64,000 nucleotides of DNA from Nostoc sp. NMS9 (GTDB lineage: Bacteria; Cyanobacteriota; Cyanobacteriia; Cyanobacteriales; Nostocaceae), in contig NZ_JABXKL010000015.1 in the NCBI RefSeq assembly GCF_017114995.1, positions 57,953 through 121,952 of the forward strand, given 5' to 3'. The notes under the pieces were generated by a model. The model made no database searches. It saw only the letters and a list, made by a program, of their open reading frames with translations, and was not told the DNA's origin. Made by a program: the position numbers and the translations under genes. Positions 1 through 64,000 of this stretch are shown here, one piece after another. Each line of letters opens with the position of its first letter. The stretch's first letter is position 1.

Positions 1-768
1 GGCTTACAATAATCTCGGTGATGCCCTATATGACCAGAAGAAATTAGATGCAGCAGTCGCCGCCTACGAAAAAGCAATTCAACTTAACCCCAACTATGCT
101 GATGCTTACTACAATCTCGGCAATGCCCTGAGTGAGCAGAAGAAATTAGATGCAGCAGTCACCGCTTACCAAAAAGCGATTCAACTCAACCCCAACGATG
201 CTAAGGCTTACTACAATCTCGGCATTGCCCTCACACAGCAGAAGAAATTAGATGCAGCAGTTGCCGTCTTACAAAAAGTGATTCAACTTAACCCTAATGA
301 TGCTACAGGTTACATCATTTTGGGCCTTTTGCTGTCACAACAGAACAAATCCGATGCCGCAGTTTCCGCCTACGAAAAAGCAATTCAACTCAACCCCAAC
401 GATGCTAGGGCTTACAATAATCTCGGTGATGCCCTATATGACCAGAAGAAATTAGATGCAGCAGTCGCCGCCTACGAAAAAGCAATTCAACTTAACCCCA
501 ACTATGCTGATGCTTACTACAATCTCGGCAATGCCCTGAGTGAGCAGAAGAAATTAGATGCAGCAGTCACCGCTTACCAAAAAGCGATTCAACTCAACCC
601 CAACGATGCTAAGGCTTACTACAATCTCGGCATTGCCCTCACACAGCAGAAGAAATTAGATGCAGCAGTTGCCGTCTTACAAAAAGTGATTCAACTTAAC
701 CCTAATGATGCTACAGGTTACATCATTTTGGGCCTTTTGCTGTCACAACAGAACAAATCCGATGCCGC
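1..768 (+). repeat. 408 bp tandem duplication inside the TPR region
   Basis: Bases 1-360 are identical to 409-768, a period of 408 bp, which is exactly four 34-residue TPR units. The identity ends abruptly at 361/769. The first copy continues beyond the left edge, so the copy number is unknown. Identity at synonymous positions points to recent duplication or gene conversion. Confidence 0.9.
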
Positions 769-1657
769 CGTAGCCACGCTCCAAAAAGTCTTTAAATTAC
801 CAGAAAATGATTCTACAATTTCCCGCCGAGATAAACACACTTTCGCTCATACTGCTTTGGGTTTAGTGTTCCAACAGCAAGGAAAACTAAAACAAGCCAT
901 TCAACAGTTTGATAAAGCAGAAGAAATTGACCCCAATTATGTATATGCCAGTAATAACAATATAGAAGCAAGGCAGTTATTGATAGAACAAGAGAATAAA
1001 CTAGGAAGCGTAGAAGACGATCGCCAATGGTTGCCTAAAGATGATCCAACTGTACCCATTAAGCGTTCTGTGGTACGCATTACTGCGAATTTTCCTCTGA
1101 GTATTGAACGCCAAGGAATTGAGAGTGGAACTGGCATAATAATTAAGCGAGAAGACAACCGGACATTAATCCTCACTAATCGTCATGTCATTTTTGATGA
1201 CTATGAACAAGGTAAAAATATTCAAGTTGAATTTTTCAGTTCACCGCCATCAAACCGAGTGCGAATGCGGCGAAATGCCAAGCTGTTCAAAATGACTTCC
1301 GTAGACGAACAACTCGATTTAGCCGTTTTAGAAGTTACCGAGAATCTTCCAGAAGATATCCAACCATTAGCCATTTCCTCAACTGCGATCGCCCCAAAAA
1401 TGCCCATTCGGATTATCCATTCTGCTCAAAGAGAAAAAGATTGGTCTATGGAATCAGGACAAATCAGTAGTTCTAACAATCAGCGATTAGAAATATCTCA
1501 AACCGCACTCGAACCTGGTTATTCTGGCAGTCCTGTAATTGATTCGCAAAATCGGCTTTTAGGCATTATTGTTACACGCAGAAAAGATAAAGACCAAAAT
1601 TTTGCTTATGCCATGTTTGAGATTCAAAAACAACTGTCCACTTGGAATATTAAATAG
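1..1657 (+). CDS. TPR-repeat protein with C-terminal trypsin-like serine protease (5' end outside window)
   Basis: The reading frame is open from base 2, so the gene starts left of the window; a GTG at 278 lies inside a repeat and is not the real start. The first two thirds are tetratricopeptide repeats of 34 residues with the recurring pattern AIQLNPN...A.AYYNLG. From about base 1060 comes a trypsin-like fold with all three catalytic residues visible: His in NRHV, Asp in DLAVLEV and Ser in GYSGSPV. TPR-protease fusions of this kind are common in filamentous cyanobacteria, where the TPR part probably docks partners or substrates; the target here is unknown. No signal peptide can be judged because the N-terminus is missing. 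Bases 1-360 are repeated exactly at 409-768. The gene is followed closely by two envelope-protein genes on the same strand. Confidence 0.85.
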
Positions 1658-1663
1658 CCTTTT

Positions 1664-1691
1664 ATACAGACGCGATTAATTGTGTCTCTAC
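1664..1691. repeat. Dispersed palindromic repeat (TACAGACGCGATTAAT type)
   Basis: The sequence around 1664-1691 (tacagacgcgattaat then gtctctac) recurs in near-identical form at 24534-24557. It is a semi-palindrome built on GCGATTAATCGC. Such elements are scattered through Nostoc genomes. It separates the protease gene from the next gene. Confidence 0.6.
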
Positions 1692-1711
1692 TTCTTTACT
1701 TTCAACAAACT

Positions 1712-2440
1712 ATGAATTATAAAATTATCCTTGCCAGCCTATTAATCCTCAGCATCAGCCATCTTCCTGCTGCTGCTTCTTGCCCAGAAGGGAACCCAAA
1801 ATCTACTGATTATATCCGCCGCAAACCACCCAACCGTTGTGAAGGTGTCAAAGAAGAACAATTAAGCGGCAATAGCTTGAGCTTAATTTCCATTGCTACC
1901 CGCAACCTTGCTAATTTCGGCAAAACCCTGACAGTGCAAATTCCCCGCATCAATGGAGGTAAAAATCCTCAAGTAATAGTGAAATCCTTGGGTGATAATT
2001 ATCACTATCAAATGGATGACTTGTTATTGTCTAATAATGGTTCGCGTTTCAGCTTTAGCTGGGATACTTACGTTCTCAGGCAAGCAAAAATACCAGCTAA
2101 CAGCCTTCGCGCTGTGGCATCCTATAACCTTGGTTCCCAGCCTGTCTATGTTCCAGTCATTCTGGGGCAAACTTCGGGTAAGTATGAATTTGTCTTTTAT
2201 TCTCAAGACAGAGTGAGATTTACCAACTTTGAAATCCTCTCCAAAGGTGAACCAGCAATCTATAGCACTTCCCGCCCCAACCCGAAAAAGGGTGAAACTA
2301 TTTTTACCTGGGATGGTCGCAATGCGCCATCTGGGCGCTATGAACTGCACTATGTTGCTAATATTGACCGAAGAGATGAACCTAGCGATCGCATCGAAAG
2401 GCGAATTGTATTTGAACATAACCCAAATTGGTTGAAATAA
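1712..2440 (+). CDS. Secreted/periplasmic protein of unknown function
   Basis: The protein has 242 residues from the ATG at 1712. A GTG 30 bp upstream is in frame, but the ATG gives a clean signal peptide: a lysine, then a hydrophobic stretch (IILASLLILSISHL), then AAAS as a likely cleavage site. The mature part is polar, with two halves that look like beta-rich extracellular modules; the second holds TRPNPKKGETIFTWDGRN and resembles the generic fold of envelope-associated Ig-like domains. I do not recognise the family. It is followed after 3 bp by the next gene, so the two are almost certainly cotranscribed and may form one envelope assembly. Confidence 0.6.
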   Translation: MNYKIILASLLILSISHLPAAASCPEGNPKSTDYIRRKPPNRCEGVKEEQLSGNSLSLISIATRNLANFGKTLTVQIPRINGGKNPQVIVKSLGDNYHYQMDDLLLSNNGSRFSFSWDTYVLRQAKIPANSLRAVASYNLGSQPVYVPVILGQTSGKYEFVFYSQDRVRFTNFEILSKGEPAIYSTSRPNPKKGETIFTWDGRNAPSGRYELHYVANIDRRDEPSDRIERRIVFEHNPNWLK

Positions 2441-2443
2441 ATT

Positions 2444-3697
2444 ATGGCATCTCGGCAAAAAGCCAAACAAAAGTTTTCTGACTTCATCAATATTCGGCAA
2501 TGGTTGAATTTTCTGAAAACATATCTAGTTGCTTTGTTTGTAGTCAGTGCTTCAGCGCTAAAGCGCTTACTACGAACTATTTCAAATCATCGAAATTTAT
2601 TGTTGGTGTTGCTGCTACTTTTAGTTTTGGCTATCGTCACCTTTGCCGCTATTGTACCGGGTACACATACATTTGAAGGTAATATCCTTTCTAAGGAAAT
2701 GACTTTTACCTATAACGGAGAAGTATCTAAACTCTTTATTCAAGATATTCACGGTATTAAAGAACTAGAAAAGGAAGGCAGACAAACCCTAACTTTTACA
2801 GGCAATTTTCAAAGTGAAACTTGGTCAGAAATTAATCAGTTAGACTCCTTAAAAATCCAGCTTAAAGACAGCGAGAGTAGATGGATTATTGCTCCGGCTA
2901 ATCTCCAAGCAACAAGTGATATCAACTTAGACGAACTCCGAGTGCAACCAAATACAAAAGTAGCTGGACTAAGTTATGACTTTTATCGCAATCAGCTTGC
3001 TTTTTCTCTGCAATCTAACTCTAAATCCGACTTAAAAAACAACCAAAATACAACATTAGACTTATATTTAGGCGAACAACCAATAAAAGTTATAGTAGAA
3101 GGTTATGAATTACTAGATTTAAAATTACCAAATCAACCTGATAAGCAAACACCGCTAGAATTTATTGTAAATCCAAATAATAAAAAATTTAATTTAGAAA
3201 TAGCACCAAATACCAATATTTATATTACCTTAGCTAAACCTCCCAAATATGAATCAGAACAATGGTTTAGAGAAAAAATAGAGACCAAAGATGTGAAATT
3301 TCTAGATTTAGACAGAAATGGTAAAGATGCCAGAGACGATTTACAAATTTCTACTATTGTGGAAGGTAAAATCCGCATGGTAGGTCAGGAACAGGATATT
3401 AAGCAAAATCAGTTTCTCATGGGAGAAAACCCTGATACTCCTCTAAATATTCAACTGATACGCCATCTACAAATTGTCCCTAAAAAAGGAATAGAAGCTC
3501 GCTTTTCTGGGAAAACTAAAGAGATTCAAATTGGTCTAGATCAGAATTTTCCAGTTTCTCAAATACAGGGTAGCTGGTTAGATGGTGTTTTACCTCGTGA
3601 TGCAATTATTGCGCTGTTCTCTTTTGGGGCTGCTACAGTTGCAAATCTTCTATCTTGGTTATTTAGTAATGCTTCTAAATCTGCATCAAAATCATAG
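2444..3697 (+). CDS. Membrane-anchored protein of unknown function
   Basis: The protein has 417 residues. There is a basic N-terminal cytoplasmic segment of about 45 residues, a strong transmembrane helix at about 48-70 (LLLVLLLLLVLAIVTFAAIV), a long polar domain of about 310 residues, and a second hydrophobic helix near the C-terminus (about 384-405) before a short serine/lysine tail. This predicts a large periplasmic domain held at both ends. No enzymatic motif was recognised. The start lies 3 bp after the preceding gene's stop, so they form a two-gene operon, possibly including the upstream TPR-protease. The gene ends just before a run of attacga heptamers. Confidence 0.6.
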   Translation: MASRQKAKQKFSDFINIRQWLNFLKTYLVALFVVSASALKRLLRTISNHRNLLLVLLLLLVLAIVTFAAIVPGTHTFEGNILSKEMTFTYNGEVSKLFIQDIHGIKELEKEGRQTLTFTGNFQSETWSEINQLDSLKIQLKDSESRWIIAPANLQATSDINLDELRVQPNTKVAGLSYDFYRNQLAFSLQSNSKSDLKNNQNTTLDLYLGEQPIKVIVEGYELLDLKLPNQPDKQTPLEFIVNPNNKKFNLEIAPNTNIYITLAKPPKYESEQWFREKIETKDVKFLDLDRNGKDARDDLQISTIVEGKIRMVGQEQDIKQNQFLMGENPDTPLNIQLIRHLQIVPKKGIEARFSGKTKEIQIGLDQNFPVSQIQGSWLDGVLPRDAIIALFSFGAATVANLLSWLFSNASKSASKS

Positions 3698-3698
3698 C

Positions 3699-3731
3699 CA
3701 TTACGAATTACGAATTACGAATTACGAATTA
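3699..3731. repeat. Heptamer short tandem repeat (attacga)n
   Basis: Four copies of attacga-type heptamers lie between the membrane-protein gene and glycerate kinase. The array overlaps the last codons and stop of the minus-strand kinase gene (stop at 3715), so the repeat supplies the kinase's final residues. Confidence 0.8.
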
Positions 3732-4767
3732 ATCCGCAATACACTTGACCAAAGCTATGATCGGGATTAATCTCAATCACTAAATCAACTGCTGTCGCAT
3801 CTCTTACCAACGGCGTGATGAATAATTCCGGGTGAAGTGATCGCCAAAAATAATTGACAAATTGCTCTATCTCTGCATTGCTCATCCCCGATTTACCCGC
3901 AGCAATCATCTGCTGTTCTGCCTGTTTACGCCACTCTAAAGAACAGCGGTAATCAGTCGGATAAAGTACAATTAAACTGTCCAATCGCTCCCACAGTGGT
4001 AAATAATCGTGGAGGCGAAGATTCATATCACAAGCAAATGCTCTATCTTCATCTGTGACAATTGGCGGTGGCGCAGTATCAAATACATCTGGGTCGATTG
4101 GTCGCACACCCACAAACCAACCTTCAAATAGTACAATATCTACATCCGCCACCATTTCGGAAGTAGTGCGATCGCCAGCACCTCCAAAAGCAGATTTATC
4201 AAAGCGGGGAAGCATCACTGGATTTTGCAAGTGGCGGATTTGATCTAGTACATTTAAGCCTAAATCTATATCGTGGGTTCCTGGTGGACCGCGCCAAATT
4301 AAGCGGGGATCTTGCTGTGTTAAAAGCAAGCGATCGCTGTAAGTTTTATATAAGTCATCCAAAGATAAACTCACAGTCCTGTATCCCAAATGATCGAGAA
4401 TCAAAATCAGAACCTTTGACATAGTGGTTTTACCAGTGCCTTGTCCTCCCAATATTCCTTGAATCAGGGGGCGTCTCAACTGTTGGCGCTGCGATGCTAG
4501 TTTGATCCCCAAAGGTAGCCACAAGTCCCACAATACCTGTAACATTTCCTGGGGTTGTACTTGGAGAGTGGCTTGGCAGAATTCGCTAAAAGCTGGAAAG
4601 ACAGATTTTAGTAAATGCGATCGCCTTTCGATCATTTCATCAACATTTTCCGGCGCGATCCCAAAAGCTTTTGCCCTTAACTCATCTGCCAGCGCTGCTT
4701 CTCTTGCTTCCTGCTTCCAAGTTTCCCCCACCTCATTGGTTGCCAAAACACTCAGCCACAAATTCAT
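3715..4767 (-). CDS. glyK: Plant-type D-glycerate 3-kinase (GLYK)
   Basis: The protein has 350 residues and is P-loop kinase-like. It has a Walker A motif GGQGTGKTT at about residues 107-115, the SLDDLYKTYSDR segment and a VLFEGWFVGVRP motif, all typical of the PRK/URK-like glycerate kinases. It would phosphorylate D-glycerate to 3-phosphoglycerate, the last step of photorespiration; plant-type GLYK is known from filamentous cyanobacteria. The start is the ATG at 4767. The C-terminus runs into a heptamer repeat, so the last few residues are lineage-specific. The Ycf20-like gene lies 15 bp upstream on the same strand, suggesting cotranscription. The family call rests on overall pattern, so a broader P-loop kinase label is possible. 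Confidence 0.78.
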   Translation of the reverse strand: MNLWLSVLATNEVGETWKQEAREAALADELRAKAFGIAPENVDEMIERRSHLLKSVFPAFSEFCQATLQVQPQEMLQVLWDLWLPLGIKLASQRQQLRRPLIQGILGGQGTGKTTMSKVLILILDHLGYRTVSLSLDDLYKTYSDRLLLTQQDPRLIWRGPPGTHDIDLGLNVLDQIRHLQNPVMLPRFDKSAFGGAGDRTTSEMVADVDIVLFEGWFVGVRPIDPDVFDTAPPPIVTDEDRAFACDMNLRLHDYLPLWERLDSLIVLYPTDYRCSLEWRKQAEQQMIAAGKSGMSNAEIEQFVNYFWRSLHPELFITPLVRDATAVDLVIEINPDHSFGQVYCGLIRNS

Positions 4768-4782
4768 AAATTCTGCATCTCA

Positions 4783-5115
4783 CTACGATCCCAGCTTAAA
4801 AGCTTCGAGAAACAGGCTGTAGATGAAACCAACTTTCAGGAGATTTAGTGAGTCTACCAAGAGCGATCGCCTATCTAAAAAGCTGCGACTATAAAATATT
4901 CTGCTGGTAATTTCCGTCAACAAGACTAAAAAACCAGCTGCCACAATGTCTAGCTCTGCACGTTGTCCAGCTGTAGTGGAAACTGCGTTTCCCAGAAAAA
5001 AACCGAACAAAAAACTAATTATCAGCAACGATAGTCGTCGCCAAGGATTTAAAAACCATTGCCCAAAGCGTGTAGCAATGGCATCGAACAAGTTGTTGAG
5101 ACGAGTGTTTTGCAT
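4783..5115 (-). CDS. Ycf20-like protein (DUF565)
   Basis: This is a 110-residue membrane protein with two or three hydrophobic segments (LSLLIISFLFGFFLGN, LDIVAAGFLVLLTEI and VGFIYSLFLEAF) and the charged run IFYSRSFLDRRSLLVDSLN between them. That layout matches the Ycf20/DUF565 family of cyanobacteria and plastids, reported in plants and algae to influence photoprotection; its biochemical role is unknown. An ATG at 5115 is preferred over the TTG at 5118. It sits just upstream of glycerate kinase on the same strand. Confidence 0.8.
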   Translation of the reverse strand: MQNTRLNNLFDAIATRFGQWFLNPWRRLSLLIISFLFGFFLGNAVSTTAGQRAELDIVAAGFLVLLTEITSRIFYSRSFLDRRSLLVDSLNLLKVGFIYSLFLEAFKLGS

Positions 5116-5286
5116 CAAAAGGACTTCTGGGAAAAGTCAAGATATCTTGAAATATATCTATATTAAGGTAAGGAGGATATTGGTTTTAGCATCAGCTTGT
5201 TTGTTACTATTGTATATATCTACTGGAATTCCAGTGTTTATTCAAATTCGACCATTCTATCATCTTCAGAGAAGTACAGTTTCTTA

Positions 5287-5531
5287 GAGGATGTTTGGAA
5301 ACAATAAATATTTAGTTTGATCCCCACGAGCAAGCCTTAAAAAATGGGAAAATGATTCAAAATTCCCCTTTTTAAAGGAAGCTAGTCCATTAAGTGGGTT
5401 TCATGACTTGTATCCATATACGGAAGTAAGCTACTCGCAGCATCTCCCAACAGGAGAAGGGACTTGCGTAGATTTAGGAAGGAGGATCTCTAAGCTATTG
5501 GTATATCACCAAGCACTTTTTAAACATCCTC
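5287..5531. mobile_element. Small inverted-repeat element (MITE-like, 245 bp)
   Basis: The element is bounded by perfect 10 bp inverted repeats, GAGGATGTTT at 5287-5296 and AAACATCCTC at 5522-5531. A direct TTA lies outside each end (5284-5286 and 5532-5534). No transposase is encoded. The end sequence and 3 bp TNA-type target duplication resemble IS5-group elements, so this is probably a non-autonomous derivative. Confidence 0.65.
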
Positions 5532-5923
5532 TTAAGGTAGCTTTTCATAGCACAAGAAAAAATATACTACTTAGATTTATCTGACGTTTAGCAAAGGATG
5601 TCTTGTAGAGGCCGGTAGCGGTTCCAGGAAACTTTTATTTTTTTTATACAAATGAATTGGCTGAATAGGTATCAAATTATCTTGTTTTTATCCATACTTA
5701 CGGTCAAAATCCAAAGTAATGGGTGTCTGTACCTCTTGTTTTTCAAACATCAAAGAGATTATATCCTTCAAATGTTTTCTAATCAAAATGATATTTATCA
5801 TACATTCGTGTTCCTAATTTTAGGAAAGTCTATATTCGGCTATTTTGTGTGATTGCCTTTTGGGATAATAGGCTACTATTTGGTCAAGCCTAGACAAAAT
5901 ATTTATTTCTAATAACTATTAAT
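5532..5923. other. Intergenic stretch, no gene recognised
   Basis: This AT-rich sequence precedes the secreted-protein gene at 5924. An open frame of 66 codons at 5652-5852 has no ribosome binding site or recognisable protein character and is not called. No terminator or RNA gene was seen. Confidence 0.5.
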
Positions 5924-6562
5924 ATGAAATCTTCAGTGTATCGTAACGTCGGTATTACAGCTTCTTGCTTGGGACTGCTTGTTGCTCTGGTGGGATACTT
6001 TGGAGTGAGCGTATCCTTTGAGTCCACCAACCCAAATACAAACCCAGATACATCTTCACAACTGCCAAAAGAAACTCAAGAGTGGCAGACAACTTCGGTT
6101 TTACCTGAAAAAGGTATTTCCGCTAGTCTATCTACACCAGCACCTACCCCAACCAATCAAGTAGAACACAGCAGTAAAGAGAATACTTATCCTGTCTTGG
6201 CAGAGCGTGATAAATCAGCAAGCATTGCCAAGGATCAAGGGACTTTGCGAATGAGCAATCAAACAAATCAGCCTGTGCGGCTGGTTCTACTGGCACGACA
6301 GTCAGTAGCAAAAGGATCTAGTAAAAAACAGACTCACTACGATGTACCGGCACATTGGGATTTTGCTCCCGAAGAAGGTAGTGAGAAGGGACTGGTTCTA
6401 TCCCTACCTCAGAATAATTTAAAGCTAGAGAAGGGAGATGTTTTAGTTGCTTTTGCACAAGATGGTTCCCGTCGTTACTGGGGCCCTTATATTATTGGCG
6501 AAACTCAATTACCTAAGTGGAATTCCCAAAACAGAGAATGGCAACTTGTGCTAAGTCAATAA
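5924..6562 (+). CDS. Signal-anchored protein of unknown function
   Basis: The protein has 212 residues. It begins with a short basic segment and one hydrophobic helix (about 9-29, VGITASCLGLLVALVGYFGV), followed by a Ser/Thr/Pro-rich linker to about residue 105 and a C-terminal globular part from about 106. That part has alternating strands (RLVLLARQSVAKG, WDFAPEEGSEKGLVLSLP and ALQDG-type turns). The layout fits a periplasmic domain on an N-terminal anchor or an uncleaved signal. I do not recognise the family. It stands alone, with more than 350 bp upstream and 212 bp downstream before the glycosyltransferase. Confidence 0.6.
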   Translation: MKSSVYRNVGITASCLGLLVALVGYFGVSVSFESTNPNTNPDTSSQLPKETQEWQTTSVLPEKGISASLSTPAPTPTNQVEHSSKENTYPVLAERDKSASIAKDQGTLRMSNQTNQPVRLVLLARQSVAKGSSKKQTHYDVPAHWDFAPEEGSEKGLVLSLPQNNLKLEKGDVLVAFAQDGSRRYWGPYIIGETQLPKWNSQNREWQLVLSQ

Positions 6563-6774
6563 ATATTGCTAAGTGGTAAATATTGAGTACGGAAGCAATT
6601 TTTGGAGAGTGAGCATTGTTTACCGTTTGCTCAAACCTTTATTTTTACATCCTTAGCCTACAGTTGGTAAAGTGTTAAGTAATGGATAGAGGAAAATTGT
6701 TGAATTAAAAACTCCGAAGAACAAAAGATCGATAACCAACGACTATTGATTAGTGATTGTTGACTATTGACTAA

Positions 6775-8715
6775 ATGAGAATGAAATTGAGTGTTAAGCA
6801 CACTGTTGATCGGTGGTTCAACAAAATAGCAAAAAATCCAGCCCTGAGTGTAACTGTGTCGATTTTGTGGTTGATGGTAGTTGGCTGGGTGGCTTTTGGG
6901 TGGAATTTGGGCAACACTGGCTTGATTGATGAGACAGAGCCGCTCTTTGCCGAAGCTTCCCGCCAGATGTTCGTCACAGGTGATTGGATTACCCCATTTT
7001 TCAATGGTGACACTCGTTTCGATAAACCTGCTTTAATTTACTGGTGTCAGGCGATCGCATATCACATAATTGGCGTGAATGAATGGGCAGTACGCCTTCC
7101 TTCTGCGATCGCAGCATTCGGCTTAGTTTGTTTAGCTTTTTACACCATCCAGTGGTATCTGGCTAAACAAGACGAATTAGAGGAAGTTTCAAGTCCTACT
7201 CGTCGCTACTTAACATCTTTTATAGCAGCAGCACTTATGGCACTCAATCCCGAAACTATTATTTGGGCGAGAACGGGTGTCTCTGATATGCTACTCACCG
7301 GATGTATGGCATCGGCTTTGTTATGTTTTTTTCTAGGGTACGCAGGGAAGGAAGGGAGTAGGGAGCAGGGCAGCAGTGGAGCAGGGGAGCAGGGGAGCAG
7401 GGGAGCAGAATTAATAATCACCAATGCCCAATCCCTAATGCCCCATGCCCTATTTCCTAATAAATGGTACTTAGCTTTTTATGTGCTGATTGCTGGTGCA
7501 ATTTTGACCAAAGGGCCAGTGGGAATTGTTTTGCCGGGGCTAATTGTTGCTGCCTTTTTGCTTTACGTGGGTAAAGTACGAGAGGTGTTGCGGGAAATGC
7601 ACCTTCTCGTAGGTATACTGATAATTCTCGCTTTGTCAGTGCCCTGGTATGCTTTAGTAATTTGGCGCAATGGCTGGAATTACATTAACTCCTTTTTTGG
7701 TTATCATAACCTGGAACGCTTTACAGAAGTAGTTAATGGTCACTCAGCACCTTGGTATTTTTACTTTTTAGTCGTGTTGTTGGGTTTTGCACCATACTCA
7801 GTGTATTTACCAGCTTCTATAATCAGATTAAAGTTTTGGCAGCGATCGCATTGGCGATCCCTTGAACGTTTTCAGCAATTTGGTTTATTTGCCTGGTTCT
7901 GGTTTGCCAGCATCTTTGCCTTTTTTACCATTGCCGTTACTAAACTCCCTAGCTACGTATTGCCTTTAATGCCAGCAGCAGCAATCCTGGTAGCCCTGTT
8001 GTGGAGCGACCTTTTTTCAGATCCAAAGACACGGCAAACAATTCCTGTTTCCCCCTCTCCCACTCCGTCCATCTCCGCGTCTTTGCTGCGAATGAGTGGT
8101 TGGGTGAATGTAGTATTTTTATCAGTTCTGGCAACAGCACTACTTAACATAACTCACATATTAGGTACCGATCCAGCGATCAGTAACTTCCACGAACTAA
8201 TTGAACAATCTGGTTTACCAGTAATAGCGGGTATAATTTGGCTAGTTTGTGCTGTTTTGGTTGCGGGTTTATTATTGAGTCGCCGCTGGAACTACATTAT
8301 CAGTATTAATTTAATCGGGTTTGTGGCGTTTATAATTTTTGTCTTAACGCCTGCTTCGTTCTTTATTGATCGAGAACGTCAATTACCCTTAAGGGAATTG
8401 TCTGCGGTCATTTTAGAAGCAAAACAACCAAACGAAGAATTGATCATGCTTGGCTTCAAAAAGCCTAGTGTGGTATTTTACAGCCACATCCACGTAAATT
8501 ATTTAAAATTTCCTAAAGAGGCTGTGGAGCATATTAAAAACCAGGCTGCCAAAGGACTAAAACCTTCCTCAGTGCTGCTGTTGGCTGAACAGAAAAAGTT
8601 TTTACAAATGGACTTACAGCCAGATGATTACAAGAATTTATCGACCAAGGGTGCTTATAACTTGGTTCGAGTTCCTTTTAAGAAAATGAAAAATGAAAAA
8701 ATAGACATATCATAA
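6775..8715 (+). CDS. Family 39 (ArnT/PMT-like) membrane glycosyltransferase
   Basis: The protein has 646 residues with about eleven hydrophobic segments. After the first membrane helix it has NTGLIDETEPLFAEASR, which carries the acidic pair (Asp-Glu) used by GT-C glycosyltransferases of the ArnT/PMT type, followed by FFNGDTRFDKPALIYW, typical of bacterial family members. It should transfer a sugar from a polyprenyl-phosphate donor to a lipid or protein at the outer face of the plasma membrane; the acceptor cannot be told. At about residues 193-225 (bases 7351-7455) the protein contains low-complexity sequence (EQGS repeats, then NAQSLMPHALFP) encoded by DNA normally found as intergenic repeats. 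It sits in a loop between helices, so the fold may tolerate it. The start is the ATG at 6775, with a second ATG six bases on. Confidence 0.8.
   Translation: MRMKLSVKHTVDRWFNKIAKNPALSVTVSILWLMVVGWVAFGWNLGNTGLIDETEPLFAEASRQMFVTGDWITPFFNGDTRFDKPALIYWCQAIAYHIIGVNEWAVRLPSAIAAFGLVCLAFYTIQWYLAKQDELEEVSSPTRRYLTSFIAAALMALNPETIIWARTGVSDMLLTGCMASALLCFFLGYAGKEGSREQGSSGAGEQGSRGAELIITNAQSLMPHALFPNKWYLAFYVLIAGAILTKGPVGIVLPGLIVAAFLLYVGKVREVLREMHLLVGILIILALSVPWYALVIWRNGWNYINSFFGYHNLERFTEVVNGHSAPWYFYFLVVLLGFAPYSVYLPASIIRLKFWQRSHWRSLERFQQFGLFAWFWFASIFAFFTIAVTKLPSYVLPLMPAAAILVALLWSDLFSDPKTRQTIPVSPSPTPSISASLLRMSGWVNVVFLSVLATALLNITHILGTDPAISNFHELIEQSGLPVIAGIIWLVCAVLVAGLLLSRRWNYIISINLIGFVAFIIFVLTPASFFIDRERQLPLRELSAVILEAKQPNEELIMLGFKKPSVVFYSHIHVNYLKFPKEAVEHIKNQAAKGLKPSSVLLLAEQKKFLQMDLQPDDYKNLSTKGAYNLVRVPFKKMKNEKIDIS
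7351..7455. repeat. Intergenic-type short repeats inside a coding region
   Basis: Repeats of ggagcagg and then ccaatgccc/ccctaatgcccc lie in frame inside the glycosyltransferase gene. The same words occur as spacer repeats at 8716-8843 and 44250-44302 (gcattggg) and at 33413-33445 (ctcccctg). This looks like spread of a repeat into a gene without breaking its frame. Confidence 0.75.
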
Positions 8716-8843
8716 TTGGGAATTGGGAATTGGGAATTGGGCATTGGGCATGGGACATGGGGCATTAGTTATTCTTTCTTCCCCTGCATCAAGAGCTCCC
8801 TCATCTCCCCCATCTCCCTCATCTTCCCCATTCCCCACTCCCA
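8716..8843. repeat. Heptamer repeats between convergent genes
   Basis: The spacer between the glycosyltransferase and the minus-strand kinase consists almost wholly of gggaatt and gggcatt heptamers, followed by a C-rich tract of ctccccat words. No clear terminator stem was seen. Confidence 0.75.
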
Positions 8844-11800
8844 TTAACATTTGCTGTTGTAGCCATTGACAGCTAAAGCTTGATTGATCTGGCTTAATAG
8901 GTCTTCCATTGATATCGATCGCGGTAAGATTTGGGTAGCGATCGCACCAACAACAGTTTCTATCGATTCCAAACCATTCTTTTTCTGCTTGTTAATTTCC
9001 TGATAAGCTACTCCATCCTGGAAAGTGGTTTCTGAGCGATTTAATCGCTGATTTAGTACCAAAATTGGTGGCAACTTTAAAGGCGAATCTCCCAATGTTT
9101 TCAGTGCTTTGAGCACATCTTTGTGGATAGGGGTTTCTCCTAAACAAATTAGCAGTAAATCAACGCTTTCGTGGCGAATCTGTTGCAACACTTCTGCCCA
9201 ACAAGGACTCATCGCTGCTTTGAAGCCTGCTGTTTGGAGGTATTGAATTAAAGCTTGGAACCATTCAGATCCCCGTTCAGCAGTTTCACTACTAATTGAG
9301 CAATTTTTTTCTGTCCGATAACCCTTAGCTGACTTACGTCTTACCTGGGGGAAATCCCGTAGCATTGTTAAATCCACTACTAAGATGTTTGCAGGGCAGC
9401 AAATACCAGAAGCAATTTCTAGTACTGATAGTAAAGCATCTGTTTTCTCGGTGCGACTGCTGTTGTCTTTAGCAAATGGTGTTAAGTAAGGAAATACAGA
9501 TAGCCCTGGTATTTTAGAAGCGATTAAGGTAGTTGCAACATCACAAGTAACCAGTGGTATAGCTGCTAAACGCGGATGTCCAATTAATTGTTGCAAATAA
9601 ATTTGGGCGGTGGTACTTTCGACATCTAGCAAAATCACATCAAACTGCCATACCCGCGCCAAGAGTTCTGCCTGATCTAGGTCATCTACTTCAATCACCC
9701 GATGTTCTCGAAGTGAGGGATGGGGATTGACCGATTCTAACTGGGGATTCACCAACCTGAGAATTCGCAGTGGGGTTTTAGTTGGGATAATTGCACTATT
9801 ATTTAACCCTATCTGCGGTATTACTTGTGCAGTACATAATTTTTCTAAAACTGGTGCTAAGACCTGATGCTCTACTGGCAAACTTAAGAAACCATCGGCT
9901 CGGTTAGCAAATGCTTGCTCCTTTTCGGCTGCCGTCGCTGTCACAATTACAGATATATGACGGGTTGCGGTGTCAGATTTTAGTAAAGTCAGTACATCCC
10001 AACCTGATAGCAGGGGTAACAACGGATTTAAAAATATCGCTATTGGTTGCAAGCGCCGCGCTTTTTCGACTGCTTCTGTCCCCGATCGCGCAATCACTAC
10101 CCGATATCCTAAACCTTTGAGTTGTTCGGTCAAGTCTTCAATATATCGGGCTACTGCCTCGACTACCAAGACCAATCGTTGCGAACTCGCGGGATGATGC
10201 TGTGTGGGCGTACTAGGATGCTGACGAGCGGCGGCGAGATTTTCCCGTGTCGGTTGATATCGTGTCTCCTCGTCTTCTCTGATTCCCATATCTGGTTCCG
10301 AAAAGCCTGTTTTCGGGGGACTGGGCGGCAGAAGTAGGGTAAACTGGCTGCCTTTACCTTCACGCGATAAGAAGCTGACATCTCCTCCGTGGAGACGAGC
10401 CAAGGCACGAGTTAATACTAGCCCCAAACCAGTGCCTTCAAATTGCCGAGTGAGGGGATTTTCTAGTTGTTGGAATTTTTGAAAGATTAAGTGTTGCTGG
10501 TGTTCAGGAATGCCAATACCTGTATCCCAAACTGTAAAGGCAATCCATCCTTCCCAACGACTTACCCGCAGCCCAATTTCGCCAGATATTTCGGTGAATT
10601 TAAAGGCGTTGGAAAGTAGGTGTACTAGCATCTGGCGTAAGCGCAATTCGTCTGCCACCATCTGATCTAAACCTAGTTCAATGGAAAGACTGAATTGGGG
10701 AGCAGATGAACGGGCATTTGGAGGTGGCGGGGCAGATGTTGCTTTGGTGGTTTGAGTGTGGATAGCTTTGGCTTCCGATAGGGCGCGATCGCACACAGCC
10801 CGAATTTTCACCTGAGTCAGTGTCAAATCCATTTGTCCCGTTTCCATCCGGGTCAAATCTAAAATGTCATTCACCACACTCATCAGGTGGCGTCCGCTTT
10901 GATGAATCAGTCCCGCATAACGGGCTTGACGCTCGTTAAGTTCTCCCAACTGCTGATCCACTAGCAAGCGTGATAATCCCAAAACGGCAGTTAGAGGAGT
11001 TTTGAGTTCATGACTAATACAAGCTAAAAACTCGTCTTTTAACCGATTTAGTTGAATTAAATCGGCATTCTTCGCTGCTAGTTCTTTACAAAGTTGCTGC
11101 TGTTCAGTGACATCAGTAGCTAAAACCAACCACAAATCAGTGCTGAGTGCAATCTCCTCTTCAGCACTCATAACTTTAAACTCAGGACTATCTAAGGGAA
11201 TTTTGGCAAACTGCCAGATTCGCTCTTGACCATTTTGCACTTCGACAACGCAGGTACAAGTACCCACCTGACTATCTAAATAGCATCGGCTGTATGCAAC
11301 ATCACCTGATGCTTCTTGCGGAATCAGTTCTTCTTCACCAGTATGCTCATTCTCCCTGCCATTGGGATGAACCTTGATCGCTGGTTGGGTGACATATTCT
11401 ACTATTTCGGAGCGTTTAGGGACAAGTATTGCCTCCACCTGTTGCCTAACCCCTTCTGGATCTTTCAAGGTTCCTAATTGCTGCCACCAGGCGGGATTTC
11501 GCGCTACCACCTCACCAGTAGCCGTTTGCAACATCAAAGGCCAAGGCAGTCTTTCTAGCAAGTGTACCAGTGGCTGGTGTCCTAACGAATTGGATTCATT
11601 TGGTTCACCATCATACTCATGGCGATGTTCACTAGACCTTTGTAAACCAGCCATACGTTCCTGAGCCAGCGATCGCAACAGGCGTGAACTATCCAGCAGC
11701 CCCAAATATCGACCCTCAGAGTCAATCAACGCCCAATCTAAGTTTTGAGGTTTTTCGACTTGTGAATCGCACCAGCGCAAGCTTAATCGCTCTACACGCT

Positions 11801-12179
11801 CCGAAGCTGATATTGTCTGTATTGGCTCAATTAGACCTTGACCCCAGGTAGAGAGCGATTGTTGTAAATTTAGATTTTTATCGTCACTATGTGCTAATAA
11901 TTTTGGGATTAAACGGGCAGAATACAGCAATCCGATGGGGCATTGCTGTTGATTCACTACTACCAAGCGATCGCACTGCTCTTGCTCAAAAATCTCCAAC
12001 ACCACTGCCAGAGAACTTGTTTGGGGGCAGCTAGGTACGGTTGCCTGAAAGTCATAAAGCGGGTAATCTAGCATTAACATAGGGATTTGGGGGTCATTCT
12101 TCCTGTGGAACCCTCCGGCATTTCCATCTGCCAGTTGATGGTCTTTTCGCCTGAAGTCATATCCTTTAAGAAGACTCAT
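8844..12179 (-). CDS. CBS-pair hybrid histidine kinase with degenerate receiver domains, divergent from kaiABC
   Basis: The protein has 1111 residues and no membrane segments, so it is cytoplasmic. In order: a CBS pair (about 45-175), a PAS-like region (about 200-370), a HisKA domain with the phospho-acceptor in SHELKTPL (about 389), an ATPase domain with NAFKFTE, DTGIGIP and GTGLGL boxes (about 490-620), and then receiver-like domains. The first receiver (about 670-790) has IFLNPLLP where the phospho-acceptor Asp should be, so it is a pseudo-receiver. The second retains VILLDVES. The third (about 970-1090) looks degenerate. CBS pairs usually bind adenine nucleotides. The position next to kaiABC and the pseudo-receivers suggest a clock input or output role, by analogy with CikA and the KaiA pseudo-receiver; this is inference. 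The start is the ATG at 12179. Confidence 0.8.
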   Translation of the reverse strand: MSLLKGYDFRRKDHQLADGNAGGFHRKNDPQIPMLMLDYPLYDFQATVPSCPQTSSLAVVLEIFEQEQCDRLVVVNQQQCPIGLLYSARLIPKLLAHSDDKNLNLQQSLSTWGQGLIEPIQTISASERVERLSLRWCDSQVEKPQNLDWALIDSEGRYLGLLDSSRLLRSLAQERMAGLQRSSEHRHEYDGEPNESNSLGHQPLVHLLERLPWPLMLQTATGEVVARNPAWWQQLGTLKDPEGVRQQVEAILVPKRSEIVEYVTQPAIKVHPNGRENEHTGEEELIPQEASGDVAYSRCYLDSQVGTCTCVVEVQNGQERIWQFAKIPLDSPEFKVMSAEEEIALSTDLWLVLATDVTEQQQLCKELAAKNADLIQLNRLKDEFLACISHELKTPLTAVLGLSRLLVDQQLGELNERQARYAGLIHQSGRHLMSVVNDILDLTRMETGQMDLTLTQVKIRAVCDRALSEAKAIHTQTTKATSAPPPPNARSSAPQFSLSIELGLDQMVADELRLRQMLVHLLSNAFKFTEISGEIGLRVSRWEGWIAFTVWDTGIGIPEHQQHLIFQKFQQLENPLTRQFEGTGLGLVLTRALARLHGGDVSFLSREGKGSQFTLLLPPSPPKTGFSEPDMGIREDEETRYQPTRENLAAARQHPSTPTQHHPASSQRLVLVVEAVARYIEDLTEQLKGLGYRVVIARSGTEAVEKARRLQPIAIFLNPLLPLLSGWDVLTLLKSDTATRHISVIVTATAAEKEQAFANRADGFLSLPVEHQVLAPVLEKLCTAQVIPQIGLNNSAIIPTKTPLRILRLVNPQLESVNPHPSLREHRVIEVDDLDQAELLARVWQFDVILLDVESTTAQIYLQQLIGHPRLAAIPLVTCDVATTLIASKIPGLSVFPYLTPFAKDNSSRTEKTDALLSVLEIASGICCPANILVVDLTMLRDFPQVRRKSAKGYRTEKNCSISSETAERGSEWFQALIQYLQTAGFKAAMSPCWAEVLQQIRHESVDLLLICLGETPIHKDVLKALKTLGDSPLKLPPILVLNQRLNRSETTFQDGVAYQEINKQKKNGLESIETVVGAIATQILPRSISMEDLLSQINQALAVNGYNSKC

Positions 12180-12740
12180 ATAAGCAACTCTGGTTATTTC
12201 AACGCCATTAAAACAACGGGATTTACCCTAACGGACACGGGAATTGCGAACGAGTACATTTTTCCAAGAGGCGACGTTTCTAATTTCTAGTAACTAGCCA
12301 GCCTCCCCAGGGTCTTACTGGTATTTAAACTCCTCATCGATAGCGACGGCTAAAACAATTATGGCCCCAAAGATTCGCTTTAGAACCTTGAGGAATTATA
12401 ATGATTTGGAATGCGACAATCCTTTAAGTTCGTTTAAGTATCTTATCAAGGAGCAAAATAAAAATATCTATCTATTTATATACATAGATATGTAAATCAT
12501 GAGTTAATTATTGTGTCTTGCTATGCCGACAGATACCTTATCATCAAAGACCTACTAAGTTCTACCAGTTAGTTACTGCACTAGATTGTTAAGTGCATAG
12601 CACTATCTGCTCACATAGAGCGTTATTTTGGGGTTAAATTACCAGTTGACTGCACACCCAGTATCCCCTACAAGCGTTAGCCAAAGTTATCAGCCCATGT
12701 TTATTGGTCAGGGCGATCGAGGAGATATATTCAAGAATAG
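12180..12740. promoter_or_regulatory. Divergent intergenic region upstream of kaiA
   Basis: The 560 bp between the divergent kinase gene and kaiA should hold promoters for both. An imperfect hairpin (atatctat / atagatat) is visible at about 12465-12492. No confident -35/-10 pair or known operator could be assigned by eye. Confidence 0.4.
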
Positions 12741-13322
12741 ATGTTATTACCGATATTGATTCTGCAATCTAATGTTAACAAATGCTTAAATAATCCAGTT
12801 GACTTAGCCAACCTAAAAGGTTTGAGTACGTGGGTGGGGAAATTGATGGATGCAATTATTGCCCAATTTTGCTACTTACCTGTTGCTGCAACGACCTCTG
12901 AAAAAATCAACTACTTACCAAATTGGCCGCCACTAAATCCAAGTAAGGCATACACTAGCAAGTACGTTTATGTATTTGCCAGTCAGATGCAAAAAAGTCA
13001 GCAGCATTTTCAGGAGATGACTCCGGCAGAAAGACAAGGATTATTAAGACAGCTTAAAACAGATTATAGCCTGATTCTTATAGATTATTTTACTACAGAC
13101 AAAACACTCAAAGATAAAATTGATAAATTTATCAATACTATATTTTATGCTAATATTCCTGTGCCCCAAATAATCGAAATTCACATGGAGATAATTGAAG
13201 AATTTTCTACCCAGCTAAAATTAGAAGGCAGGAGCAATGAAACGTTACTTGATTACCGCCTAACGTTGATCGATATCTTGGCTCACCTGTGCGAAGTCTA
13301 TAGGAGTTCGATATCTAAATAA
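12741..13322 (+). CDS. kaiA: Circadian clock protein KaiA, short form
   Basis: The C-terminal 100 or so residues (LKTDYSLILIDYF..., IPVPQIIEIHMEIIEEF, LDYRLTLIDILAHLCE) are the four-helix KaiA domain that binds the KaiC tail and stimulates its autophosphorylation. The N-terminal pseudo-receiver of Synechococcus KaiA is absent. The open frame from 12741 gives 193 residues. Internal ATG codons at 12987 and 13017 would give 111 and 101 residues, near the length reported for Anabaena KaiA. The first 70 residues show no receiver pattern, but YVYVFASQMQKSQQHF aligns by eye with the linker before the C-terminal domain. The start therefore remains open. kaiB follows after 101 bp. Confidence 0.88.
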   Translation: MLLPILILQSNVNKCLNNPVDLANLKGLSTWVGKLMDAIIAQFCYLPVAATTSEKINYLPNWPPLNPSKAYTSKYVYVFASQMQKSQQHFQEMTPAERQGLLRQLKTDYSLILIDYFTTDKTLKDKIDKFINTIFYANIPVPQIIEIHMEIIEEFSTQLKLEGRSNETLLDYRLTLIDILAHLCEVYRSSISK

Positions 13323-13423
13323 ATTTAAGTTTATCGTTATATATTCAAATTGGAACGAGCTACTTACTCCCAATGCGCCAACAGATCTTGTTATTTTTAT
13401 GCTCATGACTAGCTATTAAGTAT

Positions 13424-13738
13424 ATGATTAAAGCCAGAAAAACCTACGTTCTTAAGCTTTACGTAGCAGGAAATACTCCAAATTCAGTCCGGGCATTAAA
13501 AACACTCAAAGAGATTTTAGAGCAGGAGTTTGAAGGTGTTTATGCTTTAAAAGTGATTGATGTACTGAAAAGCCCGCAACTGGCGGAAGAAGATAAAATA
13601 TTGGCAACGCCAACATTATCTAAAATTTTGCCTCCACCAGTTCGCAAAATTATTGGGGATCTTTCAGATAGAGAAAGAGTGTTGATTGGATTGGATTTGC
13701 TCTATGAAGAACTGAGTGAAGAAGATTTTGAAGAGTAA
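13424..13738 (+). CDS. kaiB: Circadian clock protein KaiB
   Basis: The protein has 104 residues, the full family length, with a thioredoxin-like start ([18 protein letters not shown]), the conserved [20 protein letters not shown] segment and an acidic C-terminal tail. KaiB binds the KaiC CI ring after switching fold and sequesters KaiA, allowing dephosphorylation. It lies 101 bp after kaiA and 76 bp before kaiC on the same strand. All conserved family blocks are intact. Confidence 0.97.
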
Positions 13739-13814
13739 ATTTTTAATCATAAAAAATTGAGTACAAACTTTAGTAATAAAAAAATAGGTTTTAATACCCT
13801 TTTGTTATCAAGCA

Positions 13815-15377
13815 ATGAGTGAAAACGAGCAACTAGAACCAAAGCAACCACCGAAAATTGGGGGTATAGAAAAAATTCGGACGATGATCGAAGGGTTTGA
13901 CGATATTAGTCATGGTGGTTTACCAATTGGTAGAACTACCTTGATTAGTGGTACATCCGGCACAGGCAAAACCTTATTCTCTCTTCAGTTTCTCTATAAC
14001 GGTATTACCTATTTTGATGAAGCGGGAGTATTTGTAACCTTTGAGGAATCACCGAGTGATATTATTAAAAATGCCAATATTTTTGGTTGGAACTTGCCCC
14101 GCTTAATTGAAGAAGGCAAGTTGTTTATTCTTGATGCATCTCCCGATCCAGAAGGTCAAGATATCGTTGGAAATTTTGATCTTTCTGCACTCATTGAGCG
14201 CTTGCAATATGCCATCCGCAAATACAAAGCTAAACGAGTTTCAATCGACTCAATAACAGCGGTATTTCAGCAGTATGAAGCGATGGGAGTAGTGCGACGC
14301 GAAATTTTTCGCCTAGTAGCACGTCTCAAACTACTGAGTGTCACTACTCTAATTACCACTGAACGTAGTGAAGAGTATGGGCCTGTTGCCTCTTTCGGAG
14401 TCGAAGAATTTGTTTCCGATAATGTAGTAATTGTTCGCAACGCTTTAGAAGGAGAACGCCGCCGCCGCACAATTGAAATTCTCAAGTTGCGCGGCACAAC
14501 TCACATGAAAGGTGAGTATCCCTTCACGATTACTAATGAAGGAGTTAACATCTTCCCACTCGGAGCAATGCGCTTGACTCAACGTTCTTCCAATGTCAGA
14601 GTATCTTCTGGTGTCAGAACCTTAGATGAAATGTGCGGTGGTGGTTTCTTTAAAGATTCAATTATTTTGGCAACAGGAGCCACAGGTACTGGTAAAACCC
14701 TGTTAGTAAGTAAATTTATTCAAGATGGCTGCCTCAATGGAGAACAGGCGATATTATTTGCTTATGAAGAATCACGCGCTCAACTATCTCGTAATGCTTC
14801 CTCTTGGGGAATTGATTTTGAAGAATTAGAACATCAAGGTTTACTCAAAATAATCTGTACCTATCCGGAATCAACTGGTTTAGAAGACCACTTACAAATT
14901 ATTAAATCAGAAATTGCTATTTTCAAACCTGCTCGGATTGCCATTGATTCCCTATCAGCACTAGCTAGAGGAGTTACGAATAATGCATTTCGACAGTTTG
15001 TAATTGGTGTGACAGGTTATGCTAAACAAGAAGAAATTACTGGTTTCTTTACCAACACAACCGACCAATTTCTGGGAGCGCATTCGATTACTGACTCTCA
15101 TATTTCCACGATTACCGATACAATTCTGATGTTACAGTACGTAGAAATTCGCGGAGAAATGTCGCGGGCAATTAACGTATTCAAAATGCGCGGGTCTTGG
15201 CATGATAAGGGCATTCGTGAGTATAATATTACTGCTGACGGACCCGAAATTAAAGATTCTTTCCGAAATTACGAACGGATTATCAGCGGTGCTCCTACTC
15301 GCGTTAGTATCGATGAAAAGGCGGAACTTTCTCGCATTGTTAGACGTTTTGAAGACAAACAGAGTTCCGAACCCTAA
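13815..15377 (+). CDS. kaiC: Circadian clock ATPase/kinase KaiC
   Basis: The protein has 520 residues with two RecA-like domains. Walker A motifs are GTSGTGKT (about 46-53, CI) and GATGTGKT (about 290-297, CII). The catalytic glutamate pairs are in TFEESPSD and AYEESRAQ. The phosphorylation pair is Ser431-Thr432 in SHISTITDT, matching Synechococcus numbering exactly. The C-terminal tail that binds KaiA is present. KaiC forms the hexameric core of the clock and sets output through its phosphorylation and ATPase cycle. The stop codon lies within the first of two 27 bp direct repeats that precede hgdD. Confidence 0.98.
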   Translation: MSENEQLEPKQPPKIGGIEKIRTMIEGFDDISHGGLPIGRTTLISGTSGTGKTLFSLQFLYNGITYFDEAGVFVTFEESPSDIIKNANIFGWNLPRLIEEGKLFILDASPDPEGQDIVGNFDLSALIERLQYAIRKYKAKRVSIDSITAVFQQYEAMGVVRREIFRLVARLKLLSVTTLITTERSEEYGPVASFGVEEFVSDNVVIVRNALEGERRRRTIEILKLRGTTHMKGEYPFTITNEGVNIFPLGAMRLTQRSSNVRVSSGVRTLDEMCGGGFFKDSIILATGATGTGKTLLVSKFIQDGCLNGEQAILFAYEESRAQLSRNASSWGIDFEELEHQGLLKIICTYPESTGLEDHLQIIKSEIAIFKPARIAIDSLSALARGVTNNAFRQFVIGVTGYAKQEEITGFFTNTTDQFLGAHSITDSHISTITDTILMLQYVEIRGEMSRAINVFKMRGSWHDKGIREYNITADGPEIKDSFRNYERIISGAPTRVSIDEKAELSRIVRRFEDKQSSEP

Positions 15378-15428
15378 ATTTAGTATCGTAGTATATTCTT
15401 TCCTAAGTTTAGTATCGTGCTATATTCT
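15373..15428 (+). promoter_or_regulatory. Direct repeat pair between kaiC and hgdD
   Basis: Two copies of a 27 bp sequence at 15373-15399 and 15402-15428 share the core TTTAGTATCGT and TATATTCT with three differences, at a spacing of 29 bp. The first overlaps the kaiC stop codon and the second ends 40 bp before hgdD. The even spacing and position suggest a regulator binding site, or a duplicated promoter with TATATT as -10. Confidence 0.5.
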
Positions 15429-15468
15429 GTGGTGAAGAAAGGTTTTCTGCCGCTAGATTGATTTTCGT

Positions 15469-17751
15469 GTGAGGGATGCGGTGAAAGGACAGCAATTATT
15501 TTATAGCTTCTTACCTGGTGTAACGGCAGCGGTTTTAACAACTCAGCCTGCTTGGGCTGGTACTGCGAAACTAACTGGGATACAACTGGCATCTTCTCCT
15601 AGTGTTTTGACTTCTACTTATGGTCAAGGCTTGGTTGTGGATACCATGAATAGGCAACTGCCTAACAGTGCAAATGTTAGTGTTCCAACCCTAGTACCTG
15701 CTTTGGGTTTTACTAAACTTAGTGTGAAACCTTTAAATGATAACAGTATTCCCGTATTTACGGCTGAAAATACTGTTGTGCCAATAAAACAACTACTTAA
15801 GAAAGATAAAGGTAGATTTTTCAGTTTGACACCTACCTCTAATCCTTCCCAAGCTCAAAAGAACCAAAAACAGAGTAATTCAAGCGCTTATGGGCAGAAA
15901 TTAAAGAAGATAGTAGTTCCCAACTACACTTCAAAATCCCCTTCTGTCCAAAAAGGAATTTTGTCCCTGTCTTCTACACCGCAGCCAGTGGTTCAAAAGA
16001 TAAATACTGTTACTCAGTTGCAAACATTTTTACAAACTTCAGTCACAGGTGCAGGTGCAGCAAAACTGTTGTCAGCGCAGAGGTGTCCACAGGAGTTGAG
16101 CAAAAGCAAAACTGACTCCTTGGCTGATTTGCTATTAACCTCAAGCACCTGCTTACAACAAAATGCTATTGGTCGCTTGGCTCAGACTAATACCACAATT
16201 CCGACAGATTCGACGCCAACTCTCACTGCGCCAGGAACCGTAACTCCTGCACCAGGGGGTTCGGTGCAACCTGCTAATGTACCAACAACCGTAACTCCTG
16301 CGCCAGGGGGTTCGGTGCCAACTCTAACTGTGCCAACAACCGTAACTCCTGCACCAGGGGGTTCGGTGCAACCTCCCACTGTACCAACAACGGTAACTCC
16401 AGTGCCGTCAGGACGGGTACAAATTCCAGAGAACCTGATTCCTAACTCAAATCCTCTGCAATTTCCCACCAAAGCGGAGGAAGTGAGACTTCAGGAAAAT
16501 CAACCAATTACTTTGGCACAGGCTCTGGAGTTAGCACGGCGTAACAATCACGATCTACAGGTGTCCTTATTGGAGTTAGAACGCAATAAAGCGGCTCTAC
16601 GCGAGGCGCAAGCTGCTTTATTGCCCACTCTGGGAGTTAGCACGGATCTGACTCGTAGTCAGTCTGCTGGTAGTCAGCTTCAGGACGAAATAAACGGGCA
16701 AAATCCGTTCGCCGCTAAGGTAGATCAACCCAGTACATCTTTCAATGGTCAAGCACAACTTTCATATAACCTTTATAGTTCTGGGAGAGTGCAAGCTACC
16801 ATCAGAGCGGCTGAAGAACAGGTACGTTTCTATGAGTTGGCTGTAGAAACTCAGTTTGAGACAATCCGTCTGAATGTTGCCACTGACTACTACAATCTGC
16901 AACAAGCGGATGAACAAGTACGGATTGCCCAATCGGCTGTGCAGAACTCTGAAGCTAGTTTGCGTGATGCAGAAGCTTTAGAGCGAGCTGGGGTTGGTAC
17001 GCGGTTCGATGTGTTGCGATCGCAGGTGAATTTAGCAAATGCCCAACAAAATTTAACTAATGCTAGATCCCAGCAGTCAATTTCCCGTCGTCAATTAGCA
17101 ACTCGGATAAGTTTGCCGCAAGCAATAAATATCAGTGCGGCTGACCCTGTACAATTAGCTGGTCTTTGGAACCCAACCCTAGAACAAAGTATTGTGTTGG
17201 CTTATCAAAATCGTCCAGAACTGCAACAGCAGTTGGCACAACGCAATACTAATGAGCAACAGCGTAAACAAGCTCTTGCAGAACTAGGTCCTCAAGTTAG
17301 TTTGGTCGCCAGCTACAACCTGCTAGATCAGTTTGATGATAATGTCAGCGTTACTGATGGTTATTCATTCGGAATTCAGGCAACCCTAAATTTGTATGAT
17401 GGAGGAGCAGCAAGAGCAAGAGCATCTCAGCAGAAAGCTAATATTGCGATCGCAGAAACTCAATTTGCTGAACAGCGCAACCAAATTCGCTTTCAGGTAG
17501 AACAAGCCTATTCTACCCAGCAATCTAGTTTGGAGAATGTTCAAACCGCTAATACCGCTTTAGAACAAGCCAGGGAAGCTCTACGTTTAGCACGTTTGCG
17601 ATTCCAAGCTGGTGTAGGTACTCAAACTGATGTCATTAACTCTGAAAATGACCTCACACAAGCTGAAGGTAATCGAGTCACAGCAATTTTGGATTACAAC
17701 CGCGCTTTAGCTCAGTTACAACGGTCTGTTACCCTCAGAGCATTCCGTTAA
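15469..17751 (+). CDS. hgdD: TolC-family outer membrane efflux protein (HgdD-like)
   Basis: The protein has 760 residues from GTG 15469; GTG 15481 would put the basic residue right before the signal sequence (FLPGVTAAVLTTQPAWA). A long extra N-terminal region (to about 340) includes four 17-residue proline-rich repeats. The C-terminal 420 residues are two outer-membrane efflux repeats with the typical PTLGVSTDLTRS, YNLYSSGRVQA, AGVGTRFDVLRSQVNLANAQ and AGVGTQTDVINSENDL motifs. TolC proteins form trimeric exit ducts. In Anabaena the gene after kaiC is hgdD, needed to export heterocyst glycolipids and other substrates. The gene name rests on this synteny and on family recognition. A terminator follows at 17868. 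Confidence 0.85.
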   Translation: MRDAVKGQQLFYSFLPGVTAAVLTTQPAWAGTAKLTGIQLASSPSVLTSTYGQGLVVDTMNRQLPNSANVSVPTLVPALGFTKLSVKPLNDNSIPVFTAENTVVPIKQLLKKDKGRFFSLTPTSNPSQAQKNQKQSNSSAYGQKLKKIVVPNYTSKSPSVQKGILSLSSTPQPVVQKINTVTQLQTFLQTSVTGAGAAKLLSAQRCPQELSKSKTDSLADLLLTSSTCLQQNAIGRLAQTNTTIPTDSTPTLTAPGTVTPAPGGSVQPANVPTTVTPAPGGSVPTLTVPTTVTPAPGGSVQPPTVPTTVTPVPSGRVQIPENLIPNSNPLQFPTKAEEVRLQENQPITLAQALELARRNNHDLQVSLLELERNKAALREAQAALLPTLGVSTDLTRSQSAGSQLQDEINGQNPFAAKVDQPSTSFNGQAQLSYNLYSSGRVQATIRAAEEQVRFYELAVETQFETIRLNVATDYYNLQQADEQVRIAQSAVQNSEASLRDAEALERAGVGTRFDVLRSQVNLANAQQNLTNARSQQSISRRQLATRISLPQAINISAADPVQLAGLWNPTLEQSIVLAYQNRPELQQQLAQRNTNEQQRKQALAELGPQVSLVASYNLLDQFDDNVSVTDGYSFGIQATLNLYDGGAARARASQQKANIAIAETQFAEQRNQIRFQVEQAYSTQQSSLENVQTANTALEQAREALRLARLRFQAGVGTQTDVINSENDLTQAEGNRVTAILDYNRALAQLQRSVTLRAFR
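16238..16441 (+). repeat. 51 bp tandem repeats in hgdD (four units)
   Basis: Four in-frame units of 51 bp encode 17-residue segments of the type TVTPAPGGSVQP. The fourth is more diverged (VTPVPSGRVQIP). They form a flexible Pro/Gly-rich linker between the N-terminal extension and the efflux-duct domain. Confidence 0.85.
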
Positions 17752-17867
17752 TTAGCTGAAACTCAACTGAATCAGTATTTTTGACTGCTGTTGTGTTTTG
17801 TAATGCACTTTGCACCTGCTATTAGAGCATCACAGAGTCCAGTAGCGTTTCTGATAAAAAGCTAGCT

Positions 17868-17914
17868 AAAAGCCTCATTTATTCAGTGTATTTACTGGAA
17901 AGATGAGGCTTTTT
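17868..17914 (+). terminator. Intrinsic terminator of hgdD
   Basis: AAAGCCTCAT and ATGAGGCTTT form an inverted repeat around a loop of about 25 bases, followed by a short T run at 17911-17914. It lies 117 bp after the hgdD stop. Confidence 0.7.
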
Positions 17915-17940
17915 AGTCCAAAAGGCAGTATTGTAAATTA

Positions 17941-18060
17941 GACCTCTTGCAAAAGTCCCCTAACACCCCACCCCCAACCCCTCCCCGCAGGCGGGGAGGG
18001 GAGAATTTGACGTAAGTCAAAGGCGGGGTGGGGTTCTTTTTTTGATTTATGCAAGAAGTC
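17941..18060. mobile_element. MITE-like element (120 bp)
   Basis: The ends are imperfect 17 bp inverted repeats (GACCTCTTGCAAAAGTC and GATTTATGCAAGAAGTC, 14 of 17 matching) flanked by TA on both sides. The centre contains a strong GC-rich stem of CCCCTCCCCGC and GCGGGGAGGGG. The core also occurs at 37426-37460 within a different element. No coding capacity. Confidence 0.65.
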
Positions 18061-18332
18061 TATTGTGATTTTTTAGAAATCCTTTAGCGATCACTAAAGG
18101 ATAAGAGTCTATAGAACCCATTTGATATCTTTTTTCTAGCTAGCAGCTAGTCTTCTGAGCATCAATCTGATAAAACAAAGCTTGAGCTTGGCATTGGCAC
18201 GAGCGAGTGTCCGGTCAAAATTTTTGACTAAACTTTTTTTGCTTTACTTTATTAAATTTAGGTGTTACTACTGAATAGTAGTAATGCTATGTCATGCAAT
18301 TTATTCTCTATAAATAAAATTAGTTGCCCATT
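18061..18332. promoter_or_regulatory. Upstream region of the caspase operon
   Basis: These 270 bases hold no gene. They must contain the promoter of the three-gene operon starting at 18333. A TATAAAT-like box lies at about 18309-18315, close to the start, but no -35 element was clear. Confidence 0.35.
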
Positions 18333-18539
18333 ATGGTCAAACCTCAAATAGTTGTCAGGCTACCTCTGCATCTATTAGAAAAGCTTAACAACTATGCTCA
18401 AAAAACAGGCACATCAAAGACTGACGTGGTGGTTGGCGTTTTAGCACAGTATTTAGGGTGCACTGAGACTGTACCACTAAATCAAAGGTTAGCAGAGCTT
18501 GAATTTAAAGTTGCGGCAATAGAAGAAAAAGTCAATTAA
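18333..18539 (+). CDS. Small ribbon-helix-helix-like protein
   Basis: The protein has 68 residues from the ATG at 18333; a TTG at 18324 would add three. The sequence VKPQIVVRLPLHLLEKLNNYAQKTGTSKTDVVVGVLAQYLG is a beta strand followed by two helices, the pattern of CopG/Arc-type DNA-binding proteins, with the strand IVVRLP and the helix start TSKTDVV. A short C-terminal coiled coil (NQRLAELEFKVAAIEEKV) may extend the dimer. It is the first gene of an operon with the Pepco-like protein (26 bp gap) and the caspase fusion, so it is a plausible autoregulator. Confidence 0.65.
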   Translation: MVKPQIVVRLPLHLLEKLNNYAQKTGTSKTDVVVGVLAQYLGCTETVPLNQRLAELEFKVAAIEEKVN

Positions 18540-18565
18540 ATCTGAGGAGTAAATTAACAAATCTT

Positions 18566-18955
18566 ATGACAGCAGAAATATCAACTCCTGAAAAAATTTG
18601 GATTATTACCGAAGAAGCTGAAGCTACAGCTAGTCATGAAACTACAATTACCAGAGGCGCTAGAGGGAGTAGTGACATAGGAGGACGGCTCGGTGCAGAA
18701 ATAACAGAAACAACTGAAGTTAGTATCACTCGACGAAAAGCAATTGAAGTAAGCAAACTCAAGCAGGAAATGAAAGGGTTTCTGCAAGCAATGAAAGAAA
18801 CGCTTGACGAAGCAGACCAGCCGGATTCTAAAATGCAACTTGACGAAGTAGAGCTATCAGTAGAAATTAACGGAGAAGGGCAAATTAGCCTATTTGGAAT
18901 TGGTGGCAAAGCAGGGGGGAAAGGTGCAATGACCTTCAAGTTCAAGCGTAAATAA
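18566..18955 (+). CDS. Pepco-like small protein (effector-associated constant component)
   Basis: The protein has 129 residues with no signal or membrane segment. It begins with EKIWIITEEAEA, has a middle helix (SKLKQEMKGFLQAMKETL) and ends with a beta-rich glycine stretch (LDEVELSVEINGEGQISLFG, then GGKGAMTFKFKR). This layout resembles the small constant components (Pepco, and more distantly Trypco) described beside caspase- and trypsin-type effectors in bacterial conflict systems. It lies 13 bp before the caspase gene, which fits that role. The family match was made by eye and is moderately uncertain. A GAGGAG lies 16 bases before the start. Confidence 0.6.
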   Translation: MTAEISTPEKIWIITEEAEATASHETTITRGARGSSDIGGRLGAEITETTEVSITRRKAIEVSKLKQEMKGFLQAMKETLDEADQPDSKMQLDEVELSVEINGEGQISLFGIGGKAGGKGAMTFKFKRK

Positions 18956-18968
18956 CAAGCATTTTAAA

Positions 18969-21900
18969 ATGGGTAAAAACTGGGCGATTGTAGTTGGAAT
19001 AAATAATTACGATAACCTTCAGCCGTTGAAGTATGCTAAACGCGATGCTGAAGCGATGATGGCTTGGTTTGGAAATGAAGCCAACTTTGACCAAGTTTTT
19101 CTATTTACTGAAGATTCGCCTGCCATAAAAACCAATCCTCCAATACCAACTCAACCGACTCAAGGTCGTTTTAAGCGATTTTTGAATGCACAGTTTGAAA
19201 ATCCGCTGCTCAAACCAGAAGATAATTTGTGGTTCTTCTTCGCTGGTCATGGTAAACGTTATATAGACCAAGATTATCTGATGTTTTTGGATAGTGACCC
19301 AACAGATTATACAACAGCAATTTCTGTAGAGTTTATAACACAAAGGTTACGGCGCTGTGGAGCAGATAATGTAGTTTTGTTGATAGATGCTTGCCGTGAT
19401 GAAGGCGATCGCTCTGGATTAGGCGTAGGTATACAGGAACATAAAGGAGTTATTACCTTTTATTCCTGCACTGCCAACCAAAAGTCTTGGGAGATAGATG
19501 AATTACAACATGGATCGTTTACCTACAGTCTATTAGAAGGATTGCGAATTCAGGGAGAGGCAAATTGTGCGACAGTGGAGCGTTTAGATCAACATCTGCG
19601 TTACAGAGTTCCCCAAACAAATGTTGATTATAAAAAGCCCATACAAAATCCGGCTTTCAAGGCAGAGCCACCGTACAAGATGTATTACATTTTGCTAGAA
19701 CAATATGCCAGAATCAGAGATGTAGAACCATTAAAGTATCAAGCGTCTTTAGCTGAAAATGAGGGAGATTTAAATTTAGCAGAGCAATTATGGCTCAGAG
19801 TTTTAGCAGTATCTCGTGTTGATAGAGATGCAATTAGGGCTATTGGAAGGATTGTTTTACGTCAACGAGGAGTCCGAGAATTTACTTCCTCAATTTCTGA
19901 GCCTGTTACTTTATTAACAGGAGATAGAGCAGTTATTTCTGAATCAGAAGCTGCTACATCTATACCAATTGAGACAACCCAACAATTACAATTGACTAGA
20001 ACAAAAGAGGAACATCAATATAAATTAGCTAATTTTCAGCAAGCTTTTCAGAGATTTTCTAACAAATTACTTAATAACATTGTTAGAGTCCCAGAACTCT
20101 GGATACTAATATTTTCTGCAAGAACTGATAGGACGGAGGTGTTGCGTGCTATCTTGCCTGCATGGTATCCAAAAGCCTTAACTTGGTTTGTTTATAGTAT
20201 TAGTGGTGTAACTGTACTGTCAACGCTAATGATTGGCATTGAATGGCTGAAATTTTCGGTGAAACCTTTACCTATATTAGGTTCATCAGTGATTATTTAC
20301 GCCCGTGATGGAAGTACACCGCTACGAGCTTCTCAAATTCACGTTAACATGAAGCGTTTAGAAGATTTTAGTCCTTATCTGCCATCTGCAATAATTAGCT
20401 CAAAGGATAACGGTTATTACTGGCACTTTGGTGTTGATATATTGAGATTTTTACAAGGTTTATTAGTGAATAATAGTGAGAATGCTCAATCAAGTTATCA
20501 AACACTAACTCAACAAGTTGCTCGCAATTTATTCAGTGATTATATTGGCAAACAAAATTCTTTTGGGAGTAAGCTACGAGAAGCAATAGTTGCTTTGAAG
20601 TTAGAAACTTTTTACAGCAAAGATGAAATATTATTGATCTATTTAAATCAAGTAAAATTGGGTGAAGATACCTACGGTTTTGAGGATGCAGCGCAGTATT
20701 ACTTTTATAAGTCGGCTAAAGAATTAACGCTCTCCGAAGCAGCAACCTTGGTAGGAATTTTAACTGCTCCCAACGCTTTCAATTTTTGCGGAGATGGCCC
20801 CAATAAGTTAGAACCAGGTGAATACCGCAATCGCGTAATTAAGCGGATGGTGGAGATAGGCAAAATCAAACTAGAGGAAGCGAACCAAGCCAGGCGCTCA
20901 ACCATAAAAATCAGTCCCCAGGTCTGCGAACAGCAAGCCAAGACGATCGCTCCTTATTTTTATAATTACGTCTTCCAAGAACTCCAATCAATCTTAGGGC
21001 AAGAAGCTGCGAAGGAAGGTAACTATATCATAGAGACGCAACTCGATCCAGCGATACAGAGCCAAGCGGAAGCAGCCTTGCGTAATTCGGTGAACAACGC
21101 TGGCTCAACTTTTGGTTTTTCTCAAGGAGCAGTGATCACCCTTGATTCTACTACTGGTAGCATCCTGGCTATGGTAGGCGGAACTGATTATAAAAAAAGT
21201 AAGTTAAATCGTGCTGTCCAAGCTAAAAGACAACCAGGTACAACCTTCAAAATCTTTACCTATACCGCCGCTATCCAGCAGGGGATTCCAGCATCAAAAA
21301 CTTATTCTTGCGCTCCCTTAACTTGGCAAGGTTTTACTTATAAACCTTGTCGTGCTGGTGCTGACGCTAGTTTCGATATTGCCACCGGACTTGCTCTTTC
21401 AGAAAATCCGATCGCTTTGCGTGTTGCTAGAGAAATCGGGTTGGATAAAGTAGTATCGATGGCGCAGCGTTTGGGAATAAAATCATCGCTCGATCCGGTT
21501 CCTGGATTAGTACTGGGTGAAAGTGTAGTAAATGTTTTAGAGATGACTGGTGCTTTCGGCGCTATTGGCAATCGCGGTGTATGGAATCAACCTCATGCAA
21601 TTAGTCGGGTACTAGATAGTAGTGATTGCAAGGATCGCAACGATATCAACACCTGCCGTGTCATCTATTCGTTTGACCAAGACCCAGACGCTAACAAACG
21701 AGTTTTATCAAATGAAGTAGCCGATGAAATGACCTCTTTAATGCGCGGAGTCATAACAAGGGGTACTGGTCGCACGGCTGCCATTGGACTAGGGGAGGCT
21801 GGCAAAACCGGTACAACTAATAATAACGTTGACTTATGGTTTATTGGCTTTATCCCCAGTCGGCGGCTTGTGACTGGTGTTTGGCTGGGAAATGATAATA

Positions 21901-21974
21901 ATTCTCCCACCTCTGGTAGTAGCGCTCAACCAGCTCAGTTATGGGGAAATTATATGAGGAGAATTACAAGGTAA
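18969..21974 (+). CDS. Caspase-class A penicillin-binding-protein fusion, PBP part apparently inactive
   Basis: The protein has 1001 residues. Residues 1-240 are a peptidase C14 (caspase) domain with His94 in FFAGHGK and Cys142 in IDACRDE. A helical linker follows (240-400), then one transmembrane helix (about 403-428), then a region matching class A PBPs. In the GT51-like part (about 435-640) the catalytic Glu of the usual ED..(F/Y)..H.G.D motif is Lys479 (SKDNGYYWHFGVD). The second Glu is kept as Glu538, and TLTQQVARN and YSKDEI are kept. In the transpeptidase-like part (about 690-1000) the SxxK motif reads T758-T-F-K761. SEN (811-813) and KTG (946-948) are kept. The predicted topology puts the caspase in the cytoplasm and the PBP outside. 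This suggests a wall sensor controlling a protease; a Thr nucleophile retaining activity cannot be excluded. It is the last gene of the operon. Confidence 0.85.
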   Translation: MGKNWAIVVGINNYDNLQPLKYAKRDAEAMMAWFGNEANFDQVFLFTEDSPAIKTNPPIPTQPTQGRFKRFLNAQFENPLLKPEDNLWFFFAGHGKRYIDQDYLMFLDSDPTDYTTAISVEFITQRLRRCGADNVVLLIDACRDEGDRSGLGVGIQEHKGVITFYSCTANQKSWEIDELQHGSFTYSLLEGLRIQGEANCATVERLDQHLRYRVPQTNVDYKKPIQNPAFKAEPPYKMYYILLEQYARIRDVEPLKYQASLAENEGDLNLAEQLWLRVLAVSRVDRDAIRAIGRIVLRQRGVREFTSSISEPVTLLTGDRAVISESEAATSIPIETTQQLQLTRTKEEHQYKLANFQQAFQRFSNKLLNNIVRVPELWILIFSARTDRTEVLRAILPAWYPKALTWFVYSISGVTVLSTLMIGIEWLKFSVKPLPILGSSVIIYARDGSTPLRASQIHVNMKRLEDFSPYLPSAIISSKDNGYYWHFGVDILRFLQGLLVNNSENAQSSYQTLTQQVARNLFSDYIGKQNSFGSKLREAIVALKLETFYSKDEILLIYLNQVKLGEDTYGFEDAAQYYFYKSAKELTLSEAATLVGILTAPNAFNFCGDGPNKLEPGEYRNRVIKRMVEIGKIKLEEANQARRSTIKISPQVCEQQAKTIAPYFYNYVFQELQSILGQEAAKEGNYIIETQLDPAIQSQAEAALRNSVNNAGSTFGFSQGAVITLDSTTGSILAMVGGTDYKKSKLNRAVQAKRQPGTTFKIFTYTAAIQQGIPASKTYSCAPLTWQGFTYKPCRAGADASFDIATGLALSENPIALRVAREIGLDKVVSMAQRLGIKSSLDPVPGLVLGESVVNVLEMTGAFGAIGNRGVWNQPHAISRVLDSSDCKDRNDINTCRVIYSFDQDPDANKRVLSNEVADEMTSLMRGVITRGTGRTAAIGLGEAGKTGTTNNNVDLWFIGFIPSRRLVTGVWLGNDNNSPTSGSSAQPAQLWGNYMRRITR

Positions 21975-22272
21975 ATCAAAAATACGTACGGCATCTAAAA
22001 CTTTTTAAATAGAGTCTATATCAACTGCTAGATGTCTTTTGATCCCATTTGTTGCTTTGTAAAAACAAAACCCTTTGGATTCAATGCTGGCATTACAAGT
22101 GTTTTTTACTGCTTGTGAGTCAATCATTATTAGGGTTGTCCACTGCGGTTTTTTTTACTTGTTCGCGCACCCTACCATGCAACTTGGTCGTATTGGACTT
22201 AACAGAGAAGCGCTATAGTCAAATTTGGATTAACATAACTGAGTGTTCGATCGCTTGCCTTGTCAAAGACTC
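21975..22272. other. Intergenic stretch after the caspase operon
   Basis: An imperfect inverted repeat (gcatcta near 21996 and tagatgtc near 22031) followed by tttt may end the operon transcript. A 75-codon open frame at 22049-22276 lacks protein character. Nothing else is recognised. Confidence 0.4.
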
Positions 22273-22650
22273 ATGACTAAAGTAACATCTCAAGAAATTG
22301 CACAGTTTCGCTCTCAATTGGCAGACGATCCTAGCGATATGGAAGCGCTGGATTTAATTGAAGACTGTGATGGAGATTTGGAAGATGCAGCCATGACGCT
22401 AGCTATCCGAGCAGGACAACAACCAGAAAGAGCAAATTCCGAGTGGTTAGATGCCTTGGCTAGAAAATGGCGTGTGGTCATTTGCGAACAAGAATATCGA
22501 GAAGATTTGCTTAATACTTCTCTTGTGAAGATGATGGAACATCTAAAAACAACGCCGACATTTCCTAAGATTTTGGCAACGCCAGTTTTGCTATATGTCC
22601 TCAAGCAAGGCGTAAACAATTTTTGTGAGCCATTAGATTTGCTAAAATGA
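22273..22650 (+). CDS. Small cyanobacterial protein of unknown function
   Basis: The protein has 125 residues from the ATG at 22273 (an in-frame ATG at 22243 would add ten with poor character). It is soluble and acidic. The segment EALDLIEDCDGDLEDAAMTLAIRAGQ looks like a short helical, UBA-like module, followed by SEWLDALARKWRVVICEQEYRE and a hydrophobic helix (FPKILATPVLLYVLKQGV). I do not recognise a named family, though the composition is typical of conserved cyanobacterial hypothetical proteins. Its neighbours do not suggest a function. Confidence 0.6.
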   Translation: MTKVTSQEIAQFRSQLADDPSDMEALDLIEDCDGDLEDAAMTLAIRAGQQPERANSEWLDALARKWRVVICEQEYREDLLNTSLVKMMEHLKTTPTFPKILATPVLLYVLKQGVNNFCEPLDLLK

Positions 22651-22679
22651 TCGTCCCGCATATTAATCGTGAGATTCAA

Positions 22680-22792
22680 ATCGCGGCTACCCAAACATAG
22701 ACGCAAAGCGGCTTCAAAACCCTTAATCTGACCTTAGTCCGTGCAGACGGACTACCCTGTGGGAAGACTTTTACTGCGTTTGTGTAGTCCTT
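22680..22792. repeat. Dispersed intergenic repeat
   Basis: The sequence contains gtccgtgcagacggact, a small stem-loop, followed by tgcgtttgtgtagtcc, words that recur widely between Nostoc genes from memory. It has no coding potential. The remaining bases to 22946 hold nothing recognised. Confidence 0.5.
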
Positions 22793-22946
22793 TCAGTGCT
22801 TTGGTGCAAGATATGAGCCTCCTAACTCCGATGTAAGTCTTAGAGTCAATTCAGGTGTGTGACTTCTAGTCATGTGAGGTTCAATCGACCAGGACTGATA
22901 CGCTGTTAATTAAGGCAAAACTTCTATTAAATAAATTGTAAAATCA

Positions 22947-23456
22947 ATGAATTACCTTGTTGCCGTATTACCAGACCGCATTCAAGCCGAAGCTGCTTAC
23001 TTAGCTTTAGAAAAAGAAGGCATTAACAGCACTATTTTGGGGAGGGGGTATAAAACGGCTGACGAGTTTGGCTTAATTGACCCCCAAGACCAAGCTAAAA
23101 AACAAGCAAAACTGATGGCAACCTGGCTGATACCATTTGGCTTTTTTGCAGGTTTTACATTCAGCCTGATTACTGGTTTAGATACTTTTGCCTGGGCGGG
23201 TGAAGTTGGCAATCACATTGTTGGCGGACTCCTGGGTGCTGCTAGTGGTGCGATGGGTGGTGTATTTGTCGGTGGCGGAGTCGGTTTACTAGTAGGTGGT
23301 GGTGATGCTTTACCTTATCGCAACCGCTTAGATGCAGGTAAATATTTAGTCGCCGTTCAAGGTTCTGAAACTCTTACTCGCCAAGCAACCAAAATATTAC
23401 GTCAGTTTGATCCAGAAAATATCCAAGGTTATGCCGACACAAATACTGTGTATTGA
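22947..23456 (+). CDS. Glycine-rich membrane protein of unknown function
   Basis: The protein has 169 residues. The N-terminus (YLVAVLPDRIQAEAAYLALEKEGI) and C-terminus (KYLVAVQGSETLTRQATKILRQF) look like the two halves of a small alpha/beta domain of the kind found in general-stress GsiB/17M-like and DUF1269-type proteins. They surround two membrane-like helices: LIPFGFFAGFTFSLITGL, and a Gly-rich stretch (GGLLGAASGAMGGVFVGGGVGLLVGGG). The glycine zipper suggests oligomeric packing in the membrane. The function is unknown. The gene stands alone. Confidence 0.6.
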   Translation: MNYLVAVLPDRIQAEAAYLALEKEGINSTILGRGYKTADEFGLIDPQDQAKKQAKLMATWLIPFGFFAGFTFSLITGLDTFAWAGEVGNHIVGGLLGAASGAMGGVFVGGGVGLLVGGGDALPYRNRLDAGKYLVAVQGSETLTRQATKILRQFDPENIQGYADTNTVY

Positions 23457-23661
23457 ATAAATCATAGTTTACACATCATGACACAGCGGCTTGAGTTACT
23501 TTCCTGTTCTTTGGAGATGGCATAAGCCGCTGCGATCGCAAACAAATCCCAAGTAGAAAGGCTAACCCAATCTGACAGGAACTGTAGAAATGGGAATTAA
23601 AGCTAGAATCAAGATAGTTATAGCAAATTAATTCTCAATTCATAACTCATAATTTTTAAGA

Positions 23662-24441
23662 ATGTTGCCACGAGAAGAACTTTTAAAAGGTGTTGAAAAT
23701 CGAGATAGTCTGGCTCGTGTAATCGATCAAGCGGAACAAGCGATCAAAACTTGGGAAGTAGTTTTGACAGATTTTCTATCTCCCCCAGAATTGGCAGAAA
23801 TTCAACGCGTGTTTAACCGATTAACAGAAGTGCAATTGGTGGCGTGGGGTGGATATCCGCAAGCTGAACGCCAAAGAATAGCGATCGCTCGTTCAGAACT
23901 TCCGTTAGATCAATCTCAAGTCAGCCTTGTCGCTGTGGAAATAGCAGGTAATTTCCTGTTTGATACCGCCTCTCACCGCGACTTTTTAGGCGCAATGTTG
24001 GGGACGGGAATTGTTCGTGAAAAGACGGGAGATGTGATCGTCTTAGGAGAACGAGGGGCGCAGGCGATTGTTGCACCAGAGTTGGTGGAATTTTTGTCAA
24101 TGAGCCTCAAACAGGTGCGATCGGTTCCTGTGAAAACTCAGCAGATTGAGCTAACTGAATTAAAGGTTCGGGAACCCAAGAAAAAAGAATTAACTACTGT
24201 GGAGGCTTCTTTAAGATTAGATGCGATCGCATCTGCTGGTTTTGGTATGTCCCGCAGTAAAATGGTTGATTTCATCGATGCTGGTGATGTCCGCGTCAAT
24301 TGGAAGGAAGTTACCCAAGCTAGTTCTCAACTCAAATCAGGTGACTTAATCGCCATTCGCTCTAAAGGGCGTTTAGAAGTTGGGGAAATAGCCGTTACCA
24401 AAAAAGAGCGTTACCGAGTTCAATTAACAAGGTATATGTAA
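23662..24441 (+). CDS. Photosystem II S4 domain protein
   Basis: The protein has 259 residues. The N-terminal 170 form the YlmH-like region (SLARVIDQAEQAIKTWEVVLTDF, LTEVQLVAWGGYPQAERQR, FLGAMLGTGIVREKTGDV). The last 80 residues are an S4 RNA-binding domain (SLRLDAIASAGFGMSRSKM, IDAGDVRVNWKEVT, LKSGDLIAIRSKGR). Cyanobacterial and plastid members are annotated as photosystem II S4 proteins, a name from genome annotation whose molecular role is not firmly established; the domains suggest RNA or ribosome binding. The ATG at 23662 follows an AT-rich leader. Confidence 0.85.
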   Translation: MLPREELLKGVENRDSLARVIDQAEQAIKTWEVVLTDFLSPPELAEIQRVFNRLTEVQLVAWGGYPQAERQRIAIARSELPLDQSQVSLVAVEIAGNFLFDTASHRDFLGAMLGTGIVREKTGDVIVLGERGAQAIVAPELVEFLSMSLKQVRSVPVKTQQIELTELKVREPKKKELTTVEASLRLDAIASAGFGMSRSKMVDFIDAGDVRVNWKEVTQASSQLKSGDLIAIRSKGRLEVGEIAVTKKERYRVQLTRYM

Positions 24442-24443
24442 TA

Positions 24444-24566
24444 AGTTAGGAGTTAGGAGTGAAAAGTTAAGAGTTTTAAATTCATCATTTTCTTTAACTT
24501 CTAACTCCTAACTCCTAACTCCTAACTCTTGTACAGATGCGATTAATCGCGTCTCTACTCCTAACT
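24444..24566. repeat. Inverted array of taggagt/actccta heptamers
   Basis: Copies of gttaggagt at 24444-24460 face copies of ctaactcct at 24498-24536, able to form a long imperfect hairpin between convergent genes. A copy of the tacagatgcgattaatcgc dispersed repeat follows at 24534-24557, and a further ctcctaactcct at about 24558-24569. Confidence 0.75.
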
Positions 24567-24586
24567 CCTAAATATATACTTAATAC

Positions 24587-25363
24587 TTAGGCTTTAAAGT
24601 GTTTTGCTAACATATTCAGTAGAATTTTGCGCGGTACAAGCCGAGATAATTTGCTTCTAATTTGAGTGCTACTATCAGAGCTAATAACAGTTGGATAGCC
24701 TTTTTCTAAAGCCTCTAAAGATTCCCAAACCACTTTTTCGGAAGAATAGACTTTATCTGTACTGCTTGCCAGCGCTGGGGGAAAATTAGCTTCTGCAAAA
24801 AAGTTTGTTTCTATTGGCCCTGGACAAGTGACTAAAATACGCACACCATACTGATGATTTTCTGCCCATAACGCTTCACTAAAACTGAGAATAAAAGCTT
24901 TACTGGCAGCATAAACAGAAAGGTATGGTATCGGTTGAAATGCGGTAATAGAGGATACATTAATAATACTTCCAGAACGACGTTGCCGCATCAAGGGTAA
25001 AAATTTATGAGTTAAATCTACCAATGCCAAAATGTTTAATTGTACGATTTTGACTTGTTTTTCTCCATCCACTTCAGCAAAGTCGCCATAGTAACCAAAA
25101 CCAGCATTGTTGATTAATAAGTCAATGGTTAATCCCTTTGCTTTCGTGGTCTCAAATACACTAGTAGCTGCATTAGGTTCTGTGAGGTCTTTTACTATAA
25201 CGTCTACTTGAATGTTGTATTGTTCTTGTAGTTGTTTAGCTAATTGGCTTAGTTTGTCTTCAGAACGAGCAACGAGTACAAGATTTGTCTTGCGTGCAGC
25301 TAGTTCTTGAGCAAAGGCTTTACCAATACCACTAGAGGAACCAGTAATTAAAGCAGTTGACAT
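24587..25363 (-). CDS. Short-chain dehydrogenase/reductase
   Basis: The protein has 258 residues with the classical SDR layout: the nucleotide-binding TALITGSSSGIGKAFA (about 3-18), NNAG at about 90, the catalytic Ser in INVSSITAF, the Tyr-x-x-x-Lys pair in YAASKAF and a PGPIETNFF stretch. A Rossmann-fold oxidoreductase using NAD(P)H is certain, but the substrate cannot be told. The C-terminus (SRLVPRKILLNMLAKHFKA) is basic and amphipathic, as in membrane-associated SDRs. The ATG at 25363 is supported by the N-terminal match. Confidence 0.9.
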   Translation of the reverse strand: MSTALITGSSSGIGKAFAQELAARKTNLVLVARSEDKLSQLAKQLQEQYNIQVDVIVKDLTEPNAATSVFETTKAKGLTIDLLINNAGFGYYGDFAEVDGEKQVKIVQLNILALVDLTHKFLPLMRQRRSGSIINVSSITAFQPIPYLSVYAASKAFILSFSEALWAENHQYGVRILVTCPGPIETNFFAEANFPPALASSTDKVYSSEKVVWESLEALEKGYPTVISSDSSTQIRSKLSRLVPRKILLNMLAKHFKA

Positions 25364-25568
25364 TCTACATATTCAGATAGTTTTTAAGCACTTATAAATC
25401 TTAGCTATACAGACTATAAGTTTTAACTACCCAAAGTGATATATCCAAAAGGGTAAAAGCAGCACTTAGTACTATGAGGGCTTTGAATTTATCTAAGAAG
25501 TTTATTAAGTCCGATGTCACAAATAATGATTCTTATTATGGCGATTCAAAATGAGTTTGAATTGCTAA

Positions 25569-26126
25569 TTACCATTTTTCAGACCAATAGATAATTTCTG
25601 AGGTGGAACTATTAATAGCGACGCCGTAACTATCTCCATGATTCCACTTAAAGCCAGGTCTACCTTTGTCATCTGTATTTAATACCAATATTTCATAAGT
25701 AGCTGGAAAAGATTCTGTAGGAGAGTCACTAGTGTAGAAGAAAGTTGTCGGCACACCGTTAGGTTGATTTATGTGGTCGTTTGTGTTACCACCTCTATAT
25801 TTGTGCTTGGCACTATTTCTGTATTGTGAAAGTAATTTTCCTATCTTCTTTGGTGGCTCTTTTAACCTAATTTGAAAAAAACTACTTCCTTGTAAAACTT
25901 TGGGAGAGTAAGCAATACGAACATCTTTAGCATCAGGAGGAATCTCATTAGGAAAATGTTTTACTTGGTCATTATCAGACCATAGTTGATTACGAATTTC
26001 TTTATAACGTGATGTATCAGTTATAATTTTAGGCTCACTAGTACTGTTAAAAGTTGTTCTCAGAAAAAAGCTTCCCCCGACAATACTAAGACTAGCAAGG
26101 GCTAATAGAAATTGCGATCGCTTCAT
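25569..26126 (-). CDS. Signal-peptide protein of unknown function
   Basis: The protein has 185 residues from the ATG at 26126 (a TTG lies one codon upstream). The N-terminus is basic then hydrophobic (KRSQFLLALASLSIVGGSFFL), a signal peptide or anchor. The mature domain contains HFPNEIPPDAKDVRIAYSP, QIRLKEPPKKIGKLLSQY and a C-terminal WNHGDSYGVAINSSTSEIIYWSEKW, a pattern of an extracytoplasmic globular protein found in both cyanobacteria and other bacteria as hypothetical. No catalytic motif was recognised. There is no operon partner. Confidence 0.6.
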   Translation of the reverse strand: MKRSQFLLALASLSIVGGSFFLRTTFNSTSEPKIITDTSRYKEIRNQLWSDNDQVKHFPNEIPPDAKDVRIAYSPKVLQGSSFFQIRLKEPPKKIGKLLSQYRNSAKHKYRGGNTNDHINQPNGVPTTFFYTSDSPTESFPATYEILVLNTDDKGRPGFKWNHGDSYGVAINSSTSEIIYWSEKW

Positions 26127-26129
26127 CAA

Positions 26130-26500
26130 GTTGGCTACGTCTAACTTTCATAGTCATATACCCAACTAATAAACTAAATTCGTACTATTACGGATATCAG
26201 ATCAGAAATATTAACAGAAACTTTGTATATTTAGAGGAAAATTAGGATAAGTGTAAAATTACTGTGAAGTTGGTCAATGATTACCTAGTCAAATACCGCA
26301 AGCGATCCTTATTGAGGCTAGTACCGCAGGGCGGAAGTCAAAAGTCAAAAGTCAAAAGTCACGCATAATTATATTCCGAGCTTCTTGCGCCATTTGAAAT
26401 GGTATGTTTATTTACGCCATGCTGTACTAGTACTACCGTTGTAGCTAACAAAATTAATTCCACAGTCATCCATTTTTTTTCAATTCTTCCTGATGCAGCA
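26130..26500. other. Intergenic stretch, short gtcaaaa repeat only
   Basis: Three or four gtcaaaa heptamers lie at 26337-26361. Otherwise no gene, stem or promoter is recognised before the hairpin array that starts at 26501. Confidence 0.5.
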
Positions 26501-26548
26501 ATAACTAAAGCGGATATATAAATAGTAGATGCACCTTAATTAAATCAC

Positions 26549-26580
26549 AGCCCTTAGCTTTTAGTTGAGGGCTTTTTTTT
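26549..26580 (+). terminator. Terminator hairpin of array unit 1
   Basis: AGCCCTTAGCT and AGTTGAGGGCT pair around three Ts, with G-T wobbles, followed by eight or so T residues. Confidence 0.75.
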
Positions 26581-26697
26581 ATTGCTGATACTTTTTTATC
26601 CAGGGAAAAAATAAATTTGCTTAAAAGTATAATTTCCCCGGATATGGCAATAAATAAAGCGGATTAAGAAATGGTAGATGCACCTTAATTAAATCAT

Positions 26698-26729
26698 AGC
26701 CCTCAGCTTTTAGTTGAAGGCTTTTTTAT
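26698..26729 (+). terminator. Terminator hairpin of array unit 2
   Basis: AGCCCTCAGCT and AGTTGAAGGCT pair with one mismatch, followed by a six-base T run. Confidence 0.7.
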
Positions 26730-26837
26730 TGCTGATACTTTTTATTCAAGAAAAAAATTGCTTAAAAGTATAATTTTCCCGGATATGGTAATAAATAAAG
26801 CGGATTAAGAAATGGTAGATGCACCCTAAAAAATTAC

Positions 26838-26866
26838 AGCCTTCAGCCAAAAGCTGAAGGCTTTTA
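26838..26866. terminator. Terminator hairpin of array unit 3, shared with exoD
   Basis: AGCCTTCAGC and GCTGAAGGCT pair perfectly around CAAAA. A T run follows on the plus strand, and T-rich sequence follows on the minus strand as well, so it can also end the exoD transcript, whose stop codon is at 26867. Confidence 0.75.
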
Positions 26867-27499
26867 TTATTTCAATATCGATGGCAGCAAACTGGGAGCT
26901 AACCACACTGCATAACCAATAAATCCAAATAGCAAGGTAATCAGGGCAGTTATGCCGTAGCTGATACAAATTAATAAACCGTCAGATTCGATAGTGGCAA
27001 CAGTCAAAAGTAAAATACCGATAGTCGGGATAGGATTTGTAAACGGGATTGGTAATATTAGTAATACTGTTAATAAAGAGATACAAAACCCATTAATTCG
27101 CCAAACTAAAGGATTCTGAGCTATTTTTGCTAATCGGGGACGGGCGATTTTCTGGAAAACTTTGGTAAGCCGTCCCAAATTTTGCAAAAGTAACTGGGCG
27201 AAGGAACGAGGAAATTTGTAGTTAGCGATTCTTTTCGGTAGCCAAGGCGATCGCCTTCCTAAAAGCATTTGCACTGACAACAGTAAACAAGCACCACCAA
27301 ATGGGCCTGTTAATCCCGGTGGCATAGGAAGTAAAAAAGGCAAAACTAATAATGTAATTACCAGGCTGAAGCCCCGTTCTGAGGTTTCTGTCAGAATATC
27401 ACCTAGAGTTAGAGGTTGTTCAGCTAGGCGTTGCAACAGGGACTTTATATCTTGAGAAAATCTCAGATGCATTTGGCGTGAGTTGATGCGAGTTCCCAC
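26867..27499 (-). CDS. ExoD-like exopolysaccharide synthesis protein
   Basis: The protein has 210 residues from a GTG at 27499 (an ATG at 27472 gives 201). Its pattern is that of the ExoD family: an N-terminal LAEQPLTLGDILTETSERGFS, then the first membrane segment LVITLLVLPFLLPMPPGLTGPFG, then QMLLGRRSPWLPKRI, and three further membrane helices. ExoD was first linked to exopolysaccharide production and alkali tolerance in Sinorhizobium; its biochemical activity is unknown. The stop codon abuts the third hairpin of the small array. Upstream on the same strand, after 97 bp, is a lipid kinase gene, so cotranscription is possible. Confidence 0.8.
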   Translation of the reverse strand: MGTRINSRQMHLRFSQDIKSLLQRLAEQPLTLGDILTETSERGFSLVITLLVLPFLLPMPPGLTGPFGGACLLLSVQMLLGRRSPWLPKRIANYKFPRSFAQLLLQNLGRLTKVFQKIARPRLAKIAQNPLVWRINGFCISLLTVLLILPIPFTNPIPTIGILLLTVATIESDGLLICISYGITALITLLFGFIGYAVWLAPSLLPSILK

Positions 27500-27596
27500 T
27501 TTGTACTAAAGGAAGATGAGGGAGAATAACTTCTAAACTCTGCCAATTTTAGATTTTGAATTTTGGATTGAAAGAAAATCTAAAATTGAATGACTC

Positions 27597-28481
27597 CTAA
27601 CTCCTGCTTTCTAGGGGTACAAAAACAGCTATAGCTTTAGGTATAACCCGAAAATGAGCAGGTGTGTAGGTAGTGATTTCACCATCTGTATTGATAGGGC
27701 GAGGTTTGCGAGTATGTACCTCTATTTCTTGACCTTGATGGGAGCGTACACTCTGCCAATGTATATGTCGCCCTCGTCGCATTGCGGGTAGTAATAATAT
27801 AACCTGCCACCAGTGTTCAATCTCCAAGCTATAAAGGTCTAGCCTTTGATCGTCTATTGTGGCATCGTCAGCCACTGCCATACCACCACCGTAATAGCGG
27901 CCGTTACCGACTGCAATTTGCACTGTTTTGACGCGAACCAATTCACCGTTGATCGCAATCTCTGCTGTAAAAGGTCTGGCTTCCAAAATCACTTGCAATG
28001 CAGTGGCAGCATAGGCAAATACTCCCCAACGGCGCTTAACTTCTTTGGTAAGTCGTTGGGTAATTTTTACACTCAATCCCATACTGGCAACGTTAAAAAA
28101 GTGCTTATCATTGACACAACCCAAGTCGATGCGGTGTAAATGTCCATCTGCAATAATTTTGCAAGCTTCGTTGAGGGAATTTGGGATTCCCAAAGTTCTC
28201 GCTAGATCGTTGGCAGTTCCCAGAGGCAAGATTCCCAAAGGTAACTGAGTCTCAATTAAAGCATCTACGGCAGCATTTAAAGTACCATCTCCTCCGCCAA
28301 TAATTACCAAGTCAACTTGATGCTTATAGCGAAGTATAACTTCAGCAAGATGTTTGGGATCTTCTGTAGACTCCTCAATTAAATCAAAGCCAAGTGTTTT
28401 CAGATATTGAATCGCTTCCGACAGACTCTTTTGCCCTTGGCGAGCATGACGATTTACTAACAGCAGTGCGCGGGAACTCAT
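27597..28481 (-). CDS. Lipid kinase of the YegS/diacylglycerol kinase family
   Basis: The protein has 294 residues. The N-terminal catalytic domain shows LLVNRHARQGQ, the nucleotide-binding VIIGGGDGTLNAAVDAL and ILPLGTANDLARTLGIP, all hallmark blocks of the DAGK catalytic domain. The C-terminal part carries VGNGRYYGGGMAVADDATIDD and LDLYSLE, typical of the bacterial YegS/BmrU group. It should phosphorylate a membrane lipid such as diacylglycerol or phosphatidylglycerol; the natural substrate cannot be told. The ATG at 28481 is supported by the immediate start of the conserved domain. It lies directly upstream of exoD on the same strand. Confidence 0.88.
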   Translation of the reverse strand: MSSRALLLVNRHARQGQKSLSEAIQYLKTLGFDLIEESTEDPKHLAEVILRYKHQVDLVIIGGGDGTLNAAVDALIETQLPLGILPLGTANDLARTLGIPNSLNEACKIIADGHLHRIDLGCVNDKHFFNVASMGLSVKITQRLTKEVKRRWGVFAYAATALQVILEARPFTAEIAINGELVRVKTVQIAVGNGRYYGGGMAVADDATIDDQRLDLYSLEIEHWWQVILLLPAMRRGRHIHWQSVRSHQGQEIEVHTRKPRPINTDGEITTYTPAHFRVIPKAIAVFVPLESRS

Positions 28482-28829
28482 GGGTGGTACCTTTTGTTGT
28501 TGATATGTCCAATTATCCGCATCTATGTATTCTGCTTGATGTTGACTATAAAAAAGTGTTTAGGCTGTTATGAAAGTTATCAACAATTCATTTTCCTAAC
28601 ACTTATTATATTGTGACTACTAATTTTTAATTTTTCTTGTTCTTTAGTTTAGCGCTACTATCCCTCAGTGTGTTTATCTTCAACAAATATATTTATTACT
28701 TCCTATATAAATGAACTTTAGGTATTTTTTGTGATATTAGTAACTTCTAAAAGTTTCGTAACCTTCTCTTGAAAATCGTTCAAGGATTTGGTTAAATCAA
28801 GACTTGAATATGTATTTTTTGTCATTAAT
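28482..28829. other. Intergenic stretch before the AraC gene
   Basis: This AT-rich stretch of about 350 bp has no gene. It holds the promoter of the divergent lipid kinase and perhaps that of a short plus-strand transcript ending at the hairpin at 28830. Confidence 0.4.
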
Positions 28830-28872
28830 GGTAGGTATTCCCTAGTTTATTTTTGGGAATCCTACCTTTTTT
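28830..28872 (+). terminator. Orphan intrinsic terminator upstream of the AraC gene
   Basis: GGTAGGTATTCCC and GGGAATCCTACC form a strong stem around an AT-rich loop, followed by TTTTTT at 28867-28872. No coding region lies upstream on this strand, and the AraC gene starts 52 bp later. It may end a small RNA or attenuate transcription into the regulator. Confidence 0.7.
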
Positions 28873-28924
28873 GTGATCAAAATACCAGCTTGTATCAATA
28901 CCTAAAATACGCTCAATTTCTTTA

Positions 28925-29773
28925 ATGAAAGCAAATCTGTCACACCCTAGAATCTGGCGATCGCAGTACCTGCAATCGATCGAGTTGGTGCATGGTGTTT
29001 CTAAACGCTATTCATTGCCCCGCCATTTTCACGAAGAACTGGAACTCGGCATCAGGCAGGGTGACGGCTGGCAGTTTAACTACCGAGGCACGATGTATAG
29101 CGTTCCATCAAATACCTTGGTGGTGACACAACCCGGCGAAGCACATTATGCTGATTCTACGAGCGATCTAGACTGCACTTTTCGAGGGCTACGGGTAGGT
29201 ATAGATTTACTTCAACAAGTTGCCACAGAAGTGGCAGGATGCAAAACAGCGCTGCCATCTTTTGGGATGCCTCTAGTCCATGACCGCGACCTTAATACAC
29301 AAATTGTTCAAGTTCATCAAGCCCTAGAACAATCCATTTCTCAGCTTGAACAACAAACATTGATCCTGAATTTGTTAGCACAATTAATTTTGCGCTGTGC
29401 AGAAAATCCGCCAAGACAAGCCAAGTTAGGGGAAGAACGTCAGCCCGTCGAGCGCATCCGGGCATATTTAGAAGACCATTACAGTCAAGAGGTTTCGTTA
29501 GAACAATTAGCACAGATTGCGAACTTGAGTTCCTTTCATCTCAATCGATCATTTTGCAAAACCTTTGGAATGCCACCCCACGCTTATCAAATTCAAGTGC
29601 GAATTTTGCAGGCAAAACGGCTGCTAAGAAAAGAGTGGTCGATCAATAAAGTAGCCGTCGAAACTGGATTTGCGAGTCAAAGCCACTTTGGCTCACACTT
29701 CAAGCGCCTTGTTTGTGTTACTCCGAGGCAATACATACAAGACAGCAAGAACGTGATAGATTTCGATGCTTAA
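28925..29773 (+). CDS. AraC-family transcriptional regulator
   Basis: The protein has 282 residues. The N-terminal cupin-like ligand domain contains RHFHEELELGIRQGDGW and VTQPGEAHYA. The C-terminal part is the double helix-turn-helix domain of the AraC family: SLEQLAQIANLSSFHLNR, FCKTFGMPPHAYQ, then INKVAVETGFASQSHFGSHF and the closing FKRLVCVTPRQY. It should bind a small molecule and activate nearby genes; the cupin and NmrA-like genes that follow on the same strand are the obvious targets. An orphan terminator lies just upstream. Confidence 0.9.
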   Translation: MKANLSHPRIWRSQYLQSIELVHGVSKRYSLPRHFHEELELGIRQGDGWQFNYRGTMYSVPSNTLVVTQPGEAHYADSTSDLDCTFRGLRVGIDLLQQVATEVAGCKTALPSFGMPLVHDRDLNTQIVQVHQALEQSISQLEQQTLILNLLAQLILRCAENPPRQAKLGEERQPVERIRAYLEDHYSQEVSLEQLAQIANLSSFHLNRSFCKTFGMPPHAYQIQVRILQAKRLLRKEWSINKVAVETGFASQSHFGSHFKRLVCVTPRQYIQDSKNVIDFDA

Positions 29774-29947
29774 ATTCATTAATCTCTCAATAGGCTTTTT
29801 ATAAATTAAGGTCGCAAGCTATGGCGACGAAGGCTGAATTGGACTCTTTAAACAATAGATTAGGTTCGCACCAAACTCAAGTTGAACCCGATTGGGAGAG
29901 CTAGCCGGCGATCGTTGTCATAACCAATTGAAATAAAGGATTTATAC

Positions 29948-30457
29948 ATGAACGCACAAAACAAGCCACAATCTTTTCAAGTCAATAATGCCGAAGGTCG
30001 CGCTTACTGGGGTATGGGCATTCTCTGGATTATGCTGGCGACTGCCGAAGATACGGATGGACAGTATTCTTGTATAGAACAGTTGGTGCCGCACGGCCCT
30101 GCTGCTGGGCCTCACATCCATGAAGCGGCAGATGAAACATTCTACATTTTGGAAGGCGAAGCAACCTTTTTTGTAGAAGACCAGCCAATTAAAGCAACCG
30201 CCGGATCGTTTGTGTCAATTCCACGAGGCACAAAACACGCTTTTCAAATCGATTCTGAAACGGCACGATTACTCAATACTTATGTGCCCGCAGGTTTTGA
30301 GTACGTGATTATGGCGACGACAGTGCCCGCAGAGGCACGTACATTGCCTCCTGCTTCGATGCCTTTTCCCAATCAAGAACAAGCTAATCAAGCGCTTGAG
30401 CAAGTCATTCAAAAGTATCCTGCGGCTAAAACCAAATTCTTACAAGGTTTCAGCTAA
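29948..30457 (+). CDS. Cupin-domain protein
   Basis: The protein has 169 residues forming one cupin barrel. Motif 1 reads GPHIHEAADETFYILEGEA with two His and a Glu as metal ligands, and motif 2 GSFVSIPRGTKHAFQ carries the last His. The size and pattern match the small quercetinase-like or pirin-like single cupins, but an enzymatic role is not shown. A weak AAAGGA box precedes the ATG. Its position between an AraC regulator and an NmrA-like reductase suggests a shared role in handling a small, perhaps aromatic, compound. Confidence 0.8.
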   Translation: MNAQNKPQSFQVNNAEGRAYWGMGILWIMLATAEDTDGQYSCIEQLVPHGPAAGPHIHEAADETFYILEGEATFFVEDQPIKATAGSFVSIPRGTKHAFQIDSETARLLNTYVPAGFEYVIMATTVPAEARTLPPASMPFPNQEQANQALEQVIQKYPAAKTKFLQGFS

Positions 30458-30593
30458 ATTACCCGACACCAGATGATCTAAGTTTGGCTTTGGCAAAGCG
30501 ATCGCTGGCGTGCAGTTGCTTTTCAGGTAATGAGTATGCCTCATTGATAGATAGCGGCAAAGGATGAATTCTGTAACCTTTACAAGGAAAATA

Positions 30594-31520
30594 ATGACGA
30601 CAAAATTGACGGCTCTGGTTGCTGGTTCTACTGGGATGCTGGGTTCTAAGATTGTTTCTGCTCTACTGGACAAAGGCAACATTGATGTTCGAGCAATGGT
30701 GCGTAGGCTTAGCCCAGCGCAGGCATCAATCGACGACAGCAATGGAGAAAATCGTAAAAAGATCGACGCAATGAAAGCCAAGGGCGCAGCGATCGTCGAA
30801 GGCAACGTGATGGAGCCTGAAACCCTACTGCCATTGTGTGCAGGGGTCGATGTTGTTGTCTCTGCTATAGGTAATAGTGAAGTGACTGTGCCAGGGCAGA
30901 AAAACTTGATTGATGCTGCCAAACAGCAGGGTGTGAAGCGGTTCATTCCCTCTGATTACTCCGTGGACTATCGCAAGCTGGACTACGGCGACAACGACAA
31001 CCTGGATAAACGCAAGGAAGTATTTGAGTATCTTCAGCAAAGTGGTTTGGAATATACCTTAGTTCTCAACGGGGTATTTATGGAGTTCATCACCTATATG
31101 CCACTGTTTGACCTAGAACATCAGACCTTTCAATACTGGGGCGATGGTGAAACGCCGCTCGATCTCACGACCACTGATGATACCGCCAAGTATGTGGCGG
31201 AAGCGGTGAGCGACCCAAGCTTGGCAAACATGGCATTGGAAGTTGCGGGTGACACACTGACCTCGAAGCAGTTGAAAGCCACTTATGAAGGGGCGACGGG
31301 CAGTAAATTAACCGAAAAATCATTGGGCAGTATCGCCGAGATGAAAGCTTGGATTACTAACAAAAAAACGTCAGCCAGCTCGCTCGAAGAGTACGTTTAC
31401 CACCAGTATATGTACGCGATGGTGTCGGGCAAGGGCAAACTTGATCGGATTGGAAATGCTCGCTATCCTCACATCAAACCCATGACAGTTAAGCAATTTC
31501 TCAGCAAAGGAGATTCGTAA
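30594..31520 (+). CDS. NmrA-like NAD(P)-binding reductase
   Basis: The protein has 308 residues from the ATG at 30594, which follows an AAGGAAA box; an ATG at 30564 is in frame but lacks one. A Rossmann motif VAGSTGMLGSKI lies at the N-terminus, with VRRLSPAQ as the likely NADP phosphate site, VVSAIGNSEV and KRFIPSDYSVDY. These match atypical SDRs of the NmrA/isoflavone reductase group, which either reduce aromatic substrates or sense redox state. It is the third gene of the AraC-cupin cassette, 136 bp after the cupin gene. Confidence 0.82.
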   Translation: MTTKLTALVAGSTGMLGSKIVSALLDKGNIDVRAMVRRLSPAQASIDDSNGENRKKIDAMKAKGAAIVEGNVMEPETLLPLCAGVDVVVSAIGNSEVTVPGQKNLIDAAKQQGVKRFIPSDYSVDYRKLDYGDNDNLDKRKEVFEYLQQSGLEYTLVLNGVFMEFITYMPLFDLEHQTFQYWGDGETPLDLTTTDDTAKYVAEAVSDPSLANMALEVAGDTLTSKQLKATYEGATGSKLTEKSLGSIAEMKAWITNKKTSASSLEEYVYHQYMYAMVSGKGKLDRIGNARYPHIKPMTVKQFLSKGDS

Positions 31521-31558
31521 AACGGCGGCTTGAGTAGGAAAAGCGATGGTTAAACTCA

Positions 31559-31625
31559 GGAGTTCCTCAACCCCTTACGCCAGCTGCTACAACGGGGGGG
31601 AACCTTCGCAACGCACTGGCTCCCC
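31559..31625. repeat. Dispersed intergenic repeat
   Basis: The sequence reading agttcctcaaccccttacgc, then a run of seven Gs and cttcgcaacgcactgg, is a repeat word set common between Nostoc genes from memory. No coding potential. Confidence 0.5.
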
Positions 31626-31823
31626 TACTAACGTTAAGGAATAAGATTCAAAGTCTCTTTCCTTTTAGGAAATCGTTATTATAATTGTTTAATTTTTGGT
31701 TAAGAAAGCAATTGTATCTGTCAACTTATGCAGTGACAGATTGGCAATTGTCTAAGCTAAAGCGATCGCACCTTGAAAGCGGCTTTTTCGTGTCAATCTC
31801 TATCTGCATTTGGAATTTTGCTT

Positions 31824-32000
31824 TTATGACTTTTTCGGGTCGGTGTCGCCACCAATAATTGCTTGAAACACGTCACTTAGTAAAAATAAAAACGCCGAAA
31901 CTAATACTAGAAGCATTAAACTAGCAAGGGCTGCAAAGGGAGAGATGATAAACAAAATTAAAAGCCCAAACATCAAAATCTTTAGTAATGTCTTATTCAT
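31824..32000 (-). CDS. Small hydrophobic membrane protein
   Basis: This 58-residue open frame starts at the ATG at 32000 and stops at 31824. It is very hydrophobic: KTLLKILMFGLLILFIISPF, then a short turn and LMLLVLVSAFLFLLSDVFQ, giving two membrane helices in a hairpin, followed by IIGGDTDPKKS outside. The strict alternation of hydrophobic helices and charged ends is unlikely in random sequence. Similar two-helix small proteins are common in cyanobacteria, but their functions are mostly unknown. It lies upstream of arfB in the opposite sense of the NmrA cassette. Confidence 0.6.
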   Translation of the reverse strand: MNKTLLKILMFGLLILFIISPFAALASLMLLVLVSAFLFLLSDVFQAIIGGDTDPKKS

Positions 32001-32049
32001 CTTGTTTCACATTTAATAATAAGTGTGTGTTCTACACATAACAGATGAA

Positions 32050-32466
32050 TCAACAATCTGTCACCTGCCCTCTGTTATATTTAATCTGTGCACGCTTACT
32101 TTTGTGGTCAAGGCGCTTTCTTTGAGAACTGCGAGTTGGTTTGGTGGGTTTGCGTTTTATTGTCACGACAACTGCGCTTTGAATGAGTTCTCGAAGTCGT
32201 CTCAACGCTGACTCACGATTGTTCTCTTGGCTTCGATGTTCTTGGGCTTTAATTACAACTACTCCTTCTTGGTTAATACGTCGATCGTTGAGCTTTAAAA
32301 GCTGTTGTTTATAATAATCGGGTAATGATGAAGCTGCAATATCAAAGCGCAAATGGATCGCGGTAGAAACCTTATTCACATTTTGACCTCCCGCTCCTTG
32401 GGAGCGAATTGCAGTAATTTCAATTTCAGTCTGTGGGATAATAACATTGTTGGAAATTTGCAGCAT
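32050..32466 (-). CDS. arfB: Ribosome-rescue peptidyl-tRNA hydrolase ArfB
   Basis: The protein has 138 residues, the standard length. The GGQ catalytic motif lies in SQGAGGQNVNKVSTA at about residue 26, followed by the RF-like core (HLRFDI, DRRINQEGVVVIKAQEHRSQ). The C-terminal tail is strongly basic (KRKPTKPTRSSQRKRLDHK, then SKRAQIK), as needed to enter the empty mRNA channel of stalled ribosomes. ArfB releases the nascent chain from non-stop complexes. An S4-domain gene lies 47 bp upstream on the same strand. Confidence 0.92.
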   Translation of the reverse strand: MLQISNNVIIPQTEIEITAIRSQGAGGQNVNKVSTAIHLRFDIAASSLPDYYKQQLLKLNDRRINQEGVVVIKAQEHRSQENNRESALRRLRELIQSAVVVTIKRKPTKPTRSSQRKRLDHKSKRAQIKYNRGQVTDC

Positions 32467-32513
32467 TACTCACAAGGCAAAAGAGAAACTTGTAACTTTG
32501 GGCTAACTTTTCT

Positions 32514-32768
32514 TTACTCGGTTTGTTCGCTTAAATCTATCATTACATCTGGGTGTTCATTGTTGTTCAAATTCACTTCTAAAGTCTGTCCTTGGATTGT
32601 CACTTTATCGCCCGGTACTAGTCGCCGTCCTCGTCGAGTTTCCAGCATACCGTTTACTTGGACATCACCACCTTGAATCATCAGCTTGGCTTGACCTCCA
32701 GTTGGCACTATACCCATCAATTTTAAAAATTGATTTAACTTAATTGTGTTGTCTCTAATTTTCTTCAT
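32514..32768 (-). CDS. Small S4 RNA-binding protein (YbcJ-like)
   Basis: The protein has 84 residues and is essentially a single S4 domain: IKLNQFLKLMGIVPTGGQAKLM, the turn GGDVQVNG, RRGRRLVPGD and VTIQGQTLEV. YbcJ-like proteins are stand-alone S4 proteins thought to bind structured RNA or ribosomal particles. Its place just upstream of arfB suggests a translation-quality setting. The ATG is at 32768. Confidence 0.88.
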   Translation of the reverse strand: MKKIRDNTIKLNQFLKLMGIVPTGGQAKLMIQGGDVQVNGMLETRRGRRLVPGDKVTIQGQTLEVNLNNNEHPDVMIDLSEQTE

Positions 32769-32899
32769 AGTAAATAAATGTATACGATCTTAATTGTATC
32801 GTGGGCTTCTCAAGCCAAAGCGTAAATCTGTTACACCACATAATCAGCTAAGTACAGCATTTCATTAATTTGTAGTAAATTAAATTTGGTCATACCCTG

Positions 32900-33046
32900 C
32901 AATGGCATTGTGTTGGCAAACAATGCCATTGTGTTGGCAAACAATGCCATTGCGTCGGCAAACAATGTCATTGCGTCGGCAAACAATGTCATTGCGTCGG
33001 CGAACAATGCCATTGTGTTGGCAAACAATGCCATTGCGTCGCCTTG
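32900..33046. repeat. 21 bp minisatellite, seven units
   Basis: Seven consecutive 21 bp units follow the pattern CAATGnCATTGnGTnGGCAAA. Each unit contains the palindrome CAATGnCATTG. Two variants alternate in blocks (TGTTGG and CGTCGG). Because 21 is a multiple of three, open frames run through it in several frames on both strands; these are not genes. Confidence 0.92.
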
Positions 33047-33901
33047 CGTTTAACAACGTTATGCTTTTACGCAAAACTTTGCTGAGAAATGTGAATTTAC
33101 AGCAGTTTTCATTTAATTGAACCGTATATGTTGTGTAAGCACAGCAATGCTCATTGGTGTCAACTTAAGCTCAAGTGCTGTCCCACATACGCTTTACCCC
33201 TCCCCTTACCAACTACCGTGTATACAGAAGTCAAATTACCCCCCTTAGAAAAGGGGGAAACAGGAATCTAGTTCCCTCCCCAATGCATCGGGGAGGGTTA
33301 GGGTGGGGTAAAACCGTGATTTCTCAGCTATTTCAGACTTGTGTATACACGGTAGTTAAGCTGTTGTACATACAAGTTGCACAATTTAAATTGTGGGTAA
33401 GAACTTCAAACCCTCTCCCCTGCTCCCCTGCTCCTCTGCTCCCCTGCGGTCTCAATGTGTAAATTAAGTACTTAACAGCTTACCAAGGGGAGGGGCGGTT
33501 TTGGATTTAGACAAAACTGGGGTGGGGTGATGGGGATCGTAATGGTTAAGTGAATGAACTCAATATCAAGTCTTGACAAGGGTTTCATGTTAAGTTAACA
33601 CCAATGAACAATGCTGTACTTCTACTGCGTGGTGTATTTACCTGAAAATTGCTAATTTTATTAATTGGCTGTGGTGGAGCGACGCCGAATAGCCTGCACT
33701 TCTCTACGAGACGCTGCGCGTAGCTTGCTTCAACGAAGTGGTACGGCATGGTTCGACTCCGCTCAGTGACCGTCGTAGATATCGCTCTAACAAAAACTCT
33801 AATACCAGTTTATTATCTATAATGTTGATCGACAAAACTGCCAGATATGGGCTAAAAACTAGTCTGGAAGGTTCTTTTAGTGTGTTCAGGGGACTGGATC
33901 T
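33047..33901. other. Repeat-rich intergenic region before the helicase gene
   Basis: The region holds an inverted-repeat element (33211-33357), a ctcccctg short tandem repeat (about 33413-33445) and a dispersed repeat with ctctacgagacgctgcgc (33699-33770). No gene was recognised. The promoter of the helicase should lie in the last 130 bases but could not be assigned. Confidence 0.6.
33211..33357. mobile_element. MITE-like element (147 bp)
   Basis: The terminal inverted repeats are 22 bp (AACTACCGTGTATACAGAAG and its partner ending CACGGTAGTT) with two mismatches. The interior contains words such as ccccttagaaaaggggg and gggagggttagggtgggg, but no coding capacity. Confidence 0.7.
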
Positions 33902-36900
33902 ATGATTAAGCTTGGTTTATTGGTACAGTCCCAGAATAATTCTTTGGGTATCGGAAAAGTTACAGAAATATCTGATACTAATGCAAACGTTGAGTATTTC
34001 TGCTCTATAGGGCAACGTCTCCAAAAAACTTTACCTTTAAATTCTCTTTCTCAAGTCAAGCTGGAACCCCAGGCTCGATGCTATATTAAATCCCAAACTC
34101 AGGATAAATGGATAGTTGGCAGAGTTTTCATTTGGGATGATGATACAGAAATGTATCAAATTGATTTACCAGATAAGAAAACTGCGATCGCTTCTGTTGA
34201 AGACATTTACGTTCGTTGTAATCTACCAAATACAGACCCTATCCAAACTCTGGCGATGAAGGGTCACGAAACGCCCTACTTCCACGACAAAAGATTGGCT
34301 TTCGTGAAATCCTTGATTCAGCAACGCGCTGTGAGTCGCGGGATGACGGGACTGATTTCGGCAAATATTAATCTTTATCCTCACCAAGTTGAAGTAGTCA
34401 GGCGGGTACTGGAAGACCCAATTCAACGTTACTTGTTAGCAGATGAGGTGGGACTCGGAAAAACCATCGAAGCGGGTGCGATTCTCCGTCAATTCCTCCT
34501 TGATGAACCGAAAAAAGGTGCGGTGGTGATAGTTCCGCAATATTTGCTCAAACAATGGCGGACTGAGTTAGAAAACAAGTTTTACATTTCCCATTTTCCC
34601 AAACGGGTAGCGGTGCTGGCGGTTGAAGATATTCATAAAATCAACCTGAAAGCAAAGATAGGCTGCTTAATTTTAGATGAAGCCCATCACATCGCAGCAA
34701 TGGCAACCTCTAAGGATGCAACAGTGCGCCAGCGTTTTCAGACTTGCAAAGAACTTGCTCATAAAAGCGATCGCTTACTTTTATTATCTGCCACTCCGGT
34801 TCTCAATCATGAGCAGGATTTTCTGGCCATGTTGCACTTGCTCGACCCGACAACTTATAAACTTGGTGATTTAGCAGGTTTCCGCACCAAAGTTGAAAGC
34901 CGTCAGCAAATTGGTAAACTTCTACTTTCTTTTAAAGAAGGTGCAGAATCAGAAGTTCTCAAAAGCAACTTGCAGCAATTGCGAAACCTTTTTGCTGAGG
35001 ATAAGTATTTACTGAAGCTGGCGGATGATTTGGAAAATTGTTTACAAGCAAATTCTACTGAACAAGAGCAAATCGTCCAAGCGATTCGCGTCCACGTTAG
35101 CGATATCTATCGACTACATCGGCGAATGCTTCGCAACCGTCGCGCTGCGGTGGAAGATGTGATATTTGACCGCAATTTTACGCCAAAAGAAGAGTATGAT
35201 TTAGACGAGCGATCGCTTGATATCCACGAACTCCTCAATCAATGGCGGAGTGTTGCTCCTGGTGAAAAGCAATATCAACGAGTTTTTCTGCTGTTATTTC
35301 TCGCTGCTGGTACTTGGTTAGGGATTTTAGAACAAGTAATTACGGCGCGTTTAACTGCGAAACCTCATGCTAAACTCATCCAGGAGTTTAAAGAAGATGA
35401 TGTTCGCCTATTAACTACAACCCCCAAATTTTCAGGGGAAGAAGAGATTCTCCAATCTTTACTAAAAATTGTTCGTCAACCTCAAGAGGACGGACAACGG
35501 ACGGAAAATTTGAAAACAGTGCTGCTGAATCAGCTAGGTACATACTTCAAAATTCCCGCAAACGTTCGGAAGAATCAAAACGAATTCATCACGAGAATAC
35601 AGCAGAGAATCAAGAGACCAATTACTGGCGATATTCTGCCCAAATTTATTGTATTTACCAGTTTTGTGCAAACTTGTGGCGAAATTGTCCGATATTTATC
35701 TAATACCTTTGGTGCAGAGACAATAGCCAGTCATCAATTTGGAGAATCACCAGACAAGGTTGAGGAAGGCTTAAATAGGTTCAAGGATAACCCAAACTGC
35801 TTTATTTTAGTATGCGATCGCTCTGGAGAAGAAGGACGGAACCTCCAGTTTGCCGATTGGTTAATTCATTTTGACCTTCCTTGGTCGCCTAATCAATTAG
35901 AACAGAGAATTGGCAGACTTGACCGCATTGGCAGCAAAATTGGCATCCAATCTAGTGCCTTGATTGGCCCCTACTTAGAAGATAGCCCTCACAATGCTTG
36001 GTATAAAGTATTAAAGGATGGGTTTGGAATTTTCCAACAATCAATTGCCAGTCTCCAGTTTTATGTCGATGAAAAACTTGCAGAATTAGAAACAGTTTTG
36101 TTTCAGTCAGGTGCGGCTGGATTGTTAGAGATGGTTTCACCAATTCAAGAGCAAATTGAAGCGGAAATAGCCAAAATTAGCGAACAAAATGCTCTAGATG
36201 AAATTGATGCAAACGATGAAATTGCTACCGAGTATTTTCAAGACCTAGATAATTACGATGCTCGTCATCTAGAAATTAGGCGAGCAATTGAAGGCTGGAT
36301 TTGTGACGCGCTGGGATTTAGAGGACTGAATAACCCCGATTCATCAGAGATGCGACGTTATCAACCGACAACGCGTACCTTGGTTCCGATAAATGAGTTA
36401 CAAAACCGTTTTGCTGAGAGTTCCCTTGACCAATTTGGTACTTATAATCGCAGGGTGGCAAACCAGAATGCTGGTGTTAAACTCTTTCGAGTTGGCGAAG
36501 GATTTGTCGAAGCACTCTTGAACTATATCAACTGGGATGACCGAGGTGAAGCCTTTGCTCTATGGCGTACTGATGCATCTTGGGACGCTAAAGAAGGGAA
36601 GGAATGGTTCGGTTTCCAGTGCAATTATGTAGTCGAGGCAAATTTAAGAATTGCCAAACAAGTTTTACTAGATAACAAACTAGATAATTCTCAATTCAAA
36701 AACTTGCAGCGACGTGTTGATGCTCTATTTCCACCAATTATAGAAACTATCTATGTTGATGGTCGCAACGAGCCAATCCGGGTTGTTGAGGATAAAGCTC
36801 TCTTAAGTATTCTGCAACGTCCATATAAAGATAAAAACAATAATCAAGGACGAGATTACAATCTAGCAAAAGAGCGCTTAGGAATTATTGACGATTTTGT

Positions 36901-37213
36901 TGATCCTAGTAAATGGCAAAATTTTTGCTATGAAATGCATAACGCTTCTTCAGAATTACTTTCCAATCGTCCCGATTTTATTGATTTATGTCAAAGTTGT
37001 GCTAAAGTCGCCGAAAAGAAATTAGCCAATAGAGTAGAACAATTAGGTCTACGTTTAAATCAGCAAAGTTGGGATAATACATTGGCTGAAGAATTGAAGA
37101 TAGAAACTGCTTTAAATACAGCCATTCTAGAGGGAATTCGCCAGCCGCTTCTGAGGCTTGATTCTGTGGGTTTTATTGTGGTATCGGGGCGATCGCTTGT
37201 GCAATTTGAGTGA
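33902..37213 (+). CDS. SNF2/RapA-like helicase, possibly defence-related
   Basis: The protein has 1103 residues. An N-terminal beta-rich domain (1-110) precedes a two-lobe SNF2-type motor: LADEVGLGKTIEAGA (about 179-193), LILDEAHH (about 256), LLLLSATPVLN (about 296), and in the second lobe FIVFTSF (about 580), CDRSGEEGRNLQ (about 640) and QRIGRLDRIG (about 668). That last motif and the early GLGKTIEAG are typical of RapA-like ATPases. The C-terminal 400 residues are unassigned. RapA-like proteins recycle RNA polymerase, but large single members also occur in phage defence (for example DrmD of DISARM and DpdE of the deazaguanine system). The start and lack of partner genes do not settle which. 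It is flanked by mobile repeats. Confidence 0.8.
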   Translation: MIKLGLLVQSQNNSLGIGKVTEISDTNANVEYFCSIGQRLQKTLPLNSLSQVKLEPQARCYIKSQTQDKWIVGRVFIWDDDTEMYQIDLPDKKTAIASVEDIYVRCNLPNTDPIQTLAMKGHETPYFHDKRLAFVKSLIQQRAVSRGMTGLISANINLYPHQVEVVRRVLEDPIQRYLLADEVGLGKTIEAGAILRQFLLDEPKKGAVVIVPQYLLKQWRTELENKFYISHFPKRVAVLAVEDIHKINLKAKIGCLILDEAHHIAAMATSKDATVRQRFQTCKELAHKSDRLLLLSATPVLNHEQDFLAMLHLLDPTTYKLGDLAGFRTKVESRQQIGKLLLSFKEGAESEVLKSNLQQLRNLFAEDKYLLKLADDLENCLQANSTEQEQIVQAIRVHVSDIYRLHRRMLRNRRAAVEDVIFDRNFTPKEEYDLDERSLDIHELLNQWRSVAPGEKQYQRVFLLLFLAAGTWLGILEQVITARLTAKPHAKLIQEFKEDDVRLLTTTPKFSGEEEILQSLLKIVRQPQEDGQRTENLKTVLLNQLGTYFKIPANVRKNQNEFITRIQQRIKRPITGDILPKFIVFTSFVQTCGEIVRYLSNTFGAETIASHQFGESPDKVEEGLNRFKDNPNCFILVCDRSGEEGRNLQFADWLIHFDLPWSPNQLEQRIGRLDRIGSKIGIQSSALIGPYLEDSPHNAWYKVLKDGFGIFQQSIASLQFYVDEKLAELETVLFQSGAAGLLEMVSPIQEQIEAEIAKISEQNALDEIDANDEIATEYFQDLDNYDARHLEIRRAIEGWICDALGFRGLNNPDSSEMRRYQPTTRTLVPINELQNRFAESSLDQFGTYNRRVANQNAGVKLFRVGEGFVEALLNYINWDDRGEAFALWRTDASWDAKEGKEWFGFQCNYVVEANLRIAKQVLLDNKLDNSQFKNLQRRVDALFPPIIETIYVDGRNEPIRVVEDKALLSILQRPYKDKNNNQGRDYNLAKERLGIIDDFVDPSKWQNFCYEMHNASSELLSNRPDFIDLCQSCAKVAEKKLANRVEQLGLRLNQQSWDNTLAEELKIETALNTAILEGIRQPLLRLDSVGFIVVSGRSLVQFE

Positions 37214-37260
37214 TATTGTGTGTGATTAAATAGGTTTGGTAATCCTAATTGAGAGCTTGA

Positions 37261-37296
37261 GATCCCCAACTTCTTTAAAAAGTCGGGGATATTTTT
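37261..37296 (+). terminator. Intrinsic terminator of the helicase gene
   Basis: GATCCCCAACTTCTTT and AAAGTCGGGGAT pair in an imperfect stem, followed by TTTTT at about 37292-37296, about 50 bp after the helicase stop. Confidence 0.75.
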
Positions 37297-37337
37297 GTTC
37301 TGGTGTTACTGATGAAATTGCTATAAAAACATATACA

Positions 37338-37374
37338 GCAGTTCTCAAGTAGATAAGGTACAAAGTGCAGGACT
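37338..37374. repeat. 37 bp dispersed repeat, second copy at 62434
   Basis: GCAGTTCTCAAGTAGATAAG then GTACAAAGTGCAGGACT matches 62434-62470 with five differences over 37 bases, same orientation. Both copies are intergenic. Confidence 0.7.
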
Positions 37375-37382
37375 CACGCATC

Positions 37383-37500
37383 ATATCATGTCCGTATAAT
37401 TAGTTATGATTTCCACAGTCATTGCACCCCTCCCCGCCTGCGGGGAGGGGCTGGGGGTGGGGTTCTTCGGGTTTAATAAGTAATCTAGCGGACATGATAT
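37383..37500. mobile_element. MITE-like element (118 bp)
   Basis: Perfect 12 bp inverted repeats ATATCATGTCCG and CGGACATGATAT form the ends. The centre holds the same GC-rich stem (CCCCTCCCCGC...GCGGGGAGGGG) as the element at 17941. No coding capacity. Confidence 0.7.
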
Positions 37501-37749
37501 CAGACATAAATTGTTTCTCCTCCCCGATGCTTTGGCTATCCATTACTCACATTTTTTCTTAACAATCTTGAAACGCTTGTTTGATCGGTATCTCGAACAC
37601 TGAAGTTTCATACTTGACAAATTAGATATTAGGATTGTCGCTAAAATTAGGTTTTTATTGAGAATGAATAAGGTTTAGAAAAAACGCGACTATTAGTCAG
37701 GGTGTAATCCATCGCAGTACCAAAGAATTCACAAACAACAGGAGAACCG

Positions 37750-38553
37750 ATGACTGATAAAAAGGTTGTGCTAGTAACAGGAGCATCATCTGGATTTGGG
37801 CAGTTAACTGCTCAAAAGCTTGCTCAAGAAGGTTACTGGGTCTTCGGTACCAGTCGCAAGGAACATCCAACTTTACAAGATGTGGAAATGTTGACACTCG
37901 ATGTTACCTCTGAGTCTTCAGTACAATCCTGTATCAAACAGTTGCTCGCACGGGCTAATCACATTGATTTACTGATTAACAATGCTGGACAAATTCATGC
38001 CAGCATGATTGAGGAAACTTCTTTAGAACAAGCCAAGGAGGTTTTTGAAACCAACTTTTGGGGTGTTGTCCGGGTTAGCAATGCTGTTTTGCCAGTTATG
38101 AGACAGCAGCGTAGTGGGCATATTATTAATATCAGTTCGCTGGCGGGATTGATTGGCGCACCAGGCCAAGGTTTTTACAGTGCAAGTAAGTTTGCAATTG
38201 AAGGTTATAGTGAAGCATTGAGCGTGGAACTCGACCCCTTCAATATTAAAGTGTCTTTAATTGAGCCTGGTTACTTTAAGACCAACTTCAACCACGCCAT
38301 GTTGTCACCCACATTGAATTACGCTGATTACGACAATGTACGCGATGTGATTCGCTCAACTGTTAGTCAAGCAATTGCACAAGGCGACGATCCTGAAAAA
38401 GTTGCACAGACGATTCTATTTGCTGCTCGTAGTCGGTTGCCACGATTACGCTATCGTGTTGGCAATGAGGCACAATGGTTGCCTCGCTTAAAAGCAATAT
38501 TGCCAGATAACTTGTTTCGATTTGGTGCGCGTAAGCGGTTGAATTTACCATAA
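37750..38553 (+). CDS. Short-chain dehydrogenase/reductase
   Basis: The protein has 267 residues. The SDR features are VLVTGASSGFGQLTAQ (about 5-20), DVTSESS after strand 3, NNAG at about 80, the catalytic Ser in INISSLAGL and Tyr-x-x-x-Lys in YSASKFA, then LIEPGYFKTNF. The Arg in GTSRKEHP after strand 2 suggests NADPH use. The substrate is unknown. It follows a 530 bp repeat-rich gap and is not in an operon; the convergent dus gene ends 28 bp downstream. Confidence 0.9.
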   Translation: MTDKKVVLVTGASSGFGQLTAQKLAQEGYWVFGTSRKEHPTLQDVEMLTLDVTSESSVQSCIKQLLARANHIDLLINNAGQIHASMIEETSLEQAKEVFETNFWGVVRVSNAVLPVMRQQRSGHIINISSLAGLIGAPGQGFYSASKFAIEGYSEALSVELDPFNIKVSLIEPGYFKTNFNHAMLSPTLNYADYDNVRDVIRSTVSQAIAQGDDPEKVAQTILFAARSRLPRLRYRVGNEAQWLPRLKAILPDNLFRFGARKRLNLP

Positions 38554-38581
38554 ATCACAGCCAAATCTACAACGCCCGATA

Positions 38582-39607
38582 TTACACGCTCAAAGAAGGT
38601 GCTAGGGCTAAAGTTTTTGTCAGATCGGTAAGGAGAACGCGATCGCAAAGGTTAAACAATTCTGCCTCAGTAGAAGTCTGGCGCATCAACCGTAAAAAAT
38701 CACCTTCAGTGTCAACACTCAGGGCAATGTAGTTGAGGAACATTTTCATGTAGCCTACGCGCGATCGCTCTGGCATAGTTGCTGCTGTGGGGGTTTGCCA
38801 TAAACGATCAATATAGTTGCGTACCTCCGCTAAAGGAACGGGCGCGATCGGCTCGAAACGCAAAGCTTGCCGAATTTGATTAAAAAGCCAAGGATTCCCG
38901 ATCGCCCAGCGTCCTACCATCACACCCGCCGCGCCCGTTTGAGAAAGCACTTCAACAGCAGTTGTTGCCGAGTTGATATTGCCATTAGCAAGTACTGGAC
39001 AATGAACTCGTCTGACTGCTTCAGCGATCAAATCATACTTCACTGCCCCGTGGTACATATCTTTCACCGTGCGACCATGCAAACTCAGCAAATCAATGCT
39101 GTGGCGATTGATTATATCTAGAATTTTGTAAAAATTATCTGTATTTTCAAAGCCTACACGCATCTTGACGGTCAAAGGTCGATCGTTGACTGCTTGCCGC
39201 AGTTCTGCCAAAATCCGATCCACTTTTTCCGGCAAGAGCAGCAATCCACCTCCAACATTTTTGCGATAGATTCTAGGTGCTGGACAGCCCATATTCAAGT
39301 CAACTCCAGCGATATTATAGTTGCAGAGTTCCTTTGCTGTTCTTACTAAGTCTGGAATGCTTTCGCCAATCATTTGAGCAAAAACGGGGCGACCTGTGTC
39401 GTTTTCGGTGATTGCTGCCAGAATGCTACGATTGAGCCGTGAGGTATCATTGACGCGGAAATATTCGGTAAAAAAGTAGTCAGGGCTGCCGTAGTGGGCG
39501 ATGACCCTCATAAACCAGAGGTTTGTCACATCCTGCATGGGCGCAAGAGCGGTGAGGGGTAGGTGTGGATAGAACGATTGGGGGAGCGATACCTGGGGCA
39601 TAAACAT
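38582..39607 (-). CDS. tRNA-dihydrouridine synthase (Dus)
   Basis: The protein has 341 residues, an FMN TIM barrel. Diagnostic blocks are LAPMQDVTNLWFMRV at the N-terminus, VDLNMGCPAPRIYRKNVGG with the catalytic Cys, LTVKMRVGFEN, LSLHGRTVKDMYHG, VLANGNI and GVMVGRWAIGNPWLF. It reduces uridines in the tRNA D-arm using FMN and NADPH. Cyanobacteria often have more than one Dus; which position this one modifies cannot be told. The start is the ATG at 39607 or the second ATG at 39601. A dispersed repeat begins 8 bp upstream. Confidence 0.93.
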   Translation of the reverse strand: MFMPQVSLPQSFYPHLPLTALAPMQDVTNLWFMRVIAHYGSPDYFFTEYFRVNDTSRLNRSILAAITENDTGRPVFAQMIGESIPDLVRTAKELCNYNIAGVDLNMGCPAPRIYRKNVGGGLLLLPEKVDRILAELRQAVNDRPLTVKMRVGFENTDNFYKILDIINRHSIDLLSLHGRTVKDMYHGAVKYDLIAEAVRRVHCPVLANGNINSATTAVEVLSQTGAAGVMVGRWAIGNPWLFNQIRQALRFEPIAPVPLAEVRNYIDRLWQTPTAATMPERSRVGYMKMFLNYIALSVDTEGDFLRLMRQTSTEAELFNLCDRVLLTDLTKTLALAPSLSV

Positions 39608-39614
39608 GAAGACA

Positions 39615-39643
39615 GCGATGCCTACGGCGGGCTACGCCTACGC
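39615..39643. repeat. Dispersed 29 bp repeat, second copy at 48112
   Basis: GCGATGCCTACGGCGGGCTA followed by CGCCTACGC matches 48112-48140 at 28 of 29 positions. It is a stem-forming repeat with TAGGC/GCCTA arms. Confidence 0.8.
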
Positions 39644-39771
39644 ACTCTGGAAGTTTTGGCATAGTAGCAGTGTACTGCCTGTTCCAAGCGATCGCTGCTT
39701 TGGTGCAACTTTGACTCTTTGAATTTTTTGTCAGATACAAGGGTGCTATAACCAAATATAAGTGTCAAAAG

Positions 39772-40362
39772 CTACTTAATCCAACGTTTAGTTGCCTCTG
39801 CAATGCGTTCCCCAAAGCGTAGTGAAGTCAGATAATCACCCGAATCTAACACTGGTTCTTTGCCACTCATATCAAGTTGACTTTGACCCATTACACCTAG
39901 AAATCCTCCTAATCGATTTACCCCATCATCTTTACCAGATAAAAAGCTTTGCAAGTCTCCCACATTTACCCAAATCATGCCATGTTGGGCTGCGTTGGTA
40001 GCTAAATAGAGAAGTGTGCCTTGTTTATCGCCACTAGGAGAGCTGGAATGGGTAAAACCCCCAGCGATTTTGTCTTTCCATCCATGTCGGAACCAAACTT
40101 CGCTAGCAGCATCAATAAATGCCTTGAACTGAGCCGCGACACCACCCATGTAGGTAGGAGAGCCAAAAACAATTGCATCAGCTTGATTGAGAGTTGCTAT
40201 TACCTCATCATTCTTCCAACGACCATTGACTATCTGCTCTCCAGTAATCCGTAGCAGTTCAACAGTAGTGTCTTTAACTTTACTTGCACCTTCAGCAATA
40301 GCTTGGGCCATAAGATGAGTATGACCTGCACTAGAAAAATAGATAATCACAACGCTGGGCAT
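39772..40362 (-). CDS. Flavodoxin-family NAD(P)H:quinone oxidoreductase (WrbA-like)
   Basis: The protein has 196 residues. The FMN phosphate-binding loop is YFSSAGHTHLMAQAIAEGA (about 8-26), followed by AIVFGSPTYMGGVAAQFKAF, typical of WrbA-type flavodoxins, and a long C-terminal region with GWKDKIAGGFTHSSSPSGDKQ. These proteins carry two-electron reduction of quinones and protect against oxidative stress. It lacks some insertions of classic WrbA, so the broader family label is safer. The gene is monocistronic. Confidence 0.82.
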   Translation of the reverse strand: MPSVVIIYFSSAGHTHLMAQAIAEGASKVKDTTVELLRITGEQIVNGRWKNDEVIATLNQADAIVFGSPTYMGGVAAQFKAFIDAASEVWFRHGWKDKIAGGFTHSSSPSGDKQGTLLYLATNAAQHGMIWVNVGDLQSFLSGKDDGVNRLGGFLGVMGQSQLDMSGKEPVLDSGDYLTSLRFGERIAEATKRWIK

Positions 40363-40632
40363 AAGAGGTTTAGTTAAAATTTTGACTGAAACTGAACGAG
40401 AAATATCATAAGGACTACTGGCTTATAAAGTAAAGTAGTCAATCTTAAAGTCATGCAAATCCCAGCAGGTTTTTTCTGGAGCTAGAGCCGTGTACTGAAA
40501 CTTAGGGCTAAACTTATTATGTAACAAAACATAAAAATAGATTTTGTTAGTCTCTAATTTGTTCTTCTCTGTTATTCTTCTAAAAGAAAATTCTTTTGCT
40601 CCAAGTCTTTCTCCTATTTATATCAACCAGGT

Positions 40633-41130
40633 ATGTGTCTCAATAATGTAGTGATTGACCGTGCCAGCCCCAATGATGTTACTGAAATCGTCAAGTTGGT
40701 CCAAGCCAATGATGCAGAACATGGTGGTATGTTGTTAGGTCATCTTGAGCCAGAGGCTGTAATGATGACCATATCTAAAATGCCGAGCGTTGTAGCCCGT
40801 AAAGATGGTCAAGTTGTAGGATTCTTACTCAGTTGGTCAAAGACAACTGCTAATTTACCAATTATAACGGTGATGTTACAAGCCTATCCTGGTACAAAAG
40901 ATGCTTACTTATATGGCCCCATTTGTGTTGATGAAACTATGCGTGGACAAGGTATTGCTGCGGTAATGTTTGCTAAGTTGAAAGATTTTCTACCAGACCG
41001 GGAAGGAATACTGTTCATAAACGCAAACAACAAAGCATCACTTCAGGCACATCAAAAGATGGGTATGTGCAAGATGGCAGAGTTCATCTATGAAGGAACT
41101 GAATTTTTGATATTCGCGTATAATAGCTAA
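40633..41130 (+). CDS. GNAT-family N-acetyltransferase
   Basis: The protein has 165 residues. It shows the GNAT core: IDRASPNDVTEIVKLV at the start, VVARKDGQVVGFLLSW, the strand 4 region AYLYGPICVDETMRGQGIAA with the acetyl-CoA pyrophosphate loop RGQGIA, and the C-terminal LFINANNKASLQAHQKMGM. It should transfer an acetyl group from acetyl-CoA to an amine; the substrate is unknown. It stands alone between a flavodoxin-like gene and a PEP-CTERM protein gene. Confidence 0.88.
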   Translation: MCLNNVVIDRASPNDVTEIVKLVQANDAEHGGMLLGHLEPEAVMMTISKMPSVVARKDGQVVGFLLSWSKTTANLPIITVMLQAYPGTKDAYLYGPICVDETMRGQGIAAVMFAKLKDFLPDREGILFINANNKASLQAHQKMGMCKMAEFIYEGTEFLIFAYNS

Positions 41131-41336
41131 CTAGTTGATAGGTTATCTTTAAAATTAAACTGAGTGGCTAATTTGGATAATTTAAGTTATTTACTACTTG
41201 CTTAATCTGGAAAGTGACACAAGAGGGTTATTAGCCAACAGCTAGGAAATTTATTTCATGACAGAAGATGGGGCTTGATGGTGTAAATTAGTTGTCCATA
41301 AGTCTGTAATCTGCTCTTGTTGGAATCCAAACCTCT

Positions 41337-42077
41337 ATGCATTTACTAAAAGTATCAATTTTGACATTCTTGGTAACAACATTTTCATTTCTTCAACAAA
41401 GCCGTGCTGATACCAGTGCGCCACCAATTAAAACACAGGTTCAGGAAGTAGCACAGTGGTTCACTGGTTTTTTTGATAATGCCCAACAGATTGCTAATAG
41501 CCCCTCTGTGCCATTAATTACTATGTCAAATTGTAGTGTGCAACTAGATGATACTAATCCTTTGGCTGGCACACAGAACGTTTATCTAGAGCAAGAAAGC
41601 CCAGGTTTTGAGCGGCTACGCCTCTATTCTTTTAATGAAGGAAATTCGGCTGTGAATCTAAGTATTAGCAGCTTTGTAAATGAAAATATTGTACGCGGAT
41701 TATGCAATCATTCTCAGTCTAGGCGACAGCTTGGTATTAACAATGTTGAGAAGAACACCTGTAATCTGCAATTATTTTGGGAGCCGAACAGCTACATTGG
41801 GAATAACGCTCCCAATGGCTGTATAACAAGTAATGGCTTCAAAGTGGTTTCCGATGTAACTATTGAGCAGAGTAGCATCGACTCCTTAGACAAAATTTTT
41901 GACAAAAAAGGTAATTTACTTGTGGCCACACCCATCGAATTCCGTCGAGTTAATTCTGTTCCAGAACCTTCTGTCACATTCGGGTTGCTGGCTTTGGGAA
42001 TTTGGAGTACAAAAAATACAATTTCAGATTGGCAAAAACAGAAATCAAAAAAGAATAAAACCTCTGTTTCAAGTTAG
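41337..42077 (+). CDS. PEP-CTERM domain protein of unknown function
   Basis: The protein has 246 residues. The N-terminus is a signal peptide (LLKVSILTFLVTTFSFLQQSRA). The C-terminus has the sorting signature SVPEPSVTFGLLALGIW followed by basic residues (KQKSKKNKTS), the PEP-CTERM arrangement processed by exosortases. The body contains four cysteines (MSNCSVQL, GLCNHS, KNTCNLQ and NGCITS), perhaps two disulphides. Such proteins are exported and anchored or released into extracellular matrix; the specific role is unknown. No exosortase gene is seen in the window. Confidence 0.75.
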   Translation: MHLLKVSILTFLVTTFSFLQQSRADTSAPPIKTQVQEVAQWFTGFFDNAQQIANSPSVPLITMSNCSVQLDDTNPLAGTQNVYLEQESPGFERLRLYSFNEGNSAVNLSISSFVNENIVRGLCNHSQSRRQLGINNVEKNTCNLQLFWEPNSYIGNNAPNGCITSNGFKVVSDVTIEQSSIDSLDKIFDKKGNLLVATPIEFRRVNSVPEPSVTFGLLALGIWSTKNTISDWQKQKSKKNKTSVSS

Positions 42078-42127
42078 CGATGGGGGGCAACAAGGTTCTA
42101 AGCTTTAGCTGACTAACCTGAGCTGGA

Positions 42128-42688
42128 TCAATTTGAGTCGTGTCCAATCACTAAACATTCATTTTGGACTCTGGTAAGCATATCGTTAAAAGCAGGAGTA
42201 TAACAACCATCTTTATCAACAACCTTACGGAGAGTATACTCACCAGCCCGAGAAAGTCCGCCGAACCAAACGTTCTTTCTATGCCAAATATCTCCATTGA
42301 GAGAATTTTTGTCTTGGGACATTGTGAAACTGACAATCGATTTTGAAACTGATATTCCCAGGAAAACAGGTATGACTTGAGCTTGTTGCAAAGTTTCATC
42401 TTCAAACTGAATTTTGTAACTTACTTGAAACCATTGAATTAAACGTAGTAATATCCAGCCAGCAATCGAGTCATGAAAAGTCCACTGTAACGGGGCAAAG
42501 ATCGGTAAAAGCAAAGTTCTATTCTGTATATCCCATTCTAAATTGTACATAGTAATGCAAGTATCTGGCAGTGGATTGCCATCCATAAAAAACACACCTT
42601 TAAGGACAAATGGTAAGTTTGTTTCTTTGATTGGAATCATCCAGATAGCAATATTATTAAGTTGCTTTTTCTCAATTAATTCAGCCAT
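42128..42688 (-). CDS. Protein of unknown function near the P450-lipoxygenase pair
   Basis: The protein has 186 residues and no signal peptide. Motif-like stretches are NNIAIWMIPIKETNLPFVLKG, DSIAGWILLRLIQWFQVSYK and NGDIWHRKNVWFGGLSRAGEY. The central hydrophobic patch suggests a lipid- or membrane-facing helix. I do not recognise the family. It is on the same strand as the cytochrome P450 and lipoxygenase genes, 201 bp downstream of the P450, so a role in the same oxylipin route is conceivable but not shown. Confidence 0.55.
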   Translation of the reverse strand: MAELIEKKQLNNIAIWMIPIKETNLPFVLKGVFFMDGNPLPDTCITMYNLEWDIQNRTLLLPIFAPLQWTFHDSIAGWILLRLIQWFQVSYKIQFEDETLQQAQVIPVFLGISVSKSIVSFTMSQDKNSLNGDIWHRKNVWFGGLSRAGEYTLRKVVDKDGCYTPAFNDMLTRVQNECLVIGHDSN

Positions 42689-42814
42689 ATAATTTGTAAT
42701 TACTTCCTTTCGGCTAAAAGAATACCTAAATTTTTCAAGAACCGAGTAAGAGAAAAGATGAGGAATCTGGCACTAGAAAAAGAGCAGAAGATTTCAGCTT
42801 AAGTTGACACCAAT

Positions 42815-42865
42815 GCACAGTTGTGCGCCCCTACGTTCGCGGAGCGTCCCGCAGAGATGGGATGT
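42815..42865. repeat. Dispersed palindromic repeat
   Basis: The sequence cctacgttcgcggagcgtcc followed by cgcagagatggg is a stem-forming repeat (gcggagcgtcccgc). Related words occur at 33699-33770 and 46540-46570 (cgcagcgtctcg). It lies downstream of the P450 stop. Confidence 0.55.
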
Positions 42866-42889
42866 TTTTTTTAACTGCAAGTCCCTTAC

Positions 42890-44239
42890 TCACAGTCGTT
42901 GAGCAAAACCTTGTAGTACTAAATTATTAGGAGTAACGGCAGTCACTTTTTCAAAATCCCACTTGACTTCTGTAATTGAGTCCCATTGATAGTTGTGGAA
43001 CAGATGTAAACAGAAAATTTTGATAAAGCCAATTGATAAGGATTTACCAGGACAAGCTCGTTCATGCCCTTCGCCATTCCAAGATAAAATATCTGAAAAA
43101 TTTCGTATTAGGTCAAAATTATCTGGATTTTGATATCTATTGGTATCCCGATTAGCTGTAAGAATAGAGCCAAGCAAGCGAGTACCTTTTTGGAATGGAC
43201 ATTTTTGTTCTCCAATCTCAACTTCACCCGCTTCAGTGGTGAGTTGGCTAACAAATCGCACAGGTGGATAGAGACGAGCCGTTTCTAGAATCACCTGATT
43301 GAAAAGTGTTAACCGTTCTAGAGCGTCTGAGTCTAAAGTTTTCTTGCCATTCCAGACTGCATTAATTTCTGATACTACATGATTTCTAAGAGTATTATCC
43401 AAGCAGAGAACACCAATAACAGATCCCAAAAGCGCACTTGTGCCGGCAGTACCAGCGATATGAATCATATCGAAAAGGCTATTAGCGATTTGGTGTTCGT
43501 TCAACTGATACTGAGCGCCTGTTTCAAAGTAAGATGCCCATTTAGCCGATTGTTTATATCGCTTAGTTAAATATTGACGATGCCGAATTTTTGGCGCTGT
43601 TAATATTGCCAGCAGATACTTGCTTATAAAGTTAGGTAAGGATGCGAGAGCCAAACCTTTAATGTAACTACTTGATGCTGTGATTTCGTCTTCAGATAAA
43701 GATATCTGAAAAACTAGTTGATGCAAAATCGACAGCATGATCTTTGGCAAATCGTTGCCGATGTGTAATTTACCCTGTCTAGCAGCCTCTAACAGGCTTT
43801 GCTCAACTAAATCCCCTAAAAAGTCTATCTGCTCTGACGGTTCCGGTAAGGCTTGTAAAAACACAGCACGTAGTCCTGTGTGTTCGTTACCGTTTGTTCC
43901 CAAGCTCAGAGGATTATCCAGCAGGTAGCTAGGAGCTAATATTCTGATGATGCCTAAATCATTTCCTCGCAGTTGTGGTTGGGTTTGCATTAGTTCTCTC
44001 ACCTGCGAGTGAGAGGAATGCATAATTGCTTGGTCTACTGCAAAATACTTGTCTCCAATATTATCCTTACGGATATAGAGAAAGTCCCGCCATGCATTGA
44101 GTATGATTGATGCATCTGTGTAATAAAAAATCAAGCGTAGAAACTTGCCGATCGCAGTGTCGTAACCTACTTTAGCTAGTATAGGTGCAAGCCAAAGCTG
44201 GCGATCGTGACCTTTGAGGATTTTATCTTTAAGTGTCAT
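42890..44239 (-). CDS. Cytochrome P450
   Basis: The protein has 449 residues without a membrane anchor. The haem-binding Cys is at about residue 396 in WNGEGHERACPGKSLSI, a variant of FxxGxxxCxG. The I-helix reads MIHIAGTAGTSALLG, lacking the usual acid-Thr pair, and the ExxR motif is in ILETARLYPPVRF. Loss of the I-helix acid-alcohol pair is typical of P450s that rearrange peroxides rather than activate oxygen. The lipoxygenase gene lies 118 bp upstream on the same strand, so this enzyme probably acts on its fatty acid hydroperoxide product; this is inference. Confidence 0.82.
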   Translation of the reverse strand: MTLKDKILKGHDRQLWLAPILAKVGYDTAIGKFLRLIFYYTDASIILNAWRDFLYIRKDNIGDKYFAVDQAIMHSSHSQVRELMQTQPQLRGNDLGIIRILAPSYLLDNPLSLGTNGNEHTGLRAVFLQALPEPSEQIDFLGDLVEQSLLEAARQGKLHIGNDLPKIMLSILHQLVFQISLSEDEITASSSYIKGLALASLPNFISKYLLAILTAPKIRHRQYLTKRYKQSAKWASYFETGAQYQLNEHQIANSLFDMIHIAGTAGTSALLGSVIGVLCLDNTLRNHVVSEINAVWNGKKTLDSDALERLTLFNQVILETARLYPPVRFVSQLTTEAGEVEIGEQKCPFQKGTRLLGSILTANRDTNRYQNPDNFDLIRNFSDILSWNGEGHERACPGKSLSIGFIKIFCLHLFHNYQWDSITEVKWDFEKVTAVTPNNLVLQGFAQRL

Positions 44240-44249
44240 AGTATTTATT

Positions 44250-44302
44250 TTGAGTCATTTGTCATTGGGCATTGGGCATTGGGCATTTGTCATTGGGCAT
44301 TG
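44250..44302. repeat. Heptamer repeat (cattggg)n
   Basis: Six copies of cattggg-type heptamers separate the P450 and lipoxygenase genes. They match words seen at 8716-8760. Confidence 0.8.
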
Positions 44303-44357
44303 GAAAGAGACAGGAAGCAATTTGTTCAATAATTTCCCTTGTCCCCCAGTTCCCAAT

Positions 44358-46250
44358 TCAAATATTGATGCTCTGAGGAATTTTAGAAGGAAGCAGATAC
44401 TCATAGGTTGGACGGTGCAAATTACGTTGCTTGATGGTATCTTCTACCTGCTGAAGATTACTCTGGAATGCTTGTAACAATGGTTTTACTTTTTGGTCTG
44501 TAAAGTATCCTTGCTGATAATCGCCCAGCTTGTTATAGTACACAGATCCCAATAAGCTGAGTAGGTTGTATTGCCGTTGTACCTGATCTAAGGGAGGGAG
44601 CAAATTAAGGTAGTCTTGCTCAGTAACTTCTCTTTTGAGAGTTGAGGCTGGTAAATAACCTGCCATTGGAATCGCTGCGGCGTAGCTCATAAAATCTTTT
44701 TGCGGAAAGTTAACCGCAGCGTGTTGAGCGCTGGCAGTGAAAATAATCAGCGTAGTGGCATCAATTAGGTAATTGCGCGTTTTGATGCTTCCATCTTCGC
44801 CAAAATCGGGGATGCGACCACCATCGTAAGCTGAGATTTCGGCTGCCCACGCTTGCAATGCTCTGTCTTTTTGAATGTCTTCATCCGTGGTGTAGTATAG
44901 GTTCAGGTAGTCCCAAACCCATTGATGAATGGCATCCCAGACTATTAGGGCATCATCCCGGTAAGGATAAACAGGTAAGAGATTGGGATCGTCTACACCG
45001 CGCTGTTGGAATTGCTTAGGTAAGATGGCGCTGTTAAAACCATAGCTTTGTAATCCTAGGACTGCTAAAACGCGAGAGTTGTCGATTGATGATGAGAGTA
45101 ATCTATCGACACCACCGCCTGGAGCTATGAGAATACGTTGAGCGGCATCGTTAATTGCTAAAGTGCTGTCAAAATGCGGGTGCAGTAGAATTCTTAGGGG
45201 ATGGGTGAGTGGCAGTTGTCGAGCTGTGGCGATCGCAAATACACCAACTAAGAGGTGAGTTCTTGCTAGGTGAGTAACAGGTTCGTGGAAGTTGGCATCT
45301 GCTATTTGCACTACTGTTTTGGCAAAAAGCCAAGAGTATTTACCGGAGTTAGGGGTAACGATCGGATAATCTGGGATTGGGGTTTGACCGCATTGAATGG
45401 CTATCGGACGCAATAGACGGGTGGGGTCTGAGCCTTTGGGTAAGGCAAACAGTGCTAGGGGAGCATAGAGATATTTTTGCTCGTGTGGGAATGTACCGTT
45501 GATCGCACCATCTAAAATTTTATAATCAGCTAAGTAGAGCCTGCCTTCAAGTCCGGCTGCTGCTAATGAATCGTCAGTTCCCATTACTCCTTGGTAATGT
45601 TCGTCTGTGACTGGGAAGCGATCGCCTGGAGTCGTTACTCGCTCGATCATCACGGGATTGTAGCCAGCGACTCTCATGTAGGCAAATACTTCATCTTCTT
45701 GGTAAGTTTTAGCGATCGCTGGCACACCAATCACCGGAAACAAATTTTCGTAGTCCTTGAGACTGGTTGCATGTCCTGTAGGCTGTCCTTCATATAGAAG
45801 GTTAATTATCCTATTGAGAGCATCTCTGAGGATCACAAGCCCGTTTTCTTTCAGAATAGAATAAAAAAGATCGTCGAGTTCTCTAAGATCCTTAGATATG
45901 CCATTGAGCAAAAACTGAGGGATAATTTGCAAGATTCTTGCCAGAATACTGATTTTTACTGGTACTGCTCCCTTGAGCAAGGCTTCTAAAATAAACCTTT
46001 TTACATCATCACGAATCGATTTAGAACCTTGATTGCCTCTGTTGACAATCAAGGTATTGATAAACACAACTCGTAACTGCTGGGCTAATAAAAAATACCA
46101 GTTAGTGGTGAACTCTTCGGCAATAGAAAGCCGATCTAGCATCGCAATAGATGGAATATGGATGTAGTTATATTGATACTCTCGCCTAGCTATATCTAAA
46201 GTATGAGTACTTGATGAGCTGATTGAATTTTCTGGTGATGAAGCAGTCAT
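44358..46250 (-). CDS. Lipoxygenase
   Basis: The protein has 630 residues, comprising the catalytic domain without a PLAT domain, as in other cyanobacterial enzymes. Iron ligands are visible: HEPVTHLARTHLL (His at about 326 and 331), SAQHAAVN (His at about 509 and Asn at about 513) and the C-terminal Ile630. WLFAKTVVQIADANFHE matches the conserved core. It should dioxygenate polyunsaturated fatty acids such as linoleate or alpha-linolenate to hydroperoxides. It is followed on the same strand by a P450 of likely hydroperoxide-processing type, so the two probably make an oxylipin. The regiospecificity cannot be read reliably. Confidence 0.93.
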   Translation of the reverse strand: MTASSPENSISSSSTHTLDIARREYQYNYIHIPSIAMLDRLSIAEEFTTNWYFLLAQQLRVVFINTLIVNRGNQGSKSIRDDVKRFILEALLKGAVPVKISILARILQIIPQFLLNGISKDLRELDDLFYSILKENGLVILRDALNRIINLLYEGQPTGHATSLKDYENLFPVIGVPAIAKTYQEDEVFAYMRVAGYNPVMIERVTTPGDRFPVTDEHYQGVMGTDDSLAAAGLEGRLYLADYKILDGAINGTFPHEQKYLYAPLALFALPKGSDPTRLLRPIAIQCGQTPIPDYPIVTPNSGKYSWLFAKTVVQIADANFHEPVTHLARTHLLVGVFAIATARQLPLTHPLRILLHPHFDSTLAINDAAQRILIAPGGGVDRLLSSSIDNSRVLAVLGLQSYGFNSAILPKQFQQRGVDDPNLLPVYPYRDDALIVWDAIHQWVWDYLNLYYTTDEDIQKDRALQAWAAEISAYDGGRIPDFGEDGSIKTRNYLIDATTLIIFTASAQHAAVNFPQKDFMSYAAAIPMAGYLPASTLKREVTEQDYLNLLPPLDQVQRQYNLLSLLGSVYYNKLGDYQQGYFTDQKVKPLLQAFQSNLQQVEDTIKQRNLHRPTYEYLLPSKIPQSINI

Positions 46251-46860
46251 TGACTCTACTTATGTTTAGTATGGGGAACTTTAATAGTTTAGGATAAACA
46301 GGTTTGAGTTACCTAAACGTATTATCGCAATCAAGTTTAAAATTACGATTTTTCTAAAGAAATTTTCTGGATTTTATCAACTCCTGAATCACGCATTAAA
46401 CATTTATAAATCTTGTAAAGAATATTTAGCAATACAAACAATATTTGCCAATATTTAGAAACAATTCTCAAAGAGAACTTTCGTACTAATACCAATTCTG
46501 TATGAAGATGCGCTAAACCATAAGTATAAGAAAGAAAAACGAACCGCATTCGCGCAGCGTCTCGTAAGAGTTGGACACAAAGAAAGAAGTTAAAAGGGTT
46601 TGGCGCAGCCTCACAAAGAAATGGTATAAGGTGTTGTGTTTGAGTTGACATTTGAACCACTGAAACAATATCAGGAATACGACTATCAGATTCTTCCTCT
46701 GCTGCTGATGTCTCCAATGCTTCTTCTGCTTACACAGCGATGGAATATTTTTCTATTACCTTCCCTCTATCAAAAATCTATCTCTATCTCACTGCCTTTA
46801 TCCTTCAACAGTTAGAAGCAGCGAATTTTGCTCCATGCAAAGCTATGAAGGCAAGTTCTC
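46251..46860. other. Intergenic region with a dispersed repeat
   Basis: A repeat at about 46495-46622 contains atgcgctaaaccataag, gaaccgcattcgcgcagcgt and aagggtttggcgcagcc, words that recur in Nostoc spacers from memory. A 124-codon minus-strand open frame (46343-46717) runs through it and is not called as a gene. The promoter of the reductase gene should lie in the last 150 bases. Confidence 0.55.
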
Positions 46861-47922
46861 ATGCTGTGGCAAAAGGATAAATTTGTGGATATTAGCAGAC
46901 GAAATTTACTGAAGGTAGTTTCTGCTTCTGGTTTAGGTGGAGCCGGGGTATTTGCTTTACAAGGTTTAACCAAACAGGTTTTAGCACAAAATCAGTCTAC
47001 CCCACTCCAGATTAAAAAAGGTGAAATGCTCTACAGGCAACTAGGACGCACCAAAGAACAAATATCTGTAATTGGTCTAGGTGGTCATCATATTGGTAGA
47101 CCAAAAGATGAACAAGAGGGTATTGCGCTGATCCGTACTGCTCTTGATCGCGGGATTAATTTTATGGATAATAGCTGGGATTACCATAATGGAGGTAGCG
47201 AAATTCGCATGGGTAAAGCTCTACAAAATGGTTATCGTCAAAAAGCTTTTCTGATGACTAAAATTGACGGTCGCACAAAGGCGGCTGCTGCTAAACAAAT
47301 TGATGAATCTTTAAAACGTTTGCAAACAGACCGGATTGATTTGTTGCAGCATCATGAAGTCATTCGCATGGAAGACCCAGACCGGATTTTTGCCCCTGGT
47401 GGTGCGATGGAAGCAGTTGTGGAAGCACAAAAAGCTGGCAAGATTCGCTACATAGGCTTTACTGGACACAAAGACCCTTTAGTACACCTGAGAATGTTGG
47501 AAGTTGCCAATCAAAACAACTTCCGTTTTGATGCAGTGCAGATGCCGTTAAATGTTATGGATGCCCATTTCCGCAGTTTTGAGAGGCAAGTTTTACCCAG
47601 ACTGGTTCAAGACGGAATTGCTGTACTGGGCATGAAATCAATGGGCGACCAAAACATTCTCAAAAGCAATGTGGTCAAACCGATCGAATGTCTGCATTAC
47701 GCGATGAATCTGCCAACTTCAACGGTGATTACAGGCATTGAAAGTATGCCCATCTTAAACCAGGCTTTCGAGGCAGTAAGTACTTTTACACCCATGAGCC
47801 AGGAACAAGTTAGAGCATTACTGAATCGGACTCGCCAAGCTGCTCTCAAAGGTCAGTATGAACTGTTTAAAACCACTAACCAATTTGATAGTACAGCCAA
47901 AAATCCTGAGTGGTTAGGATAA
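46861..47922 (+). CDS. Aldo/keto reductase with Tat signal
   Basis: The protein has 353 residues. The N-terminus carries a twin-arginine motif, DISRRNLLKVVSASG, followed by a hydrophobic stretch and LAQNQ, so the folded enzyme is exported through the Tat system. The body is an AKR barrel: YRQLGRTKEQISVIGLGGHHIG, the Asp-Tyr region FMDNSWDYHNGGSE, LMTKIDGRTK with the catalytic Lys and DLLQHHEV with the His. An exported AKR of this type is found across cyanobacteria; the substrate is unknown. It is a single gene with no close partner. Confidence 0.88.
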   Translation: MLWQKDKFVDISRRNLLKVVSASGLGGAGVFALQGLTKQVLAQNQSTPLQIKKGEMLYRQLGRTKEQISVIGLGGHHIGRPKDEQEGIALIRTALDRGINFMDNSWDYHNGGSEIRMGKALQNGYRQKAFLMTKIDGRTKAAAAKQIDESLKRLQTDRIDLLQHHEVIRMEDPDRIFAPGGAMEAVVEAQKAGKIRYIGFTGHKDPLVHLRMLEVANQNNFRFDAVQMPLNVMDAHFRSFERQVLPRLVQDGIAVLGMKSMGDQNILKSNVVKPIECLHYAMNLPTSTVITGIESMPILNQAFEAVSTFTPMSQEQVRALLNRTRQAALKGQYELFKTTNQFDSTAKNPEWLG

Positions 47923-48316
47923 GTTTTAGCTAGGGCGTGTTTGAAAACTAAGGTTCACAGCAAACAACCTTATATCTTGCTGTGGGCACAAAACTGGCAC
48001 GGCTGCAAAATCCAGAACTAAGTACAATTTTGCGTAAAAGCGTAGCGTTTTTAATGCAGAGGGATCAATTATAATACCCGGAAAATGACAGAAGAGGAAT
48101 ATCTCAAAGAGGCGATGCCTGCGGCGGGCTACGCCTACGCTCCTCACAGTTCACCTCGCCAACCCCATAGGCTCAAAACTACACCACTCATAACCTAACT
48201 GTATAACGACTGAACTCACCGACAATCAAACCAACCGAATTTTTAAGTTGATAATATTGTAATATCGATTAATATTCCAAATATGGCATATTAATTCAGG
48301 GTGTGAGGAGCCTGTG
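47923..48316. other. Intergenic region with a 29 bp dispersed repeat
   Basis: Bases 48112-48140 repeat the element seen at 39615-39643 with one difference. A GAGGAG ribosome binding site at 48305-48310 serves the toxin gene. An AT-rich stretch with aatattccaaatatggc lies upstream of it and may contain the promoter. No gene is seen. Confidence 0.6.
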
Positions 48317-48712
48317 GTGAGTGAAGAATGGGAGATTATTTACTACCAGGAGGTAGACGGGACTAAACCAGTTGAGGAGTTCTTCAATGATCCTTCGCTC
48401 ACTCAGGGCGAATTGAAGCAGTTTAAACTGCGCCTCTACTATTTAAAGAACAAAGGATTAGCCTTACAGCGCGAACGCTCGGACATCTTAGACAAAATAG
48501 AGACAGAAGATAAGCTTTATGAATTACGTTTGGATAACACTCGTAACAATATCCGTATCTTTGTGTGTGCTTTACCAGGTAAAGGTAAGCGTCTAATTTT
48601 GCTGCACGCTTTTAAGAAGAAAGGGGATAAGACTCCACTAAGACAAATTAAGATTGCAGCTAAAAGGCGAGATTTTACAATAGCGAAGGAGGATAAAACA
48701 GATGAGCAATAA
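48317..48712 (+). CDS. HigB/RelE-type toxin (phage Gp49-like)
   Basis: The protein has 131 residues from the second of two adjacent GTG codons; GAGGAG lies 6 bases before it. The pattern is that of the Gp49-like/HigB group: WEIIYYQEVDGTKPVEEFF at the start, KLYELRLDNTRNNIRIFV in the centre and RLILLHAFKKKGDKTPLRQI near the end. These are ribosome-dependent mRNA interferases with the RelE fold; the positively charged LHAFKKK region is typical of the active site. The antitoxin start codon lies within its last 11 bases, so the two are translationally coupled, toxin first as in higBA. Confidence 0.87.
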   Translation: MSEEWEIIYYQEVDGTKPVEEFFNDPSLTQGELKQFKLRLYYLKNKGLALQRERSDILDKIETEDKLYELRLDNTRNNIRIFVCALPGKGKRLILLHAFKKKGDKTPLRQIKIAAKRRDFTIAKEDKTDEQ

Positions 48713-49226
48713 TCCTCATCTAGGTGGCGATGCTTTGGCTTCCTTAAACAAAATTGTCCAAGACACACCAGAGAATCGTCTCGTCGAACGTCAGGAGATT
48801 TTTCGGCTTGCTTTAACTCAGGCAATGCGAAATGTACGTAAGCGGCTTGGATTTACCCAAAAAGAAATGGGTGAACGGTTTGGTGTGGGACAAAGTTGGG
48901 TATCTAAGTTGGAAGACATCAATCATGATCACACTTTTGACTCCGTACTTAAATACTTAAATGCTTTAGGGGCAGATTTTGAGGCAGCGATTATTATAGA
49001 AAAGCAGCGGGTTGAAATAATTGCAGCAAATCTGACTGTGGATAAGATAGACGTAGAGGCAGCCATCAACGCAATATTTGAAGATGCTGAAGACACAGAG
49101 CCAGTGAAGGAAGTACCAACCCCAGATTTTAACTTAATCTCACCGAAAGAGAGAGAGACATATTCTGAGGCACAGCATGTTCGGCATCGACAAGGAGGTT
49201 CTTGGGGGAGGGATAGTGTGGCATGA
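48702..49226 (+). CDS. HigA-like antitoxin with XRE helix-turn-helix
   Basis: The protein has 174 residues, longer than the usual HigA (about 90-130). The HTH region lies at about 45-100 (MRNVRKRLGFTQKEMGERFG, QSWVSKLEDINHD), followed by LNALGADFEAAII. The extra C-terminal 55 residues are acidic and without predicted fold (FEDAEDTEPVKEVPTPDF). It overlaps the toxin by 11 bp upstream and the ATPase by ATGA downstream. The antitoxin should neutralise HigB and repress the operon; the long tail could contact the ATPase. The latter is inference. Confidence 0.85.
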   Translation: MSNNPHLGGDALASLNKIVQDTPENRLVERQEIFRLALTQAMRNVRKRLGFTQKEMGERFGVGQSWVSKLEDINHDHTFDSVLKYLNALGADFEAAIIIEKQRVEIIAANLTVDKIDVEAAINAIFEDAEDTEPVKEVPTPDFNLISPKERETYSEAQHVRHRQGGSWGRDSVA

Positions 49227-50917
49227 AGACAATTACTTTTTATTCATATAAAGGTGGTGTTGGTAGAACACTGGCAGCAGCAAATTTTGCACTTTATCTA
49301 GCTAAACTGGGTCGAAAAACTGTTTTAGTAGATTTTGACCTTGAAGCACCAGGTTTAGACGCAAAGTTTGCCCAGTTTTCTGGATTTGAATTACCAGCTG
49401 ATCAAAAAGGACTTCTCGATTACATCTTAGATTATCAGGAACAAAATACTGATCCAGGAAGCATTGAGCAAATAAGCCTTCAAGTACCAATTCCTTCAAA
49501 AAAAACTTCACCCTTGTGGCTCATTCCAGCAGGGCAGTATCTCTCCAATGAATATTACAGAAAGCTGACTGAGCTTGACTGGAATTTATTATTCTCTAAA
49601 AAACGTGATGGTGTTGCGTTTTTTCAACAGTTTCTTGCCCGGATTGAAAAAGAATTACAGGCGGATTTTGTGATTATAGACTCCCGCACAGGCATTACCG
49701 AAATAGCAGGTATTTGTACACAGCAGCTACCTGATGAAGTTGTCATGCTGTCTCCTTTGAGTTCAGAAAGTATTAAAGTAAGTAAGCATATTAAGCAACT
49801 AATTGAGCAGAGTGCAGTAGCTAAAGCGCTTGGAAAGTCAATCGATGTTAAAGTTGTTGTATCACGCGTACCAAAACCTAAAGATTTAGAAAGTTTTAAG
49901 CAAAGATGTTGCCAAATTTTTGAAACAGATGAGACTAAACTGTTTTTTTTGTTTTCCTGTGAGAATCTAGAACAAGAAGAGTTTTTAGCAATTGCTGATC
50001 CTGACAGTAATAAGGAACTAGTAAGCAATTATGTGCGACTCTTCTATGGATTGAATTTAGAACTTTCTAGTGAAAATATTCGGGCTGAGATTGAGCAAAT
50101 AGGTAGTCGCTTGCTCTTTTCATCTTCACTCGAAAAGTCAGAAGAGGATGTTTTAGAGCTAGTTGCACTCTATCCGCATCCAGATGTATATCGTACTGCT
50201 ATGCGGTTCTTCCGGTTAAGGGAGAATACAGAAAAATTAAGGTCTTTTGGTTGGGAACTCCTTGAGCTATTACCAACTGACCAAGAAGCACAACAAATTC
50301 TTGCAGAAAGCTATTTATCTGAGCGAAAGCTTGATAAACAAGATAAGAAAAAAGCTGTGCGTGTCATCGATTCCCTATGGCAAAGGGAAGAACTTAACTC
50401 AGAACAAGCTGTACGCTACGCAGATATATTGGAAGATATAGAAGAATATTCTAAAAGTTTTGATGTTGTTTTTCCTTTGTGTGATGATCAAGAACTTGAT
50501 GACGATATCCAAATCCCAGCAAAATTGATTGCAGCGAGAACAGCTTTGAAGTTAGGCCAAACTGAGATTGCAGCCAGATTAATTCCAGATATTCCTCCGA
50601 AGCAGCTAGGAGGTTCGCTCATCTTTTTAGCAATAGAAACTTTGAAAGATAATGGAGATTTGGAAGGTGCGTTTGAGTCGGCGAAGCAGTTTATACGCCG
50701 AGAGTACAATCCTACCGTTATAGAGCAAGCAGCTAGTTTGGCTTACCAGTTAAATCGTGTGAAAGAGCTAGAAGACGCAATACGTTCACTTGCAAAATTC
50801 CGTACCTTAAAGGACGAGAGTTTTTACCAAAACTTAAAGGACTGCGGATTGTCTGAACTAGCACGTGAATTACAAAAGTCATCCTATAAGTATTCATCGG
50901 GTCAGAATATTAAATAA
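49223..50917 (+). CDS. MinD/ParA-like KGGVGR ATPase with helical-repeat C-terminus
   Basis: The protein has 564 residues. Its N-terminal 270 residues are a deviant-Walker P-loop ATPase: FYSYKGGVGRTLAAANFA with Arg in place of the usual Lys-Thr end, VDFDLEAPGLDAKF and DFVIIDSRTGITEI as Walker B. The C-terminal 290 residues are all-helical repeats of TPR type (EDVLELVALYPHPDVYRTAM, LIAARTALKLGQTEIAARLI, EQAASLAYQLNRVKELEDA). KGGVGR-motif ATPases are noted in predicted bacterial conflict systems; a role here is suggested by overlap with the toxin-antitoxin pair, but nothing is proven. The ATGA overlap shows translational coupling. No terminator is obvious before recR. Confidence 0.82.
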   Translation: MKTITFYSYKGGVGRTLAAANFALYLAKLGRKTVLVDFDLEAPGLDAKFAQFSGFELPADQKGLLDYILDYQEQNTDPGSIEQISLQVPIPSKKTSPLWLIPAGQYLSNEYYRKLTELDWNLLFSKKRDGVAFFQQFLARIEKELQADFVIIDSRTGITEIAGICTQQLPDEVVMLSPLSSESIKVSKHIKQLIEQSAVAKALGKSIDVKVVVSRVPKPKDLESFKQRCCQIFETDETKLFFLFSCENLEQEEFLAIADPDSNKELVSNYVRLFYGLNLELSSENIRAEIEQIGSRLLFSSSLEKSEEDVLELVALYPHPDVYRTAMRFFRLRENTEKLRSFGWELLELLPTDQEAQQILAESYLSERKLDKQDKKKAVRVIDSLWQREELNSEQAVRYADILEDIEEYSKSFDVVFPLCDDQELDDDIQIPAKLIAARTALKLGQTEIAARLIPDIPPKQLGGSLIFLAIETLKDNGDLEGAFESAKQFIRREYNPTVIEQAASLAYQLNRVKELEDAIRSLAKFRTLKDESFYQNLKDCGLSELARELQKSSYKYSSGQNIK

Positions 50918-51021
50918 CCAATCTAAAAAATCTTGTAAAAGTGTCATCATAGTTATGGTAAAAACATTCTGGAGACAAGACAACGGTTTACGCACGCCCT
51001 TTAGCACGGTTAATTGAACAA

Positions 51022-51579
51022 TTGCAACGCCTACCGGGAGTTGGCCCCAAAAGTGCCCAACGACTGGCTTTGCATATTTTGAAGCGACCAGAAGCAGAAG
51101 TAGAAGCTTTGGCACAAGCTTTAGTTGAGGCAAAAAAACAGATAGGCTTGTGTTCTGTTTGCTTTCACTTATCTGCTGAACCTGTTTGTGAAATTTGCCG
51201 CAATGCCAACCGTGACAATAATACTATCTGTGTTGTTGCAGATCCTCGTGATGTGATTGCGCTGGAAAAAACCCGCGAATACAAAGGCAAATATCACGTT
51301 TTGGGCGGGGTGATTTCGCCAATTGATGGAATTGGCCCAGATCAGTTGACTATACTAGCTTTGCAGCGCCGGGTGAGTCAGCAAAAACCTCAAGAAGTAA
51401 TTCTCGCAATTAGTCCGAGTGTAGAAGGGGAGACAACAACCCTGTATATCGGTCAGCTATTGAAACCATTTGCCAAGGTGACGCGGATTGCTTTTGGTTT
51501 ACCTGTAGGTGGCGATTTGGAGTACGCAGATGAAGTTACTTTGGCGAGGGCGTTGGAAGGACGCCGAGAATTAGATTAA
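51022..51579 (+). CDS. recR: Recombination protein RecR (start codon uncertain)
   Basis: The protein has 185 residues from a TTG at 51022. It has the helix-hairpin-helix region [17 protein letters not shown], a four-Cys zinc finger (CSVCF...CEICR), the Toprim motif [12 protein letters not shown] and the C-terminal [19 protein letters not shown]. RecR works with RecO/RecF to load RecA on gapped DNA. The in-frame sequence upstream (50986-51021) encodes [12 protein letters not shown], the expected RecR N-terminal helix. However, no ATG, GTG or TTG lies between the stop at 50959 and 51022. GGAG at 50971 is spaced for an ACG codon at 50983, so the true start may be non-canonical. Confidence 0.92.
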
Positions 51580-51659
51580 ATTTTGTTGATTTTGCTGGTT
51601 AATCACTTTACTCAATACGGTTCAGTTGAGCCTAAAATCCAATGAACAGAAATAGAGTT

Positions 51660-54600
51660 TTAGCGATGATTTGGCCCTAGCAATTCTGTAATTTTGGTCA
51701 GTAATTCGGTTGGTTGTACTGGTTTGGCAATGTGTTTCTGAAAACCAGCTGCTAAAACTCGATCGCGATCGCTTTCTCCAGCATAGGCGGTAAGAGCGAT
51801 CGCCGGAATTTCCCCGCCCTCCTCTTTGGGCATGGCTCTGAGCATCTTAATCAGGCTGTAGCCATCCATTTCTGGCATTCCTAAATCACTGATTAATAAA
51901 TTAGGTACAGCCTGTGCTATAATATTAAGCGCCTCATTTACCGATGCTGCGGCAGTTATCAACGCCCCATTCTGTTGTAGCAAGAAGTGCAAAAACTCTC
52001 GTGTGTCAGCATCGTCATCAACAATTAATATCCGTAGTCCACGGAGAACTGACGAGTTAAATTTCTCCCCTGCTCCTCCTGCTTCCCCTGCACCCTCACT
52101 TTCCTTCATTAGGGGCAGTCTGACAGTAAAAACTGCTCCCTGTCCGATTCCTGGACTGGCTGCTCTTACAGTACCACCATGCAACTCTACTAAGTGACGA
52201 ACTATTGCCAATCCCAGTCCCAGTCCGCCAAATTTCCTGGTTGTGCTGCTATCAGCTTGACGAAAATATTCAAATACTTGGGGTAAAAATTCAGGGGAAA
52301 TACCTTGACCCGTATCTTTAACTTGAATTAGTGCAGAGTGGGAAGTCAATTCACGACTCAATGACAAGCTAACTTCCACTGAACCACGAGAGGGAGTGAA
52401 CTTAACTGCGTTCGAGAGTAAATTCCCTACAACTTGCTGTAAGCGATTATAATCGCCTAACACTTTACCAACCTTGGGGTCAACCTGTACTTTAATCTGG
52501 ATAGATTTGGTTTCGGCAATTAACCGGACTGTTTCTAATGCAGCATCAATTACAGCTACCAGGTTAACAGTGGCAAAAGTCAGGTTCAACTTACCGCGAA
52601 TAATTCGGGAGACATCCAGCAACTCATCAATTAATTGAATCTGCAATTGAGCATTTCTTTCGATGGTTTCCAAAGCACGATTTGTAGTCACTTCATCAAA
52701 TTTGCGGCTTTTGAGTAGCGATGACCACCCTAAAATGGGATTGAGGGGCGATCGCAATTCGTGGGAGAGAATAGCAAGAAACTCATCTTTATTCCGGTTT
52801 GCCTGTTTAAGTTCCTCTGCTTGTTGCCTAAGTGCCTTTTCTAATTGCTTTCTGGGGGTTAGGTCTAGAATAAAACAGATCCAAGACGCGGGATCTCGCT
52901 CCACCAAGGCACCACCAATTAGTATGGGAATGCGGGAACCATCCTTGCGGATGTATTCTTTTTCAAAGGGAGTACATAGCCCAACCGTTAAAAGTTGCTC
53001 TATCCCCTGCCGATCGAGAGCATGATATTCAGGTGGGGTGATGTGTTTTCTGCGTATCTTACCCGCTAAAAGTTCCTCTCGTGTATAACCCACCATTTCT
53101 AAAAAAGCCTCGTTCGCCTCAGTAATGTAATCAGGAGTGGCGAACATAATGCCAATAATGTTGGAATCAACTAACCGCCTTAATTGAGTTTCACGCTGGC
53201 GCAAATCATTTTCTACCTGTTTGCGTTGGGTAATATCCTGGGTAGTACCCATCATTCGTACTGCGTTACCTTCGGCATCATAAAAGACGCGACCTTTAGC
53301 AGCAATCCAATGAATGCTACCATCAGACCAAAGGGTGCGGTATTCAATGTCACACTCAACCTGTTTTTCAAGAGAGCGGGCGATCGCTTCATGAATGCAT
53401 TGGCGGTCTTCTGCATATACACAATTAAGGAAAATCTCAAAGCTGATTTCGGCTTCTAGGGATAGTCCAAACAACTGCCGACATTTGTCTGTCCAAATCA
53501 CCTCGTTGGTGGTGATATTCCAAAACCACATACCTAGTTCAGCAGCATTAGTAGCCAACCGAATCCGTTCTTCACTTTCGCGCAGATTTGTTTCAATTTT
53601 TTGACGTTCCCATAGGGCAGCTTGCTGTTCGGTAATATCAGTACTCGCACCAACTACCCTAACTACCTGACCATTTGCATCCCGGACTGCAAACCCCTGG
53701 TCTACCACCCACAAATAGCGACCATCTTTGTGACGTACTCGATATTCGATGCGATAACGGTTTCCATTGACCATACTAGCCATGAACTGGTCATTAACTC
53801 TTTGTTGGTCATCGGGATGAATGCGTTCTTGCCACCACTGGAAGGTAGGTTCCGTTTCTTGTTGTGTGTAGCCAAAAACCTGGGTTAGACCCTGAGTTCT
53901 TTCCACAGTATTTCTGCCAATCTCCCAGTCATAGATTAGGCAATTAACCGCTGCCGCTGCTAGCTCAAACCTTTCGTTACTTTGCCGCAGGGAAATTTCT
54001 ATGTGTCGTCGCTCTGTAATATCAAAAGCAATCCCCAAAAGATATTGCGGCAATCCATCAGTCGTTCTGCTGTGCACAGTGTCATAGCTACAAAACCAGC
54101 GCCACTCTCCATTAGCGTGTCGAATTCGGTATTCAAAGCTGAGGACTTCACCCTGATAAGCAGAATTAAATTTTTCAAAATAGCTAGGGAGTCGAGCCAA
54201 ATCTTCAGGGTGTAGAAGTTGGGAAAATAACTCCTTTCCCATCGCCTGGATTTCTGCTGGTGTGTAGCCCCAACCTTGAGCAATTTCGTAATTAACGTAA
54301 GAATTTCGCTGCTCAATTAAGTCATAAATGTAGATTATCCCCGGAAGAGTGCCAGCAATTTGTTGAAACAAACGTTGACTATCCCACAGTGTCTGAAATT
54401 CATCTGCATCAACTTGTTGAGTATCTTGTTCACAACTACAGTCCTCCTCGATCTGGGCGTGCTTAGATGCCGTAATATCCGAAAAAGTTGTCACGATCGC
54501 ATACAGATTGCTTCCTTCAGTTTGAAACAGAGGTTGCGAGGAAAACAATAGCCAGACTAGCTCACCATTTGGCTTATAAAAGCCACACACCACATTTAAG

Positions 54601-54902
54601 CAAGGTTTACCTGTATTTTGGGTAACGATCGCAGGGTGAATTTCACTGAGTAAAGGAGAGCCATCTTCATGAATAAACTGCCACTTGGGATCGAGCAAAT
54701 TTTGCCCTACAAGCTGTTCTGCGGTCAGTCCCAAAATGCGATCGCTAGCGGCATTGCAAGCCTGGATAGTGCCATCAGCCAACTGAAGCACCATTCCTTC
54801 TTCTTTACTGGCTACTAGCGAAGAATTTGCCTTTTTACTAACTTGCTGATGCAGCAGCTTGTGATTAGCCAGCTGGTTCTGGAACTTTTCCGCGTCTGGC
54901 AT
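51660..54902 (-). CDS. Multi-PAS hybrid histidine kinase with receiver
   Basis: The protein has 1080 residues with no membrane segments. It has about five PAS/PAC units between 35 and 690 (repeated patterns such as FEYRIRHANGEWRWF, YRIEYRVRHKDGRYLWV and MMGTTQDITQRKQVE), a HisKA domain with the phospho-acceptor in SHELRSPLNP (about 711), an ATPase domain with NAVKFTPSRG, DTGQGIS and GGLGLGLAIV (about 815-930), and a canonical receiver (about 950-1070) with LLISDLGMPEMDG carrying the phospho-Asp. The signals sensed by the PAS units are unknown. It is monocistronic, downstream of recR in the opposite sense. Confidence 0.9.
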   Translation of the reverse strand: MPDAEKFQNQLANHKLLHQQVSKKANSSLVASKEEGMVLQLADGTIQACNAASDRILGLTAEQLVGQNLLDPKWQFIHEDGSPLLSEIHPAIVTQNTGKPCLNVVCGFYKPNGELVWLLFSSQPLFQTEGSNLYAIVTTFSDITASKHAQIEEDCSCEQDTQQVDADEFQTLWDSQRLFQQIAGTLPGIIYIYDLIEQRNSYVNYEIAQGWGYTPAEIQAMGKELFSQLLHPEDLARLPSYFEKFNSAYQGEVLSFEYRIRHANGEWRWFCSYDTVHSRTTDGLPQYLLGIAFDITERRHIEISLRQSNERFELAAAAVNCLIYDWEIGRNTVERTQGLTQVFGYTQQETEPTFQWWQERIHPDDQQRVNDQFMASMVNGNRYRIEYRVRHKDGRYLWVVDQGFAVRDANGQVVRVVGASTDITEQQAALWERQKIETNLRESEERIRLATNAAELGMWFWNITTNEVIWTDKCRQLFGLSLEAEISFEIFLNCVYAEDRQCIHEAIARSLEKQVECDIEYRTLWSDGSIHWIAAKGRVFYDAEGNAVRMMGTTQDITQRKQVENDLRQRETQLRRLVDSNIIGIMFATPDYITEANEAFLEMVGYTREELLAGKIRRKHITPPEYHALDRQGIEQLLTVGLCTPFEKEYIRKDGSRIPILIGGALVERDPASWICFILDLTPRKQLEKALRQQAEELKQANRNKDEFLAILSHELRSPLNPILGWSSLLKSRKFDEVTTNRALETIERNAQLQIQLIDELLDVSRIIRGKLNLTFATVNLVAVIDAALETVRLIAETKSIQIKVQVDPKVGKVLGDYNRLQQVVGNLLSNAVKFTPSRGSVEVSLSLSRELTSHSALIQVKDTGQGISPEFLPQVFEYFRQADSSTTRKFGGLGLGLAIVRHLVELHGGTVRAASPGIGQGAVFTVRLPLMKESEGAGEAGGAGEKFNSSVLRGLRILIVDDDADTREFLHFLLQQNGALITAAASVNEALNIIAQAVPNLLISDLGMPEMDGYSLIKMLRAMPKEEGGEIPAIALTAYAGESDRDRVLAAGFQKHIAKPVQPTELLTKITELLGPNHR

Positions 54903-55087
54903 TCTAAAAAGTTAAATAATTTTAAAGTTGATCTAAGATTGAGCGGCTCATATTTACATAAATTTTAAGGCAATTTCTTCAAACTTGAGGCATAAGCTGC
55001 GATCGCTACTTCTATCACTGGTTTATTTTTTGCCACATCTTTATAGGACAAGGGGACAAGGAGAAAAAAGAACTCTGTTAACGAAAC

Positions 55088-55118
55088 AGTGCTGAGTGAT
55101 TTTAATTTACTCAGCACT
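55088..55118. terminator. Hairpin between kinase and permease genes
   Basis: AGTGCTGAGT and ACTCAGCACT form a perfect 10 bp stem around an AT-rich loop. It may act as terminator for the minus-strand permease, but no T run follows directly; it is also a typical ctcagcact repeat word. Confidence 0.5.
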
Positions 55119-55131
55119 CAGCACTCCTGAA

Positions 55132-57078
55132 TCAACCCCCAACATGAATACCAGGTCGCATGTGGGGATTCTTTTCAGCCCGACGCAGTACTTCACGGGT
55201 AACTACAGCAATGTCACCTTCGCCAAACAAGATAAAACGCAATAGGTATTGTATGGGATTTCCCTCAACCCAGCCGAAGTAAGCATGGGGAATCTTACCC
55301 GTTTGGTCACGAATGTAAAGTAGTAAAGCTGCGATCGCATTTGGTACTGCTGCACTTTCAGCCCGGAGGATGCGATAGTCACCAACTTGCACCCCTTTTA
55401 CTACGATCACATCCGCAAATTCTGAAGCATCGGATACATGAATTTCTAGAAACAGAATTGGATCGTTAGGTGGAATATGATTGTCTTCGCGTACCTCTTT
55501 CTCTTTCATAAAATACTCTAGGACATCGCCCGTATTCAACCGATTTGCAATCAGTCGTATTGTTCCCTGGCTATCTTCAGCAAAGAATTGGCTAGCAAGT
55601 TCGTCAACTTCAATTCGCTCTGCTCGCAGTTCCGTTGAACGCCAAACACGAGAAACCAGCGAGGTAAAAATGATCGCACCGATGAAAAACCCAGCAATCC
55701 TAATCCCTTCTGGTCTTTCGATGATATTGACAATGGTGGTATATACAAATAACAGTGTAATAATGGCAAAAACGAGTCTGGCCCGCTTCTGTCTGTGACG
55801 GTGGGCTGATAAAGTTACGGCAAAGGCGGCTGAGGTGATCAATACAAGCACACCAGTTGCGTAAGCCCCACCTTGGGCTTCTACACTTGCTTTGAAGATA
55901 ATTGTGACAACAAAAGCGATCGCTGTGTAGACTAACACTAAAGGTCGGGTTACTCGTGCCCAATTGGGTGCCATGCCATAGCGTGGTAGGTAGCGAGGCA
56001 CAATATTTAACAGCCCTGCCATTGCAGATGCACCTGCAAACCACAAAATAGAAATAGTACTTAAATCGTAAATTGTGCCAAAGCCATTGCCTAAATACAG
56101 ATGTGCTAAATAAGCAAGGGCCCGTCCATTGGCTTTGCCCCCCGATGCAAATTCGGCAGTTGGAATCAGTAGAGTGGTTATAAAGCTGGTGGTAAGCAAA
56201 AAGAAGCTCATAATCAGAGCAGCAGTGGTGAGCAGCTTGCGTGTATTCCGAATCCGCCCTTTGGAATGCTGAGAAGTCTTGTTACTGCTACCTTTAACCA
56301 GAGGCATAACGGTAACACCAGTCTCAAAACCTGATAATCCCAGTGCGAGTTTGGGGAATATGAGGAGAGAGATGCCGATTAGGATCAAAGGGTTAGAATG
56401 GCGTGTAAAAAGTGCAGTTTGCCAGTTCGCGATCGCTTCTGTGTGAGTTAATATCTGATACACACCGACGCTAACGACAATAAAGTTCAACAGCAGATAA
56501 GCTGCCACCAAAACTACTGCAATCCCAATGGCTTCTCGGAAACCTTTCAAGAAAACTGCACCTAGTAATGCAACTAATATCAGGGTAATTGCGATCGTCT
56601 GATTGTGAAGCCAAATTGGTATAAGCGGATTTTCGACGATATGGGCTGTGGCATCAGCTGCTGACAAAGTAATGGTAATAATAAAGTCAGTTGCCACAAA
56701 GCCAAGTAAGCACAGTACAAGCAATTTGCCTTGCCACCAGGGAAGTAAACGCTCTAACATTGCGATCGACCCTTCACCATGAGGGCTTTCGGCAGCAATG
56801 CGCCGATAAATTGGCAACGCTCCAAAGAGCGTCAGCAAAACCAGAATCAGGGTAGCTATAGGAGAAAGAGCGCCAGCCGCCAGTGCTGCAATCCCTGGTT
56901 GATAGCCAAGGGTCGAGAAATAATCTACACCAGTCAAGCACATCACCTGCCACCAAGAATGCTGGCGATGTGCTTCTTCCTTGCGGTAAGGCCCTTTTTT
57001 TTCTTGTCGGTTTTCTTCAAGCAACCAATGGATTAACTGGCTGCCGAGCCGTTTTGTTGAAACAATTGATTTAGCCAT
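55132..57078 (-). CDS. APC-superfamily permease
   Basis: The protein has 648 residues from the ATG at 57078. There are about twelve membrane helices from about residue 50 to 480 (for example [20 protein letters not shown] and [20 protein letters not shown]), with the signature [20 protein letters not shown] at the first helix, where APC transporters have an unwound substrate site. The last 160 residues are cytosolic and beta-rich, similar to the C-terminal domains of KUP-like and related APC carriers. It could carry amino acids or potassium; the substrate cannot be settled. It is monocistronic. Confidence 0.8.
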
Positions 57079-57700
57079 CAAATACGGTTGTGTTGCAAAA
57101 GTCGGCTTTGTGATTTTTTTAAGCCTTCGTGGTTTATTAAAATTTTTAACTACAAAGGCATAGCACTATTATTGTATGTTAAGCATCCTGTCCGATTTAC
57201 AAAATATATAGTAGCTGTTCGTAGTCGTCTACCATATCAAGATCGGTTGCAGGTTGTGGTATAGGAATAATCAATACTGCAACCGTATATTTGGGGATTA
57301 ACGCTTTCGTATCCTTAGCACCTTCAAGCTTTATCAGTTCTAAAAAAACGACGCTGCTAAACAAGGTATGTACGCAATTAACAAATCACCCCTAAAATAA
57401 AAGTCATTTTTAGTTATATAGGAATCCTACTTGAATCTTGCTCAGTATACTGAGAAGTCAAGCTTTGTATGTCAAGCTTCTAGGCAGCTTGATTGTTCAA
57501 AAATCAAATAGGAGTCCTATATGATGTTTGTGTAATTGACTATAAAATAATTAATCGGCTAATCTATAACTCTGTTTGTATAGACGCAGACTTTAGTTTG
57601 ATGGAATTATGGACATATAGTCGTACACAACATACAGACAATGTATTAAATAGGTTCCCAGCATCATGCGAACCCATCTGCACCAACTACACTAATTCAG
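57079..57700. other. Intergenic region with an inverted-repeat element
   Basis: About 620 bp separate the permease from the broken nuclease gene. One MITE-like element lies at 57416-57522. No gene or RNA was recognised in the rest. Confidence 0.5.
57416..57522. mobile_element. MITE-like element (107 bp)
   Basis: The ends are 19 bp inverted repeats (ATATAGGAATCCTACTTGA and TCAAATAGGAGTCCTATAT) with two mismatches. The centre has further short inverted repeats (agtcaagctt). No coding capacity. Confidence 0.65.
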
Positions 57701-57748
57701 ATGTTTGACAATATCTGCAAATTCTTAGTTGAGAACTTCTCCAGTGAC

Positions 57749-57849
57749 CGAGAATAAAAGGATACAAGCCCCTAAATTTATTTATGGGGATTGTAATTTT
57801 GAATTTTGAATTTTGAATTTTGAATTTTGAATTCCCCGAAGGGGTTGAC
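57749..57849. mobile_element. 101 bp repeat insertion inside the nuclease-like gene
   Basis: The insert contains a cccctaaat/atttatgggg stem, five or so ttttgaa heptamers (57797-57831) and a ccccgaagggg stem, and is flanked by TGAC direct repeats. It shifts the frame (101 = 3n+2). Confidence 0.7.
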
Positions 57850-58425
57850 TTCGCTACATGGTTATTAGGCGAATCTATTAATTTAACTGAACTAAGTCCA
57901 AAAGAATTATCTCTCGAACCCATTCGGGCTGATGCCCTAATTCTGTTGCAGTCGGAGCAAAGCATATTGCATTTGGAATTTCAAACCCAAGTTGATCCGA
58001 AAATTCCTTTTCGGATGATTGACTATCGATTACGAGCATATCGCCGCTTTCCAGACAAAGCAATGCATCAAGTCGTAATTTACCTCAAGCAGACAAATTC
58101 AAATTTGGTGCAACAAAATACATTTACAATTGCTGGGACACGACATGAATTTGCAGTTATCAGACTTTGGGAACAACCAACTGAAGTATTTTTGAGAACA
58201 CCTGGACTTTTACCTTTGGCGGTGTTAAGCAGTACAATCGATCCAGAAGTTATACTTAATGAAGTGGCACGGGAAATTAACGGTATTACAGAATTAAGAA
58301 CTCAAAGTAATATTGCTGCTTCTACAGCGATTTTAGCTGGTTTAGTATTAGATAAAGAGGTTATTAAACGAGTTTTGAGGTCAGACATTATGCGCGAGTC
58401 AGCGATTTATCAAGACATTCTACAA

Positions 58426-58509
58426 GAAGGTAAAGCTGAAGGTAAAGCCGAAGGTAAAGCTGAAGGTAAGGCTGAAGGTAAGGCTGAAGGTAAGGCTGAA
58501 GGTAAGGCT
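58426..58509 (+). repeat. 12 bp tandem repeat encoding (EGKA)7
   Basis: Seven consecutive units of gaaggtaaagct or close variants encode Glu-Gly-Lys-Ala repeats near the C-terminus of the nuclease-like protein. The unit keeps the frame, so copy-number changes would only lengthen a charged helix. Confidence 0.92.
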
Positions 58510-58711
58510 GAAGCGTTACTCGAAGTCGCAAGAAATCTATTTAGTACTGGTATGCCATTAGAACAGATCGGCAGAGTCACAGGGTTATCAATTGAGCAGT
58601 TACAGTATTTACAGGCAAGTGAGTCTCGTGAGTCCAATCAATAAATAATCAGTGCAGGTTGACTGCACCGATTACCAAGTGTCGCTCGAATTGAACAAAC
58701 ATCCCATTGTT

Positions 58712-59788
58712 TCACGCCAATGCTGAAGCTTGCGGTTTGGCAAAAATCATTCTTCCTGCTGTAGTTTGCAAAGCACTGGTAACTACTACTCGCAGTTCAC
58801 CACCCACATAACTGCTACCTTCTTCAACGACTACCATTGTGCCGTCATCTAGGTAGCCAATGCCTTGACTGGGTTCTTTGCCTTCCTTGAGGATTTTTAA
58901 ATCCAGGTTGTCGCCAGGTAAATAACTGGGACGGACGGCATTCACTAAATCATTCACATTCAAAACAGGTACTTTCTGAACACTGGCAACTTTAGACAAG
59001 TTGTAGTCGTTGGTTAGCAGTGTGCCGCTAATTTCTTGCGCGAAGCGTACTAACTTGGCATCCACTGTGGGAATATCTTCGTAGTCAACTGCATTAATCA
59101 GGATGCGATCGGGATAATCTTCCTTAATGCGGTTGAGAATTTCTAGTCCTCTCCTTCCCCGTACCCGCTTTTGGTCTTTGCTAGCATCCGCTACTTGTTG
59201 GAGTTCTTGCAAGACAAACTGCGGTACAAGAATTTGCCCTTCTAAAAACCCTGTTTCTAGTAAGGCTTCAATACGGCCATCAATAATACAGCTAGTATCT
59301 AAAACTTTGGTATTGGCTGGTTTTAATGTTCCTTCCACTACCATTGATTCGACGGTGTTGGGATTAATGAACCGCAATAAGCCTCGCCCGTGGGTGTCTG
59401 CCAAATTCATACCAGTGACGGAGAGGATGATACTACCGACAACTGCCACCAATGGCTTAATAAATCCAAAATCCGCCGGGATCGGGAGCAAAAATAGTGG
59501 GGCTAGCATCAGGTTGGCTAGTAATAGCCCAATCACTAAGCCAATGGCACGAGTTAAGATTACTTCCAGAGGCATTTCTTTGACTTGTGATTCTAGGCGA
59601 CGATATGTCGTCTGGAAACTCAGCCCGATCGCACCACCAATAATAGCGGCAAAGACGGCAACAACTAAGCGTAAAGCTTCTAGATTCGTTACCTGATCTA
59701 GCGCCCCATTGGGTAGTAGTTCAATGCTGTAGAACCCTATTCCCGACGCTGCTAGGATAAATGAGAAAATAATAATGGCGTCAAGCAT
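58712..59788 (-). CDS. PIN/TRAM-domain membrane protein (YacL-like)
   Basis: The protein has 358 residues from the ATG at 59788; a TTG at 59809 would add seven. Four membrane helices fill about 1-140 (for example AIIIFSFILAASGIGFYSI and VVAVFAAIIGGAIGLSF). A PIN nuclease-like domain follows with the acidic residues in LDTSCIIDGRIEALL, VDAKLVRFAQ and LLTNDYNLSKVA, and a TRAM domain closes the protein (GKEPSQGIGYLDDGTMVVVE). The same layout is found in YacL of Bacillus. A membrane-held ribonuclease is plausible, though activity is not established. Confidence 0.9.
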   Translation of the reverse strand: MLDAIIIFSFILAASGIGFYSIELLPNGALDQVTNLEALRLVVAVFAAIIGGAIGLSFQTTYRRLESQVKEMPLEVILTRAIGLVIGLLLANLMLAPLFLLPIPADFGFIKPLVAVVGSIILSVTGMNLADTHGRGLLRFINPNTVESMVVEGTLKPANTKVLDTSCIIDGRIEALLETGFLEGQILVPQFVLQELQQVADASKDQKRVRGRRGLEILNRIKEDYPDRILINAVDYEDIPTVDAKLVRFAQEISGTLLTNDYNLSKVASVQKVPVLNVNDLVNAVRPSYLPGDNLDLKILKEGKEPSQGIGYLDDGTMVVVEEGSSYVGGELRVVVTSALQTTAGRMIFAKPQASALA

Positions 59789-59809
59789 GGTTGTCTTGTT
59801 TTCCTGCAA

Positions 59810-60186
59810 CTGTGTTAACCGATAAAGTTAAGTATTTTTTATTTCATCGGTAAGATAAACTGATCAATATTGACTTACACTAAGGGTTTAGGCTGACAAT
59901 ATCTGCAATTATTATAACTAAAGGCTTTTATCTTAATATTTTTCATTGTTTCGTTGTAAAAAGACAAAAACTTGTAAATAAACTAGTCATTTTGTAAGAA
60001 TTCAGAATCCAGAAGTCAGAATTAAGAAGACTTTGATACCCAAACTTAATAATTTTAATAAAATCAAGAAGTTATTATACGCTTGATTTTAAAATTATTC
60101 TGGTTCCTGACTCCTGACTCCTGAATTCTTACCTCATTTTCATTGTCTCTAATTCGCAGTTGGATTAACTTAAAACTTTTCTCAAA
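59810..60186. other. Intergenic region with imperfect heptamer repeats
   Basis: Imperfect inverted copies of aatccagaagtcagaatt (59997-60030) and cctgactcctgactcctgaa (60106-60125) occur here. It holds divergent promoters for the PIN/TRAM and hemW genes, none of which could be assigned. Confidence 0.5.
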
Positions 60187-61368
60187 ATGAGTAAAAAATT
60201 TAGTATTTCTGGAATTGCGAGTTCTGCTTATGTGCATATTCCCTTTTGCAGACGGCGGTGTTTTTATTGTGATTTCCCAGTGTCTGTTGTTGGCGATCGC
60301 TTGCGGGGCGAAACATCTGGTACTATCTCCCAATATGTTGAGGTGCTATGTCAAGAAATTGCCATTACACCAGCATTTGGTCAACCTCTGAAGACAATTT
60401 TCTTCGGTGGTGGTACTCCTTCGCTGCTCTCAATAGAGCAGCTACAACGGATAATCACAGAGCTAGAGAAGCATTTTGGGATTGCGTCTGGGGCAGAGAT
60501 TTCTATGGAAATTGACCCAGGTACCTTTGATTTAGCCCACATAGCAGGCTATTGCAGTGCAGGCGTGAACCGGGTAAGTTTGGGTGTACAAGCCTTTCAA
60601 GGAGAATTATTGCAAAGGGCGGGGCGATCGCACTCAGTTGAAGATATTTTTGCAGCTGTGGAACTAATCCACCAAGTTGAGATTCCCGTATTTAGCTTAG
60701 ACTTAATTTCTGGGTTGCCGCATCAGTCTTTGGATCAATGGCAATATTCCCTAGAAAAAGCCGTAGCGATTTTACCCACTCATATCTCCATCTATGATCT
60801 TACCATCGAACCAGGTACAGCCTTTGGTCGTTACTACAAACCTGGCGATACTCCTTTACCCACGGATGAAGCCACAGTCAAAATGTACCAGATGGGTCAG
60901 CAAGTTTTAACTAGTGCTGGTTATGAGCATTATGAAATTTCCAATTATGCTCAACCTGGCCATCAGTGTCGGCATAATCGGGTTTATTGGGAAAACCGCC
61001 CCTATTATGGCTTTGGTATGGGTGCGGCGAGTTATGTTGAGGGAAAGCGGTTCACTCGTCCGCGTAAAACTAGGGAGTATTACCAGTGGGTACAAGCTGG
61101 CGGTGTAATTGATTGTGATGTAACTCCCCCAAAGGAAGTATTGTTAGAAACGTTAATGTTGGGGTTGCGTTTGGCAGAGGGTTTGAGTTTGGCCGCGTTG
61201 GTAGAGGCGTTTGGCGAAGAGAAGGTAGAGGAGATTTGTCGGTGTTTGCAATTGTATTTTGAGAAAGGTTGGGTGGAAGTTGCAGAGGGAAGGTTGCGTT
61301 TGATTGATCCCCAAGGATTTTTGTTTTCTAATGTGGTGTTGGCGGAATTGTTTGAGAAGTTGGGGTGA
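60187..61368 (+). CDS. hemW: Radical SAM haem chaperone HemW
   Basis: The protein has 393 residues. The radical SAM cluster motif is CRRRCFYC at 21-28 in AYVHIPFCRRRCFYCDFP. FFGGGTPSLL and ISMEIDPGTFD follow, then VNRVSLGVQAFQ, and the HemN-like C-terminal domain with GFGMGAASYVEGKRFTRPR and LMLGLRLAEGL. It was long annotated as oxygen-independent coproporphyrinogen oxidase, but proteins with this motif and without the HemN-specific features act as haem chaperones. The GalU-like gene starts 10 bp after its stop, so they are probably cotranscribed. Confidence 0.9.
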   Translation: MSKKFSISGIASSAYVHIPFCRRRCFYCDFPVSVVGDRLRGETSGTISQYVEVLCQEIAITPAFGQPLKTIFFGGGTPSLLSIEQLQRIITELEKHFGIASGAEISMEIDPGTFDLAHIAGYCSAGVNRVSLGVQAFQGELLQRAGRSHSVEDIFAAVELIHQVEIPVFSLDLISGLPHQSLDQWQYSLEKAVAILPTHISIYDLTIEPGTAFGRYYKPGDTPLPTDEATVKMYQMGQQVLTSAGYEHYEISNYAQPGHQCRHNRVYWENRPYYGFGMGAASYVEGKRFTRPRKTREYYQWVQAGGVIDCDVTPPKEVLLETLMLGLRLAEGLSLAALVEAFGEEKVEEICRCLQLYFEKGWVEVAEGRLRLIDPQGFLFSNVVLAELFEKLG

Positions 61369-61378
61369 CGAACTGCTT

Positions 61379-62266
61379 ATGCAAAAAAATAAAGTTAGAA
61401 AAGCTGTGATTCCGGTAGCTGGTTTCGGTACTCGTTTGTTTCCAGCTACTAAAGTTGTCAAAAAAGAACTTTTCCCGATTATTGATCGAGATGGTAGGGC
61501 AAAACCTGTGATTCTCGCAATTATTGAAGAGGCAATTAATGCTGGAATTACAGAAGTAGGAATTGTGGTGCAGCCAGATGACAAAGAAATATTTGCAGAT
61601 TTATTGAAAAACCCACCCAAAAAAGAACTTTTAGATAAACTTTTACCGCCAAATCAACAATATAGTAGATATCTCGAAGATTTAGGTAGCAGAATTACCA
61701 TTTTGTTACAAGAGGAGCAATTAGGCTATGGTCATGCGGTATTTTGTGCCAAAGATTGGGTACAAAATGAGCCGTTTTTGCTGATGTTGGGCGACCACAT
61801 TTATGCATCTGACATTGAAAAATCTTGTGCGCGTCAAGTTTTAGATGTTTATGAACAAGTTAATCAAAACGTTGTTGGCTTAACTACAATGCCAGCAGAA
61901 ATTATTCATAAAGCCGGGTGTATAACAGGAGTTTGGCAAGAGTTAAACTCGATTTTGTCAGTTACACAACTCTATGAAAAACCGACTATTGAGTATGCAC
62001 AACAGCATTTACGTGTACAAGGAATGTCAGAAAATGATTTTTTAGGTGTATTTGGCTTATATTTACTAACGCCGAAAATTTTTGACTTTTTAGCAGAACA
62101 CATCAACCAAAATTTCCGAGAACAAGGTGAATTTCAGTTAACATCTTGTCTTGAAAAATTGCGTCAGGAAGAGGGAATGACAGGATATGTTGTTAAAGGA
62201 AAGTGTTTTGATACAGGTTTGCCAGATGCTTATCGTCAGACAATGATTGATTTTAGAAAAATATAG
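61379..62266 (+). CDS. galU: UTP-glucose-1-phosphate uridylyltransferase (GalU-like)
   Basis: The protein has 295 residues from the ATG at 61379. An in-frame ATG at 61304 lies inside hemW and would add residues with no family character. The nucleotidyltransferase start is KAVIPVAGFGTRLFPATKVV with the Lys of KKELFPI, followed by AIIEEAINAGITEVGIVVQP, EEQLGYGHAVFCAKDWV, LMLGDHIY and GKCFDTGLPDAY. It makes UDP-glucose for polysaccharide, glycolipid and sucrose synthesis. The enzyme could accept another sugar phosphate, but the pattern is closest to GalU. Confidence 0.88.
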   Translation: MQKNKVRKAVIPVAGFGTRLFPATKVVKKELFPIIDRDGRAKPVILAIIEEAINAGITEVGIVVQPDDKEIFADLLKNPPKKELLDKLLPPNQQYSRYLEDLGSRITILLQEEQLGYGHAVFCAKDWVQNEPFLLMLGDHIYASDIEKSCARQVLDVYEQVNQNVVGLTTMPAEIIHKAGCITGVWQELNSILSVTQLYEKPTIEYAQQHLRVQGMSENDFLGVFGLYLLTPKIFDFLAEHINQNFREQGEFQLTSCLEKLRQEEGMTGYVVKGKCFDTGLPDAYRQTMIDFRKI

Positions 62267-62433
62267 ATTAATCTCAGTTCAATTCGTTTGTCTGGGAGGA
62301 TCTCAGTTTTTTAGATGGTTCAAGCAAACAGTAATCGATTGAGGTAAGCAGAGGAATGAGCAAGGACTTGAGGCATCTTGAAACTATACCGTTTAGTTTG
62401 CCCTTGGTGATAGCCTCCTGTTTTTTTGTTAAA

Positions 62434-62470
62434 GCAGTTTTCAGGTAGATGAGTTACAAAATGCAGGACT
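62434..62470. repeat. 37 bp dispersed repeat, other copy at 37338
   Basis: GCAGTTTTCAGGTAGATGAG then TTACAAAATGCAGGACT matches 37338-37374 with five differences. It lies between the convergent galU and RTX genes. Confidence 0.7.
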
Positions 62471-62514
62471 CTAAATCAGACAAAAAGAATTTCTACTGCC
62501 TTCCTACTGCCTCC

Positions 62515-63909
62515 TTAAAAAATTACCTCAAAACTAGTGGTAGTTAGAGCAGGAAAATAGGTAGCATCCAATTGTGCAAATTTACCCCCGGAATTAATCT
62601 CAGCAAAATCAGCCGCCGAACCATTAGGGTTATAAAAGAGACTACCATTTGCGCTATTATAAACAATCACCGCACTACTACTTGCAGCTAAAGTATCGTT
62701 TGTCACTGTGGCAAAGTCTGCGGAATTTAATTTAGTTGGGAAGACTGAGTTACTTAGAGCGGTAAAGGTAGATTTAGATAGTTGGATCTTGTCTTGCTCA
62801 GGAGTGAAGTCACTAATAATATCAACTCCAAGTTCCCTAATATTAAACTTTGATCCGGTTGCAAATGCAAACTTATCTGAACCATCGCCTCCTTTTAGTA
62901 AGTCATCCCCACTATCTCCCTGTAGGTAATCGTTGCCTTGGTTCCCGCTCAGAATATCTTTTCCACTACTGCCAAAAAGAATATCATCACCGTTGCCCCC
63001 CAGAAGGTTGTCGTCATCACTACCCCCATCTATTCTGTCTGCACCAGATCCACCAACGAGAGTGTCACTACCTGCTCCACCGTCAATGTAATGATTACCA
63101 ATAACACCAGAAAGCGAAATACTGTCATCACCATCCCCCGCAAAAATAATCTTATCGCCAGCCGAAAAATTCCCCCCACTAAAGGTATCGTCTTTCTTGG
63201 TTGTAGTGACATCAGTACTGATCACATTTCTGGCTCGAGCAACTGCCTCTTTTATGACATCAGCAAGATTCTCACTTGTAGAACCAAGAGTCAGTACACC
63301 ACCTCGACCAAGCTGGGTAACTAGTGTCTCGTAATCGGCTGCAACATTACTCGTAGTTAGAAAAATTGGAATAATGTTATTTGCTTCTAGCGCAGTTTTT
63401 ACTTGTCCGATCTTTGGATAATCTTCATAAGCATCAGCTATCCCATCTCCATTATTGCCAATACTATCTGGCCTAACTGCTGCACGATCGCCGGCAACGT
63501 GATAAATACCATCGGTGGCTATGATAACAACACGAAACGAACCTACTCTGTAACCAAGACTGCCGCCGCTATCTAAAGCTGTGAACAAGAGTGCAAATAA
63601 TTGTGATTCTGGCCCATCATTGCCACCAAAAGCTTCAAAGTCAAAGATTTTGTCTTTAATTGTTGTGACATTATTTGTCAAAGCGACTTCTGCTTGATAT
63701 ACATAGTCAGCGTAAGCCCCAAAAGGCGCAAGTGGCTTATCCTTGAAAGAGGCAATACCAAATTTCAGGTCATCACCAAAGATACTTGCTAACGTCGGGT
63801 TGGTTAAGCGATTTACTGTCGCAGGAAGTACGGCTTTAAGCTGGACTACATTTTCATTAGATGACGATGTTAAGTCTTGTAGCAGAACAATATCAGATAC
63901 TAAACTCAT
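62515..63909 (-). CDS. Integrin-beta-like vWA domain fused to RTX calcium-binding repeats
   Basis: The protein has 464 residues from the ATG at 63909, preceded by GAGGGAAAAA. Residues 1-235 match an integrin beta I-like domain: the metal site is near DIVLLQDLTSSS, followed by DDLKFGIASFKDKP, VVIIATDGIYHVAGD, then YEDYPKIGQVKTALEANNII and LGSTSENLADVIKEA. Residues about 255-350 are RTX nonapeptides (GGAGSDTLVGGSGADRIDGG, GGNGDDILFGSSGKDILSG), which fold into a calcium-bound beta roll. The C-terminal 110 residues end with hydrophobic FEVIF, typical of type I secretion. It is probably a secreted adhesin; no secretion genes are in the window, though TolC-like HgdD could serve as the outer-membrane duct. 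Confidence 0.85.
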   Translation of the reverse strand: MSLVSDIVLLQDLTSSSNENVVQLKAVLPATVNRLTNPTLASIFGDDLKFGIASFKDKPLAPFGAYADYVYQAEVALTNNVTTIKDKIFDFEAFGGNDGPESQLFALLFTALDSGGSLGYRVGSFRVVIIATDGIYHVAGDRAAVRPDSIGNNGDGIADAYEDYPKIGQVKTALEANNIIPIFLTTSNVAADYETLVTQLGRGGVLTLGSTSENLADVIKEAVARARNVISTDVTTTKKDDTFSGGNFSAGDKIIFAGDGDDSISLSGVIGNHYIDGGAGSDTLVGGSGADRIDGGSDDDNLLGGNGDDILFGSSGKDILSGNQGNDYLQGDSGDDLLKGGDGSDKFAFATGSKFNIRELGVDIISDFTPEQDKIQLSKSTFTALSNSVFPTKLNSADFATVTNDTLAASSSAVIVYNSANGSLFYNPNGSAADFAEINSGGKFAQLDATYFPALTTTSFEVIF

Positions 63910-64000
63910 AGTTTTTCCCTCTGACTATTTTTATTGATGGGTTGTATTGCAAAGTGCCTGAATACTATTTCAGCTTGATATTAGCAAGGTTAATTGATTT
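63910..64000. promoter_or_regulatory. Upstream region of the RTX gene
   Basis: The last 91 bases hold the ribosome binding site (GAGGGAAAAA on the minus strand) of the RTX gene and probably part of its promoter. Nothing else is recognised before the window edge. Confidence 0.4.

What the first reader, a model, noticed from the sequence alone, without database searches (positions are those of the whole stretch)
18969..21974. Caspase fused to a class A PBP whose glycosyltransferase and transpeptidase active sites both look disabled
The caspase dyad (His94, Cys142) is intact. The fused PBP1-like region keeps its fold motifs, but the catalytic Glu of the GT51 motif is Lys479, equivalent by eye to E. 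coli PBP1b Glu233, and the transpeptidase SxxK motif reads T758-T-F-K761. SEN and KTG are kept. A single membrane helix separates a cytoplasmic caspase from a periplasmic pseudo-PBP. Inference: the PBP part binds lipid II, peptidoglycan stems or beta-lactams and signals wall damage to the protease, giving a wall-integrity or phage/antibiotic-triggered death module.
Basis: partly seen in the sequence, partly recalled or inferred. Interest (0 to 1): 0.88.

Follow-up and report, generated by a model that had tools for sequence, protein, structure and literature searches.

The report
Caspase fused to dead cell-wall synthase
In a Nostoc-like cyanobacterium, a caspase from a suspected immune module is fused to a membrane cell-wall synthase whose two active sites are broken, as if the enzyme had been turned into a sensor or bait; two further fusions of this synthase arose separately and each also lost an active-site residue.

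Summary
The 1001-aa protein has an intact caspase dyad (H94/C142), one membrane helix and a class A PBP in which K479 replaces the GT51 glutamate and T758 the transpeptidase serine; 229 of 229 unfused relatives compared keep both.

Here the slot holds a Nostocales FHA-regulated PBP. An ordinary copy survives elsewhere in the genome; the module is an insertion that the relatives examined lack. The same PBP family was captured independently by an EACC1-type caspase (R534Q in a GT motif) and an AAA_35 NTPase (K761N in SxxK): 3 of 3 capture lineages lost an active-site residue, against 0 of 229 unfused. A sister of the window's fusion keeps the GT glutamate but its ORF ends early. The glycosyltransferase evolves fast but not neutrally; the transpeptidase is near normal apart from its nucleophile.

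Best reading: a pseudo-PBP used for perception (ligand sensor or bait) by a membrane caspase. A decaying chimera is the main rival. Function is untested.

The parts
17931..22185 (.). Inserted segment between the TolC-like gene's terminator and a conserved 135-aa ORF; carries the module
   Evidence: Empty site: window 17930|22186 corresponds to 845|863 in L146; both flanks align in 7 of 8 fetched relatives, and none of the 8 matches the module
18333..18539 (+). 68-aa ribbon-helix-helix-like small protein, possible regulator of the module
18566..18955 (+). Pepco (PF24393), constant partner of this caspase family; ends 13 bases before the caspase start
   Evidence: 112.8 bits, cut-off 27; Pepco present at 48 of 57 distinct caspase places, the window included (overlap)
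18969..21974 (+). Caspase - helical linker - TM - pseudo class A PBP, 1001 aa
18978..19664 (+). Caspase (Peptidase_C14) domain, residues 4-232, with H94 (19248-19250) and C142 (19392-19394)
20040..20141 (+). Possible remnant of the N-terminus of the FHA-PBP (residues 358-391); no FHA domain is left
   Evidence: Local score 49 against shuffles 25.0 +/- 4.5, 1 of 500 as high; for sister P0230 the best local alignment fell elsewhere, so suggestive only; no FHA match in Pfam
20184..20240 (+). TM helix, residues 406-424, aligned with the TM stretch of unfused relatives
20343..20849 (+). GT51 domain, residues 459-627, degenerate (E479K at 20403-20405, R482G, S511Q, R534S at 20568-20570)
21126..21932 (+). 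Transpeptidase domain, residues 720-988, with S758T (21240-21242); K761, SEN and KTG kept
18100..18300 (-). Degenerate piece that looks like the C-terminal end of an IS5-like transposase
   Evidence: Six-frame translation; family recognised by eye, no tool named it
21990..22180 (-). Degenerate piece that looks like the middle of the same kind of transposase
   Evidence: Six-frame translation; family recognised by eye, no tool named it

Best explanation
This is a Pepco-caspase conflict (immune or self-killing) module whose exchangeable C-terminal slot has been filled with a class A PBP of the Nostocales FHA-PBP family. The PBP has lost both catalytic residues but kept its fold, so it most likely serves as the perception part: it sits in the membrane with its PBP domains in the periplasm. 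Either a cell-wall ligand (lipid II, glycan strand, stem peptide) or an attacker's protein that normally engages PBPs binds it, and this changes the state of the cytoplasmic caspase, with Pepco as the constant partner that restrains or relays. The activated caspase then cleaves proteins in cis or trans and stops or kills the cell. Shown: architecture, gene pairing, slot swapping, loss of active-site residues, three independent captures, insertion. Inferred: loss of activity, topology, perception role, Pepco's role, outcome.
For: Pepco at 48 of 57 distinct caspase places. The C-terminal domain is swapped among close caspases: by my count of the 120 rows listed (of 1566 hits), FGE 93, Amidase_3 6, Transgly 1, GTPase 1, WD40 1, PF19962 1, none precomputed 17 (some of these short or partial); one of the closest relatives carries GUN4, TIR_2 and EAD1, an effector-associated domain of conflict systems. 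FGE/C-lectin domains are read as antigen sensors in related systems (PMC10907252, passages; PMC7517822, passages). Three capture lineages, in three separate places of a 49-row PBP tree, each lost an active-site residue against 0 of 229 unfused (Fisher p 4.9e-7, relatedness ignored, positions partly chosen after seeing them). On the P0001 branch omega is 0.16 for GT and 0.10 for TP. The genome keeps an intact FHA-PBP at C55, so the copy was free to change.
Against: No ligand, complex or phenotype. The sister P0230 keeps the GT Glu and ends before GT motif 3, which fits decay as well. Omega is averaged over time before and after inactivation. P0123 and P0124 each lost only one of the 13 positions. 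Kaur et al. read the slot of the comparable system as effectors, not sensors (PMC7159879 section 33). The sibling amidase tail gives weak support: 5 of 7 distinct caspase-amidases keep the catalytic Glu, and an unfused amidase of the same genome also has Gln there (L139).
Confidence: 0.5

Rival explanations
1. Decaying chimera: a chance fusion put a redundant PBP copy behind a working Pepco-caspase; only the caspase matters, and the PBP part is drifting away.
For: GT evolves fast: 32 sites that are invariant in 20 unfused sequences changed in GT (169 sites in all) against 7 in TP (269 sites). P0001 and P0230 share 284 of 290 residues in the caspase but 56 of 96 at 431-526. P0230 stops before GT motif 3. 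An intact paralogue exists.
Against: The frame stays open to the end of the PBP; branch omega 0.10-0.16; the TP domain is almost unaltered apart from the nucleophile; three independent captures with the same kind of loss.
Confidence: 0.27
2. Address label: the dead PBP takes the caspase to sites of wall growth or septa by binding divisome or elongasome partners or nascent glycan, and the signal comes from elsewhere, for example Pepco.
For: TP fold kept under constraint; another caspase-fold membrane protein, HetF, is a divisome component in Anabaena and interacts with FtsI (PMC8406250, title, abstract start and passages).
Against: HetF is a CHAT protein and only an analogy; targeting permits but does not require loss of both active sites.
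Confidence: 0.13
3. Effector: the PBP is the toxic end, released or triggered by caspase self-cleavage to act on the wall, as proposed for C-terminal domains of EACC1 systems.
For: PMC7159879 section 33 reads the slot that way; a sibling locus carries a wall amidase in the slot with the residues recalled as zinc ligands kept, and 5 of 7 caspase-amidases keep the catalytic Glu.
Against: Both catalytic residues are lost here, and a PBP is not a hydrolase. A dominant-negative effect remains possible.
Confidence: 0.1

Closest known systems
EACC1-caspase two-gene membrane conflict system (Kaur et al. 2020, PMC7159879, section 33)
   Same: Small constant 5' gene plus a caspase with up to 50 alternative C-terminal domains, a third or more with TM helices, in organisms with a multicellular habit.
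   Different: The constant partner here is Pepco; the caspase scores 57.8 against the cut-off of 140 for the EACC1-type model; 'penicillin', 'transglycosylase' and 'amidase' occur 0 times in that paper's main text.
EACC2-caspase systems (PMC8195603, passages)
   Same: Constant small domain with a caspase and a variable, sometimes extracellular, C-terminus.
   Different: EACC2 is fused in front of the caspase; Pepco is a separate gene here. Whether Pepco and EACC2 are related was not tested.
Cyanobacterial orthocaspases with FGE-sulfatase/C-lectin tails
   Same: Close caspases in the same gene pair carry FGE in the slot.
   Different: The survey of 473 cyanobacterial orthocaspases lists 35 accessory Pfam domains, none a GT51, transpeptidase or Amidase_3 (PMC8283722, section 15 with Table 1).
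Nostocales FHA-regulated class A PBP (FHA-GT51-transpeptidase)
   Same: Residues about 395-1001 are up to 82% identical.
   Different: The caspase stands in place of the FHA domain; the GT Glu and the TP Ser are lost.

Membership tests
Caspase / orthocaspase (Peptidase_C14) | Domain match and His-Cys dyad | tested here: met
   76.4 bits, cut-off 21.4; H94 and C142 in 121 of 121. Proteolysis not tested
EACC1-caspase conflict system | EACC1-type caspase | tested here: not met
   NF047832 57.8 bits against cut-off 140; the other fusion P0123 passes with 161.8
EACC1-caspase conflict system | EACC1 gene upstream | tested here: not met
   The upstream gene is Pepco and matched no other Pfam family at E 0.001
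Pepco-caspase pair | Pepco gene directly upstream of this caspase family | tested here: met
   13 bases apart; same arrangement at 48 of 57 distinct places by presence of Pepco, 40 of 49 loci on the same strand within 400 bases
Functional class A PBP | GT51 catalytic Glu of motif 1 | tested here: not met
   K479; E in 229 of 229 unfused
Functional class A PBP | SxxK serine nucleophile | tested here: not met
   T758; S in 229 of 229 unfused
Functional class A PBP | Fold of GT51 and transpeptidase | tested here: met
Anti-phage defence system | Protection against phage | not testable with these tools
   PADLOC names only 'caspase' (PDLC02987)
Integrated decoy (as in plant NLR-IDs; concept recalled) | Fused copy of a host protein with lost catalytic residues and kept fold | tested here: met
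   loss of activity itself not measured
Integrated decoy (as in plant NLR-IDs; concept recalled) | An attacker's molecule that binds the domain | not testable with these tools
   none known to me

The most novel reading that the evidence does not exclude
Bacterial immune receptors carry integrated decoys: a membrane cell-wall synthase that phages or competitors attack has been captured repeatedly (by a Pepco-type caspase, an EACC1-type caspase and an AAA_35 NTPase), stripped of catalysis, and used as bait that triggers a caspase or NTPase, in parallel with plant NLR integrated domains.
Probability: 0.2. Interest if true: 0.88.

Novelty: new variant of a known kind. Interest (0 to 1): 0.74.

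Why it matters
If right, a bacterial caspase reads the state of the cell wall, or of its synthases, through a repurposed dead enzyme: a direct link from wall attack to regulated death in multicellular cyanobacteria. The repeated capture of one PBP family by unrelated conflict modules, each time with loss of an active-site residue, gives a testable signature for finding sensors or decoys by comparing fused and unfused copies of one gene.

Tried and rejected
Rejected: misalignment of K479/T758 (solved PBPs and 229 relatives agree). Rejected: assembly chimera (P0230 has the same junction). Rejected: the own C55 paralogue as direct donor (P0001 groups with G214/P0003, support 97/85). Rejected: one shared origin of the three fusions (three places in the tree; P0230 was not in that tree). 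Not supported: general inactivation of amidase tails; of 7 distinct caspase-amidases (L110 equals P0132) 2 lost the catalytic Glu (P0122 Asp, P0131 Gln) and 5 keep it. Of the six other Amidase_3 matches of the genome, four show Glu there (L133-L135; L137, a match with one stop), L139 shows Gln and L138 was not resolved, so Gln alone is no mark of fusion. Not supported: a Pfam name for the gene before P0123 (I took it for EACC1 by its place and look). No plasmid record carries the fusion: in 0 of 533 matching records did one place cover 80% of the query.

Literature: searches (open-licence library) gave no listed paper on a caspase-PBP fusion or on Pepco with caspases; I saw the listings of the top rows and passages or sections of six papers (PMC7159879 section 33 and passages; PMC8195603, PMC10907252, PMC7517822, PMC8406250 passages; PMC8283722 section 15 and passages), no whole paper and no supplements.

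Limits of the counts: P0002 (the window's own protein) and P0112 (99.9% identical to P0124, a piece of that fusion) were dropped from the unfused set of 229; still counted P0112 among its 228. The unfused set comes from the best hits plus two genome copies, so it leans towards conserved sequences. The 13 positions were chosen partly from recall and after R534 had been seen. The loci (30; 49) overlap at 22 places. The search was meant to favour long proteins; among its 120 listed rows P0002 is the only caspase fusion. The listing is cut and shows other kinds of fusion only by frame length, so further fusions in its 217 genomes are not excluded.

Full report
WHAT IS THERE. The ORF 18969-21974 (+) encodes 1001 aa. 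Pfam finds a caspase (4-232), GT51 (459-627) and a transpeptidase (720-988), each above cut-off. One hydrophobic stretch lies at 406-424 and aligns with the membrane stretch of unfused relatives, so the caspase should be cytoplasmic and the PBP periplasmic (inference from class A PBP topology). The caspase His94 and Cys142 are the same in 121 of 121 sequences.

WHERE THE PIECES COME FROM. Apart from the protein itself (P0002), the 120 hits listed for the whole protein are FHA-GT51-transpeptidase proteins of 739-761 aa or FHA-less pieces of them (two of 617 and 629 aa). In 217 genomes of the family, among the listed rows only the window's protein matches residues 1-1001; the others match from about 384-397 (a few from 316) to the end (list cut). 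The window's genome keeps an ordinary 757-aa FHA-PBP at C55 with intact residues. The fused PBP groups with G214/P0003 rather than C55, on a long branch (0.25, sisters 0-0.011). A stretch at 358-391 resembles the N-terminus of FHA-PBPs (1 of 500 shuffles as high), which suggests that the fusion first took the whole FHA-PBP and then lost most of it up to the membrane; the same test on P0230 aligned elsewhere.

A GENE PAIR WITH AN EXCHANGEABLE TAIL. Thirteen bases before the caspase start ends a Pepco gene (PF24393). Pepco is present at 27 of 30 caspase loci from a genome search (the window's own included) and at 41 of 49 from a scan of named genomes; 22 places are shared, which makes 48 of 57 distinct places. 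Of 388 genomes of the order 112 have a Pepco match. A 68-aa ribbon-helix-helix-like gene precedes Pepco and recurs at about 10 places (15 hits in 70 partly overlapping loci). Homologues 70-100% identical to the sibling caspase P0122 carry different tails: FGE in 93 of the 120 listed rows, Amidase_3 in 6, GT51, GTPase, WD40 and PF19962 in one each, none precomputed in 17 (my count). One of the closest relatives of the window's caspase (L065) carries GUN4, TIR_2 and EAD1, an effector-associated domain. The window's genome has a second Pepco locus whose caspase bears an N-acetylmuramoyl-L-alanine amidase. Its catalytic Glu position (Glu in Nostoc 5emi-type enzymes) is Asp; one other caspase-amidase has Gln and five keep Glu. 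Among the six other Amidase_3 matches of the genome four show Glu, one Gln, one was not resolved. The amidase therefore supports slot swapping towards the wall, but only weakly the loss of catalysis.

REPEATED CAPTURE AND LOSS. Two more fusions of this PBP family turned up. P0124 (G023) is an AAA_35 NTPase in front of a whole FHA-PBP, with K761N in SxxK; a patatin-AAA_35 gene lies upstream. The three fall in three places of the PBP tree. At 13 active-site positions, 3 of 3 capture lineages depart and 0 of 229 unfused do (Fisher p 4.9e-7, relatedness ignored, positions partly chosen from recall). Against a simple story: P0123 keeps the GT Glu and the Ser; and P0230, the sister of the window's fusion, keeps the GT Glu, has R482G, and ends at residue 533, before GT motif 3, so 10 of the 13 positions are absent. 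Whether that end is real or an assembly edge is unknown.

SELECTION. By three-way NG86 distances the P0001 branch has omega 0.16 in GT and 0.10 in TP; unfused pairs average 0.042 (maximum 0.087) and 0.064 (maximum 0.155). So GT is relaxed or adapting, yet not neutral, and TP is close to normal. Between P0001 and P0230 the caspase (1-290) is 284/290 identical and residues 431-526 only 56/96. The averages include time before inactivation.

INSERTION. In 17 of the 23 other genus genomes searched, the TolC-like gene and the PSII S4 gene lie on one contig, 1.5-3.2 kb apart (my reading of the coordinates; in the other six they were on different contigs or one was missing); here they are 5.9 kb apart. 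The cleanest empty site (L146) places the insert at 17931-22185. Of 8 regions fetched, both flanks align in 7 and none matches the module; two (L145, L151) have about 1.6 kb of other DNA there with an FkbM-type methyltransferase ORF. Pieces that look like an IS5-type transposase flank the module on the minus strand (recognised by eye).

HOW IT MAY WORK. The published comparison is the EACC1-caspase two-gene system: a small constant gene and a caspase with up to 50 alternative C-terminal domains, read there as effectors freed by self-cleavage (PMC7159879, section 33). Others read FGE/C-lectin domains in related systems as diversified antigen sensors (PMC10907252, passages) and note orthocaspase domains in front of such variable domains (PMC7517822, passages). 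A PBP that lost both catalytic residues but kept its fold fits perception, ligand or bait, better than attack. I put perception at 0.5, decay at 0.27, address label at 0.13, effector at 0.1.

NOVELTY. The kind of system is known. A class A PBP, or an amidase, in the slot is not among the 35 accessory domains of the published orthocaspase survey (PMC8283722, section 15) and did not appear in the listings of searches. New variant of a known kind.

Noticed in passing
L031:284-2552 (G000:C35): Second Pepco-caspase locus of the same genome, with an Amidase_3 tail whose catalytic Glu position is Asp.
   Followed up: yes
L028:9041-13511 (G013): EACC1-type caspase with long coiled repeats fused to an FHA-family PBP (R534Q), preceded by a 138-aa gene without a Pfam name.
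   Followed up: partly
L029:9142-14331 (G023): AAA_35 NTPase fused in front of a complete FHA-PBP whose SxxK lysine is Asn; the neighbouring gene is patatin-AAA_35.
   Followed up: partly
L065:1290-4256 (G165): Close relative of the window's caspase with GUN4, TIR_2 and EAD1 in the slot.
   Followed up: partly
L139 (G000:C68): An unfused Amidase_3 match of the same genome has Gln where the catalytic Glu is expected.
   Followed up: no
window 12741-15377: kaiA, kaiB and kaiC clock genes lie upstream of the TolC-like gene next to the insertion.
   Followed up: no
L145:1252-2031 and L151:2828-3607: Two relatives carry other DNA with an FkbM-type methyltransferase ORF between the same two genes, so the site may be a hot spot for insertions.
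   Followed up: partly
window 42890-46250: Cytochrome P450 beside a lipoxygenase on the minus strand, a possible oxylipin pair.
   Followed up: no
P0176: A relative of the caspase carries a GTPase tail (PF01926, PF00350 precomputed).
   Followed up: no
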